DNA from: Alkalinema sp. FACHB-956
GTDB lineage: Bacteria > Cyanobacteriota > Cyanobacteriia > Leptolyngbyales > Leptolyngbyaceae
Length of the DNA: 64,000 bases
Reading direction: 5' to 3'
Assembly: GCF_014697025.1 (NCBI RefSeq)
Contig: NZ_JACJRC010000003.1
Coordinates: 248,001-312,000 of the forward strand
Part shown: positions 1-64,000 of the stretch, one piece after another
Numbering within the stretch: the stretch's first letter is position 1
How the letters are laid out: each line of letters begins with the position of its first letter
Made by a program: the position numbers and the translations under genes
Notes under the pieces: generated by a model
What the model saw: the letters and a program-made list of their open reading frames with translations, nothing else
Database searches by the model: none
Told to the model about the DNA's origin: nothing

Positions 1-1886
1 AGCCCTCTAACAAGGTTCAAAGGTGAACCCAAGTCATTATTTTTCAGCAGGGTTGGCAGCCCAGCGATCGTCGATCCGTTCATCTTCCAAGCTGCCACAA
101 ACTGACCCGATTGGAAGACAATGTCATCCTTACCATCGCGATCAATATCACCAATCTGCACAGGTTTGTAACTTCCAATATTTTGCTGGAAACCAACAAC
201 CCCATCAATTGCGTTGGCTGTAAAGACAGCCCCATTCAACGTCCAGTAACCCACTCTCCCTGTAAGCGAATTATGCCAAAACAGCTCCTTCGTAGCCGCA
301 TTACCATCAAAGTTCCCAGAGTAGGGTTGCCAACCGCTGCCTAGAATAAATGGCGTGCTTGCACCCTGCTGTTGCACAATACTGCTTGTCAGCTGAATCG
401 TGGACGGGATTGCACCCGTCTGGGGAACATTGAGTTCCCAAATCCCCATCACACCTTGAGCCTGATTCACCCACAGAATTTCTGGCAGAGAACTCCCTAG
501 AAGATCTGCAAATAAAATCGGAGTCCACCCCTGAGGCCGAAGAGCTGTCGTGGAATTCCCTACAACGATCGGCGCAGTGGCCTGAATTTCGTTACCAAGC
601 GCCCCTCCCATAAACCAAACATAGGTTTCAGATGAAATCGTATTGTGCCAAACAATGTCACGACGAGTATCTCCATTGAGATCCGCCGTTCCTACAATCT
701 TCCAACTTGCATCTGGAGCAATGACCCCTGTGTTTCCAGTCGTTCCCGCCAGTCGAGTTCTTTCCCCAGTAGTTACTTGATTCTCATTGAGATTAATCAC
801 AACGGTGGAACCACTGGGTGCATCTCGGAATAGAAAATCGGGAGTGGGTACCGTAGGAACACCTAAGGTAAACGTCACACGGGTACTGACCAGATTCGGA
901 TCATTGGCAAACCCCCCATACTCCACCACAAATCCATCGACCTTTTGATCGGAACTACGACTGCGAGGTGTGTTCTCGTAGTCATTCCACTTACCGGTTG
1001 CTAGGTAATGACCATAATCCTCATCGGTGACACTGAGAACAAAGTTATTCGGTTCACCACTATTCCAGTTTGCATAGTTGTCAGGGCCAGTTACATTACC
1101 AGACCCATCCCCCTGCCAAAACTGCCGCCCTGCTCCGCTGTTGTCCAATCCTTCAGGGCCAGTGACCCAGCGCCAAACACCTTCAACCGCTGCATCCGAA
1201 GCACCAATCCAGCCTTGTCCTTGAAGCCGCTGTTGTACAAAGCTGTCTTCGGCAGCAGAGGTAATGGTGGCTAGGTAGCCTTGCAAGCCAAATAAGGTAC
1301 GGCCTGCAGCTAGAGCCTTGGCGGTATTCCAACTGGGAACCGTTAGATCGTTGCCGTTGGTAGAAGTATTGTTGGGGTTGAGACCCAGATCGCTAAAGCT
1401 GACAAACTCGTAGTAGTGGCCATTATCAAAGCGATAGACGGGACGACCGAGGTTGATATCGATCGCTTGGGTCGTCGTCTGATTGCCACCTGTTGGAGTG
1501 TAGGCAACCGTTCGCAATAGGGACTGGTAAGCCGCGATCGAAGCCGTCCCAGCCATTGTCAAACGCCCTGTGGTGGCATTGTAGCTCCAGGTAATGCCAT
1601 CGGAATTAGCCACACCAGACGTTCCTGCAGCGGCTAGGGCACCCGCTGTAACGTTGCGTAGAACAAATTGAATCCCATCGATCGTTGAGCTACCTGTGGC
1701 ATCACCCTGTTGCGTAATGGTTGCTTGACTATCTAGGATGATGGCACTGCTGCCACTTAAACTCGTTGAGGGGCGCGAGAACGTCAGAACAGGATTAGTT
1801 GCTGTAGAAAATGCATTAACCGGCACAATATTGAGGGGAGATACCCCCAACGCCGTGGTTAAAGCTGAGGTCTCATATGAATTCAT
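1..1886 (-). CDS. C-type-lectin-like / FG-GAP (VCBS) repeat exoprotein, 3' part outside window
   Basis: The reading frame is open from an ATG at 1886 to base 1, so about 628 residues are visible and the C-terminus is missing. Order seen: an N-terminal cadherin-like or beta-rich domain without a signal peptide; a C-type-lectin-like domain at about residues 155-320 (motifs GYLATITS, WIGASD, WRWVTGP, NWNSGEPNN, WNDY); then repeats with FG-GAP/VCBS-like calcium loops (DLNGDTRRDIVWHN near residue 385, DIDRDGKDDIVF near residue 590). The family pattern suggests a secreted or surface adhesin. The absence of a Sec signal fits type I secretion, which would need an RTX-like C-terminus that cannot be seen here. 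An in-frame TGA lies about 40 bases upstream of the ATG, and no good ribosome binding site is visible. Domain identity is inferred from motifs. Confidence 0.8.
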   Translation of the reverse strand, partial: MNSYETSALTTALGVSPLNIVPVNAFSTATNPVLTFSRPSTSLSGSSAIILDSQATITQQGDATGSSTIDGIQFVLRNVTAGALAAAGTSGVANSDGITWSYNATTGRLTMAGTASIAAYQSLLRTVAYTPTGGNQTTTQAIDINLGRPVYRFDNGHYYEFVSFSDLGLNPNNTSTNGNDLTVPSWNTAKALAAGRTLFGLQGYLATITSAAEDSFVQQRLQGQGWIGASDAAVEGVWRWVTGPEGLDNSGAGRQFWQGDGSGNVTGPDNYANWNSGEPNNFVLSVTDEDYGHYLATGKWNDYENTPRSRSSDQKVDGFVVEYGGFANDPNLVSTRVTFTLGVPTVPTPDFLFRDAPSGSTVVINLNENQVTTGERTRLAGTTGNTGVIAPDASWKIVGTADLNGDTRRDIVWHNTISSETYVWFMGGALGNEIQATAPIVVGNSTTALRPQGWTPILFADLLGSSLPEILWVNQAQGVMGIWELNVPQTGAIPSTIQLTSSIVQQQGASTPFILGSGWQPYSGNFDGNAATKELFWHNSLTGRVGYWTLNGAVFTANAIDGVVGFQQNIGSYKPVQIGDIDRDGKDDIVFQSGQFVAAWKMNGSTIAGLPTLLKNNDLGSPLNLVRG

Positions 1887-2686
1887 GATGTATTTCCAAC
1901 CGTATTTCTCAATCCGACAATGAAGTCAGCTGACCCTATTCCAAAATTTGGAACTTGGGAATGAAGGTCTTAGATGTCCTTACTGACTTTAAGGGGCAAC
2001 CTACCCATATGGTGAATCTACTGAAAGGTAGATTCGGCGCGTTCACTGTTCCTGAGCCTTGTGCTAGGGGATACACGAAAAACCTCGGTAATCTCCTAGG
2101 AAACTTTTCGATGGTTCTAACAAGATTAAGCAACACATCCGGAATATTCGGTAGATTCTTCACCAAAAATTTAGACCAATCGGGGAAATCACGGTCTTTA
2201 GGAATTCTTTGTAAGGTTTTCCTGAATTTACTAAGCGATCGCAGATTACTCGGTATAATTTGCAGCTCAACCTTACAGGTAGAAAAATCCTTCTCAATCT
2301 CATTCTCAATTGAGGAAGATCGCAATCTACCCTATGGAAGACCAAGGTTCCCCCTTGAGATTGACAGGATGGGGCAGGGGATTTGAAGCAGGTGAGAATT
2401 TGAAGCAGGTGAGATTGTTTGGCGTCAAAATCTTACATGATGATGTCAGTGATTTACATCTCTTTCAATGATGATTTTTAGGAAGACCTGCTGGCATAAT
2501 CTTGACCTGGCTGTCTTTTCAATTAAATCTTTCTGTAGATTTCTTTCTGTAGATGTGCATTTTCTTTAACCGCTCATGGGCAATTTTTACAATCTACACC
2601 ATTCAAATTTCGACGATGGGAATTTACACCTTACTAATTTTCTAGGTGTAAACATCCCGCTCTCACTGCTGATTGGATTTTCTAGA
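1887..2686. other. Gene-free stretch with a short duplication and a hairpin
   Basis: Overlapping open frames on both strands here (up to 143 codons) resemble no family I know and lack ribosome binding sites, so I treat the stretch as non-coding. It holds a 17 bp tandem duplication (unit TTTGAAGCAGGTGAGAA, 2382-2415) and a perfect 9 bp inverted repeat TTTACACCT/AGGTGTAAA (2623-2652). The inverted repeat sits just past the stop of the metallophosphoesterase gene but has no T-run. Confidence 0.5.
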
Positions 2687-3598
2687 TCAAACAGGTACCA
2701 TCCCTTGATCGAATACCGTATTGTCAGTGCCAATGCCTTGAATAAATAGTCGATCGCGATAAAGTTCGATCGCAGAGAAACCAAAGCGTGACGTGGATGC
2801 CGCTGTCCAGCTTGACTTACCAACAGGGCGCAGCGTTGCCCCACCAATTCCTGTCACTAAGTAAGTCGTTCCGTCAATGGGTTGAGAACGCTCATAATCA
2901 TGTTCATGACCGTTAATGTAAAGCTGAACACGATACTTTTTAAACAGCGGCGTAAACAATTTCACAAACCCTGAATCAGTCCCATAGTGTCCAGATGAAT
3001 AAATCGGATGGTGCCCATAGACCACTTTCCACAATGCTTGACTTTGGCTGAGTTCCTGCTCTAACCAAGCCATTTGACCTTTCCAATCCGCGTTGCCGTT
3101 CGTATCGAGAACAAAAAACTGGGCAGCTTCGGCCTTGTAGGAATAAAACCGGCCTTGCATATTGAACCCTGTATAACGAACCTGAGGATCACCATTCTCC
3201 GTGCGAATGTCGTGGTTTCCTAGGCAGGCACGAAACTTGACCCCGGCCTGTAACAATTTTTGGTAGGGTTCTTCAAAAGCCACCTGGATGCGACTCATTT
3301 CACCGCTGTTGTAGATATTATCTCCTGCTAAAACCACCAAGTCATAGGGATTGCGATCGCGGTGCTGCACCATAGCTTTACCCACTGCAAACTGGTTACG
3401 ATCGCCGGATCCCGTATCCGCGATCGCAGCAAATCGTAGTAGGGGTTGTCCTGTCGGCGTTGCCACTTGGAGGGGAGGAACTTCCGGCGTCGTAGCCGTG
3501 GTAGATTGCCCCGGACGAAGGACTTGCTTCCCAAAAACCGCTAGACCGAGACCAGTCAGACCACCAATGATCAAAAATCGACGACGTTTAAAGCTCAT
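2687..3598 (-). CDS. Tat-exported metallophosphoesterase (purple acid phosphatase-like)
   Basis: A 303-residue calcineurin-like phosphoesterase. The N-terminus carries a twin-arginine signal (KRRRFLIIGG followed by a hydrophobic run), so export to the periplasm as a folded metalloenzyme is likely. The metal-binding motifs appear in the expected order: ADTGSGD, LAGDNIYNSG, GNHD, YGHHPIYSSG and NGHEHDYER. Family knowledge: such enzymes hydrolyse phosphate monoesters with a dinuclear metal centre. The substrate cannot be read from sequence. The frame runs further upstream, but the ATG at 3598 places the Tat motif at the N-terminus and is preferred. It is divergent from the gene at 3710 across a 111 bp spacer. 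The nearby pst cluster makes a phosphate-scavenging role plausible, but I saw no convincing Pho box here. Confidence 0.85.
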   Translation of the reverse strand: MSFKRRRFLIIGGLTGLGLAVFGKQVLRPGQSTTATTPEVPPLQVATPTGQPLLRFAAIADTGSGDRNQFAVGKAMVQHRDRNPYDLVVLAGDNIYNSGEMSRIQVAFEEPYQKLLQAGVKFRACLGNHDIRTENGDPQVRYTGFNMQGRFYSYKAEAAQFFVLDTNGNADWKGQMAWLEQELSQSQALWKVVYGHHPIYSSGHYGTDSGFVKLFTPLFKKYRVQLYINGHEHDYERSQPIDGTTYLVTGIGGATLRPVGKSSWTAASTSRFGFSAIELYRDRLFIQGIGTDNTVFDQGMVPV

Positions 3599-3709
3599 AG
3601 GAGTGCGCAATCCGATGAAATTTGGGGTAGATTTGATGCTGGAGGGTAGCACGTTTAAGACTGTAGCGCTTTTCTGTTGAGGTTGTGCTGCCAAAATGAG
3701 GAGAGATTC

Positions 3710-4843
3710 ATGTCTGATCAGCCCACACCACCGACTCCCCCTGCTCAACCCCCAGAAGATGCGACCCCGCAAGACTCAATGCCCCCATCGAGTCAACCCA
3801 GTCAACCCAGTCAACCCAGGGTAACTTCATCCCCCCAGGCAGCCGCGCCGCGATCGACACCCAGTTCTTCCCCGCTGCCCGATCGCGTCACCCAAGTTCT
3901 ACAAACTTCACAACAAATTGCCCAAACGACTTGGGTGAAGGTGCGACCTACAGCAATCCAAGGGCTGCGCAGCATGACCAGCCAACTCCAACGGCTCACG
4001 ACAGAATTGGAAGCCCAGGTCGAAGCCGATCCCAACAAAGTGGATCCCATTGACTTTACCCCCGTGGTTCAAACGACGCAAACCGTTTGGGAAAAACTCT
4101 ATCCTGTCTGGAAATTTGCGATCGATCAACTGCGTCCGCGCTTACCCGAACCGCTCAAACCCCTGTCCGATCGGGCGTTGTCCGGTGTGGTTCTCGGAAC
4201 ATTGCTATTACTGCTGTGGTTCCTTTCTGCCATTCCCTCCGGCAAAGCCACACCAGCCCCGGTTGCACCGACGGCTCCAATTACACGCCCTGCACCGAGT
4301 AGCAGACCTCCATCGGCTAGTGTGGCTCGATCGGTGGATACTTCCCGTAGTCAGGCCCAACCGGTGCCCCAAAGCCTGACCGCCCCGGACAGCCGTTCTA
4401 CTTTGGCATCCCCCGTTGCTGCTCCCGCGATCGCGCCACCCACTGCACAACCATCCAGCGCGCAATCGTCCACCGCGCAACCGTCCACCGCGCAAGCATC
4501 CACTGCACCTCTTCCCCTAGCAGGAGCAACCCCATCTGTTCCTCTTTCACCCGAGCAAAAACTGCTGGCCTTTCTTCAGGAGCCCCTGCAAAATCAGGAA
4601 CCAAGTGACACCCAAGTGATTGTGGCAGCCAAACCTCAAGCCGCAGCGGGCAGCCTTCAGGTGATCGTGAATGACCGTTGGCGGTTACTGAATCCCACCA
4701 GCCAAGATCGGTTAGCCAATACCCTTTTGCAGCAAGCCCAACAAAAAAACTTTACAGAACTGGAACTGGTTGATTCTGAAGACACCGTGCTGGCTCGTAG
4801 CCCGATCGTCGGTTCGGAAATGGTGATTCTGCACCGTCGCTAG
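3710..4843 (+). CDS. Proline/serine-rich single-pass membrane protein, unknown function
   Basis: A 377-residue protein starting at an ATG with a good ribosome binding site (GAGGAGA, 3698-3704). The first ~65 residues are rich in Pro/Ser/Gln with a QPSQPSQP repeat. A helical stretch follows, then one transmembrane segment (VVLGTLLLLLWFLSAIP, around residue 165). Next come about 90 low-complexity Ala/Pro/Ser/Thr residues, including the repeats STAQPSTAQASTA. A small folded-looking C-terminal domain (~70 residues, from SLQVIVNDRW) ends the protein. The architecture suggests an inner-membrane anchored linker protein with a small soluble domain. I do not recognise the C-terminal domain and assign no function. 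Confidence 0.75.
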   Translation: MSDQPTPPTPPAQPPEDATPQDSMPPSSQPSQPSQPRVTSSPQAAAPRSTPSSSPLPDRVTQVLQTSQQIAQTTWVKVRPTAIQGLRSMTSQLQRLTTELEAQVEADPNKVDPIDFTPVVQTTQTVWEKLYPVWKFAIDQLRPRLPEPLKPLSDRALSGVVLGTLLLLLWFLSAIPSGKATPAPVAPTAPITRPAPSSRPPSASVARSVDTSRSQAQPVPQSLTAPDSRSTLASPVAAPAIAPPTAQPSSAQSSTAQPSTAQASTAPLPLAGATPSVPLSPEQKLLAFLQEPLQNQEPSDTQVIVAAKPQAAAGSLQVIVNDRWRLLNPTSQDRLANTLLQQAQQKNFTELELVDSEDTVLARSPIVGSEMVILHRR

Positions 4844-5052
4844 GGCCAAACAAAAGTCATCAATTGAGGGATGGGCAGGAAGAGTGGCTCTCCTACCTTG
4901 CCGCCCATAATCTAAGCCGTAACGACCTAACTTCATAGCCAGTTGTTCTGGCTTTGCTGTAATTTCATAAAAATTCTACGGGATGCACAGTCGCTTCGCT
5001 GAAAAGCTGAGCAGTACTTTGGGTTTAGGATCTTTCGCCCCGGACAAGACTG

Positions 5053-5901
5053 ATGCCTCAAACACTGTTTTCTGCTGCACCCCATAGATCTTCTGTTTAC
5101 CAGCATCGCCGTCGTTTAGCAACTGCGATCTTGGGAACACTGGCTATCTCGTTACTACAACTCAGCGGTTCGATCGCTGAACCGAACTCCCCCGCAGGAC
5201 AAGTTTTGCAAGAATGGGGCATCTCTGAAGCGGCTCTGGCCAAGGCTCCACGCTATATTCCACCCAAACGACGCGGTATGCCAAAACGAACCCAAGGGGG
5301 TGGTTCGCGAGGATGTGCGGGACTTCCCACAGCATCAGCGGATTGTGCCATTTCCCTCACGGCACTGGTACCCGCTGATCACATTGGCTTGACTACAGCA
5401 GCCCGTCCCGTCCTGAGTTGGTACGCCTCGCAACGCAGTGAACAGCCCTGGCAAGTTACTCTCGTGGAACCCGGCGTTAGCAAACCCCTGTGGGTACAAC
5501 AAATCCCCCAGGTCAAGGCTGGACTGAATCAGTTTCAAATCCCTGCCAATGCGCCAGAACTCAAGCCAGGACGCCGCTACCGTTGGGCAGTTTCCCAGGC
5601 CAATTCCTCCGATCGCTCAGTCAGCAGTCCCATCACACGGGGTTGGATTGAACGGGTGGAATTACCCAACCAGCAATCTCAGCAAATGCTAGCCATCTCC
5701 TCTCAGCGAGATCGAGCCAACTGGTTAGCCGAAGCAGGGCTTTGGTATGATGCGCTGACAGAATACACCCAAGCGCTCAAGGCAAACCCCCAAGATCCGC
5801 AACCCTTAGAATCCCTCTTTTCCTTATTCCAGCAAGGGGGATTAACCCAAGTGATTCAATGGGAACAAACAACCCCGACCCTTTCCAAACCCGTCAGTTA
5901 G
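5053..5901 (+). CDS. DUF928 family protein, secreted
   Basis: A 282-residue protein. The N-terminus has basic residues (HRRRLATAI) followed by a hydrophobic run (LGTLAISLLQLSGSIA), consistent with a Sec signal. The DUF928 hallmark follows at about residues 73-105: PPKRRGMPKRTQGGGSRGC, then LTALVPADHIGLTTAARP. The domain is mostly cyanobacterial and often occurs near TPR/CHAT proteins; its function is unknown. The C-terminus contains a TPR-like helix pair (AEAGLWYDALTEYTQALKANPQDP). The start has no strong ribosome binding site but gives a typical signal peptide. It may share transcription with the preceding gene (209 bp gap). Confidence 0.8.
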   Translation: MPQTLFSAAPHRSSVYQHRRRLATAILGTLAISLLQLSGSIAEPNSPAGQVLQEWGISEAALAKAPRYIPPKRRGMPKRTQGGGSRGCAGLPTASADCAISLTALVPADHIGLTTAARPVLSWYASQRSEQPWQVTLVEPGVSKPLWVQQIPQVKAGLNQFQIPANAPELKPGRRYRWAVSQANSSDRSVSSPITRGWIERVELPNQQSQQMLAISSQRDRANWLAEAGLWYDALTEYTQALKANPQDPQPLESLFSLFQQGGLTQVIQWEQTTPTLSKPVS

Positions 5902-6032
5902 TTAACCGTTCGATTGCCTAGATTGCCTAGGGAGAAAGATAACCGCAGAGTGAGAAAGATTACCTCGGAAGCAGTCCTGCGTAGGGCATAATCTCATTGA
6001 ACGCAGCAGGCGACCTAGGGAGGAATCTGATT

Positions 6033-6905
6033 GTGACCATTCTCCGTTCTCAAAATTCTCGATCGCAGGCTGACTTACAGGATGCTGGGCAGATTCGGCT
6101 GTTGGCTTTGGACATTGATGGCACCATTGCCGGTAAGTCCAACCAACTGAGCCAACCCATTTTAGAAGCCGTTGCCGCCGTCCAAGCCAAGGGAATTGCC
6201 GTTGCGATCGCGACGGGTCGGATGTACCGGGCAGCCCTACGGTTCCATCACACCTTGAATTTGCGGTTACCCCTGATTGCGTATCAAGGGGCTTGGATCC
6301 AAGATCCCATTACGAATCAACGGGCTTGGCACACGCCCGTTGCCGCCCCCCACGCCTTGAACTTGCTGGACTATTTTGAACAACCGGATCTGCGTCAGCG
6401 TCTCTCTGTGCATTTCTATATTGACGACGATCTCTATGTTCGAGAACTCACGCCTGACACCGAAGCCTATGTTCAACGATCGGGCATTACACCGATTGCC
6501 GTCGGAGATTTGCGATCGGTGCTAGATCGGGCACCCACTAAGGTTTTAGCCTTAAGTGCAGATACGGGATTAATGCAAACTGTCCTTGCAGATCTGCAAG
6601 GGATGGTCAATCCTGCGGATTTACACATCACGACTTCTGTAGCGACCTTTGTCGAAGCAACCCACCCCCACGCCACCAAAGGCCACGCCCTTAAACGCCT
6701 TGCCGAGGAGGAACTCGGGTTACGCCCTGAGCAAGTGATGGCGATCGGGGATAACTGTAATGATCTGGAAATGATTCAATATGCAGGTCTAGGTATTGCC
6801 ATGGGAGACGCGCCCGAAATCGTCAAGGCCACGGCCAATTGGATTGCCCCCACGGTTGAAGCAGATGGTGCCGCGATCGCCATTCAAAAGTTCCTACTCT
6901 CCTAA
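6033..6905 (+). CDS. Cof-type HAD-superfamily hydrolase
   Basis: A 290-residue member of the Cof/HAD-IIB phosphatases. Motif I is LALDIDGTI (nucleophile and acid/base Asp), motif II is IATGRMY, motif III is the Lys in PHATKGHALK, and motif IV is GDNCNDLEMI followed by GIAMGDAPE. These enzymes dephosphorylate small phosphometabolites such as sugar phosphates and FMN or PLP precursors; the substrate is not deducible. Start choice: an open frame extends back to a TTG at 5997, but the GTG at 6033 is preceded by a strong AGGGAGGA site (6017-6024) at ideal spacing, so GTG 6033 is chosen. Confidence 0.88.
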   Translation: MTILRSQNSRSQADLQDAGQIRLLALDIDGTIAGKSNQLSQPILEAVAAVQAKGIAVAIATGRMYRAALRFHHTLNLRLPLIAYQGAWIQDPITNQRAWHTPVAAPHALNLLDYFEQPDLRQRLSVHFYIDDDLYVRELTPDTEAYVQRSGITPIAVGDLRSVLDRAPTKVLALSADTGLMQTVLADLQGMVNPADLHITTSVATFVEATHPHATKGHALKRLAEEELGLRPEQVMAIGDNCNDLEMIQYAGLGIAMGDAPEIVKATANWIAPTVEADGAAIAIQKFLLS

Positions 6906-7698
6906 AAGCATCAGGATTCTGCCCACTCAATCCAATCCCCAGCTTGCCCCTAAAGACTGATCAACCTATCAGTCTGCCGGGTATGCCTTTGTCGTATGCT
7001 TTTGTCGTATGCCTTTACCGCTTGTGCATAGCTGCAAACTGATCCAATCAAACCTATTCCAATCCGATCCACAAACAGGATCTCATCAAAACTCTGATCA
7101 AAGCTGTGATATCTACAGAGATATCACCCGAATCACCATCTCCAAGGATTCACTGAATATCAAGTAATGCAGAAAGCTTTAGCGAAGCAATGAACCCCTT
7201 AAAAGTCAGTAAGGGCACCGACGACTGGCCGTGTTTCGTCTCGGTGCCCTTTCTGGTTCGCTCCTCACACCTCCATAATATAACTGAGGTTCACAGGATT
7301 GTCACTAGTTTGAAAAATAAGGATCTCTTATTTTTAACATCCGAATCCGTTATCACACTATTCCAGGGGCACATCCAGGGGCACATCCAGGGGCAAATTC
7401 ATCAGGTAAAGGCCAGCCAGTTGCCGATGGAGTGCAGCCTGCTAGCTAATTTCTAGACCACATCTCAACCTTTGCTAAAAAGACGTGAGTTCGATGAATT
7501 TGTGGTGAGGCGCGATCGTCGGGGCTGCTCCGCAGCAAAGATCGGGGAACTTCTCCCCGCCCCCCTGCGATGTCAGGGGACTCTACTCCCCCGACACCCC
7601 CCGAAAGTGAATTCTGCGTCCTAGTACAGGGGATTTATAAGGAAAAATTGAGTTGATCGAACTCACGTTAAAAAGGGAACTGAAAGGGATATTGCAGC
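6906..7698. other. Gene-free stretch with tandem repeats and a strong hairpin
   Basis: No convincing gene. It contains a 13 bp unit repeated three times (6981-7019, GTATGCCTTTGTC), a strong hairpin (7211-7251, separate entry), a 12 bp unit repeated three times (7363-7398, CCAGGGGCACAT), an AT-rich inverted repeat (AAAAATAAG/CTTATTTTT near 7313-7334), and a GC-rich segment at 7500-7610 that looks like low-complexity spacer. Confidence 0.5.
7211..7251 (+). other. Strong hairpin, possible terminator or small RNA element
   Basis: AAGGGCACCGA (7211-7221) pairs perfectly with TCGGTGCCCTT (7241-7251), with three more pairs inside after a bulge. The run after it is TTCTGGTT, weak for an intrinsic terminator. 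Ten bases downstream is GCTCCTCACACC (7260-7271), which resembles the unpaired core of the cyanobacterial small RNA Yfr1 (CACTCCTCACACC). The usual 3' terminator hairpin of Yfr1 is not evident, so identity as Yfr1 is not claimed. Confidence 0.4.
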
Positions 7699-8862
7699 CT
7701 AAAGGAATGCTGCTAGGTGATGGCCCAGGTAAAGTTGTAGGGTTTCTTGGATCCAATAAATCAAAAGATGACAAAATTGTTGTTCCAAGGCCCGATCGCG
7801 ATTCTGGCAATTCGCTACTTGATAGGCGCGATCGAATGCTTGAAAGGCTTGGCACAGGTGATTGGTCACTTTGAGACGTTGGTGAAGGGGGAGTTCTGGA
7901 TTCCAAGCATCCCAGCTGTCAATTAAAGCGTAGAACAGTGGATTAGCGCTGGAAGGAAATTGGTGTTCACCTTGCGTGAGGGCAGCGAGGTAAGCCGCTG
8001 GAAGAGCGATTGGATTGCGCACTTGTGTATTTCGTGTTTGGGATAGACACTGTCCTGGTAAGCCCGCTGACGGAGAGAACCGATCAGCACCTTGGGTCAA
8101 TCCTTGGGTCAATCCTTGGGTCAATCCTTGGGTCAATCCTTGGGTCAATCCTTGGGTCAATCCTTGGGCCATCCCGGATCGTAGAAGGGTCTGACACCTT
8201 GCATGAACCCAATGTTCTAGCCAAGGAATCTCTTGCGGGGAGAGGCATTCTAACCCGGCCTGATCCTGCTTCGACTTATCCCCAATCGGCCCAGAATGCT
8301 GGAGAAGTAGGAATAACCAACAGGCAAGGATACGATCGTTCATCTCTAAAATGATTCCGCCAGCCTGATCCGCTTGGACTGAAATTTCTGTCCAGAGGGC
8401 GGTTAATGCTGACTTGGTACCGTGAGTTGAAAGCGTTGGAAACCAATCATCGTGAGATAAACCATCGTGAGATAAATCGTCGTGAGACAAATTATTTTGA
8501 GGCAAAGTGTCTAATAATACATTTAAGACATCCGTAGAACGGTCAAATTCCTCCACGATCGTTTGGGCAACAGACAGAACAGACTGCTGGGTTTTAGCCG
8601 CAATTTGCATCGCGATCGTCGATCGATAACAGAGGGCACCAGGTAGGTCACTAGGTAGGTCACTAGGTAGGTCACCAGGCCGCTCAATCCGCTTCATTGG
8701 AAAATTCATGGAATGAACCTGCTGACCCGCAACCGCTAACACAGTATCTAAGCCAAGCGTCGGGAAAGGCTGTCCAACTTGAGTATCAAAAAGATCCATC
8801 CATGGGTAGATGGCTGTATAAAGTCGAACCCGTAAGAATGTACGCAAACTATAAAGGAGCAT
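7699..8862 (-). CDS. Unknown protein with three tandem short-peptide arrays
   Basis: A 387-residue protein of uncertain family. It holds three separate perfect or near-perfect arrays: DLPSDLPSDLPG near residues 64-75, LSHDDLSHDGLSHDD near residues 123-138, and LTQG repeated six times (after MAQG) near residues 230-257. Each corresponds to a 12- or 15-bp DNA repeat. The rest is mainly helical and soluble with no transmembrane segment. The C-terminal ~130 helical residues (LPAAYLAALTQGEHQF ... IQETLQLYLGHHLAAFL) faintly recall the DALR anticodon-binding-like proteins annotated in cyanobacteria; this is a weak guess. Start at ATG 8862; ATG 8799 is an alternative. Neither has a clear ribosome binding site. 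Confidence 0.6.
   Translation of the reverse strand: MLLYSLRTFLRVRLYTAIYPWMDLFDTQVGQPFPTLGLDTVLAVAGQQVHSMNFPMKRIERPGDLPSDLPSDLPGALCYRSTIAMQIAAKTQQSVLSVAQTIVEEFDRSTDVLNVLLDTLPQNNLSHDDLSHDGLSHDDWFPTLSTHGTKSALTALWTEISVQADQAGGIILEMNDRILACWLFLLLQHSGPIGDKSKQDQAGLECLSPQEIPWLEHWVHARCQTLLRSGMAQGLTQGLTQGLTQGLTQGLTQGLTQGADRFSPSAGLPGQCLSQTRNTQVRNPIALPAAYLAALTQGEHQFPSSANPLFYALIDSWDAWNPELPLHQRLKVTNHLCQAFQAFDRAYQVANCQNRDRALEQQFCHLLIYWIQETLQLYLGHHLAAFL
8091..8174 (-). repeat. 12-bp tandem repeat, 6 perfect plus 1 degenerate copy
   Basis: On the plus strand the unit CTTGGGTCAATC runs perfectly from 8091 to 8162 (six copies) and degenerates in the seventh (8163-8174, CTTGGGCCATCC). It lies inside the minus-strand gene and encodes the LTQG array in frame. 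There are no spacers, so it is not CRISPR. Confidence 0.95.
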
Positions 8863-9236
8863 CTCAATTAAGCTACGCTGGCGATTCGTTCTTGATTCTC
8901 GGCATCAGGGTGGAGTTGTTAGAGCAAACCAGGCAGGTTAGTTTTTATTGATACATGGTATTGATAAGTTCCTACTGATCAGTTCCTATTGATACATTGT
9001 ATTTTTTGTTATGCAGCCTTAATTTAGCTTGCTACGATCGAGCTTTCGAGCAGGTTGAGTATTCTTACTTCTCCCAATTGATTTGACTTGAATCGCAATT
9101 CGTTCGAGATATTTGACATTAATTGGTTGGTTTGAGTTTTTTTGGGGCTGTTCTAACAGTCTCAATCTCTAGTGACATAGCAAAAGCTAACTTCATATTT
9201 GGAAACAATAGTTGTTTTCTCACAACTCCCATCATT
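8863..9236. other. Gene-free stretch upstream of the Crp/Fnr gene
   Basis: This is the divergent spacer between the repeat protein and the Crp/Fnr regulator. It is AT-rich and contains direct repeats of TATTGATACATGGTATT (near 8945 and 8987) and GTTCCTACTGATCA/GTTCCTATTGATAC. These may be a duplicated operator region, but this is not established. Confidence 0.4.
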
Positions 9237-9950
9237 ATGTATTCAATATCACAAGTCCCAGATTCCTCTCGCCCCTTTTTAACTTGGCAACGCATCATTG
9301 ACTGGGCTCAGGAGCACTACCGCTGTCGCACGTTTAGTAAAGATGAACGAATCATTACCCGACCGGGCTTGCTTTACCTGGTTCAACGGGGAGCGGTGCG
9401 CTTAGTCGGAACTGCTCAAATAAGCGCTACAAGTATGAGTAACAGTTCCCGACTGGCTGCGGTGGAGTCAGAAGAGGCATTTTTAGGATTTGTGGGAGCA
9501 GGGCAACCCTTTGAAGTCGTCGCGCAGTCTCCCTTCACATTACAGAGTTTTGCCCATGTCGAGCAAACGGCTGTGATTTGGATGTATTGGAATGATTTAG
9601 ACAACTGGCCCCATTTTCGCCGGGAAGTTTTGGATGCATTTCGTTACCAACATCAACGAAAGTTGCTGTGGTTAAGCACCCTGGGCCAGCGCCGCACGAT
9701 CGATCGCCTGTTTGGGTTCCTCACCCTGCTGATTGAAGAATATGGAGAACCAACTAGCGAAGGCTATTGCTTGCCCTTTCCCCTAACCCATGCACAAATT
9801 GGTAGCGCGATCGGGTCTACTCGAGTCACCGTGACACGATTAATGGGGAAACTGCGTCAGAAAGGCTTGATTATTACTCAGGACGACAACTTACTTTGCC
9901 TGCCGGAGGAATCGATGTTGCGCGATCGGATGCGTTCCTACACTTATTAG
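9237..9950 (+). CDS. Crp/Fnr family transcriptional regulator
   Basis: A 237-residue regulator. The N-terminal cNMP-binding-like beta-roll (about residues 20-130, with FSKDERIITRPGLLYLVQRGAVRL) resembles the Crp/Fnr effector domain. The long dimerisation helix and the C-terminal winged helix follow (LTHAQIGSAIGSTRVTVTRLMGKLRQKGLI, residues ~177-206), where SAIGSTRVTVTRLM is the recognition helix region. The residues that bind cAMP (RGE.A..G..R) are not conserved in the roll, so it may sense another signal or none. It resembles the NtcA-like Crp/Fnr group of cyanobacteria, but I do not call it NtcA. The frame extends to 9123; the ATG at 9237 gives the usual family length and is preferred. Confidence 0.85.
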   Translation: MYSISQVPDSSRPFLTWQRIIDWAQEHYRCRTFSKDERIITRPGLLYLVQRGAVRLVGTAQISATSMSNSSRLAAVESEEAFLGFVGAGQPFEVVAQSPFTLQSFAHVEQTAVIWMYWNDLDNWPHFRREVLDAFRYQHQRKLLWLSTLGQRRTIDRLFGFLTLLIEEYGEPTSEGYCLPFPLTHAQIGSAIGSTRVTVTRLMGKLRQKGLIITQDDNLLCLPEESMLRDRMRSYTY

Positions 9951-10060
9951 GTCTGGTATTAGGTCTGGCTCAGTTAGGTCAAGTCCGGGCAGGTCGAGTC
10001 CGGTTAGGTCGAGTCCGGTTAAATCTAGTCTAATCTTCAGTCCAGTCTAATCAACTAGGA
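9951..10060. repeat. Imperfect tandem repeats downstream of the Crp/Fnr gene
   Basis: Repeats of about 15 bp related to GGTTAGGTCGAGTCC follow the stop codon immediately (TTAGGTCTGG, CAGTTAGGTCAAGTCC, CAGGTCGAGTCCGG, TTAGGTCGAGTCCGG). No coding function is seen. Confidence 0.6.
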
Positions 10061-10109
10061 TGCCATCCTAGCTAGAGAAGATCTAACACCAAACCTCAAA
10101 CACTAAATT

Positions 10110-10152
10110 GGGCAGAGATTGCTATGCCATGCTAATCTCTGCCCAGTTTTGT
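10110..10152. terminator. Bidirectional intrinsic terminator
   Basis: A perfect 12 bp stem, TGGGCAGAGATT (10110-10121) with AATCTCTGCCCA (10135-10146), 13-base loop, followed by GTTTTGTT. It separates the convergent Crp/Fnr and TonB-like genes and can serve both. Confidence 0.85.
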
Positions 10153-10165
10153 TGCAACTCTCAGC

Positions 10166-11065
10166 CTAGACCGGGGATTTATTCCACAGAAAGACAATCA
10201 CGCCGCTACCACTATTCACATTGACCAAGCTGACATACCGTACCGTTGTCCCCAGCTTGGCTTCAAACATCTCTCCCCCGCCATAGGTACCCTGCTTGGC
10301 GAATCCACCGGGAAATTGGTTGGCGAGGCTGGAGGCTACACTCTCTACATCCGTGTTGGAAATCCAGGATTTCCCTAAAATCCCGCCAACTACTTGGGTG
10401 GGATCATCGGGATTCGGGAAAAATTGTGTAGGGTCAGGAAGCAAATACGGATCCACCTCAGGTTCATTTTCTTCACCCGGATTGAGCGCCTTGCGCAGAC
10501 CCACAATCACATCAGAAAACTTTTGGGATTCTGCATCCAGCTGAGAGGCTTCATTTTTATCGGTTGTCGCTTTATTGGGATCGACCTTACTGGGATCAGC
10601 ACCCTCCGTTGAGCTGGTGGCGGGAGTATTGGCAGGCGGAGTAGACGGTTTGGTTTCTGGGGTCTTAGGTTGTGGTTCCGTTTTCTTTTCGGGTTCCGGT
10701 TTGGGCGTTTCTTTGAGGACGATCGGACTTGTTGAAGTCACTTTCACCTTAGCCAATGCAGGCTTAGCCTTTGCTGCATCGGTCACCTTCGGCAAAGTTT
10801 TCACCAACACCTTATCCGACAAGCGGGATAATTTAACAGGGGGTTCTTTTTCCTTGGGTTGAGGTTTATTGGAAGCCGTTAACGGAACGAACAAAATCAG
10901 GGCATGCAATCCGGCGGAAATGAGAACCATGGGGCGTACCCATTGCTGCCAATTCGTAGGCAGTGAGAACTGTTGTTGAGATTTGGGTGGCTGCGGGGGC
11001 AGGGGAGCAGGCGACGGGGGAGTGGGTTGTGGATCTAGGGTTAACGTGCTGTCTTGGGTTTGCAT
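10166..11065 (-). CDS. TonB-like proline-rich membrane protein
   Basis: A 299-residue protein. A short cytoplasmic Pro/Gln-rich N-terminus leads to one membrane helix (MVLISAGLHALILFVPL, residues ~46-62); the SxxxHxxxL pattern is typical of TonB-family anchors. A long Pro/Lys/Glu/Thr-rich periplasmic spacer follows (PKPEPEKKTEPQPKTPETKP region). A C-terminal domain of about 100 residues ends the protein (DVESVASSLANQFPGGF, then GTTVRYVSLVNVNSGSGVIVFLW). The C-terminal domain is not a standard TonB_C match by eye. A role as an energy-coupling or envelope-spanning protein is inferred from architecture only. It lies 96 bp downstream of pstB in the same direction and could be the last gene of that transcript. 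Confidence 0.7.
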   Translation of the reverse strand: MQTQDSTLTLDPQPTPPSPAPLPPQPPKSQQQFSLPTNWQQWVRPMVLISAGLHALILFVPLTASNKPQPKEKEPPVKLSRLSDKVLVKTLPKVTDAAKAKPALAKVKVTSTSPIVLKETPKPEPEKKTEPQPKTPETKPSTPPANTPATSSTEGADPSKVDPNKATTDKNEASQLDAESQKFSDVIVGLRKALNPGEENEPEVDPYLLPDPTQFFPNPDDPTQVVGGILGKSWISNTDVESVASSLANQFPGGFAKQGTYGGGEMFEAKLGTTVRYVSLVNVNSGSGVIVFLWNKSPV

Positions 11066-11161
11066 AGGTCATCCAGGTAGTGTTGTAGCAGTATTGAGTT
11101 CAGCAATCTCGATCGCGGGTTACAAAATCATTTATCCATTGCGGTTACGTTTTGCAAGCCA

Positions 11162-11950
11162 TTAACCAAAACGACCACTGATGTAATCCTTAGTTTGTTT
11201 CTTGGATGGAGCATTGAAAATGACTTCCGTTCGATCGTGTTCAATCAACTCACCCAGATACATAAACGCGGTGTAGTCAGACAATCGGGCTGCCTGTTGC
11301 ATACTATGGGTAACAATCAAAATCGTGACTTGGTGTTTGAGTCTGGTCATCAAATCTTCGATATTGGCCGTGGCGATCGGGTCAAGGGCTGACGTTGGTT
11401 CATCAAACAAAATCAATTCAGGATCGGTCGCTAGGGCACGGGCAATGCACAGCCGTTGCTGCTGCCCCCCCGACAGGTTAAAGGCCATATCCTGCAAGCG
11501 ATCCTTAACTTCATTCCACAGGGCCGCCTCTTGCAGCGCTTTCTCCACCCTTTCCGCGATCGTTGTGCGGTTCTTTTCGCCCCGCACCCGTAACCCGTAG
11601 GCCACATTTTCGAAGATTGATTTCGGGAACGGATTCGGACGCTGAAACACCATGCCCACCCGCATCCGCACTTCGATCGGATCAAGGCGACGGGACAGAA
11701 TATTCACCGACCCATCCAGAATAATTTCTCCCTCATAGCGATTGCCGGAGTAGAGATCATGCATCCGGTTAAAACACCGCAGCAACGTCGTCTTACCGCA
11801 GCCAGACGGCCCAATCAGCGCTGTAATTTGTCTATCCGGTAGAATGAGATTGATGTTCCTCAGTGCGTGGGTATTGCCATAGTAGAAATTGAGATTTGCA
11901 GCTTCTACTTTAGGTTGAATGGGGGTAGTTTGTAAGATAGTTTCTAGCAT
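11162..11950 (-). CDS. pstB: Phosphate ABC transporter ATP-binding protein PstB
   Basis: A 262-residue ATPase of the high-affinity phosphate importer, acting at the cytoplasmic face of the membrane with PstA and PstC. Walker A is GPSGCGKTT, the signature is LSGGQQQRL, Walker B is [13 protein letters not shown], and the switch His is in VTHSM. PstB-specific features are RCFNRMHDL after Walker A and [16 protein letters not shown] in the Q-loop region. It is the last pst gene, 115 bp after pstA. Confidence 0.97.
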
Positions 11951-12065
11951 TGCTTTCCCGCCTTACGGTCAATCAGATGTGCTTAGGGAATGGAATTCTT
12001 GAGAGAATCTTTGAGAAAATTCTTGAGAAAATTCTTGACGTATCTAAATCCTGAGTACAGTCCAT

Positions 12066-12989
12066 CTACCACTTCAGTCGCTTACGAATTTGGTAGCGTA
12101 AATAGATCGCCACCCCATTCATGGACAACGTCATTGCCATTAAAATCACCCCGGCTGCGGCTGCATTGGTTTGAAACTCAATTTCTGGCCGAGATACCCA
12201 ATTAAACATTTGAATGGGAAGTACCGTGAAGGGAGCCTTGAGCCACTCTAAGGAAATGAAGGGGAACGAAGATTGGAAGGGGGATTCAGGCAGAAAGGCA
12301 ATGAAGGTGAGGGCTCCGATCGTCACGAGGGGAGCCGTTTCTCCGATCGCGCGGGAAAGCCCAATAATCACTCCTGTGAGAATACTGCCCAGGGAATAGG
12401 GCAACAGATGATGGGCAATCATTTGCCACTTGCTAGCCCCCATAGAATAGGCTGCTTCCCGCAGGGTATTGGGAATGGCACGGAGGGCTTCACGGGTGGT
12501 CACAATGACGACTGGAAGCACTAAGAGCGCTAAGGTTAATCCAGCCGTCAGAATACTTTCCCCTAAATTGAAGTAATACTTGAATAACCCCAAGGCCAGT
12601 AGGCCGTAAACGATCGAGGGCACCCCCGCCAAATTTGTCACGTTAATTTCAATCAAATCCGAAAGCCAATTCTTCTTGGCATATTCCTCTAAGTACACCC
12701 CCGCTGCGATCCCGATCGGAACTGCCGCTGTCACCGTGACCAGCATCACCAAGCCCGTTCCCACCCAAGCCGCCAAAATCCCTGCGATCGCGGGATCGGG
12801 ATCGGCAAAGGAGGTGAAAAATTGCCAATTCAATTTCGGCGCACCTTGAATGGTTAATTGCAGGATCAGGGCAATGAGCGTCACGATCGCGATCAGAATT
12901 CCGAAGAGACCCACGATCGCGAAGGACTGGCTCAGGACTTGCCGCCGGGAGACGGATTGGCGAATGGCATTTAGCGAAGAAGATGTCAT
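12066..12989 (-). CDS. pstA: Phosphate ABC transporter permease PstA
   Basis: A 307-residue inner-membrane permease with about six transmembrane helices. The EAA loop is visible (TLREAAYSMGASKWQMIAHH), as is the PstA-type segment NVTNLAGVPSIVYGLLALGL. With PstC it forms the phosphate channel. The ATG at 12989 lies 97 bp after pstC. A cluster of Ser/Arg at the N-terminus precedes the first helix, as is usual. Confidence 0.96.
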   Translation of the reverse strand: MTSSSLNAIRQSVSRRQVLSQSFAIVGLFGILIAIVTLIALILQLTIQGAPKLNWQFFTSFADPDPAIAGILAAWVGTGLVMLVTVTAAVPIGIAAGVYLEEYAKKNWLSDLIEINVTNLAGVPSIVYGLLALGLFKYYFNLGESILTAGLTLALLVLPVVIVTTREALRAIPNTLREAAYSMGASKWQMIAHHLLPYSLGSILTGVIIGLSRAIGETAPLVTIGALTFIAFLPESPFQSSFPFISLEWLKAPFTVLPIQMFNWVSRPEIEFQTNAAAAGVILMAMTLSMNGVAIYLRYQIRKRLKW

Positions 12990-13086
12990 GGCGCAGATAG
13001 GACTTCAAGAACTGGGTAGAAAAAATCGTTACGGAAACGATCATTACGACAACGGGCATCGAAAAACGAGCTACAAACTCCTCGGT

Positions 13087-14022
13087 TTAATACCGTTCCC
13101 GATATCGCTTGCTTAAAAAATGTCCAATGATGTTAAACAGTAGGGTCATTAAAACGAGGGCAAGACCTACAGCAAAGATTGTTTGATATCCAGTCGTCCC
13201 ATGGGGCAGATCCCCCAAACTGACTTGGACAATGTAGGCCGTCATCGTTGCAGCAGAATCAAGGGGATTCAAGGTCAAGGTGGGCTGTAATCCTGCGGAG
13301 ATCGCAACAATCATCGTTTCACCCACAGCTCGGGAAATGCCCAAAATGTAGGACGACGAAACCCCAGATAAAGCTGCGGGCAACACAACTTTGTAGGCAG
13401 TTTGTAACCGAGTCGCCCCTGTCGCGTAGGACCCTTCCCGCAGTTCTGCTGGCACCGATCTCAGCGCATCTTCACTAATGGAACTAATCAACGGCGTAAT
13501 CATGATCCCCATGACCATGCCCGCTGACAGCATATTAAACCCGCCCAAGTCAGGTAATAAGGCTTGCAACAAAGGCGTGATAAAGAGCAACGCAAAATAG
13601 CCGTAAACCACGGTGGGAATGCCCGCAAGCAATTCTAAAACGGGTTTGGCCCATTCTCGGACAGTCGTAGAGGCAAACTCGCTGAGAAACAGTGCGATCG
13701 TGGTGCCGAGGGGAATCGCAACCAATAGGGCTACCATGGTCGTGGTCAAGGTGCCAGAGATCAGGGGCAAGACACCGTACTTAGGCGGTTCAAATAGCGG
13801 TGCCCATTCAATACCTGTGAGAAATTCAACGATCGACACTTGTTTGAACAAACCAAAGGACTCAACCCCTAAAATCACCATAATGGCGATCGTGACAGCC
13901 ACACAGGAAAATGCAGCTAGGAAAAGGATTGATTCAATCACTTTTTCCTGAACTTGACGCACCGATCGACGCCTTTGGGCTTGCTGCACTGACGCTGCTA
14001 GAGAGGGTAAAGAACGCGCCAT
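13087..14022 (-). CDS. pstC: Phosphate ABC transporter permease PstC
   Basis: A 311-residue membrane permease with about six helices. Typical PstC stretches are ELLAGIPTVVYGYFAL, the EAA loop (VPAELREGSYATGATRLQTA) and SRAVGETMIVAISAG. It pairs with PstA to form the transmembrane pore for phosphate. The gene follows pstS by 145 bp, and that spacer carries a hairpin. Confidence 0.96.
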   Translation of the reverse strand: MARSLPSLAASVQQAQRRRSVRQVQEKVIESILFLAAFSCVAVTIAIMVILGVESFGLFKQVSIVEFLTGIEWAPLFEPPKYGVLPLISGTLTTTMVALLVAIPLGTTIALFLSEFASTTVREWAKPVLELLAGIPTVVYGYFALLFITPLLQALLPDLGGFNMLSAGMVMGIMITPLISSISEDALRSVPAELREGSYATGATRLQTAYKVVLPAALSGVSSSYILGISRAVGETMIVAISAGLQPTLTLNPLDSAATMTAYIVQVSLGDLPHGTTGYQTIFAVGLALVLMTLLFNIIGHFLSKRYRERY

Positions 14023-14077
14023 AGGGAACGGGAGGAGTAAATTTACAGCAAAGAAAGAAATTTATATGACAAGAAGA

Positions 14078-14117
14078 GACAAAGCTGCTCTGAGAATCCC
14101 CAACACAGCCTTGTCTC
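14078..14117 (-). terminator. Intercistronic hairpin between pstS and pstC
   Basis: On the minus strand AGACAAGGCTG pairs with CAGCTTTGTCT (11 bp, one G-U), followed by a T-rich stretch (TCTTGTCATATAAATTTC). Such a hairpin after a binding-protein gene usually lets pstS be made in excess over the permease genes, by partial termination or 3' end protection. This role is inferred. Confidence 0.6.
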
Positions 14118-14167
14118 GAAACGGCGACACTTACATGCCGGAATGGAAAAACATGCTGAATCAGGAC

Positions 14168-15148
14168 TTAGTCTTTAGGTTCCATCTTGACTAAATCTTC
14201 CATCTTCAAGTTCGTGGGTTCCTTGCCTGCAAAGCGTGTTCCTGTTTTCCCTTCAGACAGGTGCTTTTTACTGACGCTATACACCTGATCGATCAAGGGT
14301 AAATAGCCCACCTTGGAAGCAAAACCCGAAGCCCCATTGAGGTAGGACTCCACGAAGGATTTCACGGGCTGCTTGTTCTTAGCCGAATCCGCGTTGACAT
14401 AGATGAACAACGGACGAGATAGCGGACGGTAGCTCCCATTGGTCACGTTAGCCAGAGAGGGCTCCACCCCGTTGACTTTAACGGCTTTCAAGCGACGATT
14501 GTTCTTTTGGTAATAAGCAAAACCAAAGTAGCCCAGCGCATTCTTGTCGCGGGAAACGCCTTGCACCAAGACGTTATCATCTTCGCTCCCAGTATAGTCC
14601 GTCCGGCTCTTTTTAGCCTTCCCATTGATGGCTTCAGTGAAGTAATCGAAGGTACCGGAATCGGCCCCCGGCCCAAACAGCTTCAAGGGTGCATCGGGGA
14701 AGCTTCCATCAATTTCCTTCCAGTTCTTGACGGTGCTGCCTGCATCCCAGACTTTCTTGAGTTGATCTACCGTCAAGTTATTGACCCAATTGTTTTGGGG
14801 GCTAACTACAACGGTCAATGCATCCATAGCAACTGGGATTTCAATAAACTTGATGCCCTTCTCTTTACAGAGTTTCAATTCTTTTTCGAGAATGGGGCGG
14901 GATGCGTTGGAAATATCCGTTTCGCCGTTGCAGAACTTCTTCAAGCCGCCACCGGTGCCGGAAATCCCAACGGTCACCTTTTGTCCAGATGACTTTTGGA
15001 AAGCTGCTGCTGCTGCTTCCGTGATGGGGAACACTGTGCTGGAGCCGTCAACCTTGACCTGAGCTTGGGCAGTGGCGGAGAAGCCTACGATCGAGGCGAT
15101 CGTAACCACTGCACCTATGGTAATGGAGCGATAAACCTGGGACAACAT
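14168..15148 (-). CDS. pstS: Phosphate-binding protein PstS
   Basis: A 326-residue periplasmic phosphate-binding protein and first gene of pstSCAB. The Sec signal ends at SATAQA, before QVKVDGSSTVFPIT. Phosphate-contact motifs are present: DGSSTVFPI, GISGTGGGLKKFC (the TGGG loop), DISNASRP and GPGADSGTFDYF. It captures phosphate and delivers it to PstC/PstA. A candidate Pho box lies about 210 bp upstream, consistent with induction under phosphate starvation. Confidence 0.97.
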   Translation of the reverse strand: MLSQVYRSITIGAVVTIASIVGFSATAQAQVKVDGSSTVFPITEAAAAAFQKSSGQKVTVGISGTGGGLKKFCNGETDISNASRPILEKELKLCKEKGIKFIEIPVAMDALTVVVSPQNNWVNNLTVDQLKKVWDAGSTVKNWKEIDGSFPDAPLKLFGPGADSGTFDYFTEAINGKAKKSRTDYTGSEDDNVLVQGVSRDKNALGYFGFAYYQKNNRRLKAVKVNGVEPSLANVTNGSYRPLSRPLFIYVNADSAKNKQPVKSFVESYLNGASGFASKVGYLPLIDQVYSVSKKHLSEGKTGTRFAGKEPTNLKMEDLVKMEPKD

Positions 15149-15535
15149 AATACTGATTACTTTCTGGAAGGTTGTGTGACTGCACTGAAATCGCTACGAA
15201 TCAGCTAAAACCAATCACTCCGATACCAGAATGGTATTAGAACGCATAGGGTCATCAAAACCAATAGCATTCAAAACCATTACCTGAGCGATTGTTTTGC
15301 GCTATACATCTAGGTAGATGCAAGTCCATTAGGACGTTCTCACAATACAGAATGAAGGTTAAGTAACAACAATGTGAAGTTATAGATTAGTTAAAAAGAA
15401 AAAATTAAAAATTATCTGAATATTAAATTCTCGTTAAGGTGCTCAGCACAGCCCTACTTTCTACCATTATTTACTGACATCACTTGCTGACATCACTTGC
15501 TGACATCACTCCCTGTAAGATCGGTGGAAGGAGGC
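15149..15535. other. pstS upstream region
   Basis: A 387 bp spacer between pstS and the LysR gene (both minus strand). It holds a candidate Pho box (15356-15395, separate entry) and a 13 bp unit repeated three times (15474-15512, CTGACATCACTTG) just beyond the stop of the LysR gene. No gene is seen. Confidence 0.6.
15356..15395 (-). promoter_or_regulatory. Candidate Pho box upstream of pstS
   Basis: Read on the minus strand there are four 8 bp half-sites about 11 bp apart: TTTAACTA, TATAACTT, ATTGTTGT and CTTAACCT. The spacers are 3, 3 and 2 bp. The last half-site equals the cyanobacterial Pho-box consensus CTTAACCT exactly. The position upstream of pstS fits binding by a PhoB/SphR-type regulator. 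No binding data are available here. Confidence 0.6.
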
Positions 15536-16495
15536 TTATTGGAGCAAAATGGCTAGGAAGTTGTCTAGAACGATCGAACCGTGATCTGCGTTCCAGAGGG
15601 CAGAAATTTCGCGGGTGAGGGTGAGATCGGCAATCTCGCGATACAGAATGCCCTGACGTTGGACGGTCAGAACATTACTGGGTAAAACAGCAATCCCCAT
15701 CCCGGCCACGACCATCCCTAAAATTGTGAGTAACCAGGTTGCCGTCGTGGTCTGCACAACTTGGGGTTGGAAACCCGCATCGATACAAGCAGTAATAAAG
15801 GCGTGGTAGAAGGGAAAGGCGGAGAGGGAAGGCAAGATGATCGGCTCCTGGGCGATCGCTCGTAGGGGAATTTGGGCTTGGGTTGCTAGGGGATGGTCGA
15901 TCGGCAGAGCAAGGACTAAAGACTCCTGGGCAATCACCTGTTGCTTCCAGTTAGTATCGCTATCGGCCAGGGGGGGAAAGGCTTCTAGGGCAATGTCTAA
16001 CTGTCGATCGTGCAGGGCTTGAATTTGTTGCTGGGCGGTGAGTTCGTGGAGTTCCAAGGTAACGAAGGGATAGCGATCGCGAAATTGCCGCAGGATGTCG
16101 GGCAGGATGCTGTTGGCGACGGAACTGGCCATTCCCAATCGCAACACCCCCAGTTCCCCGCGCGCCGTCCGTTGGGCTTGTTCGATCGCCTGTTGGAGTT
16201 GGGCAAGGCTGCTTTGAAGATGGTGCCGAAACACGTCTCCGGCGGGCGTCAGTTGCACAGGACGATGGCGGCGATCGAACAATTCCACATTCAACCGCTT
16301 TTCCAAGGCCCGAATGCGCTGGCTCAAGGGGGCTTGCTCGATGTGTAACTGTTCCGCTGCCCGACTAAAGTTATTGCCATTGGCGACGATCGTCAAAAAG
16401 TAGCAGAGTTGCCGCAGTTCCAATTGGCTGAGCGGTACAAGATTGAGTTGTGCAAGATTGAGTTGTGCAAGATCCAGCATCGCCATTCCTACCAT
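15536..16495 (-). CDS. LysR family transcriptional regulator
   Basis: A 319-residue regulator. The winged helix-turn-helix is at about residues 27-85 (FSRAAEQLHIEQAPLSQRI, then ALEKRLNVELFDR). A periplasmic-binding-protein-like effector domain follows (LRLGMASSVANSILPDILRQF ...). The N-terminus has a duplicated LAQLN segment from a 15 bp tandem repeat (LDLAQLNLAQLNL). The true start may be ATG 16495 or one of the next two ATGs. It is divergent from the fused oxoprolinase gene at 16921, the usual arrangement for a LysR regulator and its target. The inducer is unknown. Confidence 0.9.
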   Translation of the reverse strand: MVGMAMLDLAQLNLAQLNLVPLSQLELRQLCYFLTIVANGNNFSRAAEQLHIEQAPLSQRIRALEKRLNVELFDRRHRPVQLTPAGDVFRHHLQSSLAQLQQAIEQAQRTARGELGVLRLGMASSVANSILPDILRQFRDRYPFVTLELHELTAQQQIQALHDRQLDIALEAFPPLADSDTNWKQQVIAQESLVLALPIDHPLATQAQIPLRAIAQEPIILPSLSAFPFYHAFITACIDAGFQPQVVQTTTATWLLTILGMVVAGMGIAVLPSNVLTVQRQGILYREIADLTLTREISALWNADHGSIVLDNFLAILLQ

Positions 16496-16920
16496 ATTGC
16501 TAACGATATTTTAGGTTTACCAAATGCCCCTTGAAACAATGGGGTTGGGTTTCTAAAGTAGAGGAGATCGATTTTCCAGGAATTGCGATTAAGACTAATG
16601 TTATACCCAATCCATTGTTATATTCAATTGATTTGTCATTGCAATCCATGAGATCCCCCTAAATCCCCCTTAATAAGGGGGACTTTGAGAGAATCTTTAG
16701 ATTTCACAACAATTTCATCAATTTCCTCAACCTTTCTGGCTCCCCCCTTTTTAAGGGGGGCTAGGGGGGATCGGATCTATCGCATTAACGAATCAAATTC
16801 GCATTACACTATCAACCACATCAAATCTACTTAAGTAAACATATTAAAACCAAGAAATATTTCATAAAAAATCTATATCAGTTAAAGCTAAATACGATCA
16901 CTAGCAAGGGAATTGTAATC
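16496..16920. other. LysR/oxoprolinase divergent spacer
   Basis: A 425 bp spacer that must hold the promoters of both divergent genes. A MITE-like palindromic repeat occupies 16652-16772. The 150 bases before the oxoprolinase start are AT-rich (AAACATATTAAAACC, AAATATTTCATAAAAAATC) and probably contain its promoter and LysR operator, but I cannot place them. Confidence 0.5.
16652..16772. mobile_element. MITE-like palindromic repeat with GATCCCCC ends
   Basis: A 121 bp element bounded by GATCCCCC and GGGGGATC. Each end is itself a hairpin: left CCCCCTTAATAAGGGGG, right CCCCCCTTTTTAAGGGGGG. The ends are imperfect inverted copies of one another. Similar CCCCCTTAAAAAGGGGG-type repeats are scattered in many cyanobacterial genomes. 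There is no coding capacity, so any movement would depend on an outside transposase. Confidence 0.75.
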
Positions 16921-19900
16921 ATGCAAGCATCAAACAAAAATCAGGCTAAATCCCAACCACAATGGCGGTTTGGTATCGATCGGGGGGGCACGTTTACTGA
17001 CATTGTTGCCCAACGACCCGATGGCACGATCGTGCTGCACAAGCTACTATCCGAAAATCCTGAACGCTACGACGATGCCGCCATTCAAGGAATTCGCGAA
17101 CTGATGGGGATTCCCGATGGCGAACCCCTCCCCGCCGATCGCATCGCTGCGGTGAAAATGGGAACAACCATAGCCACCAATGCATTACTGGAACGCAAGG
17201 GCGATCGCACCGTTTTACTCATCACCCAAGGTTTTCGGGATGCGCTGCGGATTGGCTATCAGCATCGGCCCAACATTTTTGCCCAGCAGATTGTTTTGCC
17301 GGAAATGCTGTACGAACGGGTGATTGAAGTTCAAGAACGCCACAGTGCCCAGGGTGAAGTTCTGCAACCCTTGCAATTGGACGACGCCTTGATTCAGTCC
17401 CTGCAATCCGCCTACGACGCTGGCATTCATTCTTGCGCGATCGCCTTTCTCCATGGCTATCGCTACCCCGCCCATGAACAGCAAGTCGCGGACTTGGCAC
17501 GACGGCTGGGATTTACCCAAATCTCGGTGTCCCACGAGGTCAGTCCTCTAATGAAACTGGTCAGCCGAGGCGACACGACCGTTGTGGATGCTTACCTCTC
17601 TCCGATTCTGCGGCGTTACGTCGATCGGGTCGCCGCACAATTAGACCATCAAGAGAACAGCGAATCCAACCCGCAATCCCCCAAACTCATGTTTATGCAG
17701 TCCAACGGGGGACTCGTAGACGCCCACCGCTTTCAAGGTAAGGACAGCATTCTCTCCGGGCCTGCGGGGGGCATTGTCGGCGCGGTAAAAACCAGTGCCA
17801 TGGCCGGGTTCGATCGCATCATTGGCTTTGACATGGGCGGCACTTCAACGGATGTCTCCCACTTCAATGGCGAGTACGAGCGCACCCTGGATACGGAAGT
17901 AGCGGGAGTCCGACTGCGGGCACCCATGATGGCGATTCACACCGTGGCAGCGGGGGGCGGTTCCATCCTGCAATTTGATGGGGCGCGGTATCGCGTTGGC
18001 CCGGAGTCGGCGGGGGCGAATCCTGGGCCTGCTTGCTACCGTCGGGGCGGGCCGCTGACGGTCACGGACTGCAATGTCATGGTAGGCAAGTTACAAGCGG
18101 CCTTTTTCCCAGCGGTGTTTGGCCGATCGGGAGATTTGCCCTTAGATGCGGAAATTGTCCAGCAACGGTTTCAGGCACTCGCCGCAGACATTCAAGCCAC
18201 AACGGGCGATCGGCGCACTCCGGAACAGGTAGCAGCGGGGTTTCTTGCCATCGCGATCGATAAAATGGCCAATGCAATCAAAAAGATTTCCATTCAGCGG
18301 GGCTACGACGTGAGTGAATACATGCTCTGTTGCTTTGGGGGAGCGGGAGGTCAGCACGCTTGTCTGATTGCTGAAGCCTTGGGAATGCGGCAAATCCTCA
18401 TTCATCCCTACGCCGGGGTGTTGTCCGCCTATGGCATGGGCTTAGCAGATTGGCGAATGCTGAAGGAACAGGCGATCGAATTACCTTTAGAACCGGCTGT
18501 AATTCCCCAATTAGACACAGCATTAAACGAGTTAGGCATCACTGGCCGCGCAGAAATGGAAGCCCAAGGCATTGATCACGATCGCATCCACATTCAGCCA
18601 ACAGTCTATCTGAAATATGCGGGAACGGATTCTACGATCGGTGCGACCTGGAGTGAACTCGCAGAAATGCGCCATCAATTTGAGCAGCGCTACCAGCAAC
18701 GCTACGGATTTACGATGCCGGATAAGGCATTAATCGCTGAAGCCGTTGCCGTGGAAATCATTGGCCAAACCGATCTTCCCACAGAACCCCAACTACCGCG
18801 CCAACCAGACCGATCGCTGACCCCGATCGCCACCGTCAAACTCTACACCCGCGATCGTTGGTGGCAAACCCCGGTCTATTCCCGATCGGACTTACAACCG
18901 GGCGATCGTATCCCTGGCCCTGCATTAATCATTGAACCCACCGGAACCAACGTCATTGAACCCGGATGGAGCGCAGAATTAACCGATCGTAACCACTTGC
19001 TACTTCAACAAGTGACTGAGATTAGCGATCGACCAATTTCTAACCTCGTTTCCCAAACCACAGATTATGCAACGCCCGATCCCGTCCTACTGGAAATCTT
19101 CAACAACCTTGTTCGCGCGATCGCCGAAGAAATGGGCATCACGCTACAAAATACCAGCTATTCCGTCAATATCAAGGAACGTCTAGACTTTTCCTGTGCC
19201 ATTTTCGACAAGCAGGGTCAACTCGTCGCCAATGCACCCCATATCCCCGTCCATTTGGGTTCCATGAGCGAAAGCGTTCGCAGTTTGATTGATGCTAAAG
19301 GATCAATTCTGCAACCAGGTGATGTCTATATTTCTAACAATCCCTATAACGGTGGTACTCACTTACCTGACATCACTGTAATTACGCCTGTATTTCTCGA
19401 ACCATCCTCCCAACCCACCTTTTACGTTGCCTCGCGGGGACACCATGCGGACATTGGCGGGATTACGCCAGGTTCCATGCCGCCCCACAGTCGCACGATC
19501 GCCGAAGAGGGAATCCTACTCGATAACTTTTGTTTAGTGGCCCAAGGCAAATTTCGGGAAGCAGAACTTCTGGAATTACTCAATTCCGGTGTTTATCCTG
19601 TGCGGAATGCAGGGCAAAATTTAGCGGATTTACGGGCACAAATTGCCGCCAATGAACGGGGCGTGCAGGAACTCCGGCGCATGGTGGCACACTATGGATT
19701 GGCAACGGTTCAAGCCTATATGCAGCATGTGCAAAACAATGCTGAAGCTGCCGTGCGTCGGGTGATTGAGCAATTGCAGGATGGAGCGTTCAGTTATGAA
19801 ATGGATGATGGTTGTGTGATTCGAGTCAAGGTGACGATCGATCATGCCAATCGCAATGCCTGTATCGACTTCACAGGCACCTCGCCCCAACAGGCCACAA

Positions 19901-20598
19901 ATTTAAATGCGCCGTTAGCCATTTGTAAAGCGGTGGTTCTCTACGTCTTCCGCACGTTGGTGGAAGATGAAATTCCCTTAAACGCCGGGTGCCTCAAGCC
20001 CTTGGACATCCGCGTTCCAGCAGGCTGCTTGCTCAATCCCACCTATCCCGCTGCGGTGGTGGCGGGCAATGTGGAAACCTCCCAGGCGATCGCCAATGCG
20101 TTATACGGCGCGTTGCAAGTGATGGCCGCCTCCCAGGGCACGATGAATAATTTCACCTTTGGCAACGATCGCTATCAGTATTACGAAACGATTTGTGGCG
20201 GTTCCGGTGCAGGGCCGACCTTTGATGGCACGGATGCAGTGCAAACCCACATGACCAACTCCCGTCTGACTGATCCCGAGGTGCTGGAATGGCGTTTTCC
20301 GGTACTGGTGCAGGAATTCGCCCTTCGCCCCCACAGCGGTGGCCTCGGACACCACACTGGCGGCAATGGGGTGATTCGTCGGATTCAGTTCCGTGAAGCG
20401 ATGACGGCGGCCATTCTCTCCGGTCATCGTCGGGTGCCGCCCTTTGGGTTAAACGGTGGTCAACCCGGCGCGATCGGACGGAACATCGTGCAACGGCAAG
20501 ATGGCTCGATCGAACTGCTGGGGAGCAAGGCTGAAGTTGAAATGCAGCCCGGAGATAGCTTTGTGATTGAAACTCCCGGTGGCGGTGGCTGGGGCTAA
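16921..20598 (+). CDS. Fused hydantoinase A/B – 5-oxoprolinase family protein
   Basis: A 1225-residue fusion of HyuA-like and HyuB-like halves, the length of ATP-dependent 5-oxoprolinase. The HyuA half (about residues 15-690) starts with [14 protein letters not shown] (phosphate-1 type loop), followed by [30 protein letters not shown] and [12 protein letters not shown]. The HyuB half (about 715-1225) begins [20 protein letters not shown] and contains [34 protein letters not shown] and the glycine-rich end ETPGGGGWG. Family knowledge: ATP-driven ring opening of 5-oxoproline to glutamate (glutathione turnover) or of a hydantoin. Which substrate is used cannot be decided here. The start has AAGGGAATTGTAATC before the ATG. 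It is probably regulated by the divergent LysR gene. Confidence 0.92.
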
Positions 20599-20656
20599 TT
20601 TTCGCAGGCGGGCCCCTTACCTTAATTTTCAATCCTGCCTCAGATAGATATTCCCC

Positions 20657-21445
20657 CTAGGAATCATAATCTTCTGGGGTTTCTGGAATGATGACTTGGC
20701 TAGGGGGAGTAGCCGTTGTCGCCCGATCGGGGGCCTGGGTAGCCGTAGAACTGTCAGGCGTAGACTTTGTCTCTTTTGTCTCTTTGGGTTGATTGCCCTG
20801 CGCTTGGGGAGTCATTGGGGAAAGCAACCGTTGCCAGTTGATATCACCAGAAGGCGCGATCGTCACTGCTACTTTCTCCGGTTCTTTGATCGATCGATCG
20901 TTTTGCAGATTTTTGGGCGAAGCGGCTGACTGGGGAGCGCTAGGAAGCTCAGAAGCAGCTAGCTCTGGCGTTTGGGCTTGGGACTGGCGCGTCACGGTGC
21001 AATCAAATTGATCGCCAGGATTGACGGTTCGATAGGGCGTAATTGCACCGCAGTCCACTGTGACCTCGCCCAGATCTGCTTTCAATCCCTCCTGGATTAC
21101 CTGGTGGACTTGGGCAAGATTCACCAAACCTTTCACACTGGGAATTTCCCAACTGACTTGACCCTCCCGATCGGTTTGGCGTACTTCCATATCGGCCCCA
21201 TTCCCCGATTCAAACATCGCAGTACAAGTAAATGTCTGCCCCTCCTTGGATTGCAGCCCTTCTGGACAAATAACCGCCTTGACCGACCCAGCCCCCTGTT
21301 GCACTAACTTTTGTTGAATTGTTTTTTCCACTTGTGCAACATCTAAGGGTGCATTGCAACCGACCAAGCTCCCAGCCAATAGACCTAGAAGGCCCGTGAG
21401 ACTGAACCTGACTGGGAAAAAACTTGCTTTTTGACGGGAAACCAT
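20657..21445 (-). CDS. DUF4333 lipoprotein
   Basis: A 262-residue protein. The signal peptide ends in a lipobox (GSLVGC at about residues 25-30), so it is probably a membrane-anchored lipoprotein. Two copies of a DUF4333-like domain follow. The first runs from VEKTIQQKLVQQGAGSVKAVICPEG to CTAMFESG and VRQTDREGQVSW; the second from VHQVIQEGLKADLGEVTVDCG to QFDCTVTRQ. Each has the paired cysteines typical of the domain. The C-terminus is a Ser/Thr/Pro/Gln-rich tail. Function is unknown. It is convergent with the oxoprolinase gene (58 bp gap). Confidence 0.8.
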   Translation of the reverse strand: MVSRQKASFFPVRFSLTGLLGLLAGSLVGCNAPLDVAQVEKTIQQKLVQQGAGSVKAVICPEGLQSKEGQTFTCTAMFESGNGADMEVRQTDREGQVSWEIPSVKGLVNLAQVHQVIQEGLKADLGEVTVDCGAITPYRTVNPGDQFDCTVTRQSQAQTPELAASELPSAPQSAASPKNLQNDRSIKEPEKVAVTIAPSGDINWQRLLSPMTPQAQGNQPKETKETKSTPDSSTATQAPDRATTATPPSQVIIPETPEDYDS

Positions 21446-21647
21446 AATTCAACAGTAGAGAGAGGAAGAGAGGGCACTTAAGTAGACTATCGGAGGATAT
21501 TCAGCGCTTCGTTAAGAGAAGGTAATCAGATCAGGAAATTCAGGTTAAAAACTCTTTAATCGTAATTGCAAATGCATGAGGTAGTCAGAATGATGCACTA
21601 ACGATGATAGGATAACTCCCAGCAACGATTAGTCTGTCAATCAATGC

Positions 21648-22418
21648 ATGGATGCCTCGAATAGTCCATACTCGTTCTTTCCACACAATACTGCGCAAAT
21701 TCTACTAATTGAAGATGAGGAGTCAATTTCTGAAACCGTTGCCCTTGCCTTAAGCCAGGAAGGGTTCGAAGTAACAGTCATACGCGATGGGCGAATGGCG
21801 TTGGAAATGATTATCTCTCAGCAGGGAGGAGCGAGTGCTTCCACCAATGCAGCACCGATCGCGCGATTTGATTTAGTTATCCTGGATCTGATGCTGCCCT
21901 ATGTCAATGGTTTGGATATCTGTCGGATGCTGCGGCGGGAAGGATATCAAACGCCGGTGCTGATGCTGAGTGCAAAGGCGACGGAAATCGATCGAGTCGT
22001 CGGGCTGGAAATTGGTGCCGATGACTATTTGCCTAAGCCCTTCGGAATACGGGAATTAATCGCTCGCTGTCGGGCCTTGTTACGCCGACGGCAGACGCCC
22101 CAAATGAGTCCCCAACAGCAACCGATTACGATCGCCGAAATTACCCTCTATCCCCAGGAATGCCGAGTCACAGTCCGGGGGCAGGAGGTCAATGTCTCTC
22201 CCAAGGAGTTTCGCCTGCTGGAAATTTTCATGCGAAATCCTCGGCGAGTCTGGTCGCGGGAACAACTGTTGGAAAAGGTGTGGGGGCAGGACTATGTGGG
22301 CGACAGTAAGACGGTGGATGTGCACATTCGTTGGCTGCGGGAAAAACTAGAATTAGACCCGAGTGATCCGCAATATCTTATTACCGTGCGGGGATTTGGT
22401 TATCGCCTGGGACGCTAG
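21648..22418 (+). CDS. OmpR/PhoB-family response regulator
   Basis: A 256-residue two-domain regulator. The receiver domain (residues ~17-140) has the acidic pocket EDEE, phospho-acceptor Asp in LVILDLMLPYVNG, Ser in LMLSAKA and Lys in LPKPFG. An insert rich in Gly/Ala/Ser (QQGGASASTNAAPIA) sits before the phospho-acceptor strand. The C-terminal winged helix (about 160-255) shows VSPKEFRLLEIFMRNP, REQLLEKVWGQDY and VDVHIRWLREKLE, the PhoB/OmpR DNA-binding fold. By eye it resembles the SphR-type phosphate regulators of cyanobacteria, but no adjacent sensor kinase gene supports this. Confidence 0.9.
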   Translation: MDASNSPYSFFPHNTAQILLIEDEESISETVALALSQEGFEVTVIRDGRMALEMIISQQGGASASTNAAPIARFDLVILDLMLPYVNGLDICRMLRREGYQTPVLMLSAKATEIDRVVGLEIGADDYLPKPFGIRELIARCRALLRRRQTPQMSPQQQPITIAEITLYPQECRVTVRGQEVNVSPKEFRLLEIFMRNPRRVWSREQLLEKVWGQDYVGDSKTVDVHIRWLREKLELDPSDPQYLITVRGFGYRLGR

Positions 22419-22462
22419 CTCAGGGGCGAGTCTCTCTGAACCGTCGATCGACGCCAGTTGCA

Positions 22463-23440
22463 TCAAATCGGCCAGAACAGATTGATTCCGTAGAGATAGA
22501 GGGGAATTCCAAAGATAATGTTAAACGGGAAAGTTACGGCTAGAGCAGTGGAGATATAAAGACTTGGATTCGCTTCTGGGACGGACATACGCATGGCAGC
22601 AGGAACCGCAATATAGGACGCACTTGCACACAGGACAGCAAAGAGAAGCGCATCACCTTTGGACATATGAATGAGGTAAGCAATTCCACTTCCGAGGATG
22701 GCATTGAGAATCGGAATCAGAATTGAAAACGAAATTAGAAAAACACCCGTTTTTTTGAGATCTTGAATCCGCTTAGCAGCAATTAAGCCCATGTCTAAGA
22801 GAAAGAACATCAACGCGCCGTAGAACATATCCCCGATGAAGGGTTTCACTTTCTCATAGCCATGTTCTCCGGTGAGTAGGCCGATCGCGATACTGCCAAA
22901 CAGCAAAAATACAGAGCCATTCAGAAACGATTCCTGAAGCACCTCGCCCCAACTAATGGCTTGGTCATCTTCCCGTTTGGCTGCAAAAATCTGCACCAAA
23001 ATCAAGCCGACAATGATTGCGGGGGATTCCATCAAGGCCAGCGCCGCTACCATATAGCCGTCGGAGGGGATTTGCAATTGATCTAGAAAGGCATTGGCGG
23101 TAATAAATGTAACGGCGCTGATGGCTCCATAGGTGGCCGCGATCGCGGAGGCATTGTAGGCATCTAACTTCAGGCGTAGGATGAAGTAGGTATAGACCGG
23201 GACTGCGCAGGACATGAAAACGGCTGCGAGTACGGTCAGAAGCACATCCTGGCTGATGCCGCTATTGGCTAACTCAACGCCGCCCTTAAAGCCGATCGCG
23301 ATGAGGAGATAGAGGGAGAAGAACTTGGGAATCGGTTGGGGAATCTCCAGATCCGATTTGACGAAAACCGCCAGCATTCCTAAAAAGAAGAATAAAACTG
23401 GCGGATTCAAGAAATTTGACGCAACCAGACTGAGATCCAT
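22463..23440 (-). CDS. sbtA: SbtA-like sodium-dependent bicarbonate transporter
   Basis: A 325-residue polytopic membrane protein with about ten helices, of the SbtA (DUF897) family that imports bicarbonate with sodium as part of the CO2-concentrating mechanism. Recognisable stretches are SNFLNPPVLFFFLGM, IAIGFKGGVELANSG, ATYGAISAVTFITA (SbtA repeat motif), ALALMESPAIIVGLIL and the second-repeat counterpart CASASYIAVPAAMRM. It is shorter than Synechocystis SbtA because the central cytoplasmic loop is compact. The frame extends to 23515, but ATG 23440 has a GGGAG site and gives the normal N-terminus. No sbtB (PII-like) gene lies beside it. The symbol denotes family, not proven function. Confidence 0.85.
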   Translation of the reverse strand: MDLSLVASNFLNPPVLFFFLGMLAVFVKSDLEIPQPIPKFFSLYLLIAIGFKGGVELANSGISQDVLLTVLAAVFMSCAVPVYTYFILRLKLDAYNASAIAATYGAISAVTFITANAFLDQLQIPSDGYMVAALALMESPAIIVGLILVQIFAAKREDDQAISWGEVLQESFLNGSVFLLFGSIAIGLLTGEHGYEKVKPFIGDMFYGALMFFLLDMGLIAAKRIQDLKKTGVFLISFSILIPILNAILGSGIAYLIHMSKGDALLFAVLCASASYIAVPAAMRMSVPEANPSLYISTALAVTFPFNIIFGIPLYLYGINLFWPI

Positions 23441-23531
23441 CCCTACTCCCACAGACGAATGTAAAGAAACCTTACAAAGATCCAGTGTGACACGAGCGGG
23501 GACGATCGTACCCATCTCAGAATTGCGCTGC

Positions 23532-23537
23532 TATAAT
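23532..23537 (+). promoter_or_regulatory. Consensus -10 box of the tRNA-Arg promoter
   Basis: TATAAT lies 30 bp before the tRNA 5' end. No clear -35 box is visible at the usual distance. Confidence 0.5.
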
Positions 23538-23566
23538 TTCTGAGGAGGTTGTTGAACAAACTCCAT

Positions 23567-23640
23567 GGGGCTGTAGCTCAGTAGGATAGAGCAAGCGCCT
23601 CCTAAGCGCTGGGCCGCGCGTTCGATTCGCGCCAGTCCCG
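23567..23640 (+). tRNA. tRNA-Arg (anticodon CCT)
   Basis: A full 74-base cloverleaf. Acceptor stem GGGGCTG/CAGTCCC (one G-U), D arm GCTC/GAGC, anticodon stem AGCGC/GCGCT with loop CTCCTAA (anticodon CCT), T arm GCGCG-TTCGATT-CGCGC, discriminator G. CCA is not encoded. It reads AGG codons for arginine. Confidence 0.95.
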
Positions 23641-23650
23641 TTATCCCAAT

Positions 23651-23694
23651 AGCCCGTGTTTCAAGGCTGTTAATCCTGAACACGGGCTGTTTTG
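23651..23694 (+). terminator. Intrinsic terminator after tRNA-Arg
   Basis: AGCCCGTGTT (23651-23660) pairs with AACACGGGCT (23679-23688), 18-base loop, followed by GTTTTG. It lies 10 bp past the tRNA. Confidence 0.8.
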
Positions 23695-24165
23695 TAGCAA
23701 TTTTATTCTGATACATCTTCAAAAATACTCGATCAGTTAAGGGCGATTTTAAGGACTGTTCGAGGGAAACGACATGGACTATCTCAGCCTCTACGCATTT
23801 TTTTTGGGAAAGGTTTCTAGGATGCAACTTCGATCGGGATATCTATCCAGAGACATAGGCAAAAATACTGGTTAGATTTGTCTGTGACGATCGGAATTCA
23901 GCTCAATCCCAGTCCCCATCCCATGTTGCCAAAACACCATAGAGTCACCTCTGGGTTCCATTCACCGACTCTATCTCCAGATAGAGATTGAATTTCCGAG
24001 GGAACCCTAGCAAAATAGCCAGCGTCCTTTCCAGTCCGAATCGCTCCAAACCCAGATTTAAAAGCCAATTTAGCGTTTCCAGATTTGTCAAAAATGCATT
24101 GCCTTCGGTAGGATGTGACGGTTCGTTGCAAAACTCCTAAGTTTCATCAGCGGAGGTCAAGAACG
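23695..24165. other. Gene-free stretch upstream of the fasciclin gene
   Basis: About 470 bp with no gene I can support. It holds short inverted repeats only (for example ACTCTATCTCCAGATAGAGA near 23969) and presumably the promoter of the fasciclin gene. Confidence 0.4.
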
Positions 24166-24993
24166 ATGAATCGTTTGCATTACACTCAGTTTGCTAAAGT
24201 CCTTGGTTTGATGGGTGCAGGCTTGTTCGCCAGTCCCGTTCACGCCATGCCCAGTCAAAGTGTTCCCTCAACCACCCAGACATCCACCCAGACGCCCGCA
24301 GTAGCTGCGGAAGTTCCGGCTCCAGCCCCCACGGCACCAGCTCCAGCAGCAGCCCCAGAGCCAGCTACAATTCCGAAGGAAGTTCCAGCCCCCGGCACCC
24401 AAGCAGCTCCCTTAACCCCACCGACGGGAGACACACCCAAAACCACCGAGGCTCCCAAGACGATCGTGGATGTGGCGGGTAGCAATGAATCATTCAAAAC
24501 CTTAACGGCAGCCATCCAAGCAGCCGGTCTCACTGAAACGCTAGCCAGTGAAGGCCCCTTCACGGTCTTTGCACCCACCGATGCTGCCTTTGCCGCTTTA
24601 CCCAAGGGCACGGTTGAAAAGTTGCTGAAACCGGAAAATAAACAGCAATTAATTAAGTTACTGACTTACCATGTAGTTCCCGGCATTGGCACTTCCGAGA
24701 CATTAAAATCAGGTAAAGTACAATCTGTGGAAGGTCGTTCTATCACCCTTAAAGTAGATGAACAGGGTGTTATGGTGAACAATGCCAAGGTGACCACGAC
24801 AGACATCAAGGCAGCCAATGGTGTAATTCACGCGATCGATAAGGTCATCCTGCCCCCCAACGATCGTACGGCCACTAAGGCCAAACCCTATACTTCGATG
24901 AAGAAGCCGGACAAAGCAACCATGCCCGTGGTCAGCCCAGATGCCAAGGCTGTACCTGCGACCCCACCTGCGGCTTCAGAGAATAAGCCCTAG
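24166..24993 (+). CDS. Secreted fasciclin (FAS1) domain protein
   Basis: A 275-residue protein. A strong ribosome binding site (CGGAGG) precedes the ATG at 24166. A Sec signal (residues 1-26, ending SPVHA) is followed by about 75 residues of Pro/Ala/Thr-rich linker. One FAS1 domain comes next (about residues 103-227), with TIVDVAGSNESFKTLTAAI, FTVFAPTDAAFAALP (H1/first conserved box), LLTYHVVPG and the final ANGVIHAIDKVILPP (second box). FAS1 domains mediate adhesion or protein-protein contact outside the membrane. The C-terminus is a Pro/Ala/Lys-rich tail. The ligand is unknown. Confidence 0.9.
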   Translation: MNRLHYTQFAKVLGLMGAGLFASPVHAMPSQSVPSTTQTSTQTPAVAAEVPAPAPTAPAPAAAPEPATIPKEVPAPGTQAAPLTPPTGDTPKTTEAPKTIVDVAGSNESFKTLTAAIQAAGLTETLASEGPFTVFAPTDAAFAALPKGTVEKLLKPENKQQLIKLLTYHVVPGIGTSETLKSGKVQSVEGRSITLKVDEQGVMVNNAKVTTTDIKAANGVIHAIDKVILPPNDRTATKAKPYTSMKKPDKATMPVVSPDAKAVPATPPAASENKP

Positions 24994-25010
24994 GATGGCC
25001 CAGGACTCAT

Positions 25011-25046
25011 CATCAAACCAGTCATCAAACCAGTCATCAAACTAGT
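25011..25046. repeat. 12-bp tandem repeat, three copies
   Basis: CATCAAACCAGT is repeated at 25011-25022, 25023-25034 and, with one change, 25035-25046, between the fasciclin stop codon and its terminator. Confidence 0.85.
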
Positions 25047-25105
25047 ATCACAACACTAGTTATCACAACATCTGAGCATCACGAAACCTGACATTCCTGA
25101 ATCGA

Positions 25106-25131
25106 GGTTCTCCAAACGGGGAACCTTTTTT
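25106..25131 (+). terminator. Intrinsic terminator after the fasciclin gene
   Basis: GGTTCTCC pairs with GGGGAACC (8 bp with one G-U, AAAC loop) followed by six T residues. It lies 113 bp after the fasciclin stop and 80 bp before trmFO. Confidence 0.9.
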
Positions 25132-25211
25132 GACGTTTGCCAGCGATTTCGCGATCGCCTGCCGTATCCTAGAAAAGGACTTTCTAGCAAACCGTAGGCA
25201 ACCTAGGCACA

Positions 25212-26630
25212 ATGACAACGCAATTCCCCGGACAGCTATTCCCTGAACAGCCATCTCCTGTCCATGTGATTGGGGGCGGACTGGCTGGCACCGAAGCGGC
25301 TTGGCAAATCGCCCAGGCTGGGGTTCCCGTCATTTTGCATGAGATGCGCCCCTTGCAAAAAAGTCCCGCTCACCATAGCGAGCATCTGGCCGAACTGGTT
25401 TGCAGCAACTCCTTTGGGGCTCAGGCCACCGATCGCGCGTCGGGGTTGCTCCACGAAGAATTGCGGCGGTTGGGGTCGATCGTCATTGCCAAAGCGGATG
25501 AACACCAGGTTCCAGCGGGGGGAGCCTTGGCCGTCGATCGGGGAATATTCAGCGAAGATTTAACCCGCACCTTGGCCCAGCATCCCCTGATCGAACTACG
25601 CCGTGAAGCTGTGGATACCATTCCCTCGGAGGGCGTGGTCGTCCTGACGACGGGGCCATTAACCACCGATGCGCTGGCGGCGGATCTGCATCGCTTCACG
25701 GGCATGGAATACATGAGTTTCTTTGATGCGGCCAGCCCAATCGTGGTGGGGGAATCGATTAACTTTGACGTTGCATTTTTGGCTTCGCGCTACGATCGGG
25801 GGGAAGCGGCCTATCTGAACTGTCCCATGAACCGGGAGCAGTACCTTGCCTTTTGGACAGCCCTCTGTCAAGCAGAACAGGCGGAACTGAAGGACTTTGA
25901 ACGGGAAACGGCCAAGTTTTTTGAAGCTTGTTTACCGATCGAAGAAATGGCGCAACGGGGAGAAGATACGATGCGTTACGGCCCGCTCAAGCCCGTGGGG
26001 TTGTTTGATGCGCGGCTAGGGGATTTTCGCGATCCGGAAAATAAATCGAAGCGACCCTATGCCGTGGTGCAATTGCGCCAGGAAGATAAGGCGGGGCAGT
26101 TGTGGAATATGGTGGGCTTCCAAACGAATCTGCGCTGGGGGGAACAAGCTCGGGTGTTTCGCATGATTCCCGGTTTAGAGAATGCAGAATTTGTCCGCAT
26201 GGGCGTCATGCATCGCAACACGTTTATTAATTCACCGGAATTGCTGGAAGCAACGCTGCAATTTAAGCAGCGGGCAACGCTCTTGGCAGCGGGACAACTG
26301 AGCGGAACCGAAGGCTACACCGCAGCCACGGCGGGAGGCTGGCTGGCGGGAACCAATGCGGCACGGGTTGCCCTCGGACGGGATCCCTTGGTTTTACCGA
26401 CCACAACCATGATGGGTGCATTATTTGACTTTATTAGTTCCGCTTCGCCGAAGCATTTCCAACCGATGCCGCCAAATTTTGGCATTCTGCCGACCTTGCC
26501 TCAAAAGATCCGCAATAAGCAGGAGCGCTATGGGGTTTATCGCGATCGATCTTTTGCGGATCTACAGGCTTGGATGCGAGAGCATCAAATCGTTCCAGCC
26601 CAGTGCGAGCTGGATTCGCTATCCGCCTAA
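25212..26630 (+). CDS. trmFO: TrmFO, folate/FAD-dependent tRNA (uracil-54 C5) methyltransferase
   Basis: A 472-residue flavoprotein that makes ribothymidine at position 54 of the tRNA T loop, using methylenetetrahydrofolate and FADH2. The FAD-binding Rossmann motif is [13 protein letters not shown] (residues ~19-31). Family signatures follow: [15 protein letters not shown] (with the conserved Cys), [28 protein letters not shown] (conserved Cys), [23 protein letters not shown] and [18 protein letters not shown]. Full family length. ATG 25212 lies in AGGCACAATG without a strong ribosome binding site. Confidence 0.96.
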
Positions 26631-26683
26631 AGAAGATCATGGGTCACGGGTAGACAGTCCTTAGCCAAGGCCACAGGTGCCGG

Positions 26684-26900
26684 ATGATACTTCAATGGAT
26701 TTGCAAAATACGGATTGACCGGAATGCTCCTTTTGCCACGTTGATGCGGGAGTTTCAGCACCAATAGAACTTTGAGGGATTGCATGTGGCAGATGAGGGG
26801 GTGAATTTGACCGACGATCGCTGTCGCATTCTCCAGTTCTTTGGCTCTACCTGTCGTCAGTACTACTTAGCGAACATCCAATATCTGCGGACTATTACAC
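26684..26900 (+). pseudogene. Possible decayed open frame, unknown
   Basis: Starting at an ATG (26684) the frame reads 27 codons to a TAG (26765), then continues open in the same frame (NFEGLHVADEGVNLTDDR, CRILQFFGSTCRQYYLAN) into the antisense of ald. The translation looks protein-like but matches no family I know. It could be chance. Confidence 0.2.
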
Positions 26901-26901
26901 C

Positions 26902-27987
26902 TCAAGCTACTAAATCTGGAAAGACCTGCTGCACTGCTGGATGCAGCAACCGATGTTGGTCAACATTCAAGCCCTGCGCTAATGCTGGGTCTTTTTCCAA
27001 GGCAATGCGGCCAAAATCCGCTAACTTTAAAACATAGGGGAGTGTACTATTGTTTAACGCTTGGGTCGCCGTCCAAGGCACTGCCCCCGGCATATTGGGT
27101 ACCCCATAATGGATCACGCCCTCCTCCACATAGGTGGGTTGACTGTGGGAGGTCGTGCGCATCGTTTCAATACATCCCCCCTGATCCACAGCTACATCCA
27201 CCATCACCGATCCCGATCGCATCCGCTGAACCAACCCACGGGAAACCAATTGCGGTGCTCTCCGTCCCGGTACCAACACCGCCCCCACTAATAAATCAGC
27301 AGTGGGAACGATTTCATCGACCTGCTGGCTGTTGCTGTAAACCAAAGCAACCCGGGAGCCAAACAGCGTTTCCAACTCCGCCAACCGATCGACATTCACA
27401 TCCAAAATCGTCACCCTAGCCCCCAAGCCCACAGCCATCTTCGCTGCCTCAGTCCCCACAATCCCCCCACCCAAAATCACCACATGACCCGCTGTAACAC
27501 CCGGCACGCCCCCCAGCAGCACCCCTCGGCCCCCCTGCTGTTTTTCTAGAAACCGTGCCCCAAACTGCACCGCCAACCGTCCCGCAATTACACTCATCGG
27601 CACTAGTAAAGGTAATCGCTGCCCGACAGTGACTGTTTCATAGGCGATCGCACAGGTTCCTGACGCAATTAACCGCTCCGTTAAAGTCCGATCGGCAGCC
27701 AAGTGAAGATAGGTAAACAGAAACTGATCCCGACGCAAAAAGCCATATTCATCCTGCAAAGGTTCCTTGACTTTGACAATCAAATCCTGACTCCAGGCTT
27801 CCGCTGCCGTCTCAACAATTTGGCCCCCCACCTGCGAATAGTCCGAATCAGCAAACCCCGAGCCTACGCCTGCCTGGGTTTCGATCGTCACCTCATGGCC
27901 CCGTTCCACCAACGCACGCACGCTACTGGGACTCAACCCCACTCGAAATTCTTGATCCTTCGTTTCCTTGGGTACGCCGATTTTCAT
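26902..27987 (-). CDS. ald: Alanine dehydrogenase
   Basis: A 361-residue NAD-dependent enzyme interconverting L-alanine and pyruvate plus ammonium in the cytoplasm. Features: N-terminal KIGVPKETKDQEFRVGL; catalytic Lys in VKVKEP and His in LHLAADR; the Rossmann motif VVILGGGIVGTEAAKMA (residues ~168-184); and DVAVDQGG near the end. The frame opens with GTG 27993, but ATG 27987 has a GAGG site five bases upstream and gives the standard length. It can supply nitrogen from alanine or make alanine for cell wall synthesis. Confidence 0.95.
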   Translation of the reverse strand: MKIGVPKETKDQEFRVGLSPSSVRALVERGHEVTIETQAGVGSGFADSDYSQVGGQIVETAAEAWSQDLIVKVKEPLQDEYGFLRRDQFLFTYLHLAADRTLTERLIASGTCAIAYETVTVGQRLPLLVPMSVIAGRLAVQFGARFLEKQQGGRGVLLGGVPGVTAGHVVILGGGIVGTEAAKMAVGLGARVTILDVNVDRLAELETLFGSRVALVYSNSQQVDEIVPTADLLVGAVLVPGRRAPQLVSRGLVQRMRSGSVMVDVAVDQGGCIETMRTTSHSQPTYVEEGVIHYGVPNMPGAVPWTATQALNNSTLPYVLKLADFGRIALEKDPALAQGLNVDQHRLLHPAVQQVFPDLVA

Positions 27988-28818
27988 ACTCACCTCAGTT
28001 CAACATAAATCGATCTCCGATGGAATCACAGCTTCAGCGGAGTTGCAAAAACTGTGGAATGATCCTGCTAGTGCCTTTACTAAACGGTCTTCGCCACACA
28101 TTACGCCAGCTTTAGGCAGTGCCATGAGGAAAAATGGATCTGGGGTTTGGGGCACCCGCACCCTTCTCTAGCCGAGCCCAGATAAAAATATTGCATGACT
28201 TAGGAATACACAGATGTTTGATTTATACCGAAGAGACACAATAGACAATTTCTTTACTACGGAACATTTGTCAAGTCTTTTCCACACAGTTTGTGGAAAT
28301 TTAATCTGAGATTCGTTTGTTATACTTCTTTAGATAGATTCTTTACCACCCATTACATCGCAGCAATCGTTAGATTTCCTGAGCTTTGCCTCGTTTTTTG
28401 GCAGGACAGTGCTGATTCAACGATAGAAGCACGATCGAAGAAAGCTTGAAATTCAACCATAGATCAAACTCACCCAGGATTGATCTTTAAACCTGATAGC
28501 GACGGATAGAATCTCGTTGTCTGGAACTCAAGAAATCCAAGCGATTTAATCTCTAGCTGGGATGAGCTGCCTTTTTGGGGGATTGCTACAGAAGACTACA
28601 ATACAAGCTTGTCAAAACAAAGGTTCTATCCATATCCCCGAGGCTACCATTGATGAAAGTCTATCATCAATCCATCTTTGCCCACTAATTTTCTACTCAG
28701 CCTTCTAGATCAATATTTGATAAATTTTGGATTTCAATAGGCTATGTGCAAACAGATTCATCAGAATAGAAATACGAAAACTAGTTGGATCGTTATTCTA
28801 TTTACCTGTTAACAGCAC
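27988..28818. other. Gene-free stretch between ald and the glycosyltransferase
   Basis: About 830 bp, mostly AT-rich. Only chance-length frames occur, with no hairpin-plus-T-run and no recognisable RNA. It must contain the divergent promoters of ald and the glycosyltransferase. A small inverted repeat TCCACACAGTTTGTGGAA (28279-28296) is the only structure noticed. Confidence 0.4.
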
Positions 28819-29823
28819 ATGAATTCACATAATCAGCCTCGTGTTTCTATTGGAATCCCTGTTTACAATGGCGAACGCTATTTGGCACTTGCATTGGATT
28901 CAATATTGGCACAAACATTACCTGATTTTGAAATTATTATTTCTGATAATGCCTCAACCGATAGCACGCAAATGATTTGTGAGCGTTATGCCGATCAAGA
29001 TTCTCGCATTCGCTATTATCGTGCCCCAGAAAATCGGGGTCCCGGTTGGAATTTGCAGCGAGTTGCCGAATTAGCAACAGGTGAATATTTTAAATGGCAA
29101 GCCCACGATGACTTATTAGACCCTAATTTTTTAGAGAAATGTGTTGAGGTGCTCGATCGGGATCCCAGTGTAGTCCTGTGCCACTGCTATACATCCCATG
29201 TGGATGATCAGGGCAGCGTTTATAGCGTAAACACAACCCCTTGTCACACTGACTCCCACTGTCCTAGTGAACGATTTCGGGCTTGGATGAAAATCAAGCA
29301 AGACTATGTGGGTTGTGAGATTTTTGGCGTCATTCGCAAACAGGTTTTGGATGCCGCTCCTCCGCTGGGATGCTATGCCCACGCAGATGTGATTTTCGTG
29401 GGTCTTTTAAGCCAATTTGGTCGATTCTACCGTATTCCAGAACCCCTATTCATGTTTCGCATTCACGCAGAACAATCCATGCAAACAATTCGGGATCATC
29501 AGCGTCGTAGGCGGTTCAAATTACCTTTCCGAGGCCCCTTACCTGCAACAGAATGGTGGGATCCTAGCAAAAAAGGTCAGCCCGATTTGCCAACCTGGCG
29601 TCTATATGGATTGTACGGTCGGTTCTTCGCTAAGCACCCCATGCAATTGCGCGATCGCCTACTCTGTTACCTCGCCCTGCTGGAACGACTGATTCTTAGT
29701 AAAGACCTTCTACGGCTAGGGATTGATATTCTACTGGCTGTAGAAACAATGCTAACTCCCACACCCAGCAGCAGAACACACCGCTCAACTGAAAAAAAAA
29801 CAGAACCCGCAAAAATGCTATGA
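28819..29823 (+). CDS. Glycosyltransferase family 2
   Basis: A 334-residue GT-A fold enzyme. Motifs: VSIGIPVYNGERYL near the N-terminus, IIISDNASTDSTQ (nucleotide-sugar binding), YRAPENRGPGWNLQR, and WQAHDDLLDPNFLEKC, where HDD takes the DXD role. The C-terminal third is basic and amphipathic without strong transmembrane helices. It transfers a sugar from a nucleotide donor to an unknown acceptor, probably in polysaccharide or lipid glycan synthesis. It stands alone with long spacers on both sides. Confidence 0.9.
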   Translation: MNSHNQPRVSIGIPVYNGERYLALALDSILAQTLPDFEIIISDNASTDSTQMICERYADQDSRIRYYRAPENRGPGWNLQRVAELATGEYFKWQAHDDLLDPNFLEKCVEVLDRDPSVVLCHCYTSHVDDQGSVYSVNTTPCHTDSHCPSERFRAWMKIKQDYVGCEIFGVIRKQVLDAAPPLGCYAHADVIFVGLLSQFGRFYRIPEPLFMFRIHAEQSMQTIRDHQRRRRFKLPFRGPLPATEWWDPSKKGQPDLPTWRLYGLYGRFFAKHPMQLRDRLLCYLALLERLILSKDLLRLGIDILLAVETMLTPTPSSRTHRSTEKKTEPAKML

Positions 29824-29878
29824 CCTGTTACACCAGCGATGGCAGCCTAGACTACAATAAAGAAGTTCAGTAAAAATT

Positions 29879-29934
29879 TGTTACATTTTACTTGTAACAC
29901 TTTACTGGTTCACTTGTGACGCTTTACTTGTAAG
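29879..29934 (+). promoter_or_regulatory. Repeated TTTACTTGTAA motifs upstream of the Hlip gene
   Basis: A perfect inverted repeat TGTTACA/TGTAACA (29879-29885 and 29893-29899) overlaps the first of several related copies: TTTTACTTGTAAC, CTTTACTGGTTC, CACTTGTGAC and CTTTACTTGTAAG. It lies 120-180 bp before the Hlip start. The first half-site GTTACATT matches one half of the RpaB-binding HLR1 element known for high-light genes, but the second half is not in register. A regulatory role is inferred. Confidence 0.4.
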
Positions 29935-30055
29935 GTTGTGCCAGGTAGCTCTGAATTCAAGCCCCCGAGGTATTTACCATTCCAAGTATTTTTATCTAGG
30001 TTCTTCGATCGAGAACTGACGAGTCTAGGCAAAGACAAGCAGCGAGGTTTGGAAT

Positions 30056-30232
30056 ATGGCACAAACACAACCCACCACCGTTCCCAAATTGGAAGATCCT
30101 AAGATTGGCTTCAACACCTATGCAGAAAGACTGAATGGTCGTGCCGCTATGCTGGGTTTCATCATTGCTCTTGCGATCGAGGTTCTCACTGGGCAAGGTG
30201 CATTGACTTGGTTAGGGTTAATTTCTCCCTAA
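30056..30232 (+). CDS. High-light-inducible protein (Hlip / Scp, CAB-like)
   Basis: A 58-residue single-helix chlorophyll-binding protein. After a short polar N-terminus (KLEDPKIGFNTYAE), the chlorophyll a/b-binding motif AERLNGRAAMLGFIIALAIE forms the thylakoid helix; ExxxGRxAM supplies the pigment ligands. The end TWLGLISP is typical. These proteins bind chlorophyll and carotenoid, dissipate energy, and protect chlorophyll and photosystem II assembly intermediates under high light. The upstream site is AGCGAGGTTTGGAAT before the ATG. It is followed by a strong terminator, so it is probably monocistronic. Confidence 0.95.
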   Translation: MAQTQPTTVPKLEDPKIGFNTYAERLNGRAAMLGFIIALAIEVLTGQGALTWLGLISP

Positions 30233-30265
30233 AATTTCCCTGGTTTATTAAGAAAGTTTTGGAAT

Positions 30266-30300
30266 GGGTAATTAGTGATGACCACTAATACCCTTTTTTT
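30266..30300 (+). terminator. Intrinsic terminator after the Hlip gene
   Basis: GGGT(A)ATTAGTG pairs with CACTAATACCC with a single bulged A (11 bp, 5-base loop), followed by seven T residues. Confidence 0.92.
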
Positions 30301-30342
30301 ATGGTTGGGGCTGGGGTGGTCTCCGAAGTTCCGCTGAAATTT

Positions 30343-30402
30343 GGGATGGGCAAGACTGGCATGGGCAAGACTGGCATGGGTAAAACTGGCATGGGCAAAA
30401 TA
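30343..30402 (+). repeat. 15-bp tandem repeat, four copies
   Basis: GGCATGGGCAAGACT and close variants occur four times in a row between the Hlip terminator and the next gene. If translated in the downstream frame they read GMGKT repeats, but they lie before the preferred start. Confidence 0.9.
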
Positions 30403-30408
30403 ATAACC

Positions 30409-30645
30409 ATGATTCCCTTCGGACGACGATCGATTTATCGTCAAGATCCCCTGATGGGTTGGCTGCTCACAGGGGGCGCAATCAATGTCGTGTTGGGTAG
30501 CTGGGCAGACCATTCCACATTAGTCCTACTGGGCCTAGTGACAGTTGGGATGGGACTCTCACTTCGGTGGATCTCCTTCTATTTAAGACATCCTCGCTAC
30601 AACTCACCTGATCAGGCATCCCCCCATGAGTCGCTGACTCCCTAA
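30409..30645 (+). CDS. Small two-helix membrane protein, unknown
   Basis: A 78-residue protein from ATG 30409 with a basic N-terminus (FGRRSIYRQDP), then two hydrophobic segments (LMGWLLTGGAINVVLGSW and TLVLLGLVTVGMGLSL) and a basic end. The same frame is open back to an ATG at 30301, which would add 36 residues containing four GMGKT repeats. That ATG touches the terminator T-run of the Hlip gene, so the shorter form is preferred. No strong ribosome binding site is visible for either. Function is unknown. Confidence 0.6.
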   Translation: MIPFGRRSIYRQDPLMGWLLTGGAINVVLGSWADHSTLVLLGLVTVGMGLSLRWISFYLRHPRYNSPDQASPHESLTP

Positions 30646-31323
30646 CCTACTAGCCCACTGCATCATTCCCAGCCCCAGTCTTTTGGAGCTATCTTTTTAC
30701 AGCCATCTTTTTGCAGCCATCTTTTGAGTCATCGCGCCTTCCCTACGCCTCATCTCTATTACCCTTCTAGCACCCTTAAGGTTTTCTTCACGATAAGCCC
30801 GTATTTTCTTCATTGATTGAATCAATCGATAGCCGTGAAATTGCGGATGTCTGTTGCGTTTCAGCAGATATGAATGTGATCGGGTTCTGGAAAATTGCTG
30901 TGTAGGTTTGATTAGTGCACAGGGTAACCTAGCTATATCCCCCAAGTGCAAATGTCGTGAAAGCACGATCTCAATTTTCACCGGCAATCCCAGGTTGCCT
31001 GCAATCCCAGGTTGCCCGTAATCCCAGTGCTTCGTTGCCTTCTCCCCTGCTCATCGTGCATCTCATTCATCGACGGTTTCCATCTACTGTTCTAGTGCAT
31101 CTCTTCATTGGTTCCCAAACTATGGAACTCATTGAGGAGACGCCCCCCCCTAATAGATTCATTCCGTCTCAGTCCGATCGTATTCCACCCAAGATCTGTC
31201 CTATCGACTTCAGGAGATCCATCCCAGGGCTGCCCTCGCCTGTTTGTGATGCGCGATCGCCAGAATCATGAATAAAGAGCTTCTCAAGCATCCTTAATTT
31301 CTCTTGAACTACCCATCTAGGCC
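30646..31323. other. Gene-free stretch upstream of the aminotransferase gene
   Basis: About 680 bp with only short unrelated open frames. It contains small direct repeats (TTTTACAGCCATC/TTTTGCAGCCATC near 30695-30725; CAATCCCAGGTTGCC twice near 30985-31015). I see no RNA gene. Confidence 0.45.
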
Positions 31324-32517
31324 ATGGCTATGCAAAGTGTTTCCGTAGCAGTTCCCTTTGTGGATCTTTCTCCTCAACATCAGCCGCTACAGGCAGAACT
31401 AGCCCAGGCAGTTCAAACAGTCATGCAGCGAGGTGACTACGTCTTGGGTCAAGCCGTTGCTGAGTTTGAAGCTGCATTTGCCCGTGCCTGTGGGGTCGCC
31501 CATGGTGTCGGTGTGGCATCTGGCACCGATGCGATCGCCCTAGGGTTGCAAGCCTGTGGCATTGGCCCAGGGGATGAGGTGATTCTCCCGGCCAATACCT
31601 TTGTTGCGACCTTGATTGGAGTGATGCGCACGGGAGCCAAGCCCATCTTGGTAGACTGTGATCCACAGACGGCTTTGATGGATCTGATTGCCGCAGAAAA
31701 TGCCATTACCCCCAATACAAGGGCGATCGTACCCGTTCATCTCTACGGTCAAATGGTCTCGCCGACCTTACTGCTGGATCTAGCCAATACCTACGACTTA
31801 CTAATTTTTGAAGATGCCGCCCAGGCTCACCTCGCAGAGCGGGAAGGCTATCGGGCGGGGTCGGTCGGTCGCGCTGCCGCCTTCAGTTTCTATCCCAGCA
31901 AAAACCTTGGAGCCATGGGAGATGGCGGCATGGTGGTGACTAAAGATGAAAAGGTGGCACAAACCCTACGATCGCTACGGAACTATGGCGCACCTCGGAA
32001 ATATTTCCATACCGAGATGGGCATCAATAGTCGTCTAGATAGTATGCAAGCAGCTGTGCTGCAAGTGAAGCTACCCCATTTAGCAGGTTGGAACCGCGAT
32101 CGGGTCAGCATTGCTGAAGCCTACAATCTCCGCCTCAAACCCTTAGCCTCCTTGGGAATTTTGCCTCTCCATAACCATGCAGGACGGGGCCACGTCTATC
32201 ACCTCTATGTTGTGCGGTTGCTCTCGGAACAATCTGGCGTCCGGGAGCCTGCCTCCGTTCCCCGCGAATTCCTCCAGGAAATACTCGATCGCCAGGGGAT
32301 TCAAACCGGAATCCACTATCCCCTTCCCTGTCATTTACAACCGGCCTTCAAGGCTTTGGGGTACCGTCCGGGGGATTTTCCAGTGGCAGAGAGACTGTCG
32401 GAGGAAATTTTGTCCCTACCGATGTACCCTGGTTTAACAGAAATGCAAGTCGATTTAGTGGTGAATACCTTGGCTTCAGCCCTGGAGCTCGAACCGGAAA
32501 TGCGGATTTCAGCTTAG
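31324..32517 (+). CDS. DegT/DnrJ/EryC1/StrS family aminotransferase
   Basis: A 397-residue PLP-dependent enzyme acting on nucleotide-linked keto-sugars. Features: VPFVDLSPQH at the N-terminus; GVGVASGTDAIALGL (PLP phosphate contact); EVILPANTFVAT; HLYGQM; FEDAAQAH (Asp contacting the PLP ring N); and the PLP lysine in FYPSKNLGAMGDGG. The C-terminal part carries the substrate-loop HIYHLYVVR-type segment (GHVYHLYVVR). It makes amino sugars for surface polysaccharide or glycoconjugates. The glycosyltransferase at 28.8 kb and cyanoexosortase at 32.7 kb nearby are consistent with envelope work, but they are not one operon. Confidence 0.93.
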   Translation: MAMQSVSVAVPFVDLSPQHQPLQAELAQAVQTVMQRGDYVLGQAVAEFEAAFARACGVAHGVGVASGTDAIALGLQACGIGPGDEVILPANTFVATLIGVMRTGAKPILVDCDPQTALMDLIAAENAITPNTRAIVPVHLYGQMVSPTLLLDLANTYDLLIFEDAAQAHLAEREGYRAGSVGRAAAFSFYPSKNLGAMGDGGMVVTKDEKVAQTLRSLRNYGAPRKYFHTEMGINSRLDSMQAAVLQVKLPHLAGWNRDRVSIAEAYNLRLKPLASLGILPLHNHAGRGHVYHLYVVRLLSEQSGVREPASVPREFLQEILDRQGIQTGIHYPLPCHLQPAFKALGYRPGDFPVAERLSEEILSLPMYPGLTEMQVDLVVNTLASALELEPEMRISA

Positions 32518-32680
32518 ACAGCGATCGCAGGACTGCCCACTCAAGCCCCGCAATGGGCAGAATGATAGGCTAGGGTACGATCGGGGATGACTAGTGTAGA
32601 AAGCATGGATTAGTTCAATGGGGTCCTTCCAGACTTCATGACAGCGCAATCACCAATCGCAATCACCAATCGTAATTACC

Positions 32681-33613
32681 ATGGGAACCGCTAGCCTATC
32701 AAAATCCAATGCCCCAGCTTGGGTGAATGGCGTACTGCTGGGCACCATGTCCTTGTTGTATACACCATTGTTGCTGCACTGGTACCAAGGCTGGCTGAAC
32801 AAAAGTATTAGTATCGAGCACGAATACTTTAGTCATGGGCTGATTGGCATTCCCTTTGCTGTTTATATTGCTTGGACGCTGCGTCACAAATGGTCGAAGT
32901 TACCGGATGCTAGTGCGTGGGAGCAAGCGATCGGGTTGGGATGCGCAGGGGCAACAGGTAGCCTCTATCTGACTGGGTTACCAGATTTTGTGAATCTGTC
33001 CTTGCCGTTGATGCTAGCGAGTATCATCCTTTGTTTAAAAGGCTGGGCAGGTCTAAGGTTACAGGGATTTCCCTTGGTGCTGATTGCCTTGGCAACGCCC
33101 AATGAATTGCCCTACCTCATCACGCCCTATACCTTGCCATTACAGAGTTTTATTGCAAGCTGTGCAGGACTCCTGCTCCAGCTATTTGGCATGAACGTTA
33201 CCGTTGATAGCATTAATCTATTTGTGAACGGCAAACAGGTTGAAGTTGCGCCCTACTGTGCTGGACTAAAAATGCTATTTACCAGTTTGTATGTTGCATT
33301 AATGCTGTTGTATTGGACGGGCACGATCGCGCGTCGTTGGGCAGTTGTCAGTTTACTGGCCAGCGCCGTTGCCCTCAGCATCACAGCCAACATTATTCGG
33401 AATACAATGCTGACCTTTTTCCATGGGACGGGTCAGGATGGCTTGTTTGAGTGGCTCCATGATAGCTGGGGAGGCGATCTCTATTCCGCTGGATTGTTGG
33501 GACTGTTAGTCCTGATCAGCCAAAAGTTGGCAGACATCCTCGACCAGCAGTCCAATTCCAAGCGCAGCGGAACTGTAACCTTAAACAATGGAACTGTTAA
33601 TAACGACCATTAG
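32681..33613 (+). CDS. crtB: Cyanoexosortase B (exosortase family transpeptidase)
   Basis: A 310-residue membrane protein with about eight helices. Exosortase active-site residues are in order: Cys in VAPYCAGLKMLFTS (residues ~190-203), Arg in ANIIRNTMLTFFHG (~243), and His in HDSWGGD (~264). The stretch IEHEYFSHGLIGIPFAVYI fits the cyanoexosortase B subgroup. Exosortases cleave PEP-CTERM-type sorting tails and are usually linked to exopolysaccharide loci. The symbol crtB here means cyanoexosortase B, not phytoene synthase. The usual system-associated partner gene is not next to it. Its last 4 bp overlap the convergent Ap4A phosphorylase gene. Confidence 0.88.
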   Translation: MGTASLSKSNAPAWVNGVLLGTMSLLYTPLLLHWYQGWLNKSISIEHEYFSHGLIGIPFAVYIAWTLRHKWSKLPDASAWEQAIGLGCAGATGSLYLTGLPDFVNLSLPLMLASIILCLKGWAGLRLQGFPLVLIALATPNELPYLITPYTLPLQSFIASCAGLLLQLFGMNVTVDSINLFVNGKQVEVAPYCAGLKMLFTSLYVALMLLYWTGTIARRWAVVSLLASAVALSITANIIRNTMLTFFHGTGQDGLFEWLHDSWGGDLYSAGLLGLLVLISQKLADILDQQSNSKRSGTVTLNNGTVNNDH

Positions 33614-34554
33614 GCAGCATACCCAACAGCGGTTAACAGCGTGAGGGGCGTTACAGTTTTGAGGTGCTGAAGTTGCTCAGGATTGCGTACTAACAACGCG
33701 CCTGCAAAACCCAATGAATTGACAGCAATTCCTTCAAAACTATCCTGTGATCGGGGGATTAGCATCATCCAATGGCGGGTCAGTAGAAGGTTATAGGCTC
33801 TAGGCAATAAATGGTGACCATCATGACTGCTAGCAGCTTCGCGAGCAGATCCGCCCATTGCGTTCAGACATCGTAGGTAACCCTCTAAATAAATTTGAGA
33901 CATCACCTCGGAGGAGTTAAAAGAATCAAATTTTGCAATGTAATGAATAAAAGGCAGGGTGGAAACCGTAACCATTCCATCGATCGCCTGAGCCGCTTCG
34001 ATCGCTGAGGCGATCGGTAAACCGGGGCCATTCTCGAGCATTCGTGACGGCACCCACTGCAAGTGTTTATGGCGTTGGCTGGCACCTGCCAATGCGCCAC
34101 CATTGTAAAAAATTAATCCATCCAATTCCGCCAAAACCTGACTGGCCGCAGCAAAATCTGGCAAGGTCAAGGCAGCATCTTGCTCCTCAAATTCCCGGGT
34201 AATCAGCAAGATGTGGTGATCCACGACATTAAATTTATTCAGTAAACAAACATGGGTCGAGGATAGATCCGCCACATAGAGTTCTGGCTCGTAGGGCAAA
34301 AACGGATTAAACGCCACCCCCGATCGCGCAGTTTTGCGATCCTGCTCTTTTTTGGCGGCGGTCTTGCGATCGAGGTTGGCTAAAACTCGGACGAGAAAAG
34401 GAATGCCCGCCTGATTGACAATCTCATAGGTGGTTGCGATCGATTCCAGTGCTCCAGAAGCTAAGGCCGATTGACTACGATCGACAATGCGTTGCCAGAG
34501 GGTACCCGGTTCATAGACTGGATAGGTTGGATTCACAAGTATAGAAGGATTCAT
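33610..34554 (-). CDS. Ap4A phosphorylase / ATP adenylyltransferase family protein
   Basis: A 314-residue HIT-superfamily enzyme that splits diadenosine tetraphosphate with phosphate into ATP and ADP (APA1/2 family). Motifs: FNPFLPYEPELYV, THVCLLNKFNVVDHHILLIT, and the HIT-like active site GASQRHKHLQWVP, where the His between lysine and leucine is the nucleophile position. The C-terminal domain includes SHDGHHLLPRAYNLLLTRHW. The frame opens at a TTG (34560), but ATG 34554 is the natural start. It clears alarmone-like dinucleotides. Full length. Confidence 0.93.
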   Translation of the reverse strand: MNPSILVNPTYPVYEPGTLWQRIVDRSQSALASGALESIATTYEIVNQAGIPFLVRVLANLDRKTAAKKEQDRKTARSGVAFNPFLPYEPELYVADLSSTHVCLLNKFNVVDHHILLITREFEEQDAALTLPDFAAASQVLAELDGLIFYNGGALAGASQRHKHLQWVPSRMLENGPGLPIASAIEAAQAIDGMVTVSTLPFIHYIAKFDSFNSSEVMSQIYLEGYLRCLNAMGGSAREAASSHDGHHLLPRAYNLLLTRHWMMLIPRSQDSFEGIAVNSLGFAGALLVRNPEQLQHLKTVTPLTLLTAVGYAA

Positions 34555-34608
34555 AATCAATCAAGATACAATAGCTGCCCCCAATTCTGGGGTTTACGAG
34601 GCAGAGAA

Positions 34609-34637
34609 AAGGGTGCCAACTTGATGTCAGCACCCTT
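34609..34637 (-). terminator. Intrinsic terminator of the sigma factor gene
   Basis: On the minus strand AAGGGTGC pairs with GCACCCTT and continues with TTTTCTCTG. It lies 90 bp past the sigma factor stop and before the Ap4A phosphorylase start. Confidence 0.85.
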
Positions 34638-34726
34638 GCCATAGGACGTTAAACTTAGCACTCACACAACAATTCAGCGCTGATACAAAAACTTAGCACT
34701 CCTAGACGGATTGGAAGAGACAGAAT

Positions 34727-35686
34727 CTAGCTAGCCAGATAGCCTGCAATGCGTCCTTTCCGCTTCCGGAGCTTACTCAAGGCTTCTCGCTCAATCTGCC
34801 GCACCCGCTCCCGACTGATATTTAAGCGATCGCCAATTTTTGACAGGGTCATCGACTGGCCATCCGTCAGTCCAAACCGCAGGGTCAGCACTTCACGCTG
34901 CTGGGGCGTGAGATCCGCCAGCATACACTCAATATCTTGCCGGAGGGAGTTTTGGGCCGCAAAGTCTTCTGGGAGTAAGCCTTGATCCTCAAGGAGTTCG
35001 CCCAACTCAGTATCTTGGTTATCACCAACACGCAAGTCTAAGGACAGCGGAGTCCGGGCATGGAGCAGGTATTCACGGACTTGTTGCTGGGGCAAATCCA
35101 AGGCTTGGGCCAGTTCCAAGGGAGTCGCTGCACGCCCTAACTGTTGGCAAAGTTCCCGCTGGGTTTTCTTAATCTTGTTGAGCTTTTCAGTGATGTGAAT
35201 GGGTAGGCGAATCGATCGACTTTTTTCAGCGATCGCGCGGGTAATCGCCTGTCGAATCCACCAGTAAGCATAGGTACTAAAACGATAGCCTTTACTGGGA
35301 TCGAACTTTTCTACCCCGCGCTGCATGCCGATCGTGCCTTCCTGGATCAGATCCATCAGATCCACATTGCGCTTCTGGTACTTCTTGGCCACGGACACCA
35401 CCAGCCGCAAATTAGCCTCCACCATGCGTCGTTTCGCCAGTTCGCCATCGGCTAAAACTTGATCTAACTCAGGCTCAGAAATTCCAGCGGCATCAGCCCA
35501 CTCCGATGGACTAGGGGGATGGCCCAATCGATCTTCTAAGCGCTTCAGCACGTCATTCAAGTCTGCAAGCTGACGGACTTGCTTACCATAGACAATTTCT
35601 TGTTCGTGAGTTAGCAAAGGCACCCGACCAATCTCTCGCAGGTACCAACGAATTGAATCAGTTTTAGATGAGTCCAACTTCATCAT
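34727..35686 (-). CDS. Group 2 RNA polymerase sigma factor (sigma-70 family)
   Basis: A 319-residue primary-like but non-essential sigma factor. Region 1.2 ([20 protein letters not shown]) is at the start with no region 1.1. Region 2 has [36 protein letters not shown] and the -10-reading segment [16 protein letters not shown]. Region 3 follows ([14 protein letters not shown]). Region 4.2 ends with [25 protein letters not shown]. Cyanobacteria carry several such factors (SigB-E) for light, nutrient and circadian responses; which one this is cannot be told by eye. Two adjacent ATGs start the gene. Confidence 0.95.
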
Positions 35687-36529
35687 GGGCTAATGTTCCG
35701 GGGGAAGAGCAAAGCAGAAATTGTAAAACTAGTTAACTTCTAGTACAGTCTGTTCTGAGCAAGAGATTCCGAGGAAGAGGTTCCGAGCAGTACGCTCCAA
35801 GCAGAATTCATGGATTGGGCCAGTCCGATCGACCTAGGGAAACGTTGCCCGTTCAGGAGCCAGATCGTCTGAATCTGGTCATTGGGCAAACGCTTAAGCC
35901 TAATTCAACCGATTGAATATCCCCTTGAATATCCATTCACAACCTTCCAACTCTTCAAACAGCTAGAGTAGAAAACCTGAAACACCACTCAGAAAGAGAA
36001 CTAGAATGCGCAAACCAACTAGAATGTGCGAACCAAAACACGGGAATTCAAGGTGCGACCTAATAATGTAAGAAAAGTGTTCCTTGGCAAGCGCCTACCC
36101 GATAGGGATAACCACTGTAACCAGGGATCAAGCTTTACACACTAGAAACAAGAATACAAAAGGAGCCTAGACAAACTTTCAAATATGAAAACAGTAGATA
36201 AGTGAGATCAAGAAACTTGTCAGCTTAGGAAGCATGTATAACGAAAAACAAAATATTTAAATCTACTTGAAACTTCTAATAATCTTTAGAGTACCAACTT
36301 TAATCGATCAAAACTGCATTCCGCAGTACAAAATAACAGACTGTTTATTCTTTAACTATATTCTATTCCTCGATCGCCTCCTTCTGTCAACTTCAGTCCA
36401 TCATCTAACTGGTGATCCAGATAACGAGCAAGTTACTTTGCTGCTGACCTGATCGCGCAGGATGGACTCGGCTCCAAAGCGAGCGAGCATTCGGTCGCTT
36501 AATTCGCATCCGAATTCGCATCCGCTTGC
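35687..36529. other. Gene-free stretch upstream of the sigma factor gene
   Basis: About 840 bp, mostly AT-rich, with direct repeats AACCAACTAGAATG/AACCAAAACACG near 36010 and GAATTCGCATCC repeats near 36500. It probably provides a long leader or promoter region for the sigma factor gene. No RNA gene or real open frame is recognised. Confidence 0.4.
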
Positions 36530-36892
36530 TTACCCGTTCGCCGCCATCGTTCGTAAGTTCCGCAGGGAGTTGATACAGAGTATACAGTCGCAACCAAACA
36601 GCGCGATCGCTGCGTTGCCCTCCTCTTCGGTAAATTCAAATTCATAGGGAGAATTAATCGGATCCATGGCGTGATCGATCGGTTTCGTCTGAGGGGACTG
36701 TTTTAGTCTGCTGATGCGATCGCAAACTAAATTAAATCGGCTGTGATTGGAAAAAACACAAAGCTGGGGTTCGGTCGCATACTTATCAGGATCCGAAACT
36801 TGAAAAGCATGGGCAGGCAAAGCAACCAGCCAGCAGAAGGAGGATCCAACTAAGGAGGGCAGGGAAAAAAGACTTAGGAGAAGCCGATTCAT
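36530..36892 (-). CDS. Small secreted cysteine-containing protein, unknown
   Basis: A 120-residue protein. The N-terminus is a Sec signal (LLLSLFSLPSLVGSSFCWLVALPAHA, then FQ). The mature part has five cysteines, including the GCDCILC cluster near the C-terminus. The start ATG (36892) has a GAGG site eight bases upstream, which supports a real gene. I know no family for it. Periplasmic or extracellular location is inferred. Confidence 0.6.
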   Translation of the reverse strand: MNRLLLSLFSLPSLVGSSFCWLVALPAHAFQVSDPDKYATEPQLCVFSNHSRFNLVCDRISRLKQSPQTKPIDHAMDPINSPYEFEFTEEEGNAAIALFGCDCILCINSLRNLRTMAANG

Positions 36893-37162
36893 ACAACTAC
36901 CTCAAAATGGGTCGATATTTTGGGGGTATTAGGGATATCGTAGGGATCGCAGAAATCCCGGACTATCCCAGGAGAATCAAATAATAAGTTACTCCTTTTT
37001 GGGAAATGTGATCTCTGGGAAATACAATCTCTGGAAAATATAATCTGCATCCTTACAGTCATAGATCTATAGAACTAGATTTACAGATCTACAACCTGGA
37101 TAGCGATCCCCTGCAGGGTAGCCCGAGAAACCCCGAACGATGCCCCTACGCAGAGAAATGAC

Positions 37163-37651
37163 TTAGCCACCAAACAAATATTTCATCTGAACTTGTAACG
37201 ACGTATTGGGTCCTGCGACAACAACAGCCGCTTCCGAAAATTTTGGAGCACCCGCACGAATGGCAGGGTTGCGGGAAAATCCAAACCCTTCGGTGGGAAT
37301 ACCCAAGGCATTACGGTTCAGTTGATTATCGGAGTTGGCATCATGCAAGACGGCCACGGCATAGCTACCCGCCCGCAAATTGCTAAACGTGATCTGGGGC
37401 GCGTCGCTCGTGATTTTGACACATTGACTCCGAACCGCTTGGGTGCCATTACTGGGAAATCCCTTACTGCTAGAAAACAGACTCAGACAAACCTGCCCTT
37501 TCTGATTCTTCAAGCCATCAATTTCAACCACTAGATCGCTCTTCGCCTGGACTGAACTGATTCGTTGAGCATGGCTGGCGGGAACCGTGCAGAGTGGCAA
37601 CAGGAGTGTCCCTAGGGACAAGGCGATCGCACAGACGGACGACTTTTTCAC
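37163..37651 (-). CDS. DUF2141 secreted protein
   Basis: A 162-residue protein. It starts at GTG 37651, preceded by AAGGAG at good spacing; the frame extends to 37702 but without a ribosome binding site. The Sec signal ends ASHA. The DUF2141 beta-sandwich follows: LVVEIDGLKNQKGQVCLSLF, then ITFSNLRAGSYAVAVLHDANSDNQLNRN, GIPTEGFGFSRNP and the closing strand TSLQVQMKYLF. The family is predicted extracytoplasmic, with unknown function. Confidence 0.88.
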   Translation of the reverse strand: MKKSSVCAIALSLGTLLLPLCTVPASHAQRISSVQAKSDLVVEIDGLKNQKGQVCLSLFSSSKGFPSNGTQAVRSQCVKITSDAPQITFSNLRAGSYAVAVLHDANSDNQLNRNALGIPTEGFGFSRNPAIRAGAPKFSEAAVVVAGPNTSLQVQMKYLFGG

Positions 37652-37999
37652 GCTGAACTCCTTCAGATAAGCAAAACCAGTAGTCGTGAAACCGTCACCC
37701 ACAATAGCAGATACAAATCCTTTCCGAACAGTAATACTGGTGACAAATCTGTGTCATTGATGTGTCATACCCCACCCATGTTGCAGAAAACCCATGTTGC
37801 AGAAAACCCATTTTGCCTCGGTGAGGTCTAGCCAAAGCTAGGTTCACGCTCATTCCCTAGGTTCACGCTCATTGGCCCTGATCCATCCGATCGTTATTCC
37901 AGCAGCCTACCTGTAGGAGTGGGTTCGATCGGGAAACTGCGAAGATTAATAGAAGTAAGAAGTATCTCGGTACGCTCCATCCTAGAACGAGAGGATTTC
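37652..37999. other. Divergent spacer with two tandem duplications
   Basis: A 348 bp spacer between the DUF2141 and TPR-CHAT genes. It holds a 15 bp tandem repeat (unit AAACCCATGTTGCAG, about 37775-37815) and a 21 bp direct repeat (CTAGGTTCACGCTCATT, about 37838-37874). Confidence 0.5.
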
Positions 38000-40900
38000 A
38001 TGGTTGACTCCCCGATGAACGCTGTCCCCAAACGGCTGCAACGGCTACAACGGCTGCAACGGATCGCGGCTAGCCTCAGTGCTGTGGTGATTCCGTTATC
38101 CGCCATTGGCAGTCCCCATATGCCTGGATCAACCCTAGGAAGTTTCGCCGCAGATCCCGCCAATCCCCAGCCCAGTCAACCGGAAAATTCGTTAGTCCAG
38201 CAGGCCAATAAACTCCAAGCAGAAGGAAAATTTAAAGACGCGATCGTGATCTGGCAACAGGTTTTGCAGCAGGCCCAAACGGCAAACGATCGTGCCCTGC
38301 AAAAGCTAGCCCTGTTTTCTTTAGGCAATGCCCTGAAGGATTTGAAGGACTATCCCGCAGCACTCGCCTATTACGATCGCGCCAAATTGCTAATTGAGCC
38401 AGATGGGAATCCGGAGGAATTAGGTCGCCTCTGGGCTGCCTTGGGGTTTGCCTACCGCGATGCAGGGCAACTGGAACAGGCGATTCCAGCATTGCAAAAA
38501 AGTGTGAAATTTAAGCAGCAGGCTCAGGATCGGTTTGGGGTAGGAGTGATCCTCCGGAGCCTTGGTAGACTCTACGAACAACAACGGAATTATTCAGAAG
38601 CGATCGCCTACTACCAGCGCAGTTTGGATGTTTTTGTTGCCCTCAAGGACTTCAAGTGGCAAGGGTTTGCTTGGAATGGCTTGGGCCGATCGTACAATGC
38701 CATGGGACAGCGCAAACAGGCGATCGCCGCTTTTCAGAAGAGTTTGCAACTGGCGCGCCAACAAAAGGATATTCAAGGGGAAGCGGACATTTTAACCAGC
38801 CTTGGAATCACGTTTAACGAAGCGGGACAACCCGCTAAGGCAGTGGAATATTTACAGCCTGCCTTGGGTCTGCATCGTAGTTTGAAATCACGGGTCGATG
38901 AGGCGAGGATACTGGTACAACTGGGATCAGCTAACCATGAATTAGGACAGAATACAATTGCGATCGACCAACTAAACCAAGGGCTTGCACTTGCTGAAGA
39001 AATTGGCAACAGCGCTATCAGAGTGAATGCATTGACGAATCTCGGAATTTTCTATCTCAATACGGGAAATCCCCAGAAGGCGTTAACACTATTTGAAACT
39101 GGATTACAGGAAGCCAAAAAACAGAAAAACTTGGCTCAGGAGCAGAATTTAATGAGTCAGTTGGGGGTCTTATATTCCCGCTTAGGCGAGCATCTCAAGG
39201 CGATCGAGTACATGCAAGGAAGTCGTGAACTCGCGAAAACACTGGGTGATCAAAGCATTGAAGCCGCAGAGCTGAATAATATTGGAACCATCTACTATGG
39301 GTTAGGGCAATATCGTCTGGCTTTGGATCATCATTTCAAATCACTAGAACTTGCGCGGAAACTGGGCGATCGTCAAATTGAAGGGTTCAATTTAGGGAGC
39401 ATTGGTATCATTTATAGAGCAGTACAAGATTATGAAAAAGCAATCCAGTATGCAGAAGAATGCCTCAAGATTGCACGGGAATTAAAAAATCCGATCGAAG
39501 AAGCCACCACCCTTTTAGATCTGGGATTAGCCTATCGCCAGATTGATTTAGCAAAAAGTACTCCTTACTTTCAGCAAGCCTTGGCATTGGCTGAGAAAAT
39601 TAACCACATTGGACTAGCTGGCAAAGCACGGGGCAATTTAGCTACCAATTACTTTGACGATCGCAACTATCAACAGGCTGCACCGCTGTTCCAAAAAAGT
39701 GTTGAAATTGCCGTCAAAACTGGAGACTTACGGGAGCAGGGGGTTGCCCTGACTAACTTAGGCCATACGCTTTTTCGGTTAAAACAATATTCTGCTGCTG
39801 AAAAAGCATTACAAGATAGTATTGCCATTTGGGAAATCCAACGGGCAGAGCTAAACCGAACGGATTACAGAAGTAGCGATCGCTATAAAATCTCGCTCTT
39901 TGAACGTCAACGCATTAGTTATCGGCTATTACAACAGGTTTTAGTCGCTGATCAGCGTCCAGAAATGGCACTAGAAACAGCAGAGCGTGGCAGGGCTAGG
40001 GCACTGATTGAATTAGTCGCACGGAAGCACCAAGGGAAAAATGCACCGGAAATTGCGCCCCCCACGATCGAGAGAATGAAGCAAACGGCAAAGGCCCTCA
40101 ATGCAACCTTGGTGTTCTATTCACTGATTTCCGATGATTTAAATGATGGCCCCAAGCCTGAATATGGGGATGCCTATGTTTATATTTGGGTTGTTTCTCC
40201 AGAAGGCATGGTCACATTCCGCCAATCGGATATCCGTCCGCTCTGGCAAAACGAGAAACTGAAGTTGAATGATTTAGTTCTAGGCAGTCGTCAATTACTA
40301 GGTGCACGGGGACGTAGCGGCATCAAAGTCGTTGCAGTCACTCCCCCCGAACGGGATTCTGAAGATGTTTTAAAAGCGCTCCATCAGATATTGATTAAAC
40401 CGATTCAAGCACAGTTGCCAGAAGATGAAAACGCATCTGTCATTATCATCCCCCAAGGTTTTCTATTTACCATTCCCTTCGCGGCCCTCCAGGATGAACA
40501 AAATCGATCGCTGATTGAACAACATACCTTACTCACTGCACCGTCGATTCAAGCTCTAGACCTGACCCTCGCATTGAAAAAATCAGCCCCATCAACGACA
40601 AATGCGATCGTCGTCGGGAATCCAGCGATGCCGAAAATTCAAGTTGCAGACGGAACAACCGAAGTGTTGGATGCACTACCAGGGGCCGAAGCCGAAGCCA
40701 AGGCGATCGCGCAAGTCCTGAATACCCAGCCGTTAATTGGAGCCCAAGCCCGCAAGTCCGAGGTCTTAAAACGCTTGCCCAAGGCGTCCATCATCCACTT
40801 TGCGACCCATGGGTTACTCGACGATTTCTACCAACGGGAATTTCCAGGAGCCATCGCCTTAGCGCCGGATCAACCGCAGCAGGTCAATGATGGACTGTTG

Positions 40901-41260
40901 ACGACGGATGAAATGTTGAATGAAAACTTTTCGCTCTCAGCGGATTTGGTGGTGTTGAGTGCCTGTGATACGGGGCGTGGACGCATTACGGGGGATGGCG
41001 TGGTGGGGCTATCCCGATCGCTGATTGCAGCCGGGGTTCCCAGTGTCGTTGTTTCGCTATGGGCTGTGTCTGATAACTCCACCTCCGATTTGATGCGATC
41101 GTTTTATCGTAATTTGCAATCGTTGCAACCTGCGCCTGGAACCGCCACAAATTTGAACTATAAAGCCCAAGCGCTGCGGCGCGCCATGCTAGAAACGAAG
41201 CAAAAGTATCCAGCCCCGTATCATTGGGCGGCCTTTACGTTGATTGGGCGGGGATTTTAG
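38000..41260 (+). CDS. TPR–CHAT domain protein (caspase-like, HetF-associated type)
   Basis: A 1086-residue protein. A GAGAGGA site precedes ATG 38000. An RLQRLQRLQR repeat (9 bp DNA unit) begins the protein, followed by a hydrophobic signal-like stretch (IAASLSAVVIPLSAIGS). About fourteen tetratricopeptide repeats occupy residues ~55-640 (for example ALAYYDRAKLL, AIAYYQRSLDVF, ALDHHFKSLELARKLGDRQIEG). The CHAT peptidase-like domain fills the C-terminal ~300 residues, with catalytic His in IIHFATHGLL (~935) and Cys in VVLSACDTGRG (~985), then GVVGLSRSLIAAG and VVVSLWAVSD. CHAT proteases act in heterocyst control (HetF) and in defence systems. Activity and partner here are unknown. The recQ-like gene begins 19 bp later. 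Confidence 0.9.
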   Translation: MVDSPMNAVPKRLQRLQRLQRIAASLSAVVIPLSAIGSPHMPGSTLGSFAADPANPQPSQPENSLVQQANKLQAEGKFKDAIVIWQQVLQQAQTANDRALQKLALFSLGNALKDLKDYPAALAYYDRAKLLIEPDGNPEELGRLWAALGFAYRDAGQLEQAIPALQKSVKFKQQAQDRFGVGVILRSLGRLYEQQRNYSEAIAYYQRSLDVFVALKDFKWQGFAWNGLGRSYNAMGQRKQAIAAFQKSLQLARQQKDIQGEADILTSLGITFNEAGQPAKAVEYLQPALGLHRSLKSRVDEARILVQLGSANHELGQNTIAIDQLNQGLALAEEIGNSAIRVNALTNLGIFYLNTGNPQKALTLFETGLQEAKKQKNLAQEQNLMSQLGVLYSRLGEHLKAIEYMQGSRELAKTLGDQSIEAAELNNIGTIYYGLGQYRLALDHHFKSLELARKLGDRQIEGFNLGSIGIIYRAVQDYEKAIQYAEECLKIARELKNPIEEATTLLDLGLAYRQIDLAKSTPYFQQALALAEKINHIGLAGKARGNLATNYFDDRNYQQAAPLFQKSVEIAVKTGDLREQGVALTNLGHTLFRLKQYSAAEKALQDSIAIWEIQRAELNRTDYRSSDRYKISLFERQRISYRLLQQVLVADQRPEMALETAERGRARALIELVARKHQGKNAPEIAPPTIERMKQTAKALNATLVFYSLISDDLNDGPKPEYGDAYVYIWVVSPEGMVTFRQSDIRPLWQNEKLKLNDLVLGSRQLLGARGRSGIKVVAVTPPERDSEDVLKALHQILIKPIQAQLPEDENASVIIIPQGFLFTIPFAALQDEQNRSLIEQHTLLTAPSIQALDLTLALKKSAPSTTNAIVVGNPAMPKIQVADGTTEVLDALPGAEAEAKAIAQVLNTQPLIGAQARKSEVLKRLPKASIIHFATHGLLDDFYQREFPGAIALAPDQPQQVNDGLLTTDEMLNENFSLSADLVVLSACDTGRGRITGDGVVGLSRSLIAAGVPSVVVSLWAVSDNSTSDLMRSFYRNLQSLQPAPGTATNLNYKAQALRRAMLETKQKYPAPYHWAAFTLIGRGF

Positions 41261-41279
41261 TCCATCGCCTCAGTAATTG

Positions 41280-42830
41280 ATGATTCTTAGACAACGCCTG
41301 CAGAGAGATTTTGGGTTAACTCTGGGAATGCTAGCGGATAGTATCCTGCGGGATGCGCTAGGCAATTCTCCAATGGGCTTCCTTCAACAAGCGATGCAGT
41401 TCCAACCTTGTACCACCAATCCCCACGCTGTCCTCAAAGCCATTTGGGGCTACGATCGGTTTCGCGAGCCCCAGGAAGAGATTGTTCGATCGCTGGTACA
41501 GGGACAGGATGCCTTGATTTTGATGCCAACGGGGGGCGGCAAGTCCTTGTGTTTCCAGATTCCGGCTCTGCTGCGCCCCGGTTTGACCTTGGTGGTTTCG
41601 CCACTGGTTGCGTTGATGGAGAATCAGGTTCAGGAATTGCAGGATCAGAAAGTGCCCGCAGGGTTACTGCATAGTCAACTGAGCCGAGAACAACGCCGTC
41701 AGGTTTTGTTGGATTTGGAGCGGCGATCGCTCAAGTTGCTTTATTTATCGCCGGAAACTTTGCTGAGTCCACCGGTGTGGGAACGGTTGAACCATCCAGA
41801 TTTGCCCATTAGCTCGCTAGTGCTGGATGAGGCCCATTGTGTAGCGCAGTGGGGTGAAACCTTTCGGCCTGCCTATTTCCGCCTAGGTGCGGTGCGAGAT
41901 GCTTTGCAAACGGCCAAATCGGCCTCCACTCCCATTAATGTTGCAGCCTTTACAGCAACCGCGAATCCTGAGGCCCAAGCAACGATTCAGACGATTTTGC
42001 GCCTGCGGAATCCGGTGGTTTTTAAACTGAATCCCTATCGATCGAATTTAAATTTACAGATTCAATGGGTCATAACACCTCGGGGACGACGGCAACAATT
42101 ATGGAAGTTTATCCAGCAGCAATCCCCCGCCGCAGGTTTGGTTTATGTACGCACTCGGCAGGATAGCGAAAAACTAGCAGCGGAATTACGGCGATCGGGC
42201 TATGCAACAGCGGCGTACCACGCAGGTTTAGCGGCCCAGGAACGACGGAAAATTGAACAGGCTTGGTTGACCGATCGCTTGCAGTTTGTGGTCTGTACCA
42301 ATGCCTTTGGCATGGGGGTGAATAAGCCCAATGTGCGGTGGGTGGCCCATTTCCATGCGCCCTTATTGCTGAGTGAGTATATCCAGGAGGTGGGACGGGC
42401 GGGCCGCGATGGCAAGACTGCTACGGCGCTATTGCTCGCGAGCGAGCCGACGGGATGGCTAGATGGGAGCGATCGGCAACGCTGGCAATTTTTCCAGCAA
42501 CAGTTAGAGAAGCAGGCCGATCAAGCCAAGCGACTGCTCAAACACATTCCCTCGGAGGGGTCTGCGCCTGATTTATTCCAGCAATATCCCCAGGCAGATG
42601 TGGCATTGTCTATTTTGCAAGCAGCAGGGGGTTTGCACTGGCGCGATCCCTTTCATTACCAGTTGACGGATCAGCGATCGTTCAAATCGGTCTCTAGTCA
42701 AAGCAAACCGGAAATTGCGGCTTATCTGAAAACGAAGGATTGTCGCTGGAAGTTTTTACTAGCTGCGTTTGGGTTTTCGCAACCAGAGAATTGGCACTGT
42801 GGCCACTGCGATCGGTGTCAGCCTCGCTAA
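41280..42830 (+). CDS. recQ: RecQ-family ATP-dependent DNA helicase
   Basis: A 516-residue superfamily 2 helicase. An N-terminal extension of about 40 residues precedes the RecQ core: motif 0 GYDRFREPQEEIVR, motif I MPTGGGKSLCFQIP, motif Ia VVSPLVALMENQV, DEAH box LDEAHCVAQWG, motif III AFTATAN, motif IV GLVYVRTR, motif V VVCTNAFGMGVNKPNVRWV and motif VI QEVGRAGRDG. The C-terminal zinc region is reduced (CHCGHCDRC-type end HCGHCDRC), with no HRDC domain. It unwinds DNA with 3'-5' polarity in recombination or repair. The start is ATG 41280 (a TTG precedes it). The 19 bp gap to the TPR-CHAT gene suggests co-transcription. Confidence 0.93.
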   Translation: MILRQRLQRDFGLTLGMLADSILRDALGNSPMGFLQQAMQFQPCTTNPHAVLKAIWGYDRFREPQEEIVRSLVQGQDALILMPTGGGKSLCFQIPALLRPGLTLVVSPLVALMENQVQELQDQKVPAGLLHSQLSREQRRQVLLDLERRSLKLLYLSPETLLSPPVWERLNHPDLPISSLVLDEAHCVAQWGETFRPAYFRLGAVRDALQTAKSASTPINVAAFTATANPEAQATIQTILRLRNPVVFKLNPYRSNLNLQIQWVITPRGRRQQLWKFIQQQSPAAGLVYVRTRQDSEKLAAELRRSGYATAAYHAGLAAQERRKIEQAWLTDRLQFVVCTNAFGMGVNKPNVRWVAHFHAPLLLSEYIQEVGRAGRDGKTATALLLASEPTGWLDGSDRQRWQFFQQQLEKQADQAKRLLKHIPSEGSAPDLFQQYPQADVALSILQAAGGLHWRDPFHYQLTDQRSFKSVSSQSKPEIAAYLKTKDCRWKFLLAAFGFSQPENWHCGHCDRCQPR

Positions 42831-42891
42831 CAGAATCGCTAACCGAGTAGAAGTCATTCGAAGATGATCCAGATGATTCGTTCAACGATCA

Positions 42892-43695
42892 TCAAGGTTG
42901 CAGGAGAATATTTTTCCCATCACCTCCTAAAACAACGACCTTCGAGTTTTTCGAGTCTGCTAAGCGTTGCATTGCCTCAATTTGACGGAACTTCAGCACC
43001 GGTTCACTCAGACCCTGGGAAAGAATTTTTTGAGCATCCGCTTGCCCTTGGGCTTCAATCCGTTTTCGTTCCGCTTCTTGCTTCTCCTTAGTCAAAATAA
43101 ATTGCATCCGTTGACTCTCCTGATCCGCTTGCAGCTTGGCTTCGACACTTTGACGCAAATTCTCCGGCAAAGCCACGTTACGCAGGGGCGTATCTTCGAT
43201 CGTGATACCACGATTGGTCAAAATGGCGTTTAAGTCAGTACGAAGCTGTGTCGTTAAGGCTTGCCGCTGGGTTGTGTAGAGTTCCTGGGCGTTGTAGCGA
43301 GCAGTGGTATTGCGAATCAACGATCGCACCTGCGGGAGAACAATCACTTCTTGGTAATTCATCCCCACGGTTTGATAGATCTGGCTCGCTTGATTGGGAT
43401 CAAGACGATACAAAATACTGACATCAACCTCCATCATCAGTCCTTCCTTAGAGGGGGCTTGGGTTGTTTCTTTGATTTCCTGGGTCTGTACCGAGAGATG
43501 AACAACCTTGGACAAGGGATTTCTTAAATGGAGACCCGGTTGTAGCACTTTAGGAGAGACTTGCCCGAAGGTATCCACAACACCAACATGTCCTGCTGGC
43601 ACAACAGATACACAACGTAATAAAGTGACTAATCCTAGAAAACTGACGATAGAAATTCCCGCGATCGTGCGATAGGGGTGAGTGCGATTAATCAT
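42892..43695 (-). CDS. Prohibitin/SPFH-domain membrane protein
   Basis: A 267-residue protein. One N-terminal helix (IAGISIVSFLGLVTLL) anchors it. The SPFH/prohibitin domain runs from SVVPAGHVGVVDTFGQV to LRNVALPENLRQSVEAK. A coiled coil (QADQESQRMQFILTKEKQEA) and the Glu/Ala/Gln-rich tail follow, ending in VVVLGGDGKNILL. Prohibitins form ring-like scaffolds in membrane microdomains; the cyanobacterial homologue is Synechocystis Slr1106-like. ATG 43695. Confidence 0.92.
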   Translation of the reverse strand: MINRTHPYRTIAGISIVSFLGLVTLLRCVSVVPAGHVGVVDTFGQVSPKVLQPGLHLRNPLSKVVHLSVQTQEIKETTQAPSKEGLMMEVDVSILYRLDPNQASQIYQTVGMNYQEVIVLPQVRSLIRNTTARYNAQELYTTQRQALTTQLRTDLNAILTNRGITIEDTPLRNVALPENLRQSVEAKLQADQESQRMQFILTKEKQEAERKRIEAQGQADAQKILSQGLSEPVLKFRQIEAMQRLADSKNSKVVVLGGDGKNILLQP

Positions 43696-43861
43696 AGAAT
43701 TGCGTGAATCGTGTAGAGTATTGTGATACTACAGTGATATGTCTCTAAGCTGGCATACTTTAACTACAAAGTCTTAGTTGTTTTTACGGAAAACACTACG
43801 CATAATTGATGCTGGAACAATCTTTACTGTAGGAAATAACACAATCAAGATTTAGCCTTTT

Positions 43862-43880
43862 GTTAACCTTGACTTAAGCG
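43862..43880. promoter_or_regulatory. Pho-box-like direct repeat
   Basis: GTTAACCT-TGA-CTTAAGCG has the 8+3+8 spacing of cyanobacterial Pho boxes, with good agreement of the first half to CTTAACCT. It lies about 170 bp upstream of the prohibitin gene. A single such match in an AT-rich spacer can be chance. Confidence 0.25.
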
Positions 43881-43895
43881 TTTTTATCTATGGTG

Positions 43896-46577
43896 TCAAA
43901 CCACGCTACGGACTAGAATCACTGTACAGTTCGATCGACGAGCGATCTCTTCAGGAATATTGCCGCTCATCACTTGCTGTAGCAATCCTTCCCTTGTTGC
44001 CCCTAGCATAATCACATCGCATTGATTTTTGTCGGCTAAATCAATAATTGCGTCCGACACCGAAGCCGCACAGACTGTCACCGGAATCACCACTGCGGAG
44101 GTTCGGTTCTTCAGATAGCTGGTCTCTTTATCTAGATTAGGGAACGACCCAATGGCTTGCTGGGGACGAGATACATAACACAGACGAATTTCCGGTTGTT
44201 CAGACAGTTTGACTAGAAAAGGTAGAAGCTGAATTGCATCATGGGAATTTCCACCCCCCGCAGTGGGGACGAGCCAACGATCGAAGGCAGGAACTTGGAA
44301 TTGTGAATTTTGCAGAGGAAACTTCACTAAGATAACGCGGCAAGAAGCCTGTCGAATAATCGTATCAACAACACTGCCAAAAATACGATCGGGCGCATCA
44401 GTAACTCCTTTCCAACCCATTAATACCATGTCAATGTGTTGAGTCTGAATCACTTCTAAGATCGCTTGGGATACATCATGGGTTACGCGAATTTGGGTGT
44501 GAATGGGAATTTGCCAGTCTCGGCGTAGTTGATTGGTTTGCTTGAGTAACCGGCGGCTGGTAGCCGTGGAAACCGCGGTTTCTGCGGGAGAGCGGAGACG
44601 ACTGACGGGAATCACCTGCAAACATTCCAACTCGTAACGGCGACTTTTCGCGATCGCGGCTGCCATTTGGAGGAGAGGCCCTGCGGTTTTGGGATTGGCG
44701 ATAGGAACGAGTAACCGCCCCTGACCCACAGCGGGATCGCGGGTTTGGTAGACCACGTAAGACGGTTCTGGTTGCGGGCCAACGGCTTCGGTTTTGCCGC
44801 TCAGGCGATCGGTTTCTGCCCGAATAATATCCGCGCGGGTAATGATGCCCACCAGTTTGTAGCGATCGACCACAGGTAAGCGACTGAGTTTATAGCGATC
44901 GAGCCAAAATAATACTTGAGGTAAGGGATCGTGGGGCCGCACCGTCACGGGCTGTACCGTCATAATTGTGCTTAAGGGCAGGGATTCCTCTAATTTTTGC
45001 TGATTGATTTTGGCTAAATCCGTTTGCGTTACGATTCCTACTAATTGGCCCTCATCCACCACGGGAAAGCCTCGATGGTGCGATCGGGCAAAGGCTTGGG
45101 TGGCTTCTGTGAGGGACATTTGACTGGATAATGTTTCCACTCGCCGCTGCATAATATCTGCCGCTGTCAGCCCCACCAATCGGGACTCCATTTGCTGGAG
45201 GGGTTTGAGATGAATGCCATTCCAAGCCAAAACATATTTATAAATAGAACCGCTAGAAATCGCTTCTGCCACTAGATAGGATGACACAGATGCAATCATC
45301 AACGGCAACACCAGATCGAAATCTGTGGTCATTTCAAAGACAATCACGATCGCGGTAATGGGGCCACGGGTCACTGCACTAAAAAAAGCTGCCATCCCTG
45401 CCAAGGCGAAGGTGGTGGTATAACTCACTCCACTGCCCACCCCCAAGGGAATGCCCAGGGTATTTTGGAGTCCTAGGGCTCCGTAGCTCACGAGGTACCC
45501 CAAGGCAGATCCGAGCACCAGGGAGGGAGCAAATAATCCGCCGGGTGCGCCGGAGCTAAAGGCAATGAGGGTGAGTGCAAATTTTGCGATAAAAATCAGC
45601 AGCAGCATTTGCCAACTCAATTCGCTGGTAATCCACACAGATTGCAAACTTGCGTTATTGCGCAGAATGGTGGGCAAGGTGGCGATGACGGCTCCGGATA
45701 TCAAACCCGCCAGACCAACGCGCCACGGGAGTCCTAACCGAAGACGACGATTCAAGCGGAGGCCGAGGAGCAGCCCCCGAATTAAGCCAATGCCCAGTAC
45801 CCCCGCGATCGCACCTAGGAGAATTAACAGCGGAATCGTGGAAACTGAAAAATAGGGATAGATATCCATTAAATTGGGTGTCAGGGGCAGTTCCTCTCCC
45901 CCGAGGACGCGGGACACCACCGCCCCAATGAAAGAGGCTAAAATGGCCGTCCCAAGGGTCAGTCCGGAAACATCTTGCAGCAATTCTTCAATAACAAATA
46001 AAACCCCTGCGATCGGAGCGTTGAATCCGGCAGCCAGTCCAGCGGCGGCTCCCGCTGCCAGCAATTGCCGACGGTGATCGGGGGAGGTGGGGAGCCATTG
46101 ACTCAGTTGTCCCGCGATCGCGGCTCCTATTTGCACGGTGGGGCCTTGGCGACCGAGGCTCAAGCCCGAGCCGAGGGAAATCAGAGTGCTAGCCAGTTTG
46201 ACTAGGGCCACTCGGGTATTCAGGGTGATGGGAATATAGCCCAAGGCGGCTTTGACCTGGGGGATGCCACTGCCAGCAGCTTCAGGGGCAAAGCGTTCGA
46301 TCGTGTAGCCTGCGAGAAATCCTCCAATTCCCCCAATTACGGGCAAGATCAGCCAGTCGGGATACAGGGTTGCCATTTGTAGCCGCCCGCTCCCCAGCCA
46401 ACCCACCCCTTGTTTGAGGCAAACTGCCGCCAGACCAGAAATCACCCCAATTAACCCCGCTTCCACGATCGCCATCTGGCGCGGACGAATCTTTTGCTGC
46501 AACCGATTCAGGTTAATCTGGTGCCAAGCTGATCGAAGGAGGTGGAATCGCGATCGGGGCTGGGGATCTACCATCAT
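43896..46577 (-). CDS. ClC-family chloride channel/transporter fused to CBS and Usp domains
   Basis: An 893-residue fusion. The ClC membrane part (about residues 30-450) has GSGIPQVKAAL, LGRQGPTVQIGA and FNAPIAGVLFVIEELL. Two CBS domains follow (about 470-590, AADIMQRRVETLSS and VGIVTQTDLAK; then STIMTVQPVTVRP and VGIITRADII). Two universal-stress-protein domains end the protein. The first Usp (about 620-745) keeps the ATP-binding G-2x-G-9x-G-S pattern; the second is degenerate. The residue at the gating-glutamate position of GREGP is Gln (codon CAA). ClC proteins move chloride; CBS and Usp domains usually sense adenine nucleotides. A GGAGGG site supports ATG 46577, although the frame is open to 46631. 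Convergent with nothing; the prohibitin gene lies downstream on the same strand. Confidence 0.93.
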   Translation of the reverse strand: MMVDPQPRSRFHLLRSAWHQINLNRLQQKIRPRQMAIVEAGLIGVISGLAAVCLKQGVGWLGSGRLQMATLYPDWLILPVIGGIGGFLAGYTIERFAPEAAGSGIPQVKAALGYIPITLNTRVALVKLASTLISLGSGLSLGRQGPTVQIGAAIAGQLSQWLPTSPDHRRQLLAAGAAAGLAAGFNAPIAGVLFVIEELLQDVSGLTLGTAILASFIGAVVSRVLGGEELPLTPNLMDIYPYFSVSTIPLLILLGAIAGVLGIGLIRGLLLGLRLNRRLRLGLPWRVGLAGLISGAVIATLPTILRNNASLQSVWITSELSWQMLLLIFIAKFALTLIAFSSGAPGGLFAPSLVLGSALGYLVSYGALGLQNTLGIPLGVGSGVSYTTTFALAGMAAFFSAVTRGPITAIVIVFEMTTDFDLVLPLMIASVSSYLVAEAISSGSIYKYVLAWNGIHLKPLQQMESRLVGLTAADIMQRRVETLSSQMSLTEATQAFARSHHRGFPVVDEGQLVGIVTQTDLAKINQQKLEESLPLSTIMTVQPVTVRPHDPLPQVLFWLDRYKLSRLPVVDRYKLVGIITRADIIRAETDRLSGKTEAVGPQPEPSYVVYQTRDPAVGQGRLLVPIANPKTAGPLLQMAAAIAKSRRYELECLQVIPVSRLRSPAETAVSTATSRRLLKQTNQLRRDWQIPIHTQIRVTHDVSQAILEVIQTQHIDMVLMGWKGVTDAPDRIFGSVVDTIIRQASCRVILVKFPLQNSQFQVPAFDRWLVPTAGGGNSHDAIQLLPFLVKLSEQPEIRLCYVSRPQQAIGSFPNLDKETSYLKNRTSAVVIPVTVCAASVSDAIIDLADKNQCDVIMLGATREGLLQQVMSGNIPEEIARRSNCTVILVRSVV

Positions 46578-46908
46578 GAACCCTCCAAATGGTGCCGGGA
46601 ATGTGTTCTTTATTGTCTCAGGACTCCTCAAAGCTGGACAAAAAAGTGGCTAGGCACTCTTCAATTACGGGTTCTACAAGATTCAGAAGTCAGACATAGC
46701 TGCAGAGAGATAGCTACCACCACCCACTAAAGCGACCAGTTTGTCCATTCATGCAGATTCTTCCAACAGAGCACTTATGACAGAACACTTATGACAGAAC
46801 ATCCATGGGTAGAGCCTAATAATCCAAGGTGTCAGAATAGTGGGTAGATTGTAGGTGGGGCAACCCGGCCTAGAAGATTGATTTGCCTGTTCTGAGGCTC
46901 CTCTACCT
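46578..46908. other. Divergent spacer before the kinase gene
   Basis: A 331 bp spacer between the divergent ClC and kinase genes. A 15 bp tandem duplication (ACTTATGACAGAACA) lies at about 46773-46803. No gene is seen. Confidence 0.5.
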
Positions 46909-48171
46909 ATGAAAAAACCCGTTGTTATTTGTATCGATGACGAACCAGCGGTTTTGGACAGTCTCAAAATCGAGTTACGCCGATCGATCGGTTCCCAATG
47001 CCTCGTGGAAACCGCCGAAGATGGCGCAGAAGCCCTCGAGCTACTCGAAGATCTCCAAAGTACCCAACATCCCATTGCCGTCATGATTGCCGACTACATC
47101 ATGCCGGGACTCAAAGGCGATGAACTCCTCCGCCTCGCCCATGCCCAATCCCCCCAAACCCTCAAAATTTTGCTGAGCGGCCAAGCTGATCTCGCTGCCG
47201 TCAGCCGCACGATCGAAGTCGCCCAACTCTACCGCTTCATCCTCAAGCCTTGGCATAGCGAAGACCTGACCCTCACCGTCCGCAAAGCCATTCAGAGTTA
47301 TCTCCAATCCCAACAGATCGAACAACAAACCCAAGAACTGCAAGACCTCTACAACCACGTCCTCCGCCTCAACGAGGGCCTCGAACAGCAAGTCCAAGAA
47401 CGCACCGCCCAACTTAACCACAGCCTGCAAGAACTGCAAATCCTTAGCCAACTCAAGGATGACTTTCTCCACGCCGTTTCCCATGACCTGCGCACCCCGC
47501 TGACTGGAATGCTGATGGTGCTGCGGCGCTTACAATCCCGTGAGGATCCGCTCGTCCTGCCCCGTAATGTTCTCGATCGCCTGGTAGAAGGGGGCAATCG
47601 TCAGCTAAAACTCCTGGAAACATTAGTTGAAGCCCACTTTAGCGAAATCCATGGCCTGCAACTGCGCCAGGAACCCCTCCAGGTCGATCGGTTTTTGCAA
47701 AGCATCGTCCAAGAGTTAGAAGCCCTTGTGCAAGCGCAACAGGGATACCTCATCCTCGACTTACCCGCACCCGTCCCTGAGGTAATCGCCGATGGCCTCC
47801 AGCTCCAGCGCGTCTTCGACAATTTGATTTCCAATGCGCTGAAATACAATGCCCCCGGCCTCACCATTCGCCTCAGTGCAACCGCCACCGAAGCCGGAGT
47901 CCTATTTTCAGTACAGGACGATGGGGTGGGGATGAGCCAGACGGAATGTGATTCGCTCTTTGAGCGCTACGCTCGGGGCGGCAATCGGGCCCAGCGATCG
48001 GTCGGCTTGGGGCTGGGTTTATTTCTCTGTCGCCAGATTATCCTAGCCCACGGCGGCCAGATTCAAGCCACCAGCCAACCGGGCCAAGGACTGCACGTTG
48101 AGTTTCTCCTACCGCACTACCCAGCGCTTCTGGAACGTCGATCGGGCCAGTTTATCCAGAGTCTTTCCTGA
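46909..48171 (+). CDS. Receiver–histidine kinase hybrid protein
   Basis: A 420-residue signalling protein with a reversed hybrid order. The N-terminal receiver (residues 1-125) has DDEP, phospho-acceptor Asp in IADYIMPG (~62), LLSG and Lys in ILKPW. A coiled coil follows (QQIEQQTQELQDLYNHV, then QVQERTAQLNHSLQELQ, ~130-175). HisKA carries the phospho-His in FLHAVSHDLRTPL (~193). The HATPase domain (about 285-405) has N box FDNLISNALKY, G1 DDGVGM and G2 GLGLGLFLC. No membrane or sensing domain is present, so it is cytoplasmic and its activity is probably controlled by phosphorylation of its own receiver by another kinase. Confidence 0.93.
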   Translation: MKKPVVICIDDEPAVLDSLKIELRRSIGSQCLVETAEDGAEALELLEDLQSTQHPIAVMIADYIMPGLKGDELLRLAHAQSPQTLKILLSGQADLAAVSRTIEVAQLYRFILKPWHSEDLTLTVRKAIQSYLQSQQIEQQTQELQDLYNHVLRLNEGLEQQVQERTAQLNHSLQELQILSQLKDDFLHAVSHDLRTPLTGMLMVLRRLQSREDPLVLPRNVLDRLVEGGNRQLKLLETLVEAHFSEIHGLQLRQEPLQVDRFLQSIVQELEALVQAQQGYLILDLPAPVPEVIADGLQLQRVFDNLISNALKYNAPGLTIRLSATATEAGVLFSVQDDGVGMSQTECDSLFERYARGGNRAQRSVGLGLGLFLCRQIILAHGGQIQATSQPGQGLHVEFLLPHYPALLERRSGQFIQSLS

Positions 48172-48339
48172 TCCCCATTGGCCTCTCGGTTGGGTTTACT
48201 CTTTTGGCTTTCCTATCGTCCAGTTTGCCTGCTAGAGTGGGTGCAGACCCAAGGATTATTTCGATCGAACAGAGTAGGTTGTTAGGATTGCGCATTTGGC
48301 CGATCGCAGCCTGCCAGTTCCTGCAAGTTGACTCTCCCT

Positions 48340-49431
48340 ATGCATAAGACTAGCGATTTACACGTTGTTGACACACGGGCACTCATGACTCCAGCCAAGC
48401 TGAAGGCTGAGTTTCCCATTACGGAAGCGGCGGCAGCTTTGGTGGCTGATACCCGCGATCGAATTCGGCAGATTCTACGGAAGGAAGACGATCGCCTCTT
48501 GGTGATCGTAGGGCCTTGCTCAATCCATGATGTGGGGGCAGCCCTGGAGTACGGAGAGAAACTACTCAAACTGCGGGAAGCCCTGGCAGACAAGCTAGAA
48601 ATTGTCATGCGGGTGTACTTTGAAAAGCCTCGCACGACAACGGGTTGGAAGGGCTTAATCAACGATCCCCATTTGGACGGCAGCTACGACATCAACACCG
48701 GGCTCCGCCTTGCCCGCAAGCTGATGCTGGATTTAGCAGATATGGGAATGCCCAGCGCCACGGAACTGCTCGATCCGATCATTCCTCAATACATCGCGGA
48801 TTTAATTTCCTGGAGTGCGATCGGGGCAAGAACTACCGAAAGCCAAACCCACCGGGAAATGTCCTCGGGCCTGTCCATGCCGGTGGGCTTCAAGAACGGC
48901 ACCGATGGCGGCTTCCACATTGCCATCAATGCGATTTTGTCCGCCAGCCATCCCCACCATTTCCTGGGCATTGATACGGAAGGGCGGGCCAGCATTGTGG
49001 CGACGACGGGTAACCCCGATTGTCACTTGGTGCTACGCGGCGGCAAGGATGGCCCCAACTACAGCGCCGAAGACTTGGCCAAGGCGGCGATCGAAATGGG
49101 GCGGCAGGGACTCGCGACCCGATCGATGGTGGATTGCAGCCACGGCAACAGCAGCAAGGATTACCGCAACCAACCGATCGTGCTGCAAAATCTGGCAGAA
49201 CAACTCAAGGCCGGGTCACCATACCTGATGGGCGTCATGGTTGAAAGCCATTTAGTGGAAGGCAACCAGTCCATTCCTAAGGACCTGAGCCAGATGACCT
49301 ATGGGCAAAGTATTACCGATGCCTGCGTGAACTTCGACACAACGGTGGAAATGCTACAGGCTTTAGCGGAGGCCGTTCCCAGTCCAGCGGTAACCAGTGC
49401 TCCAGTTCAGCCACAAACCTTAACGGTTTAA
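48340..49431 (+). CDS. 3-deoxy-7-phosphoheptulonate (DAHP) synthase, type I
   Basis: A 363-residue enzyme of the AroF/AroG/AroH family that condenses phosphoenolpyruvate and erythrose 4-phosphate, the first step of the shikimate pathway. Key motifs: LLVIVGPCSIHD, YFEKPRTTTGWKGLINDP, ELLDPIIPQY, WSAIGARTTESQTHREM, GFKNGTDG, LRGG, DCSHGNSSKD and GVMVESHLVEGNQ, which together hold the PEP, E4P and metal sites. The frame begins at a TTG 12 bases earlier; ATG 48340 is preferred. Which amino acid inhibits it cannot be predicted by eye. Confidence 0.96.
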   Translation: MHKTSDLHVVDTRALMTPAKLKAEFPITEAAAALVADTRDRIRQILRKEDDRLLVIVGPCSIHDVGAALEYGEKLLKLREALADKLEIVMRVYFEKPRTTTGWKGLINDPHLDGSYDINTGLRLARKLMLDLADMGMPSATELLDPIIPQYIADLISWSAIGARTTESQTHREMSSGLSMPVGFKNGTDGGFHIAINAILSASHPHHFLGIDTEGRASIVATTGNPDCHLVLRGGKDGPNYSAEDLAKAAIEMGRQGLATRSMVDCSHGNSSKDYRNQPIVLQNLAEQLKAGSPYLMGVMVESHLVEGNQSIPKDLSQMTYGQSITDACVNFDTTVEMLQALAEAVPSPAVTSAPVQPQTLTV

Positions 49432-49469
49432 TGCCATCCAATTTGATTTTTCATTCGTAATATACAGGG

Positions 49470-49503
49470 ACAGGGAGGCTCGATACACCTCCCTGTTTTG
49501 TTT
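49470..49503 (+). terminator. Intrinsic terminator after DAHP synthase
   Basis: ACAGGGAGG pairs with CCTCCCTGT (9 bp) and is followed by TTTTGTTT. Confidence 0.9.
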
Positions 49504-49623
49504 CAGGGCGATCGTCTGAAGCGATGGCTGGTTGCAATTGAGCCGATTCCGATCGTGCCCATTCCGATCTAACCGAGTCTAAGGGTGGCCGATCGCCCAT
49601 GGGTTTACCGAGGAAAATCAATT

Positions 49624-50361
49624 ATGGAGTTGAATCTAGTCGATTGGTTGCGCTTGCTGCATCCAATTTTGGCGGTCACAGTTGTGTTTCCGTTGTTGGG
49701 GATTGTCGTGAGTCGCGCGGTGCTGACCCGATCGCGCCGGTTGGGTTCCAGTGACGATCGCAAAAAAATTCCCGCTAACGTAGGCCCAGAGCATGTGCAA
49801 ACAGGGCAATGGCTAGCGATCGCGGTGATTGGCATTTATCTACTAGGCTGTGGGCGACCGATGGTGGCGTTCTGGCTCAAGCAGCAAACCCTGAGTCAAA
49901 TGCCGCTGCAAGGGTTACTGGTGCTGGTGACCTATGGGGTGACGCTGGGGGCTTTGTGGGGGATTTTGAGAGCAGGAAATCAACGGCTGTGGCGCTGGAC
50001 ATTTTCTGGGTTAACGGCGATCGGGTTGGTCGTGCTGGGCTGGCAGGAGGGCATTTTTCGGCGGGATAACGAGTGGTTGATTTCCCATTTTTATGCGGGG
50101 TTGGCGGCGACGCTGTTGATGGTATTCTCGTTGGCGATCGTGCCGGAAATCTACCGCGATCGCAGTCAAACCTGGCGAAGGCTACATATTGCAGCCAACA
50201 CTCTGGCGATGATTTTATTTATTGCCCAGGGCATTACCGGGACTCGCGATTTGCTAGAAATTCCCCTCAGTTGGCAGGAGTCTACGGTCTACGCCTGTGA
50301 TTTTGACAAAGCGTCACCGACCTATAAAACCTGTCCTCCGGTGCCGAAAGCGCCACAGTAA
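49624..50361 (+). CDS. DUF4079 membrane protein
   Basis: A 245-residue membrane protein with about six helices. The N-terminus LRLLHPILAVTVVFPLLGIVV and the following VGPEHVQTGQWLAIAVIGIYLLGCG are typical of the cyanobacterial DUF4079 family. A second half repeats the theme (FYAGLAATLLMVFSL, LHIAANTLAMILFIAQGITGTRDL). The conserved histidines (LHP, EHV, RLHIAANT) recall b561/ferric-reductase-like haem ligands, but haem binding is only a suggestion. ATG 49624 is preceded by GAGGA; the frame opens earlier at 49585. Function is unknown. Confidence 0.85.
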   Translation: MELNLVDWLRLLHPILAVTVVFPLLGIVVSRAVLTRSRRLGSSDDRKKIPANVGPEHVQTGQWLAIAVIGIYLLGCGRPMVAFWLKQQTLSQMPLQGLLVLVTYGVTLGALWGILRAGNQRLWRWTFSGLTAIGLVVLGWQEGIFRRDNEWLISHFYAGLAATLLMVFSLAIVPEIYRDRSQTWRRLHIAANTLAMILFIAQGITGTRDLLEIPLSWQESTVYACDFDKASPTYKTCPPVPKAPQ

Positions 50362-50471
50362 ATCGCTACAGTCAATCGCCAAATCGCTATAGTCAATCAC
50401 CCAGCCAATCGTCGCAATCAATCATTGTGGTAGGAAGCCAGACCCTACCGATGCCCGTTTTGCTTGACCCA

Positions 50472-51005
50472 CTAGACGGAGTGATGAGCTGTGCTGATTT
50501 TGTCGATCGCGCGCTGGGTGACGGCTTCCCAATCGACCTCTTCGCCATAGGGGGCATAGACGGAACTGCCGGTGGCGGGGTTATAAATGCGGCAAAAGAG
50601 AACTTGTTCGGTTTCACCGGCTTCGACAGAAATCGTAATCGGTTTGGTAAATGCGTCGATCGGGAGTTTTGATAATGTGTAGAGCAATCCTTTAGCGAAC
50701 ACAGTGTCCCAGCCAGATTGAATGATATACATGCGATCGGCGCGGATAAAGAGATTGACTTTCGAGTCAGATTTGCCGCGAAATTCTTTTTCTTCAAGTT
50801 CTAGTTTTTCAATAATTCCGGTGAGGGCGTGGTATTCGATCGGTTCGTGCTGGTTTTTTGCGCCATTCCAGAAATACCAGAGGCAATCGTTATATTTGCG
50901 ATTGGCGTAGATGTAGCGAGGTTTGGGTGGATGGCTGAATCCCAACGGTTGCCGCTGCGATCGCAGTTCATCCAGAATAGCTTTTAGAAGTTCGTTGGTA
51001 TCCAT
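50472..51005 (-). CDS. Conserved-looking hypothetical protein
   Basis: A 177-residue soluble protein with no family I recognise. It starts MDTNELLKAILDELRSQ (helical) and continues with aromatic-rich strands (YIYANRKYNDCLWYFWNG, LFIRADRMYIIQSGWDTVFAKG, ISVEAGETEQVLFCRIYNP). The ending is VDWEAVTQRAIDKISTA. The frame is open to an ATG at 51062, adding 19 residues; neither start has a strong ribosome binding site. Codon use and composition look like those of its neighbours, so I treat it as a real gene of unknown role. Confidence 0.65.
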   Translation of the reverse strand: MDTNELLKAILDELRSQRQPLGFSHPPKPRYIYANRKYNDCLWYFWNGAKNQHEPIEYHALTGIIEKLELEEKEFRGKSDSKVNLFIRADRMYIIQSGWDTVFAKGLLYTLSKLPIDAFTKPITISVEAGETEQVLFCRIYNPATGSSVYAPYGEEVDWEAVTQRAIDKISTAHHSV

Positions 51006-51147
51006 AGGCAAGGTGAGCGATCGCGCCAAATCATGAGCGCCAATCGTCCAATACAAAGACATCCAAATCGATTGTAGTCATAAAACAGATCCAAAAACAG
51101 AGCCCAATGAGCTACTTAGGGCGTATCCTAGGCACGTTGTTGGCTCA

Positions 51148-51510
51148 TCAACTAAAGAACTTCGCACTGTCCACCCCCCCTCCTTCGCGCAACGCATTTC
51201 GATAAAGCGGAACCATCTCCGTCGCAAACTCCTCCACCTCCGCAGGTTTTGCATAAATTCAACAACTTACATCCAACTGAATTGGATACAGTAACTCAAC
51301 GATCGCCTATAACTCCGTGAAACGAACTAACCGTTTCGTTAACACGACCAATCCATCGATATCACGCTCTGGGGGCATCTCCTCTCTTGCTGCCAATCCA
51401 TACAACACAACCAATTGCAAACGATCACGATAGTATTCCGGTAACTGATTACAACAAGCCTGTACTACAGAGACTACTGGCGACTCTCCTAAAACTGTCA
51501 TCGATCTCAT
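51148..51510 (-). pseudogene. Decayed nucleotidyltransferase (MNT-type) gene, two in-frame stops
   Basis: From ATG 51510 one frame reads a ~120-codon MNT-type minimal nucleotidyltransferase interrupted by TAG (51309-51307) and TGA (51261-51259), ending at TGA 51148. The N-terminal part has LQLVVLYGLAAREEMPPERD followed by IDGLVVL, the counterpart of the GS...DxD active site, with the serine replaced by Leu. The segment between the stops reads LLYPIQLDVSC. The last part reads EEFATEMVPLYRNALREGG, matching the usual C-terminus of these proteins. The overall length matches the intact family. This is a degraded toxin-antitoxin-type nucleotidyltransferase; I saw no HEPN partner beside it. Confidence 0.7.
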
Positions 51511-51735
51511 TACTAACTTCCTTACATACGGTTTGTCATATTTTGGATTTTATCAAGATCACAATCTCGATCGGATCAAAGCAACCGTGGACAGCCATCA
51601 GAGATGTCCACCTCAGCCAAGGACTAACCAAGAAAACCATTCCTTTTAGAAAACCCACCAAGAACAGTGACACAATCGCCTAGGGATCCATTATGCTAAG
51701 TTTTATTACGATCCCTAAGCCATCGAGAGAACACC

Positions 51736-52203
51736 ATGGAATTGCCAGAATCCCTCAAAACCTACAGCCAGTTTGGGCATCCCCTACTGATGTGGGTGCT
51801 CCTTGCCCTGACCGGGTACGCTCTCTACACGGGTCTCCAGTGGCGACGTGCCCGCAGCGCAGACGGCGACCTCAAAAAAGAACTGCTCAAAGGCAAATTC
51901 AACATTAAGCACCATCAAGCCGGTTCCATTCTGCTGGCCCTCATGGTTCTCGGCACGATCGGTGGCATGGCAGTCACCTATATCAACAACGGCAAACTCT
52001 TTGTAGGGCCACACTTGATTGCGGGGCTGGGGATGACTGGGTTGATCGCCACCTCCGCAGCCTTGGTTCCCTACATGCAGAAGGGCGCAGAATGGGCCAG
52101 AGTGTTTCACATCACCTTGAATACTGCGCTGGTGGGCTTATTTGCATGGCAAGCGGTGACCGGGATGGATATCGTCCAACGAATTATTAGTCGCATGGGT
52201 TAG
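51736..52203 (+). CDS. DUF4079 membrane protein (short form)
   Basis: A 155-residue membrane protein with four helices. The pattern FGHPLLMWVLLALTGYALYTG, KHHQAGSILLALMVLGTIGG, VGPHLIAGLGMTGLIATSA and FHITLNTALVGLFAWQAVTG is that of DUF4079, with conserved His in each helix pair. A second family member lies at 49.6 kb. Function is unknown; histidine placement would allow haem binding, but this is inference. Its stop codon lies within a 13 bp tandem duplication. Confidence 0.85.
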   Translation: MELPESLKTYSQFGHPLLMWVLLALTGYALYTGLQWRRARSADGDLKKELLKGKFNIKHHQAGSILLALMVLGTIGGMAVTYINNGKLFVGPHLIAGLGMTGLIATSAALVPYMQKGAEWARVFHITLNTALVGLFAWQAVTGMDIVQRIISRMG

Positions 52204-52212
52204 TCGCATGGG
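52187..52212 (+). repeat. 13-bp tandem duplication across a stop codon
   Basis: TTAGTCGCATGGG occurs twice (52187-52199 and 52200-52212). The TAG stop of the DUF4079 gene is the first part of the second copy. Confidence 0.9.
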
Positions 52213-52281
52213 CTAGAGTCGCGCAGGCTAGTCTTTTGTGGAGATCTCAATCAGAATCTCTCAAGAATTCTGTTGCAATGG

Positions 52282-52312
52282 CGGGGGATACTAACGGCTA
52301 TCCCCCGTTTTT
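52282..52312 (+). terminator. Intrinsic terminator after the second DUF4079 gene
   Basis: CGGGGGATA pairs with TATCCCCCG (9 bp, 8-base loop) followed by TTTTT. Confidence 0.9.
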
Positions 52313-52432
52313 CATGGTTGCCTAGACGGTCTAGCCCCGTGATCTGAAATCTCATCGCTTTGTAGCGCTTTGTCGCATCAAAGCCCGATCGCTCCTGTAC
52401 CCTAGAAAAGATTCCTCACTGAGACTGCGCCT

Positions 52433-52873
52433 GTGAACCTCAAAACGCCCTATCCCGCTGTTGATATCATCATTGAACTGATCGATCGTCCCGATCGTCC
52501 CATTATTTTGATCGAGCGGCATTATGAACCCCTGGGTTGGGCAATTCCCGGTGGTTTTATGGACTACGGCGAATCTGCAGAAACCACTGCTCGGCGGGAA
52601 GCCATGGAGGAAGTCGGTCTTGCAGTCGAACTGGTGGACTTGCTGGGTTTTTATTCCGATCCCAGCCGCGATCAACGGCAACATGTCGTCACCTTGGTTT
52701 ACATTGCAACCGCCACCGGGGAACCCAAAGCCGGAGATGACGCCAAAAATTCTGCGATCGTCCCAGTCCATCAAATTCCCAAGAACCTCTGCTTCGATCA
52801 CGATCTGGTTCTGCGGGATTATCTGAATTATCGCCACTACGGGATGCGCCCCCGTGTTAGTGAGTCTAGGTAA
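52433..52873 (+). CDS. Nudix hydrolase
   Basis: A 146-residue enzyme starting at GTG 52433. The Nudix box, GGFMDYGESAETTARREAME followed by EVGL (residues ~39-62), fits Gx5Ex7REUxEExGU fully. It hydrolyses a nucleoside diphosphate linked to another group; the substrate (for example ADP-ribose) cannot be read from the sequence, though the WAIPGGFMDYGE start is common in ADP-ribose-type enzymes. No clear ribosome binding site. Confidence 0.92.
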   Translation: MNLKTPYPAVDIIIELIDRPDRPIILIERHYEPLGWAIPGGFMDYGESAETTARREAMEEVGLAVELVDLLGFYSDPSRDQRQHVVTLVYIATATGEPKAGDDAKNSAIVPVHQIPKNLCFDHDLVLRDYLNYRHYGMRPRVSESR

Positions 52874-53133
52874 GCTATCCTGATGCGAAGAGACTGGCCG
52901 GGTAAGAGAAGCAAGGAGCATTGTTGCAAATCCCTGCCTGAGATTGTCCGCCGATCGTCCGATTTCGTCAGTCCTGGGATGCCCTGGAGCCGGATCTGCT
53001 TCGATCACCGGATGCCGCATCATGCGTAGCCACATGATTCAAGTAGTGGCAAGATACAATAAATCCAGCTAAAGTTCTCAATTGTCTGTTTTCAATCGTT
53101 CAATACTGATACGCCGCGAGGAGCATCGCACGC

Positions 53134-55767
53134 ATGGCAAGAGTCGTTGGAATCGACCTAGGCACTACTAATTCCGTCGTCGCCGTGATGGAAGGCGGGA
53201 AACCCGTCGTCATCGCTAACGTCGAAGGCATGCGCACGACTCCTTCCGTAGTAGGCATCAGCAAGGATGGCGAACGGCTGGTCGGTCAGATGGCTCGCCG
53301 TCAAGCGGTTCTGGATCCGCAAAATACCTTCTACGGGATCAAACGCTTTGTCGGACGCAAGTACAGCGAACTGACGCCACAATCCAAGCAAGTTCCCTAC
53401 ACTGTGCGGCGGGACGATCGCGGCAATGTCCGCGTCAACTGTCCCCGCTTAGATAAAGATTTTGCGCCGGAGGAAATTTCCGCTATGGTGCTGCGGAAGT
53501 TGGCCGAAGAAGCTAGCCGCTACCTGGGCGAACCTGTGACAGGCGCGGTCATCACCGTCCCGGCGTACTTCAACGACTCCCAGCGGCAGGCCACCCGTGA
53601 TGCGGGCCGGATTGCCGGATTGGAAGTCAAACGGATTTTGAATGAACCCACCGCTGCCTCCTTGGCCTACGGCCTCGATCGTCGCCAGAATGAACTGGTG
53701 CTGGTCTTTGACCTCGGGGGCGGTACGTTTGACGTGTCGGTGTTGGAAGTGGGCGATGGCGTCTTTGAAGTGCGATCGACCAGTGGCGATACCCAACTGG
53801 GCGGCGGCGACTTTGATATGGCGATCGTGAATTGGCTGGCCGATGAATTTCTGGAAGCGGAAGGCATTGACCTGCGCAAGGATCGGCAATCCCTACAACG
53901 GCTGACGGAAGCGGCGGAAAAGGCCAAGATCGAACTCTCCGGTGTCAACGTTACCGACATTAATCTACCCTTTATCACCGCCACCGCCGATGGCCCCAAG
54001 CACATCGAAACCCGCCTCACCCGATCGCAGTTTGAAGGACTGTGTAATGATCTACTGAGTCGGATCCGGATGCCCGTGAAGCAGGCGCTGCGGGATGCGG
54101 GACTGGGGCCGATGGACATTGACGAAGTGGTGCTCGTGGGTGGCGGAACTCGGATGCCCATGGTGCAGGATATTGTGCGGAATATTTTGGGTCGGGAACC
54201 CAATCAAAACGTTAATCCCGATGAAGTTGTGGCGATCGGGGCGGCGATTCAGGCTGGCGTCCTAGCGGGCGAACTCAAGGATATTCTGCTGCTGGATGTG
54301 ACCCCCGTGTCGATCGGGCTGGAAACTGTGGGCGGCGTGATGAAAAAGCTGATCCCCCGCAACACGACCATTCCGGTACGGCGGACAGACATTTTCTCCA
54401 CATCGGAAGATAATCAGACCTCCGTGGAAATCAACGTGGTTCAAGGCGAACGGGAAATGGCCAACGGCAACAAATCCCTCGGTCGCTTCAAACTCATGGG
54501 CATTCCCCCGGCTCCCCGAGGCATTCCCCAGGTGCAGGTGTCCTTTGATATTGATGCCAACGGGATTCTGCAAGTGACTGCTATGGATCGCACGACGGGT
54601 CGTGAGCAAAGTATCACGATTCAAGGAGCCTCCACCCTGGGCGAGGACGAAGTGCAAATGATGCTGCGGGATGCGGAACTATATGCCGATACCGATCGCC
54701 TGCGCAAGGAAAAGGTAGAGAAGCGCAACCGGGCTGAGGAACTGGCCTTGAAGGCAGAACGGCAACTGCGGGAAGCCACCTTGGACTTCGGTATGAATTT
54801 TGTTTCGCCCTACCGCAATCGGATTGAGCCACTGGTACAAAAGCTGCGCCAAGCCCTGAAAGATGGAGACGATCGCCTAATTGACATCACCGAAGCAGAT
54901 CTGCGAGATGTGCTGTATGACCTGCGATCGGAGGTTTATGACCTCAACCAAGAGCAGGAACAGGAGGGTGGTTTCTTCAAGGCAGTGAAGGACTTCTTCC
55001 TGGACGAGGACGACGACTATTACAACGATTACAATCGCCGCGATCCCTACGATTACAATCGAGGCTCCTATAACTATGGCGGGGGCAATTATGGTGGCGG
55101 GTATAATGAACCGCCGCGATCGCTCCCCTATAGCCGCAACCCGTCCTTTGATGAGTGGACTGGCGGCGGACGCAATCGATCGACTGATAGCTACGGTTCC
55201 GCTAGCAGTTACGGCACTGGTTCAAGTAGCACAGGCGCAGGCGGATCCAGCTCAAGCAGCTATGGCAATCGGGGGGACGTGGATAGCCGCGATCGACGCG
55301 ATCGGGACAGTCGAGACAGCTATGGCCGGGACAGTCGGGATAGCCGGGACAGCCGAGATGGCTATAACCGGGATGCCTATGGTCGGGATGCCTCCAATCG
55401 AAATACCTATCAAGGCTCTGATAACCGGGATTACAACAACCGAGATTACAACAGCCGAGATTACGATAATTACGATAATCCAAGCTATTCCGATCGCGGC
55501 TATGACAATCGCAACCTAGAGCGTAACCTAGATCGTGATCCGGGTCGCAATCCCGATCGCAACCCAGATCGCGGCTATCGTGATCTGTCCGATCGGGATC
55601 GTTCCCGTGACGGATATCCCGATCAGGAAACGGGTTACTATGATGCTTCGCCACGCCGCAATGATGATGCTTACGACGATCGCCGCCGATCGGCCAATTC
55701 CCGACGGCGTCCTGAAAAACCCAGTTACGAGTATGACAATTGGGATGAAGAAGATGATTGGATGTAA
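53134..55767 (+). CDS. dnaK3: DnaK-type chaperone with long disordered Asp/Arg/Tyr/Asn-rich tail (DnaK3-like)
   Basis: An 877-residue Hsp70. The ATPase domain (residues 1-~380) starts [15 protein letters not shown] with phosphate-2 loop [14 protein letters not shown] and [13 protein letters not shown]. The substrate-binding domain has [18 protein letters not shown] and helical lid up to ~620. From ~625 the EEVD-type end is replaced by about 250 residues of low complexity ([45 protein letters not shown]), ending in an acidic-aromatic WDEEDDWM. The dnaJ-like gene follows in the same direction; in Synechocystis the DnaK3/DnaJ3 genes are linked the same way, which is why I use dnaK3. DnaK3-type proteins carry C-terminal extensions and are reported as membrane-associated. 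GAGGAG lies upstream of ATG 53134. Confidence 0.93.
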
Positions 55768-55904
55768 GCCCCATGGCTGTCTCTATCCTTCACGACTCAA
55801 GATCGTTGAAATCCTGTAATGCTGCACCTGCAAATGCTTTGCCTCGCTTGCATCAACCTGCTCTAGGTTCTTCTTGAAGCCCTTTGCCTTGGGTCTGCCC
55901 CTGA

Positions 55905-57008
<1,104 letters not shown>

Positions 57009-57863
57009 ATGGTGTTGTCAGGTGTTGGTATCTTGCCAGGGATTTACATCATGCCTAGCTACTTGACCAATGATGTCCGCAGCAATTGCATAACTTCTCT
57101 CCGCTTTGCTAGCAGTTGGCTGGGCTTAGTGGGTGAAATAGTTGCAATCGGTCTGTTGCCAGGTCTTTTACCGTCAGCTAGTTGGGCAAATTCCCTGTCG
57201 CCTGTGAAACCGCCTACACCGTCAGTTGAGCAACTGTCTGTGCAGCAACAAGTTGAAGCCGTCGCTTACCACCTAACCGGGGTCATGAGTACCACTGCCC
57301 AATCCCAGGCCAATCCCAAGGCCGTAGATGTGACCATGACCACCTGTACGATGCAGGTGGCGGGTCGATCGGCCCCCAATACCATTTACCTTTACCAGGA
57401 ACAGGCTCTCTCCAAGTCGCTCCATCAACCCTATCGCCAACGATTCCTCCAACTTTCTCCCAGTCCCTATAGCCGCACGATTCGATCGCTAGCCTATAAA
57501 CCGCAGCAGATCGATCGCTGGATTAACTTTTGCCAGAAAGCCAAAGCCGATCGGCAAATCCAATCCGCGGATCTGGGAGAGGCTATCTGTGCGGTTTTTC
57601 TCAAACCGATGACGGCATCGTTCGCCCGTGGGGACTTGCGCGATCGGGCAGGCTTCGATCGGGTCGAGTTTGTGGGGACAACCCCCGTTGATGGCTGTGC
57701 CACAAATGTTCGCGGGGCAACTCGGATACGGAATCAAGTGACTTTGCATTCAGCGGGTATGGATACCTGGGATCGGGGCTATGACGCCCAAGGCAAACAG
57801 GTTTGGGGGGCTCAAGGTACTGCCTATCAATACCGTTGGGTACAAAAAGGGGATCTGCAATAA
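57009..57863 (+). CDS. CpcT/CpeT-family chromophore lyase-like protein with export-like N-terminus
   Basis: A 284-residue protein whose ATG directly follows the dnaJ stop, indicating translational coupling. Residues ~75-280 match the CpcT/CpeT bilin lyase family: YLYQEQALSKSLHQPYRQRF, AICAVFLKPMTASFARGDL, VEFVGTTPVDGCATNVRGA, and the end WDRGYDAQGKQVWGAQGTAY. Family members attach phycobilin to phycocyanin or phycoerythrin beta subunits. Unusual here: a hydrophobic signal-like segment ending LLPGLLPSASWA (about residue 60) precedes the domain, which known cytoplasmic lyases lack. A second ATG at 57051 would shorten the N-terminus but keep this segment. It may be a relative with another role. 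Confidence 0.8.
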   Translation: MVLSGVGILPGIYIMPSYLTNDVRSNCITSLRFASSWLGLVGEIVAIGLLPGLLPSASWANSLSPVKPPTPSVEQLSVQQQVEAVAYHLTGVMSTTAQSQANPKAVDVTMTTCTMQVAGRSAPNTIYLYQEQALSKSLHQPYRQRFLQLSPSPYSRTIRSLAYKPQQIDRWINFCQKAKADRQIQSADLGEAICAVFLKPMTASFARGDLRDRAGFDRVEFVGTTPVDGCATNVRGATRIRNQVTLHSAGMDTWDRGYDAQGKQVWGAQGTAYQYRWVQKGDLQ

Positions 57864-58125
57864 GTTGAACTGTGCCAGAGCTCTACGACTGGCAATAGCT
57901 AAGCGGATCGATCGTGCCTTGTAGATTGCCACAAGTCTCTGCTGTAGATGTCCGGAATTGGGCTTGTGTCTTGAGAAATCATTAGTTGGGGGCGAATTGG
58001 AGCACTTCTTCCTGGGGAGATGGGCACAATACCAACATCGCCTTTTTTGAGGCAAAATTTTTGTGCTCTCGCGTTGTTGAATGCTCCTATGCAGCGTCTT
58101 GTGTTGCAACTGATGGAAGGGAATT

Positions 58126-58929
58126 GTGGATAGCGCAACATCAGAATTGATCAGCATTCTGAATCGGTTACCGATACCTGCACGAACCTGGGTGGAATCT
58201 CTATCCTGGGAAAATCGTCGCTATGTCCTATCGTTATGTCATTTGCTCTGTGCAGCTTCACCTCAAGCACAGGCCGAATTTCTGGATACCTATACGGCAG
58301 ATGGTCTAATTACTAAAATTATTGAAAGCCACCACATTAAACGCAAGGTTCAATTTCATCTCAAGCGATTTCAGCGGTTAACCCTTTTAAGTGCAGATAC
58401 CGTTTTAAGCGAAGATACCGTTCGGGACTACATTCGCCAGTTTTATATCCACTCGTCACAGGACTTAAGACGCCAACCCGATATTTTTCTAGAATCAGCG
58501 CTTAAGCTGGTCATCAGTAGCGAAGATAAAGACAATATTCTGAATTATATTTTGGGATTTGAAGTGATTAAAATGCTGTTTTCCATGAGTTGGTTACAGC
58601 ATGAAAAACTCTACCGACTACAACACAACCAAGAAGATTTCTTTAACCAGTACATTAAACCGATTCAATATGCCCATCGGCTCAATCAAGTGATTGTCCC
58701 CAAGGATCAGAACTTATTTTTTGCACGTCGCGATTATTTCGTTCAGCGACCAACGATCTCTGAGAAGAAGTTGCTGGAACTGGCCATGGCAACCTTTACG
58801 GCGGAAGTGACGACCCAGTTTGGGTTTGCGATCGTGCGTCATCCCAACTGGCTAGCCTTTGACTACAATTACATTTTCTGTGATGAAGTCGATCCGGTTT
58901 TTGCAGACCCCAATGAGTGGCGAAATTAA
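58126..58929 (+). CDS. Hypothetical helical protein, unknown
   Basis: A 267-residue soluble, mainly helical protein from GTG 58126 (AAGGG upstream). Visible features: PIPARTWVESLSWENRRYVL, HHIKRKVQFHLKRFQRL (basic), QDLRRQPDIFLESALKLVIS, and an aromatic C-terminal half (NWLAFDYNYIFCDEVDPVF). I do not recognise a family. Its last codons and stop lie in a 16 bp tandem duplication shared with the end of potC. It is convergent with the potADBC operon and its own upstream gene is on the same strand 262 bp away. Confidence 0.7.
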   Translation: MDSATSELISILNRLPIPARTWVESLSWENRRYVLSLCHLLCAASPQAQAEFLDTYTADGLITKIIESHHIKRKVQFHLKRFQRLTLLSADTVLSEDTVRDYIRQFYIHSSQDLRRQPDIFLESALKLVISSEDKDNILNYILGFEVIKMLFSMSWLQHEKLYRLQHNQEDFFNQYIKPIQYAHRLNQVIVPKDQNLFFARRDYFVQRPTISEKKLLELAMATFTAEVTTQFGFAIVRHPNWLAFDYNYIFCDEVDPVFADPNEWRN

Positions 58930-58943
58930 TGAGTGGCGAAATT
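58912..58943. repeat. 16-bp tandem duplication at convergent gene ends
   Basis: AATGAGTGGCGAAATT occurs twice (58912-58927, 58928-58943). The stop of the plus-strand gene (58927-58929) and that of potC (58942-58944) lie at equivalent edges of the two copies. Confidence 0.95.
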
Positions 58944-59766
58944 AATGGCGAATTCGCTTTTGTTCCCCTCGATAGCGAATGGTTTCAGAAACGATCGCGA
59001 CAATGCCAGAAACTGTAATGAGTACAACACTGAGGGCATTGATGTCCGGCTTCACTTGAGTCCGAATGCGACTAAAGATTTCCATCGGTAGTGTGTTGGT
59101 GCCGCCGCCCGCCGTGAAACTGGCAATCAGAAAATCGTCCATGCTTAGGACAAAGGCTAACAAACAGCCGGAGATAATGGCGGGTGCCAATTCGGGTAAC
59201 AGGACGAGAATGAAGGCTTGGAAAGGATTGGCCCCTAAGTCTAAAGCTGCTTCTTCTAAATAGGGATTTAAATTACCAATCCGTGTGGAAACAATCAACG
59301 CAATATAAGCTAAGCAAAACACCACATGGGCTGCCACAATGGTCCCCAGGCTCAACGGAATAGATACCGCTGCTAAAAACACTAGGGTTGACACTGCGAT
59401 CGCAATGTCCGGAATGATTAATGGCAAATAAGCGACATTTTGATAGAGTTGCTTGCCTGGAAAACGGTACCTGGCTAAGCCGACCGCCATTAAAGTGCCA
59501 AGGACTGCCGAAATGGCAACGGCGGCAAAGGCGACTTTTAAACTATCAAAGAGCGCATTGAGGATGCGATCGTCCTGGAAAAACTGACTGTACCAACGCA
59601 GGGTGAAACCGGCCCACTGAGAACTATTGGGCGAGTTATTAAAACTGTAAAACCCCAGGACAAAAATGGGTAGGTACATGAAGCCAAACATCAGTACCGA
59701 AAACCACATTTGCCAAACAAAATGCTTGGGCCGATCAGCCGGTTGGGTTTCAGAAAGGGCAGCCAT
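58942..59766 (-). CDS. potC: Spermidine/putrescine ABC transporter permease PotC
   Basis: A 274-residue inner-membrane permease with six helices. Features: FVWQMWFSVLMFGFMYLPIF at the N-terminus, then FNNSPNSSQWAGFTLRWY, and the EAA loop (LEEAALDLGANPFQAFILVLLPE), followed by LAFVLSMDDFLIASFTAGG, a stretch characteristic of PotC/I permeases. The frame is open to 59853, overlapping potB, but ATG 59766 gives the usual length, and a 19 bp (non-multiple-of-three) duplication sits upstream at 59776-59813, fitting a non-coding leader. Last gene of potADBC. Confidence 0.9.
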   Translation of the reverse strand: MAALSETQPADRPKHFVWQMWFSVLMFGFMYLPIFVLGFYSFNNSPNSSQWAGFTLRWYSQFFQDDRILNALFDSLKVAFAAVAISAVLGTLMAVGLARYRFPGKQLYQNVAYLPLIIPDIAIAVSTLVFLAAVSIPLSLGTIVAAHVVFCLAYIALIVSTRIGNLNPYLEEAALDLGANPFQAFILVLLPELAPAIISGCLLAFVLSMDDFLIASFTAGGGTNTLPMEIFSRIRTQVKPDINALSVVLITVSGIVAIVSETIRYRGEQKRIRH

Positions 59767-59775
59767 AATCGATCT

Positions 59776-59813
59776 TTCAGTGGGACTGTAATTCTTCAGT
59801 GGGACTGTAATTG
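59776..59813. repeat. 19-bp tandem duplication between potB and potC
   Basis: TTCAGTGGGACTGTAATTC occurs twice (59776-59794 and 59795-59813), with the last base changed. Confidence 0.9.
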
Positions 59814-59824
59814 AGATTGTGGGA

Positions 59825-60772
59825 TTAGGCATCCGTTGCCCGACGATCGCCATATTTAATCAATAAGGCAATGGCAACGGTCACCATAATGATCAACATC
59901 GTACTCATCGCTGAGCCCATTCCCCAGTCTGGGGTGGCTCCCAGGAACTTGTTATAGACCAGCCGTGCTGCTGTCATGCTAGAGGGTCCTCCCAGCAGTT
60001 CAGGATTCACGAAGTCGCCCAGCGCGTTGATGAACACCAATAACGAGCTTGCTGCTAATCCGGGTAATATCTGGGGCACAGTGACCCACCAGAAGGTCTG
60101 CGAAGGGGTTGCCCCCAGATCGGCTGCTGCTTCTAAAAGCCGTCGATCGAGCTTCTCCAACGAGGCATAGAGAATCAGCACCATATAGGGCAACAAGCTG
60201 TAAGTCATGCCAATAAAGACCGCTGGCATTTGATTGAGTAAATCTAACGGGGGGAGTCCTACACTCGTAAGCAAGGTATTGAGGACCCCTGTGGGGCGCA
60301 GAATACTGATCCAGGCGTAGGAGCGGAGGAGAGAAGACGTCCAGAGGGGTAAAACAAAGGCGAGGAGGAGCAAATTCTGCCAGCGCTTGGGGGCAATCAC
60401 GCCCAACCAATAGGCCACTGGAAATCCTAGCAACAAGCAAAGAATCGTTGTTCCGATCGAAAACAGCAACGATCGACCAATGACCAGCAAGGTCAGGGGC
60501 TCAAACATCCGCACATAGTTAGCCAGTCCCGTTGGGATGACCAGATCTCCAGGACGGATCCCAGGAACGAAACTGAGTTCGAAGATAATTAACGTTGGTA
60601 AAACCAACAGCAGAATGAGCCACAACCCTGCGGGAAGCAACAAGACTAAGGGCTCCAACCAGCGAATCAGCCAGGGCGGATTTTTGTCTTGTTCCTTGGA
60701 CTTAGTCGATGGTGTTGTAGACACGCTTACATCCTCGTTGCAATGAGATTCTGCACAATTTCCATGGTTCAC
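59825..60772 (-). CDS. potB: Spermidine/putrescine ABC transporter permease PotB
   Basis: A 315-residue permease. A polar N-terminal tail (about 40 residues) precedes six helices, with LEPLVLLLPAGLWLILLLVLP and LSFVPGIRPGDLV near the start. The EAA loop is LLEAAADLGATPSQTFWWVT, followed by INALGDFVNPELLGGPSSM, typical of PotB. It forms the membrane channel with PotC. GTG 60772 opens the frame; no strong site is seen and a later start within the tail is possible. It lies 87 bp after potD. Confidence 0.92.
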   Translation of the reverse strand: MNHGNCAESHCNEDVSVSTTPSTKSKEQDKNPPWLIRWLEPLVLLLPAGLWLILLLVLPTLIIFELSFVPGIRPGDLVIPTGLANYVRMFEPLTLLVIGRSLLFSIGTTILCLLLGFPVAYWLGVIAPKRWQNLLLLAFVLPLWTSSLLRSYAWISILRPTGVLNTLLTSVGLPPLDLLNQMPAVFIGMTYSLLPYMVLILYASLEKLDRRLLEAAADLGATPSQTFWWVTVPQILPGLAASSLLVFINALGDFVNPELLGGPSSMTAARLVYNKFLGATPDWGMGSAMSTMLIIMVTVAIALLIKYGDRRATDA

Positions 60773-60859
60773 CTTCTATCCAATTCTTCGGTTCGTTACC
60801 CCTTCGGGCCGTTAACCCTGCTGCAACCCCCTTCGTTATCCCCGCCCTGAGTGCTGGGT

Positions 60860-61993
60860 TTAGCTGCTGGTGACCTTGACCCAGGTCTGGTCATAAATCT
60901 CTGCAATGCTGCGATCGAGAAAAACCATGGCTTCACATCGGCTTAAAATTTCTGGTGGAGGATAAGCGACGGGATCGGTCTGTACCTCAGCGGGGAGTAG
61001 CTCGATCGCAGCCAAATTCGGTGTCGTTACCGCTAAACGCTTAGCGGTTTCTGCTGCCACATCTGGCTGCATGACAAAGTTGATCCATTGGTAGGCTCCT
61101 TCTGGATTCGGTGCACTTTTGGGAATCACCATTAAATCCACCCAGCGTGAACTTCCACTTTGGGGAACCACGTACTTGAGCTTGGAATTTTGCTGAAGTA
61201 AAGGTCCTGCATCGGAGGAATAGCCCATCGCCACCCACAAATCCCCCGCCAGAATCTGATCGCGCCAAGCATCCGTTGTGAAGTTCGAAAGATAGGGCTT
61301 TAACGCCAGGAGTTTTTCGCCCGCCTTTTTGACCAAGTCGGGATTCTTTTCATTGTAGGAATGGCCCATAGACTTCAAAGCAGCGCCTAGCACTTCCCGG
61401 GGATCATTCAACAACGTCATGCGGCGCTTCAATTTTTCCTTGTATTTCCAGAGATCATCCCAATCAGTAATGGCCTCAGATAATTTTTCGCTGTTGTAAA
61501 TTAAACCTGTCGTTCCCCAGGCAAAGGGAATGCCGTACTGATTCCCCGGATCATTGGGAGATTGCCGCAATTGGGGCAACAAATTCCCCAGTCCTGACAG
61601 GCGCGTATGATCCAGGGGCGTAATCAGCTGCTTGTCGCGCATTTCTGGAATGATATATTCCGACGGATAAATAATACTGAAGTTTGCGCCCTTGCCAGCT
61701 TGGAGCGCTGCTAGCATGGCTTCATTAGAGTCAAAGAGTTCTGTAATTGCACGGATCCCACTAGTCGTCTGAAAGGCCTTCAGTAACTCTCGATCGGCGT
61801 ACTGAGCCCAAGTGTATATGAACAACTCATTGGTTGCAGTCTGGATCAGGCCTCGGTTCTGTACATTTCCCAGTCGCCACCCACAACTCGATAAACTCCC
61901 CGAAATCATCAACCCAGAAAATCCCAGCAACGATCGCCGTAGCAATTGACGACGGGAAAGGGGGAGGGATCGATCGGACGATAGAGGGGTCAT
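60860..61993 (-). CDS. potD: Spermidine/putrescine-binding protein PotD
   Basis: A 377-residue extracytoplasmic binding protein. The N-terminus has a Tat-type signal (SRRQLLRRSLLGFSGLMISG) with a lipobox-like SLSSCG, so it is probably a Tat-exported lipoprotein. The mature part has LFIYTWAQYADRELLKAF, FDSNEAMLAAL, YPSEYII, GIPFAWGTTGLIYN (the PotD substrate cleft) and RWVDLMVIPKSAPNPEGAYQ. A GTG at 62005 extends the frame by four codons; ATG 61993 is preferred. It captures polyamine for PotB/PotC. Confidence 0.93.
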   Translation of the reverse strand: MTPLSSDRSLPLSRRQLLRRSLLGFSGLMISGSLSSCGWRLGNVQNRGLIQTATNELFIYTWAQYADRELLKAFQTTSGIRAITELFDSNEAMLAALQAGKGANFSIIYPSEYIIPEMRDKQLITPLDHTRLSGLGNLLPQLRQSPNDPGNQYGIPFAWGTTGLIYNSEKLSEAITDWDDLWKYKEKLKRRMTLLNDPREVLGAALKSMGHSYNEKNPDLVKKAGEKLLALKPYLSNFTTDAWRDQILAGDLWVAMGYSSDAGPLLQQNSKLKYVVPQSGSSRWVDLMVIPKSAPNPEGAYQWINFVMQPDVAAETAKRLAVTTPNLAAIELLPAEVQTDPVAYPPPEILSRCEAMVFLDRSIAEIYDQTWVKVTSS

Positions 61994-62125
61994 AGGAACA
62001 GCCACAACAGCAGGAATGCAAGGCTAGACGTTTCAGAGCGAGACATCGGTTTTGAGGGCTTTGATCACGATTTCTGACTCAGACATCCTTCAACCAGCCA
62101 CCGACACACTCAGCATCAGGGCGCG

Positions 62126-63259
62126 CTAAGAATCATTGGGCAAAGCCAGCCCATCTTCTGGCCGCCAGACCGCATACAGACGAGTATTGGGTGACGGAAT
62201 TTCAAAACCGTGGGGCAGCTGTACAACTAATGTTTCCCCAGAGGTTAATTGAAGTTGACAATTGACGTGGGTTCCTAGGTAGAGCAAATTCTTCAGATAC
62301 CCTTCCACCCAATTGAGTCCGTCTGCGGGGGGCTGGTATTGCAATTGGATCTTTTCAGGCCGCACACTGATGACCACGGCACCGGAGGTCAAGGGCTTAT
62401 TGCCTGTATCCACCGGAATCACCTTAAATTGGCGACCTTCCGTGCTGATAATCCACAGCATGGTGGGATGGGCTCCTTCAATTTTGCCCATGATTAAATT
62501 GGTATCGCCAATGAATTCAGCGACAAAGCGAGTGTTTGGACGCTCGTAGATTTGGCTGGGGGTTCCCATTTGTTCCACGCGCCCCCGATTCATGACCGCG
62601 ATCCGATCGCTCAAACTCAGGGCTTCCTCTTGATCGTGGGTCACCATGACAAACGTGAGGCCCAATTCGCGATGGAGGGTTTTCAGTTCCATCTGCATCG
62701 CTTTTCGCAACTTTAGATCCAAGGCCCCCAAGGGTTCATCCAACAACAGGACGGTTGGACGATTGACCAATGCTCGTGCTAAGGCCACCCGCTGCTGCTG
62801 CCCCCCTGAAAGTTGGGAGGGAAAGCGTTTGGCCCATTCTTCCATCTTGACTAGATTGAGGGCTTCTCGGACGTGGTTTTGAATTTCCCCTTTCCCCATT
62901 TTTTTCAACCGCAGGCCGAAGGCGATATTTTCTTCTACGGTCAAATGGTTAAACAGGGCGTAACTTTGGAAAACAGTATTGACCGGACGACGATAGGGCG
63001 GAACGTCAACCATGGACTGCCCGCGCAACAAAATGTCTCCCGCCGTCGGCAATTCAAACCCCGCGATTAAGCGGAGAGTAGTCGTTTTACCACAACCGGA
63101 GGGTCCCAGAATACTAAAAAATTCTCCTCGTCGAATATTCAGGTCAATTCCCCGCACTGCGGCTTCGCCATTGAAGACCTTAAAAACTTTGCGCAGCTCA
63201 ATGTCGAACCCAAGATTGAGTCCTGTTTCTGAATAGTTGTGAGGTACCGTCTGAGCCAT
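62126..63259 (-). CDS. potA: Spermidine/putrescine ABC transporter ATP-binding protein PotA
   Basis: A 377-residue ATPase of the polyamine importer and first gene of potADBC. Walker A is [13 protein letters not shown]-loop NTVFQSYALF, signature [15 protein letters not shown], Walker B VLLLDEPLGALDLKLR and switch MVTHDQEEA. The C-terminal TOBE-type regulatory domain (about 275-370) includes VVISVRPEKIQLQY and LKNLLYLGTHVNCQL. The order A-D-B-C differs from the E. coli A-B-C-D. Confidence 0.96.
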   Translation of the reverse strand: MAQTVPHNYSETGLNLGFDIELRKVFKVFNGEAAVRGIDLNIRRGEFFSILGPSGCGKTTTLRLIAGFELPTAGDILLRGQSMVDVPPYRRPVNTVFQSYALFNHLTVEENIAFGLRLKKMGKGEIQNHVREALNLVKMEEWAKRFPSQLSGGQQQRVALARALVNRPTVLLLDEPLGALDLKLRKAMQMELKTLHRELGLTFVMVTHDQEEALSLSDRIAVMNRGRVEQMGTPSQIYERPNTRFVAEFIGDTNLIMGKIEGAHPTMLWIISTEGRQFKVIPVDTGNKPLTSGAVVISVRPEKIQLQYQPPADGLNWVEGYLKNLLYLGTHVNCQLQLTSGETLVVQLPHGFEIPSPNTRLYAVWRPEDGLALPNDS

Positions 63260-63688
63260 AGGACGAATTGACCGAGAGGATAGGGTAGAGCAAGGTAGAG
63301 CGAACCACCCCAGCCTTGGGAAATCAGAGCGAAGGGGATCTCAGGAATCTACGAAGCTGTACTCGGCTGAAATTGTATCTACGCCATCTTAAGCCAGTGA
63401 GTTGGGATCCGTGCAATCTGTGAAGCATTGTGAGGACTCCGTGTGAGGACTCCGTGTCAGCCACGTGGGCTTTGAACGTTGGCTTAGGCGGATGCACCTC
63501 CTTTCCATCTTCGCATTAACTGCTAGATTCCATCGCACTCTATTTAGCTCTGGCAACAAGAATCTGCTACCTGTGATTAAGGATGCCCTATTTCTGGAAA
63601 AAATTCCCATAGTTTGGGTTCTGGCCAGAGATTGCTACACTGAATCATCTAGCTCGTTTGTTGATCCCTGCTGTTTTTCAAGAGTGCT
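63260..63688. other. Divergent spacer between potA and mrdA
   Basis: A 429 bp spacer for two divergent promoters. It contains a 13 bp tandem duplication (TGTGAGGACTCCG, 63429-63454). No gene is seen; an open frame of 100 codons at 63465-63767 overlaps mrdA in another frame and is not credible. Confidence 0.5.
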
Positions 63689-64000
63689 ATGGCCCTTTTG
63701 CAACCGTCTCGCTCCAATATTCGTGAGTCTGCTGCGCGACAGGTGGGTCGCCGCAATCAATCCCTAGTTTTGCTGCTGTTTGTGTCTTTACTGCTGCTGG
63801 GAGGGCTGGGGTCGCGGTTGGTTTACCTGCAACTGATGGAAGGGACGCGCAATCGTCAATTGGCAGATAACAATCGGATTCGTTTGATTCCCAGTCCCCC
63901 GGAACGGGGCAAAATTCTCGATCGCAAGGGCAAAATCATTGCTGGGTCCCGACTATCCCACTCGGTCTATGTTTGGCCATTGGCCACCAAGGAAGCCAAA
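63689..64000 (+). CDS. mrdA: Penicillin-binding protein 2 (MrdA), 5' part
   Basis: 104 residues are visible before the window ends. ATG 63689 follows AAGAG. A basic N-terminus (ARQVGRRNQ) precedes the membrane helix SLVLLLFVSLLLLGGLGSRL, and then VYLQLMEGTRNRQLADNNRIR and SPPERGKILDRKGKIIAGS, the conserved start of PBP2 dimerisation domains (RGxIxDRxGxxLA). PBP2 is the transpeptidase for peptidoglycan elongation. The transpeptidase domain lies outside the window. Confidence 0.9.
   Translation, partial: MALLQPSRSNIRESAARQVGRRNQSLVLLLFVSLLLLGGLGSRLVYLQLMEGTRNRQLADNNRIRLIPSPPERGKILDRKGKIIAGSRLSHSVYVWPLATKEAK

Follow-up and report, generated by a model that had tools for sequence, protein, structure and literature searches.

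The CLC protein encoded in our window, a stretch of 64,000 nucleotides from Alkalinema sp. FACHB-956, carries Gln in place of the gating glutamate (Gluex). It belongs to a cyanobacterial family in which this residue has changed repeatedly between Gln and Glu, and once to Arg. We think that the protein probably works as a CLC dimer and lets anions leak slowly, in a regulated, proton-uncoupled and transporter-like manner, which would set it apart from fast channels.

The gate motif had been read as GRQGP instead of GREGP, with a CAA codon, and this is what the minus-strand open reading frame encodes (Table 1). An upstream TTG start in the same frame would yield a protein of 911 aa. Pfam places Voltage_CLC (PF00654) at residues 85-437 (1.8e-90), followed by the two CBS and two Usp stretches that were expected in this one protein. 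The AF2 model, built from 56 sequences, has a mean pLDDT of 89. Its membrane part aligns with CLC-ec1 (1ots) over 411 residues with an rmsd of 2.4 and a Z score of 51.3 (VIA-align). The fold and the filter motifs GSGIP and GGLFAP make the protein a member of the CLC superfamily. The CBS and Usp assignments rest on Pfam and the AF2 model; the VIA structure matches concern the membrane domain. Relatives share this build: among 57 diverse proteins, including ours, Pfam finds CLC in 57, CBS in 57 and Usp in 56. The CLC-Usp fusion itself is already known, since a review of Usp proteins lists Voltage-CLC among the Usp-associated domains in a figure legend (PMC3673472).

Table 1. Features of the CLC-CBS-Usp gene and its product (positions in the window; residues in the protein numbering)
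Feature	Position	Strand	Evidence
CLC-CBS-CBS-Usp-Usp gene, 893 aa from ATG	43896..46577	(-)	ORF, Pfam, AF2 model
CLC membrane domain, residues about 30-458	45204..46490	(-)	VIA-align to 1ots, Pfam PF00654
Ser103 = CLC-ec1 S107, central Cl- site	46269..46271	(-)	Alignment; Gly in 22/22 Arg-gate relatives
Gln144, codon CAA, at the gating-glutamate (Gluex) position, CLC-ec1 E148	46146..46148	(-)	Alignment, DNA motif match
Gly184 = CLC-ec1 A189, co-varies with gate	46026..46028	(-)	Alignment, counts, pair scan
Glu198 = CLC-ec1 E203 (Gluin, internal proton glutamate), kept	45984..45986	(-)	Alignment
Phe349 = CLC-ec1 F357, central Phe	45531..45533	(-)	Alignment
Tyr446 = CLC-ec1 Y445, inner gate	45240..45242	(-)	Alignment
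CBS pair, residues about 473-592, T517-x-x-D520 and T580-x-x-D583	44802..45161	(-)	Pfam, model, family counts
Usp domain 1, residues 621-752	44322..44717	(-)	Pfam
Usp1 motif G-2x-G-9x-G-S, residues 721-735	44373..44417	(-)	Sequence
Usp domain 2, residues about 767-893, motif degenerate	43899..44279	(-)	Second Pfam Usp stretch; strands and helices in model; sequence reading

A scan of genome_contigs found one locus only. The genome that contains the window also encodes a second CLC without Usp, which has a gate Glu and Val at the position of the internal glutamate. A second CLC of this type (gate Glu, Val at Gluin) forms the upstream ORF at three loci of family f1 (L048, L050, L051). We found no conserved functional neighbour of the CLC-CBS-Usp gene at 62 loci; the commonest neighbour is a PmbA/TldD-like ORF upstream, at 16 of the 62 (Pfam was run on one such ORF). 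Elsewhere in the window lie a TPR-CHAT protein of 1113 aa, a caspase-like domain behind tetratricopeptide repeats (37919-41260, plus strand), and a long Hsp70 of 877 aa (53134-55767, plus strand). The Pfam match of this Hsp70 ends at residue 602, leaving a C-terminal extension of about 275 aa, and a DnaJ gene follows it.

Gln at the gate is not a peculiarity of this genome. The original prediction had called for an alignment of cyanobacterial ClC-CBS-Usp proteins at this position, and among 167 readable relatives the gate is Gln in 115, Glu in 30 and Arg in 22. We chose these relatives by hand, aiming for diversity and including genomes that hold two matches, and their proportions are therefore not population frequencies. 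The 167 leave out 16 ORFs without the gate region, fragments (three with Gln, one with Arg) and a copy of the window gene (L003); removing four short Gln sequences leaves 163 full-length members. The Gln codon is CAG in 59 and CAA in 56 of the 115 Gln proteins. Because Gln is found in 115 of 167 relatives and through both codons, we exclude chance or sequencing error as the source of Gln144. The number of gate events is far smaller than these counts, because the Glu proteins include close relatives.

Within the class, 263 of 388 sampled genomes have a protein match at E <= 1e-60. These matches include at least three short CLCs that lack Usp and come from one family (f2; L121-L123). When the Gln form of the motif was turned into a degenerate DNA pattern, it matched 72 of 386 genomes sampled across the phylum, at most once per genome. 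It has no match among the listed genomes outside the class, and a reversed control pattern has none in the table. Beyond the class we found two loci of the same phylum and seven plasmid CLCs from Pseudomonadota and Bacillota. All seven read Glu at the gate, four as GREGP and three as GAEG, a string that was taken by eye to be the gate. A search of 28 genomes for every CLC gave a single match, the Usp-CLC, in some that are nearly closed; they include G150, G157, G164 and G300 with gate Arg and G005 and G008 with gate Gln. Some loci are unusual in other ways. A gate-Glu CLC-CBS-Usp copy (L184) lies near rppA/rppB on the Nostoc sp. C052 plasmid pC052_A, which is typed as conjugative. Two genomes (G073, G095) hold one gate-Gln and one gate-Glu copy each. 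In three genomes the gene is split into two adjacent matches in separate frames of one contig, possibly by frameshift or decay (L118 in G007, L146 in G237, L147 in G309). The portions of the open-access (PMC) literature that we consulted do not describe prokaryotic CLCs with a natural Gln or Arg gate, and we found no open-access PMC paper with the motif string GRQGP.

How often has the gate changed? We built a bootstrapped tree of 70 sequences from residues 28-592, with the gate and pathway columns removed. It is rooted on L188 and L189, CLC-CBS proteins that belong to other Cyanobacteriota classes and are the closest relatives found outside the class. Both (38-39% identity) have gate Glu, Ala184, Glu198 and Phe349, and they differ from our protein in the gate Glu, the Ala184 and the lack of Usp by Pfam. 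The tree needs 9 gate changes, bootstrap trees need 8-10 for Gln, and at least 5 changes are forced by the starred branches. Two other trees need 9 and 10. Forcing the Glu proteins into one clade is rejected (p-AU 2e-8). The Arg proteins form one clade with support 100/100 in the 70-sequence tree.

Under two simple Mk models the family ancestor is Gln at 0.76 and 0.86, with a root that rests on weak deep branches. The ancestor of L114 and L141, a well-supported pair, is Gln at 0.98 and 0.95, and the models place L114 as a return to Glu. The ancestor of the L040 group is Glu at 0.78 and 0.73. Since L114 reverts to Glu while the L040 group descends from a Glu ancestor, gate changes run in both directions. 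L114 (gate Glu, Ala184) and L141 (gate Gln, Gly184) are a natural pair from genomes assigned to one genus (g114), identical at 315 of 417 membrane-domain residues.

A second position moves with the gate. Residue 184 is Gly in 99/115 Gln and 21/22 Arg proteins and in 0/30 Glu proteins, where Ala (19) or Ser (11) takes its place. Loci that were added after the pattern had been spotted, some of them close kin, show Gly184 in 26/27 Gln, 12/12 Arg and 0/12 Glu proteins. In a scan of phylogenetically independent pairs over 394 columns (residues 30-460), position 184 ranks first against the 393 others, with a net score of 5.1 of 7 (next 4.2). The site was chosen from the same data as tested, and the median p of its pair test is 0.03 on a 170-sequence tree and 0.0625 on two smaller trees, with no opposite pair. 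The link is not universal: a different group of cyanobacterial CLCs (L002, L190, L191) combines Gly here with a gate Glu. Within the family, 15/115 Gln proteins keep Ala184. Positions 140, 332 and 350 gave suggestive raw counts, and were dropped on sign-test medians of 0.5, 1 and 0.5. In CLC-ec1, A189 lines the proton path (PMC12873427), and its backbone bonds the protonated Gluex once this has swung out (PMC7274781). From the family we predict a role for the A189 position in the way an uncharged gate is accommodated.

Our mapping of residues assumes that the behaviour of CLC-ec1 carries over at about 30% identity. The best sequence matches in the PDB are engineered CLC-ec1 mutants, 2exy and 1otu, about one bit above the wild-type entries. 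Both carry E148Q, 1otu according to its title and 2exy according to its sequence letters. Like our protein, this mutant has a Gln gate and the same fold (Z 50.0 for 1otu), but it is made in the lab, lacks CBS and Usp and has Ala at the A189 site instead of Gly184. SycClC (Sll0855 of Synechocystis, PDB 3nd0) is also a cyanobacterial CLC of the same fold (Z 49.6). It differs in that its PDB title calls it a slow Cl-/H+ antiporter and the solved chain of 466 aa is without CBS and Usp.

Loss of the gating glutamate has precedents in eukaryotes. Mammalian CLC-K channels naturally lack it (PMC6019066, PMC5362633), but they are animal channels with a wider inner pore. Their gate residue is Val. In plants, CLC-G lacks the gating Glu, and CLC-E and CLC-F lack the proton Glu (PMC7733266); AtCLCe has the gating Glu and misses the proton Glu (PMC4746265). 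Plant CLC-G thus shares the missing gating Glu with our protein and differs in its lineage. The combination seen in our protein is reversed in seven relatives (L099, L137, L139, L140, L079, L091, L166), which keep the gate Glu and have Ala, Gln or Val in place of the internal proton glutamate.

The original prediction of a nucleotide-gated chloride channel holds in part: the gate acid is gone, and neither the pore of our protein nor the Usp motif of the family fits it well. For a fast channel of this kind, Gln would hold the external gate open, and ATP or AMP bound to CBS or Usp would open the pore. We consider this unlikely. The channel features given by Park and MacKinnon are a gate that is absent or held open, small polar residues at the F348 and I356 sites that lower the inner barrier, and weak Cl- binding at the central site (PMC6019066). 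Gln144 would provide the first. In place of the second, our protein has the large hydrophobic residues of a transporter, F340 and L348, which correspond to F348 and I356 of CLC-ec1. Each of the 113 Gln proteins with a residue at the I356 site has Leu, Ile or Val. The F348 site is more variable, with Tyr in 51, Phe in 30, Cys in 18 and Ala in 7 of 114 Gln proteins, and Ala in 8/22 Arg proteins. The 29/114 Gln proteins with Cys, Ala, Ser or Thr here do favour a channel, and judged by this residue these relatives may be faster and more channel-like than ours.

The cytoplasmic domains give a similarly divided picture. One Usp domain was said to keep an ATP-type motif, and indeed Usp1 reads G721-WK-G724-9x-G734-S735, while Usp2 fails the pattern by inspection; by sequence, a UspFG-type ATP-binding pattern would thus be present in Usp1 only. 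Across the full-length relatives the strict motif (G-2x-G-9x-G-S/T) is infrequent, with 27/111 Gln, 4/30 Glu and 5/22 Arg proteins, and allowing Asn at the last position raises this to 61/111, 6/30 and 7/22. In contrast, 162/163 full-length members retain CBS aspartate 520, and as many retain aspartate 583. Because the strict Usp motif is infrequent and the CBS aspartates are near-invariant, any control by nucleotides is more likely to be exerted via CBS. Support for gating by ATP at Usp is weak, and nucleotides more likely bind the CBS pair. According to a 2026 paper (PMC12873427), what such domains do in prokaryotic CLCs has yet to be investigated.

Could the protein still be proton-coupled, with another acid taking over from Gluex, for example E197 and E198 with a water wire? 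The proton side of the pathway is well kept. The internal glutamate, E198, is present in our protein, in 112/115 Gln, 22/22 Arg and 23/30 Glu proteins. F349 is retained in 112/113 Gln proteins with a residue there, 21/22 Arg and 16/30 Glu proteins. E197 occurs in 115/115 Gln proteins, which also retain both aromatic-slide Phe residues. Proton-side residues are thus more conserved in gateless than in gated proteins, with the Glu proteins representing few lineages. E198 and F349 would be dispensable in a pure leak, so their retention counts against one; a structural or pH-sensing role in the gateless proteins is possible.

A nearby acid in the role of the glutamate would speak against uncoupling, and we found no convincing one in the acidic columns of residues 30-460, in the first 115 sequences and then in all 167. 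Only columns 313 and 371 are acidic in at least half of the Gln but less than half of the Glu proteins. Column 313 is acidic in 73/114 Gln and 10/30 Glu proteins of the 167, and column 371, an insertion absent from Glu and Arg proteins, in 32 of the 61 Gln proteins that have it. Our protein has Ser313 and Gln371, and we rejected both. In the first 115 sequences the columns richer in acid were 99 (0.98 in Gln against 0.78 in Glu proteins) and 202 (1.0 against 0.89). Where CLC-ec1 has E113 and D54, most proteins of each of the three groups have Lys, and E148Q by itself uncouples CLC-ec1 (PMC5362633). Continued coupling is accordingly a reading to which we give little credence. The original prediction that Gln here would uncouple proton movement is well supported by inference, with the gate acid absent, Gln conserved in most relatives, no convincing replacement acid found and position 184 co-adapted.

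It is also improbable that the pathway conducts another anion (nitrate, bicarbonate or another) with Cl- selectivity being incidental. Fluxes of bicarbonate and nitrate are large in cyanobacteria, and the central site has changed in part of the family: it is Gly in 22/22 Arg proteins versus 3/145 Gln or Glu proteins. Fluoride exchangers of the CLC-F type are marked by an altered central-site Ser and a fluoride riboswitch. Our protein has Ser103, and no Rfam family reaches its gathering score between positions 43000 and 48000 of the window. Ser, the Cl- form of the filter at this site (PMC5362633), is present in our protein and in 113/115 Gln proteins, which argues against another anion.

In the Arg clade the change to Gly is tied to the gate. 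The Arg gate arose once, together with Ser107-to-Gly (CLC-ec1 numbering), and its motif is mostly GRRGP or GRRAP (L075, L098, L103, L104, L107, L109, L112, L115, L116, L120 and later sequences). E209, M200 and T187 are fixed in the first ten Arg proteins. Central Ser to Gly in CLC-ec1 doubled the Cl- flux and cut coupling 3-fold (PMC6019066). The CLC domain might instead be a transport-dead sensor with a vestigial pore that serves only to anchor the CBS-Usp module. This would apply most of all to the Arg clade, where 2/22 proteins have lost the inner-gate Tyr to Asp or Glu. Such a sensor is hardly credible given that the K131 and F190 equivalents are each invariant in 115/115 Gln proteins and Tyr446 in the 111/111 with a residue there. 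The buried Lys at the K131 position is retained in all 167.

The slow, uncoupled leak is the reading we prefer, and it would work as follows. Gln144 would imitate a permanently protonated Gluex, sitting out of the anion path and carrying no protons. Chloride or a similar anion would then run down its electrochemical gradient without proton exchange. Throughput would probably be low, as in the CLC-ec1 E148Q leak, because our protein keeps the transporter-like hydrophobic residues of the inner pore. The CBS pair in the cytoplasm would probably determine opening, with the Usp pair as a modulator, and this would tie the leak to the adenylate or stress state. Where the gate toggles between Gln and Glu, with position 184 mostly following from Gly to Ala or Ser, some relatives may have regained coupling.

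For annotation, the consequence is direct. Gate Glu, E198 and F349 occur together in only 13 of the 163 full-length members, and labelling these genes as Cl-/H+ exchangers is therefore unsafe. For the family as a whole we offer a tentative picture, which we hold less firmly than the leak in our own protein. One CLC family may have toggled proton coupling repeatedly, by a one-base change between Gln and Glu at the gate and a co-adapted change between Gly and Ala or Ser at the A189 site. One clade would have reached a fixed positive charge (Arg gate and S107G), a third state of the external gate, and the gateless protein would be the sole CLC found in some nearly closed genomes. What separates exchangers from leaks and channels is a long-standing question in CLCs and has been studied mostly via engineered mutants. 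This family supplies natural pairs, such as L114 and L141, and an Arg-gate clade as test cases for the passage from a coupled pump to a passive leak.
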